From NCBI GenBank assembly GCA_004335835.1, contig RWJK01000858.1, positions 1 to 15,464 on the forward strand: DNA of 15,464 nucleotides. The letters run 5' to 3'. Shown in pieces: positions 1 to 15,464 of the stretch. How positions within the stretch are numbered: position 1 is the first letter of the stretch; each line of letters opens with the position of its first letter. A program made the translations under genes and the position numbers. The notes beneath the pieces are model-generated. The model was not told the origin of the DNA and made no database searches. It was given only the letters and a program-made list of their open reading frames with translations. The stretch comes from Scenedesmus sp. ARA3 (Eukaryota > Chlorophyta > Chlorophyceae > Sphaeropleales > Scenedesmaceae).

Positions 1-301
1 CAGCAGCAGCAGCAGCAGCAGCAGCAGGATAAGGGAGAGTGTGAGTGAACGGCCTCATGCTCCGCGGGGCTGGCACCCTCGCCGGGCGGCGGCTGGCGCC
101 TGCGGCAGCAGCAGCAGCAGGAGAAGGGAGAGTGTGAGTGAAGGGACTCGCGCTCCGCGGGGCTGGCGCCCTCGCCGGGCGGCGGCTGGCGCCTGCAGAG
201 CAGCAGCAGCAGCAGCAGGAGAAGGGAGGATGTGAGTGAAGGCCTCGCGCTCTGCGGGGCTGGGGCCCTCACCGGGCGGCGGCTGGCGGCTGGCGCCTGC
301 G

Positions 302-333
<32 letters not shown>

Positions 334-411
334 AGGGAGAGTGTGAGTGAATGCCTCATGCTAGGTGGGGCTGGAGTCCTGGCTGGGCAGCGGCTGGCGC
401 GTGAGAATGAA
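1..411. repeat. Four-unit minisatellite of about 93-111 bp with CAG runs; may be copies of the next CRNKL1 acceptor
   Basis: Units share the core gagtgtgagtgaa (ends near 49, 142, 240 and 351) followed by a GC-rich block ending ggctggcgcctgc and then a CAG run. Spacings are 93, 98 and 111 bp. The rightmost unit (352-411) is the most diverged. On the minus strand, three units read as a CTG-rich tract, then CCGCAG or CTGCAG, then GCGCCAGCCGCC, which is acceptor-like at 99, 192 and 296. In the phase left open by exon 14, the units starting at 99 and 192 encode RQPPPGEGASPAE followed by [HR]E. They could therefore be duplicated 5' ends of exon 15, as seen elsewhere in this gene. That reading is an inference. 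Confidence 0.7.
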
Positions 412-715
412 GCAGCAGGAGAAGTGTGGGGACGGAAGCGTTGAGAGGAAGGAAAGCCCAACAGATCCTGGCGCTACATGAAATACAGAGGGGTTTAGAT
501 GGAAGGAGCAGCGCTGCAATGACATGTGCAAGGGAAGCACGTGCATAGGTGTGCGGCTGAAGTGAATTGGCAACACGCCAAGCCCCCAAGGACATGACAT
601 CACCTGACCAGCACACGCGCATTTGCACCGAGCTAACAGCCAGTCATCACAGCCACGGTCCTTGCACACACTGCTGCTGCCAAGCAGTGACAGCACTGCA
701 CTCGTCGAGTTGCCA
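412..715. other. Intron 14 of CRNKL1, no further feature seen
   Basis: No stretch on the minus strand resembles the expected CRNKL1 C-terminus, and no plus-strand ORF has coding character. I read this as intron sequence downstream of exon 14. The remaining exons are presumably left of the window. Confidence 0.5.
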
Positions 716-720
716 CTCAC

Positions 721-787
721 TGCTGCGCCTCCTCGCCCTCCTGCTGCTCCTCCTCCTCCTCTGGCTGCGGCAGCGGCTCGGCTTCAA
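721..787 (-). repeat. Decoy copy of the exon 14 3' end with donor
   Basis: Near-identical to 864-930 (the acidic [21 protein letters not shown] end of exon 14), lying 143 bp downstream in transcript sense. The donor is kept (CAGCA, then GTGAGTGG) and looks at least as good as the real one. The 143-bp offset is not a multiple of three. Confidence 0.85.
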
Positions 788-863
788 AGTACACACATTG
801 CCAAACAGTGCAAGACAGCATGCACCAAGCATATGACCACCAACAATCTAACACAAAACTCAC

Positions 864-1029
864 TGCTGCGCCTCCTCGCCCTCCTGCTGCTCCTCCTCCT
901 CCTCTGGCTGCGGCAGCGGCTCGGCTTCAAACTTGGCCAGTGACAGCCACACCTTAACGTGCTTGGTGCGGTCCAGCAGACGCTCATACAGCAGCCGCGT
1001 GCGCTCGCGGTTGCCCTGCAGATAGTAAC

Positions 1030-1072
<43 letters not shown>

Positions 1073-4000
1073 TGAGGAGGTGCTTTGTCCGTCATATTCT
1101 GCTCGTACAGCAGCCGCGTGCGCTAACGGTTGCCCGGCGCAGAAAGGAGCGCAAAGGGACAAATACTTGCAAAACATGTGATGGGGCACGATCTGAGGAA
1201 TGGAGGATGCAGCAAAATCAGGATGTGCTTTCAAGGCCATGTGCAGCTCATCTGCAGCAGGTCATGCCGCATATGCACGCAGCGGTCGCAACAGGCCAAA
1301 ACGCCAGCGGCATTGATGCTCGCTCACCTCAGCAATCTCTAAGTCGATATAGGCCTTCCACAGCGCCTCACCAGATGTAGCACATGCATGAAACATGCAT
1401 GAGGTGCTGCATCAAACACGCCTCACCTGCGCGATCTCAAAGTCTATGTACGCCTTCCACAGCGCCTCGGGCATGTCCAGCACCGGCTGGCTGATGGCCA
1501 GCTCAAACAGTGCACCATACAAAACTGCATGCACTCCCTGACATGCTCGATTTCAAAGTCAACTAACGCACTTGACAGCGCCTCACCATGCCGTTTCCTG
1601 GAGTAAGCGCCATCTCAGAGGCAATATGCAGTACCAAAGTCACCCCTCTCAGTAGTAAGTCTCTCCTGGTCTCACCTGTGCAATCTCAAAGTCTATGTAG
1701 GCCTTCCACAGCGCCTCAGGCATGTCCAGCACCGGCTGGCTGATGGCCAGCTCAAACAGTGCACGCGCGCGCCCGGCTTCAGCCAGCGCCACCTCCAGCT
1801 CAGCGTACCTGCGGTTATAACAACGTGCAACAGTTATAACAACAGTTGGTTTATCAGTTGGTGGTGCGGAACCGATGGTAGGGCTGCCTCCGCTCCACCT
1901 CCAACTCTCTCCAACACCTGAGCCATCATGCACCGCAGCATACCTGCGGTTGATGCAGCTGTTCATGTTTGCTCAGGCACTAGTGGTCATGCTGTTGACG
2001 ATGGTAGACGATAGTTGATGACAGGGTGATGGTATGCGGCAGTTGGTGATGCAGCCATTAAATTTGCAGTATACAGGGCAGGAGCAGGCCGCCACAGCGC
2101 CTGTTGAACACCAGCTGTATCACCACATGGACAGGGCACTGCAGCAGCTGTGAGCTGCCAGCCTCAAGCATACAAACATGTAGGATGCGGGTGTGGCTGC
2201 CTCGTGCACCTTAATCCGCCTGTGCTGCTGCCGAGTCACTCACTTGAGCCATGCGCTGGCGTTGGCAGGGTTCCACTCCAGGTACTTCTCATACAGCGTG
2301 CGGCACCTGCAGCACAACAGAACAGATACAAGCATATGATGATGAAAAGCTGCAAGCAGCAGAAGAAACGTAGGTGAGTACAGGGTTCACATCAACAAGC
2401 AAACTTATCCCCAGTGCAGCTGGAAGTTTTCCGCAAGCAGCACCGCTGCACCCAATACAGCTCAACGCCTGACAGTCATACAATTTATATCTTGAACAAC
2501 CCAAGCCGCACTGCGGTCATTCTGAACCCTAAACCGCACCTGTCGATGTTGCCGAGCGTCATCTCCAGCTGAATGTACTCCTTGAACAACTTCCCTTTCG
2601 GGCAGCTGCCCAGCGCCAGCCCCAGGATCTTGCACACCAAAAACCTTTCAACCCTGAAACACACATGCCAAACCCTCAAACCCTAAACCCACCTGTAGAT
2701 GTTGCCGAGCGTAATCTCCAGCTGGATATATTCTTTGAACAGTTTCCCTTTTGGGCAGCTGCCCGAAACCAGCCCCAGGAACCCAAAAACCTTTCAACCC
2801 TCATCTCAAAGCCCTAAAACCTTGCACCGCACCTGTCGATGTTGACGAGCGTCATCTCCAGCTGTATATATTCTTCTTCTTTGAACAGCTTCCCTTTCGG
2901 GCAGCTGCCCAGCGCCAGCCCCAGGATCTTGCGCACCATAAACCTCAAGTTTTAAACACTTATCCCAAACCTAAGACCCTAAACCGCACCTGTCGATGTT
3001 GCCGAGCGTCGTCTCCAGCCGTATGTACTCCTTGAACAGCTTGCCCTTTGGGCAGGAGCCCAGCGCCAGCCCCAGGATGTTGCGCGCCCCAAACCTCAAA
3101 ATGCAAACACTTATTTCAAACCTAACACGATAAACCGCACCTGTCGATGTTGCCGAGCGTCATCTCTAGCTGGATATATTCTTTGAACAGCTTCCCATTC
3201 GGGCAGTTGCCCGAGACCAGCCCCAGGTCCTTGCGGACCCAAAACCTCTCAACCCGTAACACACATGTCAAACCCTCAAACCCTAAAAACCCACCTGTCG
3301 ATGTTGCCGAGCGTCATCTCCAGCTGGATATACTCCTTGAACAGCTTGCCCTTGGGGCAGGAGCCCAGCGCCAGCCCCAGGATCTTGCGCGCGGCAGGCA
3401 GCCGCTTCGCGCGCACCTCCAGCTTGGCAGCCAGCAGCCACAGCTTGGCAAAGGTGAATCTGGAGTGAGGCACCAGCTTCAGCGCGGTCCTGCAGTTGTA
3501 CAACAAAGCCGCAGCAAACGTGAGGCAACAGCAGGTGCACATGCTCCAGCTTGACGGCCAGCAGCCACAGCTTGGCAAAAGTGAAGCTGGAGTGGGGCAC
3601 CAGCTTCAGTGCGGTCCTGCAAGGAAGCAGGAGTATAGTAGCAGTTGCTTGTGCTGGAGTATGAGCTCAGCTGCAGGTTAGGAAGCGCGCAAGTACATGC
3701 ACCTCCAGCTTGGCGGCCAGCAGCCACAGCTTGGCAAAGGTGAAGCTGGAGTGGGGCACCAGCTTCAGCGCAGTCCTGTGTGTGCAAGCAAAGAAATGAA
3801 GCGCATATGTGTGTTGTGAAATTGTGACCAGGGCATGTGCCCTCAACTAAAGCTGGGCTGTGTAGGGCATGCAACGCCACCTTGAGCGCGGTCCTGCAAG
3901 TACAAACAGCCACAGCTTGGCAAAGGTGCGAGGGCAAGCACCTCCAGCTTGGCACAGCCACAACTTTGTGAAACTGAAGCTGGAGTGGCGCACCAGCTTC

Positions 4001-5689
4001 AGTGCGGTCCTGCGAGTGTATGTGGGTGGAGAGTGGAGGTGACAGCAGGTCGACATAGTACATAACGCAAATAGCCAGGCACAGTAGCAGCACATCCGGA
4101 TCCACAACTCAAATCCTGTGACCCACTAAAACGGCACCCCAGGGCATGCACAATCATTGAACTTCTCACCTGTACACCTCGCGCGCCTTGTCCATGTCCC
4201 CCGCATCCAGCTCCTCGAACAGCGCATACTTGATCCACAGGTAGATGTAGCGCTGCCAGAAGCGCTTCTCGTTGCCTGGCGGCAGGTTTGCCACTGCGCG
4301 CTCATACACCTGCGGTCGTTGTGCAAGAGCAGCACGGATGCGAGATAGCCGCTCAGCAAGCAGAAGAAACAAGGGCGGCAGGCGTAGCCGGCATGCATGT
4401 AATGCAACCTCGGCAATAACCCGTCAGATACACGTGCCAGCTTCTGCAATGCTACAGCCCTGACCAAACAGTGTGCACGCCAGCCCACCGAGCCAACTCC
4501 CACACATGACGCTCCCAGAAAACACTTAAGAAGCAACCCCAGCAGCAGTACCACCTGCTGCGCTGCAACACAGCACCAATGACCCGCTCGCAGCTGTGAT
4601 CAATGTTCAACCTCGGCAGTGCACCGCGCTTGCTGCGCGACGACACATCACAATGCACAACACCCTGCTGCCAGCCCTGCCATCAGCCGCACCTCGCGTA
4701 TGCGCTCGTGGTTGCCGGTGCTCTGCTCCAGCTTCACGTAGTCGAACCACGCGTGCTGCAACACAGCAACAAAGCGCTACACAACACCCTGCTGCAGCAA
4801 ACATCCATCAGGCGCACCTCTTGTACGCGCTCCGTGCTACCCTCCAACTTGCCAGCGTGCATGCAACGCAGCCCACAACGTCCAAAGTGAACGGTGCTGC
4901 ATTGCAGCCGTCTGCTACGCCACCGCAAAACATCAAGCAGCCATTCAAAGGCCTAACCAGCCGCACCTCGCGTATGCGCTCGTGCTTGCCGGTGCTCTCC
5001 TCCAGCTTCACGTAGTCAAAACAATATACATGCCTCATACTCCAAAGCCTCCAACAACACAAGTTTCTGCAATGCTGCACCCTAACGGAGCTTGCACGCC
5101 AGTCCAAAAGACAACCCCAAAGCACGCCGCCCCCAGCACACCCAACACAGCATGCAGGCGGCCACACAACAACTCACGCCACACAGCGGAAAGTCGCACC
5201 TCGCGTATGCGCTCTTGGTTGCCGGTGCTCTGCTCCAGCTTCACGTAGTCGAACCACGCGTGCTGCAACACAGCAACAAAGCGCTACACAACACCCTGCT
5301 GCAGCAAACATCCATCAGGCGCACCTCTTGTACGCGCTCCGTGCTACCCTACGCGCTCCAACTTGCCAGCGTGCATGCAACGCAGCCCACAACCTATAAA
5401 GTGAACGGTGCTGCATTGCAGCCGTGTGCTACGCCGCCGCAAAACATCAAGCAGCCATTCAAAGGCCTAACCAGCCGCACCTCTCGTATGCGCTCATGGT
5501 TGCCCGTGCTCTCCTCCAGCTTCACGTAGTCGAACCACGCGTCGTAGTTGAGCGGGTTGGCAGCGATCTCCTGCTCGTACGTGAAGCGCCGCTTGCTCAG
5601 CACCACGTCCTCGATGCCTTCCCTGCGGCACAAAGAGGCAAAAAGAGACAGTGCGGCACAAGGGGTTTGAACTGGAGGTCAAGCACATG

Positions 5690-5755
<66 letters not shown>

Positions 5756-8700
5756 CATCTATCTGAGACATGCATGCGTAGCGCTGCGCTGCGCGCGTGC
5801 AGCAGCAGTGCACAAGCCGGCATCCGCCCATTCCACCTGCTGCCGTGCTGCTGCTCGAAGGCGCAAAGCGCACCTGCTGCTGCCTGGGCTGTAAACAACA
5901 AAACAGCAAACCTGCTGCTGCCTGTTGTTTGAAGGCCACGAAGCGCACCCACTGCTGCCTGCTGTATCAAAAAGGACAAAGCGCACCTGCTGCCGTGCTG
6001 CTTCTCAAAGGCCACGAAGCGCGTGTACAGCTCCTGGGCAGCCGCCTTGGGCAGGTGGTCCAGCGCGTACTGCAGGCGCCACATCAGCAGCAGCGGCAGC
6101 AATGTTACACATACACAGGAAGGCGCAGCAGGGAGAGTGAGATGTGCAGCATAGATATATTTGCAAGTGCTGACAAGGCCTGCAACAGAGCACTGATGAT
6201 ACAACCGCAGAGACTGCTGATGATACAACCGCAGAGACTGCTGCAGGAATGCCGGTCTGCAGCCATTGCTGCTGTTGACAGCGCACAAAATATATATGAG
6301 TGCCCCTTGCCTGCTTTGCACCTGGTCAAACCCGGTCAAACCTGGTCAAACATCAGGTCAAACATAACAGCGCGCACCTGGTAGATGGCGCGTGCGCGCT
6401 CGTGCTCCTTTACCATCTCCTCAAACTCAGCAAAGCGCAGGAAGAACTCCTCCTGCAAGCACCACACAGCAGCAGCAGCTGCAACAGTCAACAAGCACAC
6501 GTTTGAAACACGGCACAAAACATGTGGGGATACCAGCACCGTTCACGCGGCAAAGCACAGCAAGAAGAACTCCTCCTGCAAGCACCACCACACAGCAGCA
6601 AGGTAAACATGGTGCAAAGCAGGTGGGAAGTCAAAGACATTCCACAGCTGACAGTCTGACGTGACTTGACACAGCTCTGCAGAAGCACGATTAAAGCATG
6701 TCAATCTCAGCTCTACATCCACAATATCTCGCTGGGAATTTTGAAGGCATTTCTCTCACCACATGGCAGTCCTCGCCCAGCGCCTCCATGGCCCGCTCGT
6801 AGCAGCCGCGCGCGCGCGCCACGTCGTTGTGCTGCAGCTCAAACTTGGCGTAGCGCACCCAGGCCTTCACGCTGGGCAGCACCTCGCAGTAGCGCTCAAA
6901 CACGGCGCGCGCGCGGTCCACCTCGTTATAACGCAGTTCAAACTGCAGGCAACAGACAGAGTCGAGGCAGGCAGGGTGCGAGAGGGGGTGTCATTCACGC
7001 TGGGCAGCACCTCGCAGTAGAGCTCAAACACGGTGCACGTGCGCGGTCCACCTCGTTATAATGCAGTCTAAATTGCAGGTGACAGCCAGGTACGTGCGAA
7101 GACGGGCAGAACACCCTGATAAGAGGATGCTGAGCAGTGGCTCGCAATACCGCACGCAATTTCAAAGCATTTCTGCGCCACAGCTCTCACATAGATGTGT
7201 GCTTTGCATGCAGCATACGACTAATGCTCACCTTGATGTAGGCCATCCATGCTGCGTGGTCTGGCTCGAAGGCCATCCAGCGGTCAAAGATGAGCCGGGC
7301 CTTGGCTGTCTGTTGACCATCTCTCATTTGCATCTTTATGATCACTTAAATGTACGCCATCCATGGAGCAGATACAGCTCATGAGGTGGTGATCACCAGC
7401 TGAACAACATTCTGGTTTGGCAGTAACTAACATGCGTGCACACCCCATCACTGCTTACCTTGATGTATGCCATCCACGCGGCGTGGTCCAACTCGAAAGC
7501 CATCCAGCGGTCAAAGATGAGCCGCGCCTTGGCTGTCTGTTTGACCATCTCTCATTTGCACCTCATGCTCACCTAAATGTACGCCATCCATGGAGCAGAA
7601 TCAGCTCGGCAGGTGGACCAATGACCTGGCTTGACAAGTGACTGATGAGCTGTTAGTTTATTTTAAGCTCACCTTGATGTAGGCCATCAAAGCAGCGTGG
7701 TCTGGCTCGAAGGCCATCCAGCGGTCAAAGATGAGCCGCGCCTTGGCTGTCTCCTTGACCATCTCCTCCTGACAATCTCCTCCGAATGTATGCACTTGAA
7801 CCAAAGATGCTTTCTCATCTGCAACCCCAAGCTCACCTTGTTACCAGCCAGCCACGCAGCACAATGAAGCTCGCCGCATTGCAGTGCAGCGGTGCTGCGC
7901 CTGACTGACTTGCGAGTCAAAGTGGCGCTGCCGGCCTCACCTTGATGTACGCCATCATTGAGCAGACTTGGCTCAGCAGGTGGACCAATGACCTGGCTTG
8001 ACAAGCTACTGATGTGCTGTTAGTTTAATTAAGCTTACCTTGATGTAGGCCATCCATGCTGCGTGGTCTGGCTCGAAGGCCATCCAGCGGTCAAAGATGA
8101 GGCGGGCCTTGGCTGTCTCCTTGACCATCTCTTCCATGTGGATGTACTTGTACCACAGCTGGTCGATGCGCGGCAGCAGTGACACAGCCCTGCAGGAAAA
8201 TCGAAAAGTGTAGCAGCAGTGGCAGGTCAGTCTATGGGCATGGCAGAAGACATGATGTGCATGTGCTGTAGGGTACTTGTACCACAGCTGGTCGATGCGC
8301 GGCAGCAGCGAGACAGCCCTGCAAGTGAAGTAAGGGGTGAAGCAGCAGTGGCAGGTTCGTGTATGCCAGGCATGGCAGGCGACAAGATGTGCATGTGCTG
8401 TGGGGTACTTGTACCACAGCTGGTCAATGCGTGGCAGCAGCGACACAGCCCTGCGGTGGAAATGACGGTATGACAGGTTAGTGGTTGTGGGATATGGCAG
8501 AAGACCTGATGTGCATGGGCTGCAGTGCTCATGCACCACAGCTGGTCAATGTGCGGCAGCAGCGACACAGCCCTGAGCAAAACACAAGCAAGCGCGCCAT
8601 GAGATGGCAACAGTGGCAGGTCAGTGTGTGTGAGCACATGATAAAAATAGATGTGCTTGTGTGCTGTTAAGCTTAGCGTGCATGCGCAGTCTGATGGCTT

Positions 8701-11209
8701 GCCAAGCTGGTGTAGGTCGCCACAAACATATCGCCTGCTGCTGTGGTATGTTTGTTGTAGTAATTGACCTTGCATTCCGAAGCACGGGCACCGTGTCAAC
8801 CGGTCTGTTCACCGCGTTGACAGGAATACGAAGAAGCTGGGCATGAGGCATGGGGACTGGCATCAGAAGTGTTGGCTGCTATCCTGCAAGCAGCTGACGA
8901 AAGCCTTGCCAGGCAAGAGTCCCTTGCGGGCTACATCAGAGCAGGGGCAGCTGGCGTGCCTCACCTATCCCACACATTGCGTGCGTGGTTGACAAAGCGG
9001 TGCCGCATCTCCATCTCGGCATACTGCAAGCAGACAAACAACAGCCAAGCACAAAGGTTCTCTGTTAACTTGCGCCGCGGCCTTGCCAGGGGAGCACATG
9101 TGTTGGGAGGCAGCAGTGTCGGCGGCATACGCATGCTGCACACGCTATGCCTGGCTGACCGCACGGCTGCCAGCTGCTCATCTGGAACCAGAACACTCTG
9201 CAATGGCTGCAAAGACGGCGCAAAAAAACTTAAAGAACTTCGCAACAGGTCACCTTGAGCCAGGCGGTGGTGTGGGTGTAGTCCACATGCGCACAGCATG
9301 CATTCTGTTGCGAGCACTGTGCAACAACCCTGACGCAGAGCTGCGCATCGTCCCCCCAACACACACTGGTTGCATGCCCTTGCATGTACTGTCCCTGTCA
9401 ACACGAACCCACCCTGAGCCAGAAGTTGGTGTTGGTGCTGTCCACGTCTATGGCCCCGCTCCCACATGCGCACTGCACCACACCACAAAAGCAGCACACC
9501 ATCTGCCCTCCCGCCCCCACCCACCTTGAGCCAGAAGTTGGTGTTGGTGTAGTCCACGTCTATGGCGCGCTCCCACACGCTGCGCGCACGCCTGAAGTCC
9601 TTCTGGCTCTCCTCCCAGTGCGCATACTGGAAGGAAAAACGATACACCAAGGAAAGCACAGGAGCACACAAGGAAGGTCAGAGATCAGACAGCAGGCGTT
9701 TGGCTGCAGTGTGAGTGTGCTGCAGCGCACAAAGAGAAGAGAGGAATCTGCTTTCCTGCTGCATGCCCATCATGTGCAAAGGAGCGTTGAGGACATACTT
9801 GACACTCAATGCTGCTGCTGCTACTGTTGCTGTTGCCGCTGCTGCTGCCGCTGCTGTTGGCACTCACCTTGATCCATATGCTGTGGTTCCAGCGCCCCAC
9901 ACGCCGCGCTGTGTCCTCAAACTCCTTGCGCTTGCGCAGCCTGGGGTTGGCAGCAGAAGCAGCAGCAGTGCAACAGACCAGCAGCTTCAGCATCACCGAC
10001 AGAGAGATCACTGCTGCTGCTGCTGTGATGTCAGCAATGTTGGACCTGCAGACAACTGCTCGGGTGCAGCAGCTGTGCACAGCCGATGCATAAACACGCC
10101 CATATGTGTAGGTGCAATGAGGCTGTAGCACAGCTGAACACTCCCGCTGAGATAACGTGTTGTGAGCTCACTCTGCATAACAAACATCAGCAGGACAGAA
10201 GTGCGCACCCAGGCCCTGCTGCTGCCACAGCGCATGCTGATGCGCAGTATGCAACAGCATGCCTTGCTGCTGCTGCTACTGCTGCTGCAACTACTGCTCC
10301 ACCGATGGCATGAGTCCAGCAGGGTCCATCAAGCTTGCATTCAACCACCAGCCTGCATGCATGCACCCGCTGCTGCATGCATGCGCCTAAACATCTCCGC
10401 TGTTTCGCCAGCTCTGGTCCCACCACAGCTTGTGTGCGACTGCACATCCCGAGCACTGCAAACCTCACACCAGACATCAGATAGAACCACAGGGGCAGCT
10501 GCTTCCTGCAAGCCATCTGGAGTCACACTCACCTGTACTCTGCCAGCTCCTGCAGGTCTTTCATGATGGTCGTAGGCGCCTTGAAGGCATCCTCCAGCTG
10601 CCAATACTCCTAACACACCAGCGCCCAACTCTGCTTCCATCAAAGCTTGAAGCTTCACACCCCAGCCACTGCTACTCCCAAACCCCATACTAAAGCAAAC
10701 ACATGTTTGCCTTCCTGCAACCCGCCTGGCCTCACTCCCTCATACAGACACAAACCCTCTTGCTCACCTGTACTCTGCGAGCTCCTGCGGGTCTGTGATG
10801 ATGGTCTTAGGCGCTTTGAAGCCATCGTCCAGCCACCAGTGCTGCCAACACACCAGCGCCCAACTCTGCTTCCATCACAGCTTGAAGCTTCACACCCCAG
10901 CCACTGCTGCTCCCAAATACCCTACTAATGCAAACACATGTTTGCTTTCCTGCAATCACCTAGCCCCACTCACTCTCTCTCACACATACACACAAACCCT
11001 CTTGCTCACCTGTACTCTGCCAGCTCCTGCGGGTCTGTGATGATGGTCTTAGGCGCCTTGAAGTCATCTTCAAGCTGGATCTCCTTGGCCTCCCGCAGGA
11101 TCTGTTCTGCAGTGATCTGCCGCTGCGCTGGCTGCTTGTTCTTGACCTTCATGGCTTTAGGCAGGCGCACGCTGCCATCGGCGCTGCCGCCGACATTTGG
11201 CGCACTCAT
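864..11209 (-). CDS. CRNKL1: Crooked-neck-like 1 (Clf1/Syf3) pre-mRNA splicing factor, exons 1-14, C-terminus outside window
   Basis: HAT-repeat scaffold of the Prp19-associated part of the spliceosome, nuclear, needed for spliceosome activation (family knowledge). Exons (residues): 1 11010-11209 (1-66); 2 9868-9940 (67-91); 3 9525-9626 (92-125); 4 8965-9023 (126-144); 5 8039-8189 (145-195); 6 6760-6942 (196-256); 7 6378-6452 (257-281); 8 5987-6069 (282-308); 9 5481-5622 (309-356); 10 4170-4309 (357-402); 11 3295-3489 (403-467); 12 2244-2306 (468-488); 13 1676-1808 (489-533); 14 864-1015 (534-583). Every junction is GT-AG and every phase matches, giving 1751 nt without a stop. Diagnostic stretches are the N-terminal [104 protein letters not shown] and [17 protein letters not shown] signatures (W..Y, then [YF]ERA) recur throughout. 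Exon 14 ends in a Glu/Gln-rich run. The exon 14 donor leaves phase 2, so the gene continues to the left. Exon edges are inferred without transcripts. Confidence 0.95.
1031..1070. repeat. CAG/CTG microsatellite just upstream of the exon 14 acceptor
   Basis: About 13 uninterrupted CAG units. On the coding (minus) strand this is a CTG tract ending about 15 nt before the exon 14 acceptor, in the place of a polypyrimidine tract. Confidence 0.95.
1103..1148 (-). repeat. Decayed copy of the exon 14 5' end
   Basis: Matches 988-1020 (tacagcagccgcgtgcgct, then cggttgccc) on the far side of the CAG tract. The AG of the acceptor is lost (CCG instead of CAG before GGCAAC), so this copy should not be a splice acceptor. 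Confidence 0.75.
1326..1593 (-). repeat. Three decoy copies of the exon 13 3' end
   Basis: The best copy (1427-1511) repeats the [26 protein letters not shown] end of exon 13 with a good donor (GCGCAG, then GTGAGG). A shorter copy starts at 1328 with GT kept. A strongly decayed copy (about 1538-1593) has lost its donor. Stops between the true donor at 1676 and the copies would truncate any read-through. Confidence 0.85.
1938..1958 (-). repeat. Decoy copy of the exon 13 acceptor
   Basis: Repeats the junction at 1802-1820: minus-strand AACCGCAG followed by GTATGC, versus GTACGC in the real exon. The copy would start at 1943, 135 nt (45 codons) upstream of the real start at 1808. The frame between them is open, so its use would add 45 residues. 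The rest of intron 12 (1967-2243) shows nothing else. Confidence 0.7.
2537..3294 (-). repeat. Tandem array of exon 11 3' ends: five decoys next to the real one
   Basis: Units begin with cacctgtcgatgttg or a close variant at 2537, 2690, 2830, 2987, 3138 and 3292 (the last is the real exon end). Spacing is 153, 140, 157, 151 and 154 bp. Each unit has up to about 100 bp matching the [26 protein letters not shown] end of exon 11, a retained donor (GACAG or TACAG, then GTG), and an AC-rich intronic spacer with CCCTAAAC-like motifs. All lie downstream of exon 11 in transcript sense. Confidence 0.95.
3540..4016 (-). repeat. Tandem array of exon 11 5' ends: four decoy acceptors
   Basis: Copies of the exon 11 start ([25 protein letters not shown], real acceptor at 3490-3491) lie upstream, with predicted starts at 3616, 3775, 3893 and 4009; spacings are 127, 159, 118 and 116 bp. 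All four keep AG before GGAC. The 3893 copy is shortened. Most copies stop matching just after CTGGAGGTGC, the codons of K-L-E-V, suggesting a shared unit boundary inside the exon. Confidence 0.92.
4691..5478 (-). repeat. Array of exon 9 3' ends: five decoys, with a nested duplication of about 508 bp
   Basis: Decoy exon ends fall at 4693, 4817, 4967, 5200 and 5325; the real one is 5481. Each has GAG followed by GTGCG or a near variant, so the donor is kept. Four carry the [25 protein letters not shown] end; those at 4817 and 5325 are diverged (acctcttgtacgcgctcc). About 4747-4990 and 5256-5500 are nearly identical over the whole stretch including intron, so a 508-bp block was duplicated after the smaller units arose. 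The right-hand block extends into the real exon 9. Upstream, 4310-4690 shows no repeats. Confidence 0.93.
5690..5764. repeat. TCTA tetranucleotide microsatellite
   Basis: About 18 TCTA units with one TCCA interruption near 5753, inside intron 8 of CRNKL1. No coding or regulatory role is visible. Confidence 0.97.
5835..5986 (-). repeat. Short-period array (37-38 bp) of exon 8 donors
   Basis: Candidate GT dinucleotides recur at 5835-5836, 5872-5873, 5910-5911, 5947-5948 and 5985-5986 (real). Alternate units, 75 bp apart, are the better match to the [16 protein letters not shown] end of exon 8. The frame from exon 8 stays open through all of them, so donors ending at 5912 and 5837 would add exactly 25 and 50 codons. 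The 5912 donor (CAG then GTTTGC) is weak; the 5837 one (CAG then GTGGAA) is moderate. Confidence 0.85.
6193..6363. repeat. Two short direct repeats in intron 7
   Basis: A 24-bp unit (ctgatgatacaaccgcagag plus actg) occurs twice head-to-tail at 6193-6240. GGTCAAAC occurs four times at 6324, 6334, 6344 and 6356. Neither resembles exon sequence, unlike the arrays in the other introns. Confidence 0.85.
6551..6590 (-). repeat. Decoy copy of the exon 7 acceptor
   Basis: Repeats 6431-6467 (gaagaactcctcctgcaagc) 123 bp upstream in transcript sense, with acceptor TTGCAG intact before GAGGAG. The offset is in frame, but a TGA follows after about ten codons, so use of this site would truncate the protein. 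Confidence 0.85.
6990..7079 (-). repeat. Decoy copy of the exon 6 5' end, acceptor broken
   Basis: Nearly identical to 6863-6946 ([24 protein letters not shown] start of exon 6), offset about 128 bp. The acceptor has changed from TGCAG to TGCAA before the exon start, so this copy should be inert. Confidence 0.88.
7229..8038 (-). repeat. Array of exon 5 3' ends: about seven decoy donors
   Basis: Donor-like ends lie near 7232, 7345, 7459, 7573, 7673, 7837 and 7941; the real end is 8039. Spacing among the first four is about 113-114 bp. Three long copies (ending at 7232, 7459 and 7673) repeat about 90 bp coding for [20 protein letters not shown] and keep AAG before GTAAG or GTGAG. The others are short or diverged. 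A larger block (7571-7770 compared with 7940-8130) has also been duplicated, including intron between the units. Confidence 0.92.
8262..8576 (-). repeat. Array of exon 5 5' ends: three decoy acceptors, two in frame
   Basis: Copies of the [21 protein letters not shown] start of exon 5 give predicted starts at 8318, 8450 and 8572; the real start is 8189. Spacing is 129, 132 and 122 bp. All keep AG before GGCTGTG. The first two offsets are multiples of three and the frame is open throughout, so they would add 43 or 87 residues, each containing another copy of this HAT segment. Confidence 0.93.
8577..8964. other. Rest of CRNKL1 intron 4, no feature seen
   Basis: No copy of exon 4 or 5 and no repeat was found here. 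ORFs in this stretch lack coding character. Confidence 0.5.
9252..9475 (-). repeat. Two decoy copies of the exon 3 3' end
   Basis: The copy ending at 9413 repeats about 60 bp of the [20 protein letters not shown] end of exon 3 (real end 9525). The copy ending at 9254 is more diverged. A GT donor is kept in both (GTGGGT and GTGACC). Offsets are 112 and 271 bp, not multiples of three. Confidence 0.85.
9811..9860. repeat. Imperfect CTG-rich tract in CRNKL1 intron 2
   Basis: Interrupted CTG/TTG/CCG repeats lie just inside the exon 2 donor (exon end 9868). No exon copies were seen in this intron, the shortest of the gene at 241 bp. Confidence 0.8.
9941..10530. other. 3' half of CRNKL1 intron 1
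   Basis: GCA/CTG-rich intron sequence with a small TGCATGCA-type palindromic patch near 10354-10385. No exon copy or coding ORF can be supported. Confidence 0.5.
10531..11009 (-). repeat. About 240-bp tandem units carrying the exon 1 donor (two decoys)
   Basis: The exon 1 end ([19 protein letters not shown]) plus donor and intron is repeated with ends at 10768 and 10533; the real end is 11010, giving spacings of 242 and 235 bp. Exonic homology covers about 70 bp. The intronic spacers (for example 10621-10720 and 10856-10960) are also about 90% alike. Both decoy donors (TACAG then GTGAG) are intact. A TGA right after the real donor closes the frame of any read-through. Confidence 0.94.
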
Positions 11210-12089
11210 CGTGCTGCTGCTGTTGTTGGGCCTGCCGCGGTGGCTGGTGCCGGTAGGCAGATGCTATATTGCTGTTCAGGTGTGGTACGGATCAGGCGAG
11301 CCCTGCACTGCCAGAGCGGCGCCGTTGCTGTTGCAAGCGTACTGCCCTGCTGATGCTGTGCTAGCCAGCTCGCACAAGCTGTGCTGCAGCTGCCCTACTG
11401 TGAAAGCCTCAGTGCTCCTGTTTCGTGAGTAGAGCAGCTGGTGTTGGTCGTAGCTAGCCCCCATGAAGCAGGGCTGCTGCTGCCCCCATAGGGCTTGCTG
11501 CTGCTGCAGCAGCTACTGGTGGCTTGACAAGCCGATACCAAACAGGTGACGCGTAAAACGTTCAGTATTGTTTGCTAGATTAAAAGCAAAGGATTGTCGA
11601 TCATACGCAGCTGGTGGTTCGCTTCTGCAGTAAGACAACTCGCCAGACACAGGGACTTAGCGCCTCTCACGCAGTCTACAGCACTAAAAGGATAACAGTG
11701 TTGCGGCTTCGCCTTGCACGACATATGCAACCATCAACCCTACCGTTGTCACCCCTGCAACTTGTTATCACCGAAGCTCTCACATCAGCGTCCGCTTAGC
11801 GTCGATCAGGCAACACTGAAGTGGACCATTTTGATAAAAGCGTTTTGGTCGCCTGTAGGCAGCATTACAAAGTCGGGCAGCCGCACACTGCCCACCTGCA
11901 CTGTCCTGCTGCTCTGGCCTGAGCATACCTGACTGCCATCCTGCTTTGGATCGCGACAGTGACCTGCAACGAACCCACATCATACCACATATCCCGGAAC
12001 TCAACTAAACAAAGAACACACCCCACCTGTGAACTTGCTTAGGTTGCTACAGACGTAGCAGCTACTGCTGCCTGGCTGCAGCAGCAGCA
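11210..12089. promoter_or_regulatory. Shared upstream region between two divergent genes
   Basis: This 880-bp gap separates the ATG of the CRNKL1 gene (minus) from the proposed ATG of the Sel1-like gene (plus), so it should hold both 5' UTRs and both promoters. The 11210-11520 part is rich in CTG/CAG, like the UTRs and introns nearby. The 11530-11860 part is more AT-rich (for example around 11560-11600 and 11828-11850) and is the likeliest core promoter zone. I see no convincing TATA box at a defined distance and no ORF with coding character; the short ORFs here look random. Confidence 0.5.
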
Positions 12090-13957
12090 ATGCTGGACTG
12101 GTTCCTGCTGTCCTTTGGGGGCGCAGCCGTATACGCTGCCAGCAAGTGGTTCAAAGCACGTGCAGCAGCCTCCAAAAGCAGCAAGCAGCAGCCGCAGCAA
12201 CGCACTGGCAAGTGAGTTTTAGATGTATATTCAGCCATGTCAGGCTGAGGCCGTAACATGTCTCCTGCAAGTGCACCAACTGGCATGCAGGCACTGCGCC
12301 TGCTGCTTGCAGGACAGCTGTGGACATGCCTGTCGTGCCATACCAGGTGCCTGCATGCCCATCTGTTTACTATAAGCAGCTCTGGGCCCTGTGGGAGGTC
12401 AGAGGGCTGCTTCAAGCTTCAAGCATCTGCAGAACTACCATGTGTGCATGGCTTACCCCTGGCCTAGGTAGATTCCCCAGCAGCAGCTTGCAGCTTGCAG
12501 CAAACTCGACTGATGCTGCAGCAACTCGCTGTGCATGCTGCCTGCAGGTATGGCCAGCCGCTGAGGCTTGTGGTGGCGCAGTGCGAAGCCAGATGGTTCC
12601 TGCAAGAGCTGCAGGTGAGCAGCCACGACCTGCCACTTTGTCAAACCAACCTGTTGTTGGTGGTGCCTTGGCAACAACCATTGAAAAAACGTAACATTGG
12701 GCTGCAATGCTGAGCGTGTGAGTTCCATGGGTGACAAAGGCTACAGGCCTGCAGCAGCGGCCTGACAGCCAGCACAGGGGAGCTGCCACCCGTTGCGGCA
12801 GATGCTAGCAAGCCTGCTAGCCAGCCTGCCTGAGGCAGAATCTTCTCACCATGCTCTGACGCTGCTTCGCTGCTGCTGCTGCTGCTGCTGCCTGCAGCTG
12901 GCCATGGCAGGTGATGCGGAGGCTATGGTGAGGGTGTCTCACATGCTGATGGCTGGCTATGGCACACAGCAGGACCACACAGCAGCAGCGCGCTGGATAC
13001 GGCAAGCATGGTGAGCTTGTTACTTTGTGCTCAATTGGCGGCGTTGACGAGCAGTGGCTGACACAGCAGCAGCAGCAGCAGCAGGAAGCTGTTGGCAAGT
13101 GAACCCTGGCATACAGATTCCTGCGAGCAAGCATGGTGCTGGCACAGTGGATTCCTGGTGATTTGTGTCGTCTACAAGCACTGGTGACAAAGCATCGTGT
13201 GCTCGACACTGCTGCTGGTAACATCTATGCTCTTATCATACCATTGTATATAGGGCCATTCAAAACTTCAAGGAGCCGGGGCAGCTGCATGGCATGCTGG
13301 ACATGCTCCGCTGCTGCTGCGACACCTGGGCTGCTGCTAATAACATATGTGCTTCTGTTACACCAATGTCTGCAGGGCCATCCAGAACTTCAAGGAGCCC
13401 GGGCAGCTGCATGGCATGCTGGACATGCTCCGCTGCTGCTGCGATGCCTGGGCCGCTGCTAATAACGTATGTGCTTCTGTTATAACAATGTCTGTTATCG
13501 CAACGTCTGCAGGGCCATCCAAAACTTCAAGGAGCCTGGGCAGCTGCATGACATGCTGGACGTGCGTGACTCAGCAGTACCGGCACTCAACGATGCAGCA
13601 GCAAAGCCGCCCAGTCAGGCAGCAGGCGAATCAGCAGTAGCAGCAGCAGCAGCAGGCAGTGAGGATGGTAGTGGTCGCCGCAGGCGTGGCGGGGGCAGGC
13701 AGCAAGGGCCACACAGCAGCAGCAGTGCTGGACCTTCAGCAGAAGGCCGCGGCGGTAGTGCAGCAGCAGGTGGCTTTGGCATGCAGGCGGCAGCCAGCGG
13801 CAGCAGCAGCAGCAGCAGCAGCTGCCATCCTGAAGATAGGGATGGTGTGCAGCAGCTATTGCGTGATGTGACAGCGGCCTCCCAGCCATGTACTGGCGCT
13901 CAGCAGCAGCAGCAGCAAAGAGCTGCGGAGGCCACCCAGCAGTCAGCTCAGCAGCGC

Positions 13958-13996
<39 letters not shown>

Positions 13997-14158
13997 TGCC
14001 AGCAGTCTGGTGTTGGGGCCGCTAGGCACCTATGCAAGACGCTGCTGCGGCAGCAGCGGCAGCGACAGCTCAAAGCAACAGCAGCCTCTGCTGTGAGGGC
14101 GTCAGTACAGCAGCAGCAGCAGCAACAAGCAGGTTCAGCAGCGCTGTCGCTAACCTAG
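12090..14158 (+). CDS. Small Sel1-like-repeat protein with hydrophobic N-terminus and Q/A/S-rich tail, four exons
   Basis: Proposed exons are 12090-12211, 12548-12614, 12898-13010 and 13513-14158; all introns are GT-AG, phases fit, and the product is 315 aa. Residues about 3-22 (DWFLLSFGGAAVYAASKWF) could be a membrane anchor or targeting signal, followed by a Lys/Gln/Ser linker. Residues 64-100 (AMAGDAEAM, then AGYGTQQD, then AARWIRQA) match the pattern of one Sel1-like repeat, a TPR-like helical hairpin used in protein contacts. From about residue 125 on, the tail is low complexity: Ser runs, an RRRRGGG patch and polyglutamine at about 252-262. The gene is divergent from CRNKL1. Intron 3 carries two extra copies of the exon 4 acceptor. 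An exon between 12615 and 12897 was considered, but its frame hits a stop. I do not recognise an orthologue, and function is unknown. The first two exons are the least certain. Confidence 0.6.
12868..12890 (+). repeat. CTG tract at the acceptor of Sel1-like gene exon 3
   Basis: Seven to eight CTG units run directly into CTGCAG at the proposed exon 3 start (12898), serving as the pyrimidine-rich tract, as for CRNKL1 exon 14. Confidence 0.75.
13253..13512 (+). repeat. Two decoy copies of the last-exon acceptor of the Sel1-like gene
   Basis: The junction ending in AG followed by GGCCATCCAAAACTTCAAGG (real exon start 13513) is preceded by copies at 13253 and 13374; spacings are 121 and 139 bp. 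The 13374 copy has an intact TCTGCAG; the 13253 copy has only TATATAG. Homology runs from the intron (gctgctaataac, then tatgtgcttctgtta) through the MLD codons. Use of either copy would shift the frame or reach a stop. Confidence 0.92.
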
Positions 14159-14240
14159 TAGCCTGACAATTAGCAATGTACAGCATGTACAAGCAACATA
14201 TGTGGGGGTCATGAGAGCCCTAGCTAGGCATCATGTGTGA

Positions 14241-14786
14241 TTGGCTCCACAACTGACGTATACATATGGCACCATTTACGCAGTGGCACTGCCATTCCCA
14301 AATATGACAGGCTACAGCACCTGGGCAGGCCAGTTGCCGCCTGGGTGTGCAGAGGCGCAACATTGTTCTAAAAGGACGATTTTTTTCGGCTCCAGGATCC
14401 CGCAGGACCGTGGTAAATGCACAGCTGCCATGGCTAACTACGGTTGTCCCATCCTGGCCCTGGTTGAACTTCAACTAGAACTTCAATTTGGAGAGATGGC
14501 TGGGCCTGACAGGTTGCTTCGCTTAAATCAACTTGCAGTGTATCCCAATTTTATGCAAGTGTGGTTGTTTCAAATACTGAGAAGCACGTTTGTGCAGAGC
14601 CCGCAGCGTCTTGACGCAAGCCTCCTAACACTGTTGCTGGGCAGCACTGCAGTGGTAACCAACGACTTTGAACGCCTGCTGCTGAATCAGGATGAAGTGT
14701 TGAACGGCGGTGCTGATGTGGTGGCACGTTTATATCAATGCCGCAGTAGTACCCCCTACAGACGCCAGGCTGTGATTATCCAGTGA
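14241..14786 (+). CDS. Doubtful hypothetical ORF, 181 codons
   Basis: Open from ATG 14241 to a stop ending at 14786. It lacks the Q/A/S bias of neighbouring coding sequence and has no domain I recognise. The middle part (LALVELQLELQFGEMAG, then LLRLNQLAVYPNFMQ) has a plausible amphipathic look. It could be a real small gene, an exon or remnant of a mobile element, or chance. Its 3' end overlaps the first GATTATC motif of the palindrome cluster. Confidence 0.2.
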   Translation: MAPQLTYTYGTIYAVALPFPNMTGYSTWAGQLPPGCAEAQHCSKRTIFFGSRIPQDRGKCTAAMANYGCPILALVELQLELQFGEMAGPDRLLRLNQLAVYPNFMQVWLFQILRSTFVQSPQRLDASLLTLLLGSTAVVTNDFERLLLNQDEVLNGGADVVARLYQCRSSTPYRRQAVIIQ

Positions 14787-14946
14787 AAAGTCGGTGGGAC
14801 GGTGGGATAATCGACCCGGTGATTATCCCAGGCTGCAGTGACGGATAATCGATTATCTGCCGGATTCGCTGTTCGCCTTGCGATTATCGCCAGGATAATC
14901 GACGGATAGTTGCCGTGGATATTCGTAGCTTACCCATCGGATTATC
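14774..14946. repeat. Cluster of eight GATTATC/GATAATC motifs forming three short palindromes
   Basis: GATTATC occurs at 14774, 14821, 14851, 14882 and 14940; GATAATC at 14806, 14844 and 14894. They pair into perfect inverted repeats: GGATAATC, 8-nt loop, GGTGATTATCC-side arm (14805-14828); the palindrome GATAATCGATTATC (14844-14857); and CGATTATC, GCCAG, GATAATCG (14881-14901). This could be a transcription-factor site cluster (the GGATAA core resembles sites of some plant MYB-related proteins), a mobile-element end, or a recombination or replication site. Confidence 0.8.
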
Positions 14947-15464
14947 ACTTCGTACCAGGATACCCCAGCACGCTCTGGGCACAGCCAGCAGTACGCCACA
15001 TGCTTTGTTACACCATTTATGTTTACTGCAATAAGCTGGTCGGCCTCCCAGATACAGCTGTGCTCCAGTAGATGGCGCCATGAACGCCTCAGCTGGCTGT
15101 TGTAGCAATCAGTCAGCTGAGATCCAGCAAGATGCTGATGTCATGACCGTGCTATGGTCAGTCATATGCCCATAATTGCACATACCAGCGGCTAAGCAGC
15201 ATACTCAGAGCAATGACAATGTACCACCATCTACAGCAAGCAGTTGCTGTCCTGCAGCAACACCATCAAGACAATATTCAAGAAAGCAGTTGGACCAGCA
15301 CCTGAGCAATCGCCTGCAGGCCAGCTGGTCTGCCACACAACCACACAACATAAATAAAAAAACACAACTGTTCTTGCTCTAGCTCATAGATCCGAGTTTG
15401 CCTGCATGGCGTGCATCCTTTTGCTGCCTGTCTGCTACGGTCAGCCAGCAAACATTCATCAAAA
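14947..15464. other. Right-end intergenic sequence, nothing recognised
   Basis: No convincing ORF, repeat or RNA gene. An A-rich patch (15350-15362) follows an AATAAA-like string but has no supported gene in front of it. Confidence 0.4.

Follow-up and report, generated by a model that had tools for sequence, protein, structure and literature searches.

Introner elements are repeated, splice-site-bearing sequences that enlarge intron content and occur dispersed. New introns can also be made by tandem duplication, as in ATP2A1 in vertebrates and in potato RdRp (PMC4974935; review PMC3443670). As those sources describe them, both events are direct tandem duplications of exonic sequence with splice signals that create a new intron, the potato case copying an existing intron-exon structure. 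In tandem exon duplication and mutually exclusive exons (see PMC9013439), exon sequence is duplicated in the adjacent intron. In tandem arrays under concerted evolution, repeats are more alike than the spacers between them.

The window, the whole 15,464-nt stretch of DNA that we analysed, carries the crooked neck gene of Tetradesmus obliquus, whose introns contain arrays of copied exon ends. As in the cases described for ATP2A1 and potato RdRp, exonic sequence with splice signals is duplicated directly, but here the copies lie within existing introns, which grow. Unlike those cases as described, there are up to ten copies per exon end (locus L055), half of the sampled exons are affected and there are signs of renewal. 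The junction that the copies span is an existing donor or acceptor; it is not an AGGT inside the exon. As in tandem exon duplication, exon sequence lies in the adjacent intron, but none of 119 copies from three gene sets comprises a whole exon with both splice sites; the copies are halves, some are frameshifted, and the frame is not kept, 23 of 25 interior gaps across all 119 not being multiples of three. Tandem gene or whole-exon duplication is ruled out by the same count. As in concerted arrays, repeats are mostly more alike than spacers (exceeding linked neutral sequence on average, with 4 of 26 pairs contrary or equal), but each array has one functional member and its unit is an exon fragment. 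Like introner elements, the repeats add intron content bearing splice sites; unlike them, they appear local, since DNA of exons 5-6, in one query, matched its own contig alone (4/4 matches). We found no report of such exon-end arrays in Tetradesmus or Scenedesmus in the open-licence literature.

Half-exon copies beside crooked neck exons

Crooked neck (CRNKL1/Clf1/Syf3) encodes a HAT-repeat splicing factor and lies on the minus strand of the window, where we modelled 14 exons. Their joined 583 aa are identical over the full length (100% over 100%) to P0002 (T. obliquus OEZ85_005900), on which Pfam HAT/Syf1/CRNKL1 families were matched; the exon model therefore agrees with an independent annotation. 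All introns are GT-AG, with compatible phases across the 14 exons. The visible part spans 864..11209 (-), and the gene runs on beyond the contig end. The last visible donor is that of exon 14 (CAGCA/GTGAGT), and exon 15, which starts with RQPPPGEGASPAERE in P0002, lies past the contig end.

11209-11010 (-): exon 1 (E1)
9940-9868 (-): E2
9626-9525 (-): E3
9023-8965 (-): E4
8189-8039 (-): E5
6942-6760 (-): E6
6452-6378 (-): E7
6069-5987 (-): E8
5622-5481 (-): E9
4309-4170 (-): E10
3489-3295 (-): E11
2306-2244 (-): E12
1808-1676 (-): E13
1015-864 (-): E14

At a Smith-Waterman score of at least 36 (each flank was dinucleotide-shuffled 60 times, and the best shuffle reached no more than 35), we found 28 copies in introns adjoining their own exon, 27 of which reach an exon end and one of which is an inner fragment. 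E1, E3 and E13 have two copies each, E6 and E8 one each, and E9 three; E5 has three upstream and three downstream, E14 one on each side, and E11 four upstream, including the inner fragment, and five downstream. At this score E2, E4, E7, E10 and E12 have none. Below it lie one 26-nt acceptor-side copy of E7, two extra copies of E8 and short donor pieces of E5. The copies are listed below, with fractions giving identities to the exon.

10768..10833 (-): E1 donor-side copy 1, 61/66, GTGAGC kept
10533..10600 (-): E1 donor-side copy 2, 61/68, GTGAGT kept
9415..9478 (-): E3 donor-side copy 1, 57/62
9254..9286 (-): E3 donor-side copy 2, 29/33
8532..8572 (-): E5 acceptor-side copy, outermost, 37/41
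8399..8450 (-): E5 acceptor-side copy, middle, 48/52
8273..8318 (-): E5 acceptor-side copy, nearest, 44/46
7673..7769 (-): E5 donor-side copy, 91/97
7459..7552 (-): E5 donor-side copy, 83/94
7232..7333 (-): E5 donor-side copy, 98/102
6994..7067 (-): E6 acceptor-side copy, 68/72, AG lost (AA)
6550..6575 (-): E7 short acceptor-side copy, score 32, under the main threshold
5915-5946 and 5952-5984 (-): two weaker E8 donor-side copies, under the main threshold
5837..5889 (-): E8 donor-side copy, score at least 36
5200..5261 (-): E9 donor-side copy d1, 58/62
4967..5023 (-): E9 donor-side copy d2, 51/57
4693..4754 (-): E9 donor-side copy d3, score at least 36
3938..4009 (-): E11 acceptor-side copy, outermost, 62/72
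3907-3928 (-): E11 inner fragment, beside the outermost acceptor-side copy
3699..3775 (-): E11 acceptor-side copy, 73/77
3544..3616 (-): E11 acceptor-side copy, 67/73
3141..3235 (-): E11 donor-side copy d1, 83/94
2990..3087 (-): E11 donor-side copy d2, counterpart an annotated exon in P0001
2833..2934 (-): E11 donor-side copy d3, 88/96
2693..2780 (-): E11 donor-side copy d4, 74/88
2540..2633 (-): E11 donor-side copy d5, counterpart an annotated exon in P0001
1427..1515 (-): E13 donor-side copy d1, 85/89
1332..1370 (-): E13 donor-side copy d2, local alignment stopping 4 nt before the junction
1101..1134 (-): E14 acceptor-side copy, AG lost (CG)
721..788 (-): E14 donor-side copy, 68/68, followed by GTGAGT

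The half-exon copies are thus confirmed. The exons with copies are those named in the first-pass annotation (1, 3, 5, 6, 7, 8, 9, 11, 13 and 14, with E7 entering through its short copy only), and the exons said to have none (2, 4, 10 and 12) have none at a score of at least 36. Its count of more than 30 copies is reached when the weak copies and four copies of the exon-15 start are added to the 28, and its rule that donor copies lie downstream and acceptor copies upstream holds for all 27 end-type copies. When the window was compared with itself (repeats of at least 40 nt and no more than 2.5 kb apart, after removal of low-complexity sequence), 40 repeat pairs emerged, the equivalent of the self-dotplot proposed earlier, and junction-spanning direct homology was present. 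Within the crooked neck introns, each pair includes a junction copy or a duplicate of one, some rows being judged by eye; the remaining pairs belong to the exon-15 array and a neighbouring gene. Likeness between HAT repeats of different exons was discarded as a cause, as the copies are ~79-100% identical in DNA and match their own exon. An assembly error behind the arrays is unlikely because two E11 units have counterparts in the OEZ86 proteome (P0001).

Two further arrays lie in the window.

1..424 (-): exon-15-start array with four acceptor-side copies, one of them weak, at 367-403, 244-292, 147-196 and 59-106
13253-13297 and 13375-13419 (+): acceptor-side copies in the neighbour gene, upstream of what is presumably an exon with its start near 13512

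The contig end falls within the exon-15-start array, which has a period of 93-111 bp. The proteins of P0001 and P0002 contain a second, partly different exon-15-start block, and P0003 has one block. The neighbouring gene (12040-14160, plus strand) is rich in glutamine and serine, and 168 aa joined from it had no Pfam match. Intron 8 contains a TCTA tetranucleotide run of ~19 units (5690-5764), several CAG runs occur in the window (for example, 1031-1070), and at gathering score Rfam gave no structured-RNA match for the window.

Spread, polarity and splice sites of the copies

Our sample from one assembly comprised the 14 crooked neck exons and loci of two unrelated families, Cpn60_TCP1 (59 matches, 30 loci cut, 28 usable after splice-site modelling) and DEAD (36 matches, 30 cut, 24 usable), with score cuts of 36 in the crooked neck scan and 38 and 42 in two later scans. 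Cpn60_TCP1 loci L009 and L038 were left out as not modelled, and DEAD loci L045, L053, L054, L059, L062 and L067 because of stops or a match spanning an intron. Copies accompany 33 of the 66 exons (L031 through an upstream match alone), which are neither random nor fully independent, since the best family score decided which loci were taken and some of them overlap within one gene. The high density of copies, previously thought unusual for one gene, is therefore not unusual within this genome, and we infer that exon-end copies occur in many T. obliquus genes. Copies accompany 1 of 5 exons shorter than 90 nt, 27 of 44 measuring 90-220 nt, and 5 of 17 longer than 220 nt. The largest arrays sampled adjoin DEAD-box exons, with ten (L055, contig C856) and seven (L063, contig C275) acceptor-side copies. 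Genes differ: in the Cpn60_TCP1 genes on contigs C1260, C837 and C1552 the usable loci are copy-free except for the odd upstream match of L031, whereas other members of the family have many copies. Expression level or intron age may be a factor.

The 119 copies comprise 66 donor-type copies downstream of their exon, 46 acceptor-type copies upstream, one donor-type copy upstream (L031) and six inner fragments, so that, of the 113 end-type copies, 112 are placed as tandem duplication predicts. Among 132 flanks, 47 have a same-strand match scoring at least 42 and none an inverted one. Because of this single orientation and polarity, we favour tandem duplication, and the junction-spanning direct duplication first proposed is well borne out. 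Where spacers still align, intron sequence belongs to the duplicated unit. Consecutive spacers are recognisably homologous in 21 of 59 pairs and not in the other 38. Homology between the terminal flank and a spacer is seen in 12 of 46 arrays; the other 34 lack it, and tandem origin is therefore not demonstrated in those. For the E14 copy, interspersed insertion was our first reading and was provisionally dropped, as the gapped flank score exceeded shuffles (z 4.8) and the far flanks align by eye; a later homology test, contrary to that z score, classed the same pair as not homologous.

Of the copies across the three gene sets that reach within 4 nt of the junction, 58 of the 63 donor-type ones keep GT and 37 of the 41 acceptor-type ones keep AG; decay at 3.7% per base predicts ~58 and ~38. 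A looser rule with the DEAD set left out gives 45/47 and 22/27. The dinucleotides are retained no better than neighbouring exon bases. Compared with intron bases from +6 on, the contrast suggested in the first-pass annotation, their excess is steep, with the caveat that on the intron side either partner can change, and at GT only the copy. Retention of GT and AG thus equals the copies' own decay rate, and function is not needed to explain it. Donor-copy identity is 0.87 at +3, 0.65 at +4, 0.87 at +5 and 0.54 at +6 (the G of GT being +1), a profile that mirrors the donor consensus and is also expected if one partner was always a real donor. Three copies had been named as having lost their splice site: the E6 and E14 acceptor losses stand, but the E13 loss does not, as a blast alignment of d2 (1370-1323) passes through the junction and E13 is absent among the losses found. 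The idea that copies are complete small exons was set aside, as no consistent opposite AG or GT was seen by eye at their inner edges.

Divergence of copies, exons and spacers

Copies differ from their exons at 4.0, 3.4 and 15.5% of first, second and third codon positions (90, 75 and 343 differences in 112 copies, with the L031 upstream copy and six inner fragments excluded and alignment edges trimmed). First and second positions thus average ~3.7%, and the third-to-first/second ratio is 4.2 (95% interval 3.25-5.30, bootstrap over 47 exon ends) for exon-copy pairs and 3.9 (2.7-5.3) for copy-copy pairs. Untrimmed differences in crooked neck alone number 25, 30 and 98. Of the end-type copies, 14 of 112 are frameshifted, and in these the third-position ratio is 3.07. 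The copies, then, look coding in their substitutions and non-coding in their indels. CpG mutation was rejected as the source of the third-position excess, the ratio staying at 3.79 without CpG sites; at exon G/C bases only it is 2.72, and with both filters 2.18, and part of the excess is therefore change to A/T in the exon lineage.

On average, spacers have diverged further than exon parts. In 11 copy-copy pairs with alignable spacers the exon part differs by 11.8% and the spacer by 18.7%, and gaps per 100 nt number ~1.4 for the exon part (12 in ~834 nt, summed over rows) and 7.8 for the spacer; in 15 exon-copy pairs the values are 9.1% and 15.8%. The spacer is equally or more alike in 4 of these 26 pairs, most clearly between exon 9 and d2 (exon part 51/57, spacer 207/212), a young duplication in which the exon part is the more changed. 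Around donor junctions in the three gene sets, identity drops from an exonic ~0.9 to 0.49-0.54 at +6 to +8 and 0.29-0.40 at +13 to +16, in an ungapped profile whose fall is deepened by indels.

Simulated copy-and-decay gave ratios of 1.97 (exon-copy) and 1.48 (copy-copy), and simulated conversion with selection on the exon gave 1.95 and 1.41. A simple process of duplication followed by decay does not fit. In our reading, many substitutions arose while the sequence was exon, and copies were later renewed from the exon. Because 4.2 and 3.9 exceed the simulated ~2.0 and 1.4-1.5, the observed ratios need an extra factor, such as exchange among diverged exon haplotypes. Simulations of such exchange gave 28-251 with the settings tried; the model has free parameters, and this therefore shows only sufficiency. 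A second haplotype contig was rejected as the source of exon variants, one query of the assembly having found none.

Some copies preserve earlier exon states. At one residue of exon 11 this genome has AGA (R), whereas all three acceptor-side copies have AGC (S), and P0001, P0003 and P0004 have S; the copies have thus retained the older state. P0001, from the T. obliquus proteome OEZ86, includes the counterparts of E11 copies d2 and d5 as annotated in-frame exons. When two T. obliquus proteomes are compared, 3 of 82 aa differ in these two copies and 2 of 583 in the window exons (Fisher p 0.015), a small sample in which the copies were selected by a gene predictor. Annotators should be warned that such copies mislead, two already standing as exons in one T. 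obliquus proteome.

Proposed renewal of exon-end copies and intron growth

We propose, with a probability of roughly 0.55, that the arrays are tandem exon-end duplicates repeatedly renewed by exchange with an exon held constant by selection. A short direct tandem duplication with one break in the exon and the other in the adjacent intron would copy the exon end with its splice site. The message would stay intact only if the spliced copy is the one facing the rest of the exon, so spare donors would lie downstream and spare acceptors upstream, which is the pattern seen. Selection would hold the exon end constant, and copies would remain homologous to it and able to exchange with it and with each other, presumably by unequal crossing-over or conversion. 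Such exchange would renew copies with exon sequence, expand arrays and lengthen introns while spacers drift apart, leaving copies as mostly non-functional snapshots of past exon-end versions. As the exon would renew the copies and selection preserve the exon, the homology driving the array would never decay. Traces of exchange are ambiguous. E9 copies d1 and d3 match at 89 of 89 nt ahead of their exon part and at 61 of 62 inside it, and the sequence downstream is unrelated; this could reflect unequal exchange within the exon-derived stretch, although other histories are possible. Flank identity is confined to one side in 66 of 137 pairs, in part explicable as an end effect, and the site pairs that show four-gamete incompatibility, 25 of 70, are fewer than random assignment gives (0.55-0.73) and may reflect homoplasy.

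Tandem duplication and subsequent neutral decay, involving neither renewal nor function, would account for the direct orientation, the polarity, the frameshifting interior gaps (23/25), the close agreement of GT and AG retention with 3.7% per site, and those few cases (exon 9 and d2, for instance) in which the spacers are as alike as the exon parts. By simple arithmetic, however, 3.7% predicts spacers ~90% identical, whereas no homology is recognisable in 38 of 59 consecutive pairs, and the codon-position ratios stand above the simulated ~2 and 1.5; this explanation is improbable and already disfavoured. Low divergence at first and second positions could instead mean that the copies function, as alternative half-exons or as decoy splice sites under selection in regulated or unproductive splicing. 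Conservation of GT, +3 and +5 alongside variable +4 and +6, as in real donors, and the two E11 copies annotated as in-frame exons would agree with such a role. Yet nearly all interior gaps break the frame, the frameshifted copies still show a ratio of 3.07, which present coding constraint would not lead one to expect, the E11 copies differ more than exons between proteomes, and copy number is erratic from one exon end to the next, with 33 of 66 exons having none. We consider selected function unlikely.

Alternatively, duplications could be targeted at exon ends through a splice-site-linked mechanism, such as breaks associated with transcription or splicing, instead of arising at random and being retained. 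All tandem pairs of at least 40 nt in the crooked neck introns that passed the low-complexity filter involve junction copies or duplicates of these (judged partly by eye), and of the random 80-250 nt segments that would be permissible, only 21-37% would include a junction. Intron-only duplications may nevertheless have decayed out of sight, exon-derived repeats being visible for longer because one copy is constrained, and no breakpoint was caught in the act. We regard directed duplication, too, as a poor candidate, and prefer renewal of exon-end duplicates by exchange with the exon.

Intron growth, which the first-pass annotation had proposed, is supported by length: the mean for crooked neck introns is 812 nt where copies are present (n=9) and 323 nt where they are absent (n=4; one-sided Mann-Whitney p 0.003), and length rises with copy number (Spearman 0.83, n=13). 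T. obliquus is reported to have a mean intron of 462 bp, the longest of five green algae, the others having 230-302 (PMC5966456), and the arrays are probably a main cause of such length. If renewal by exchange is correct, it would provide a concrete mutational engine for intron lengthening that is tied to selection on exons. More broadly, and with somewhat less than even confidence, we suggest that purifying selection anchors the arrays, so that exon ends genome-wide generate splice-site copies, drive intron growth and force routine splice choice. Were this true, the spliceosome of this alga would routinely have to pick among several near-identical donors or acceptors. Introns with arrays, which hold several near-identical junction copies and one presumed correct answer, constitute a natural experiment in splice-site choice.
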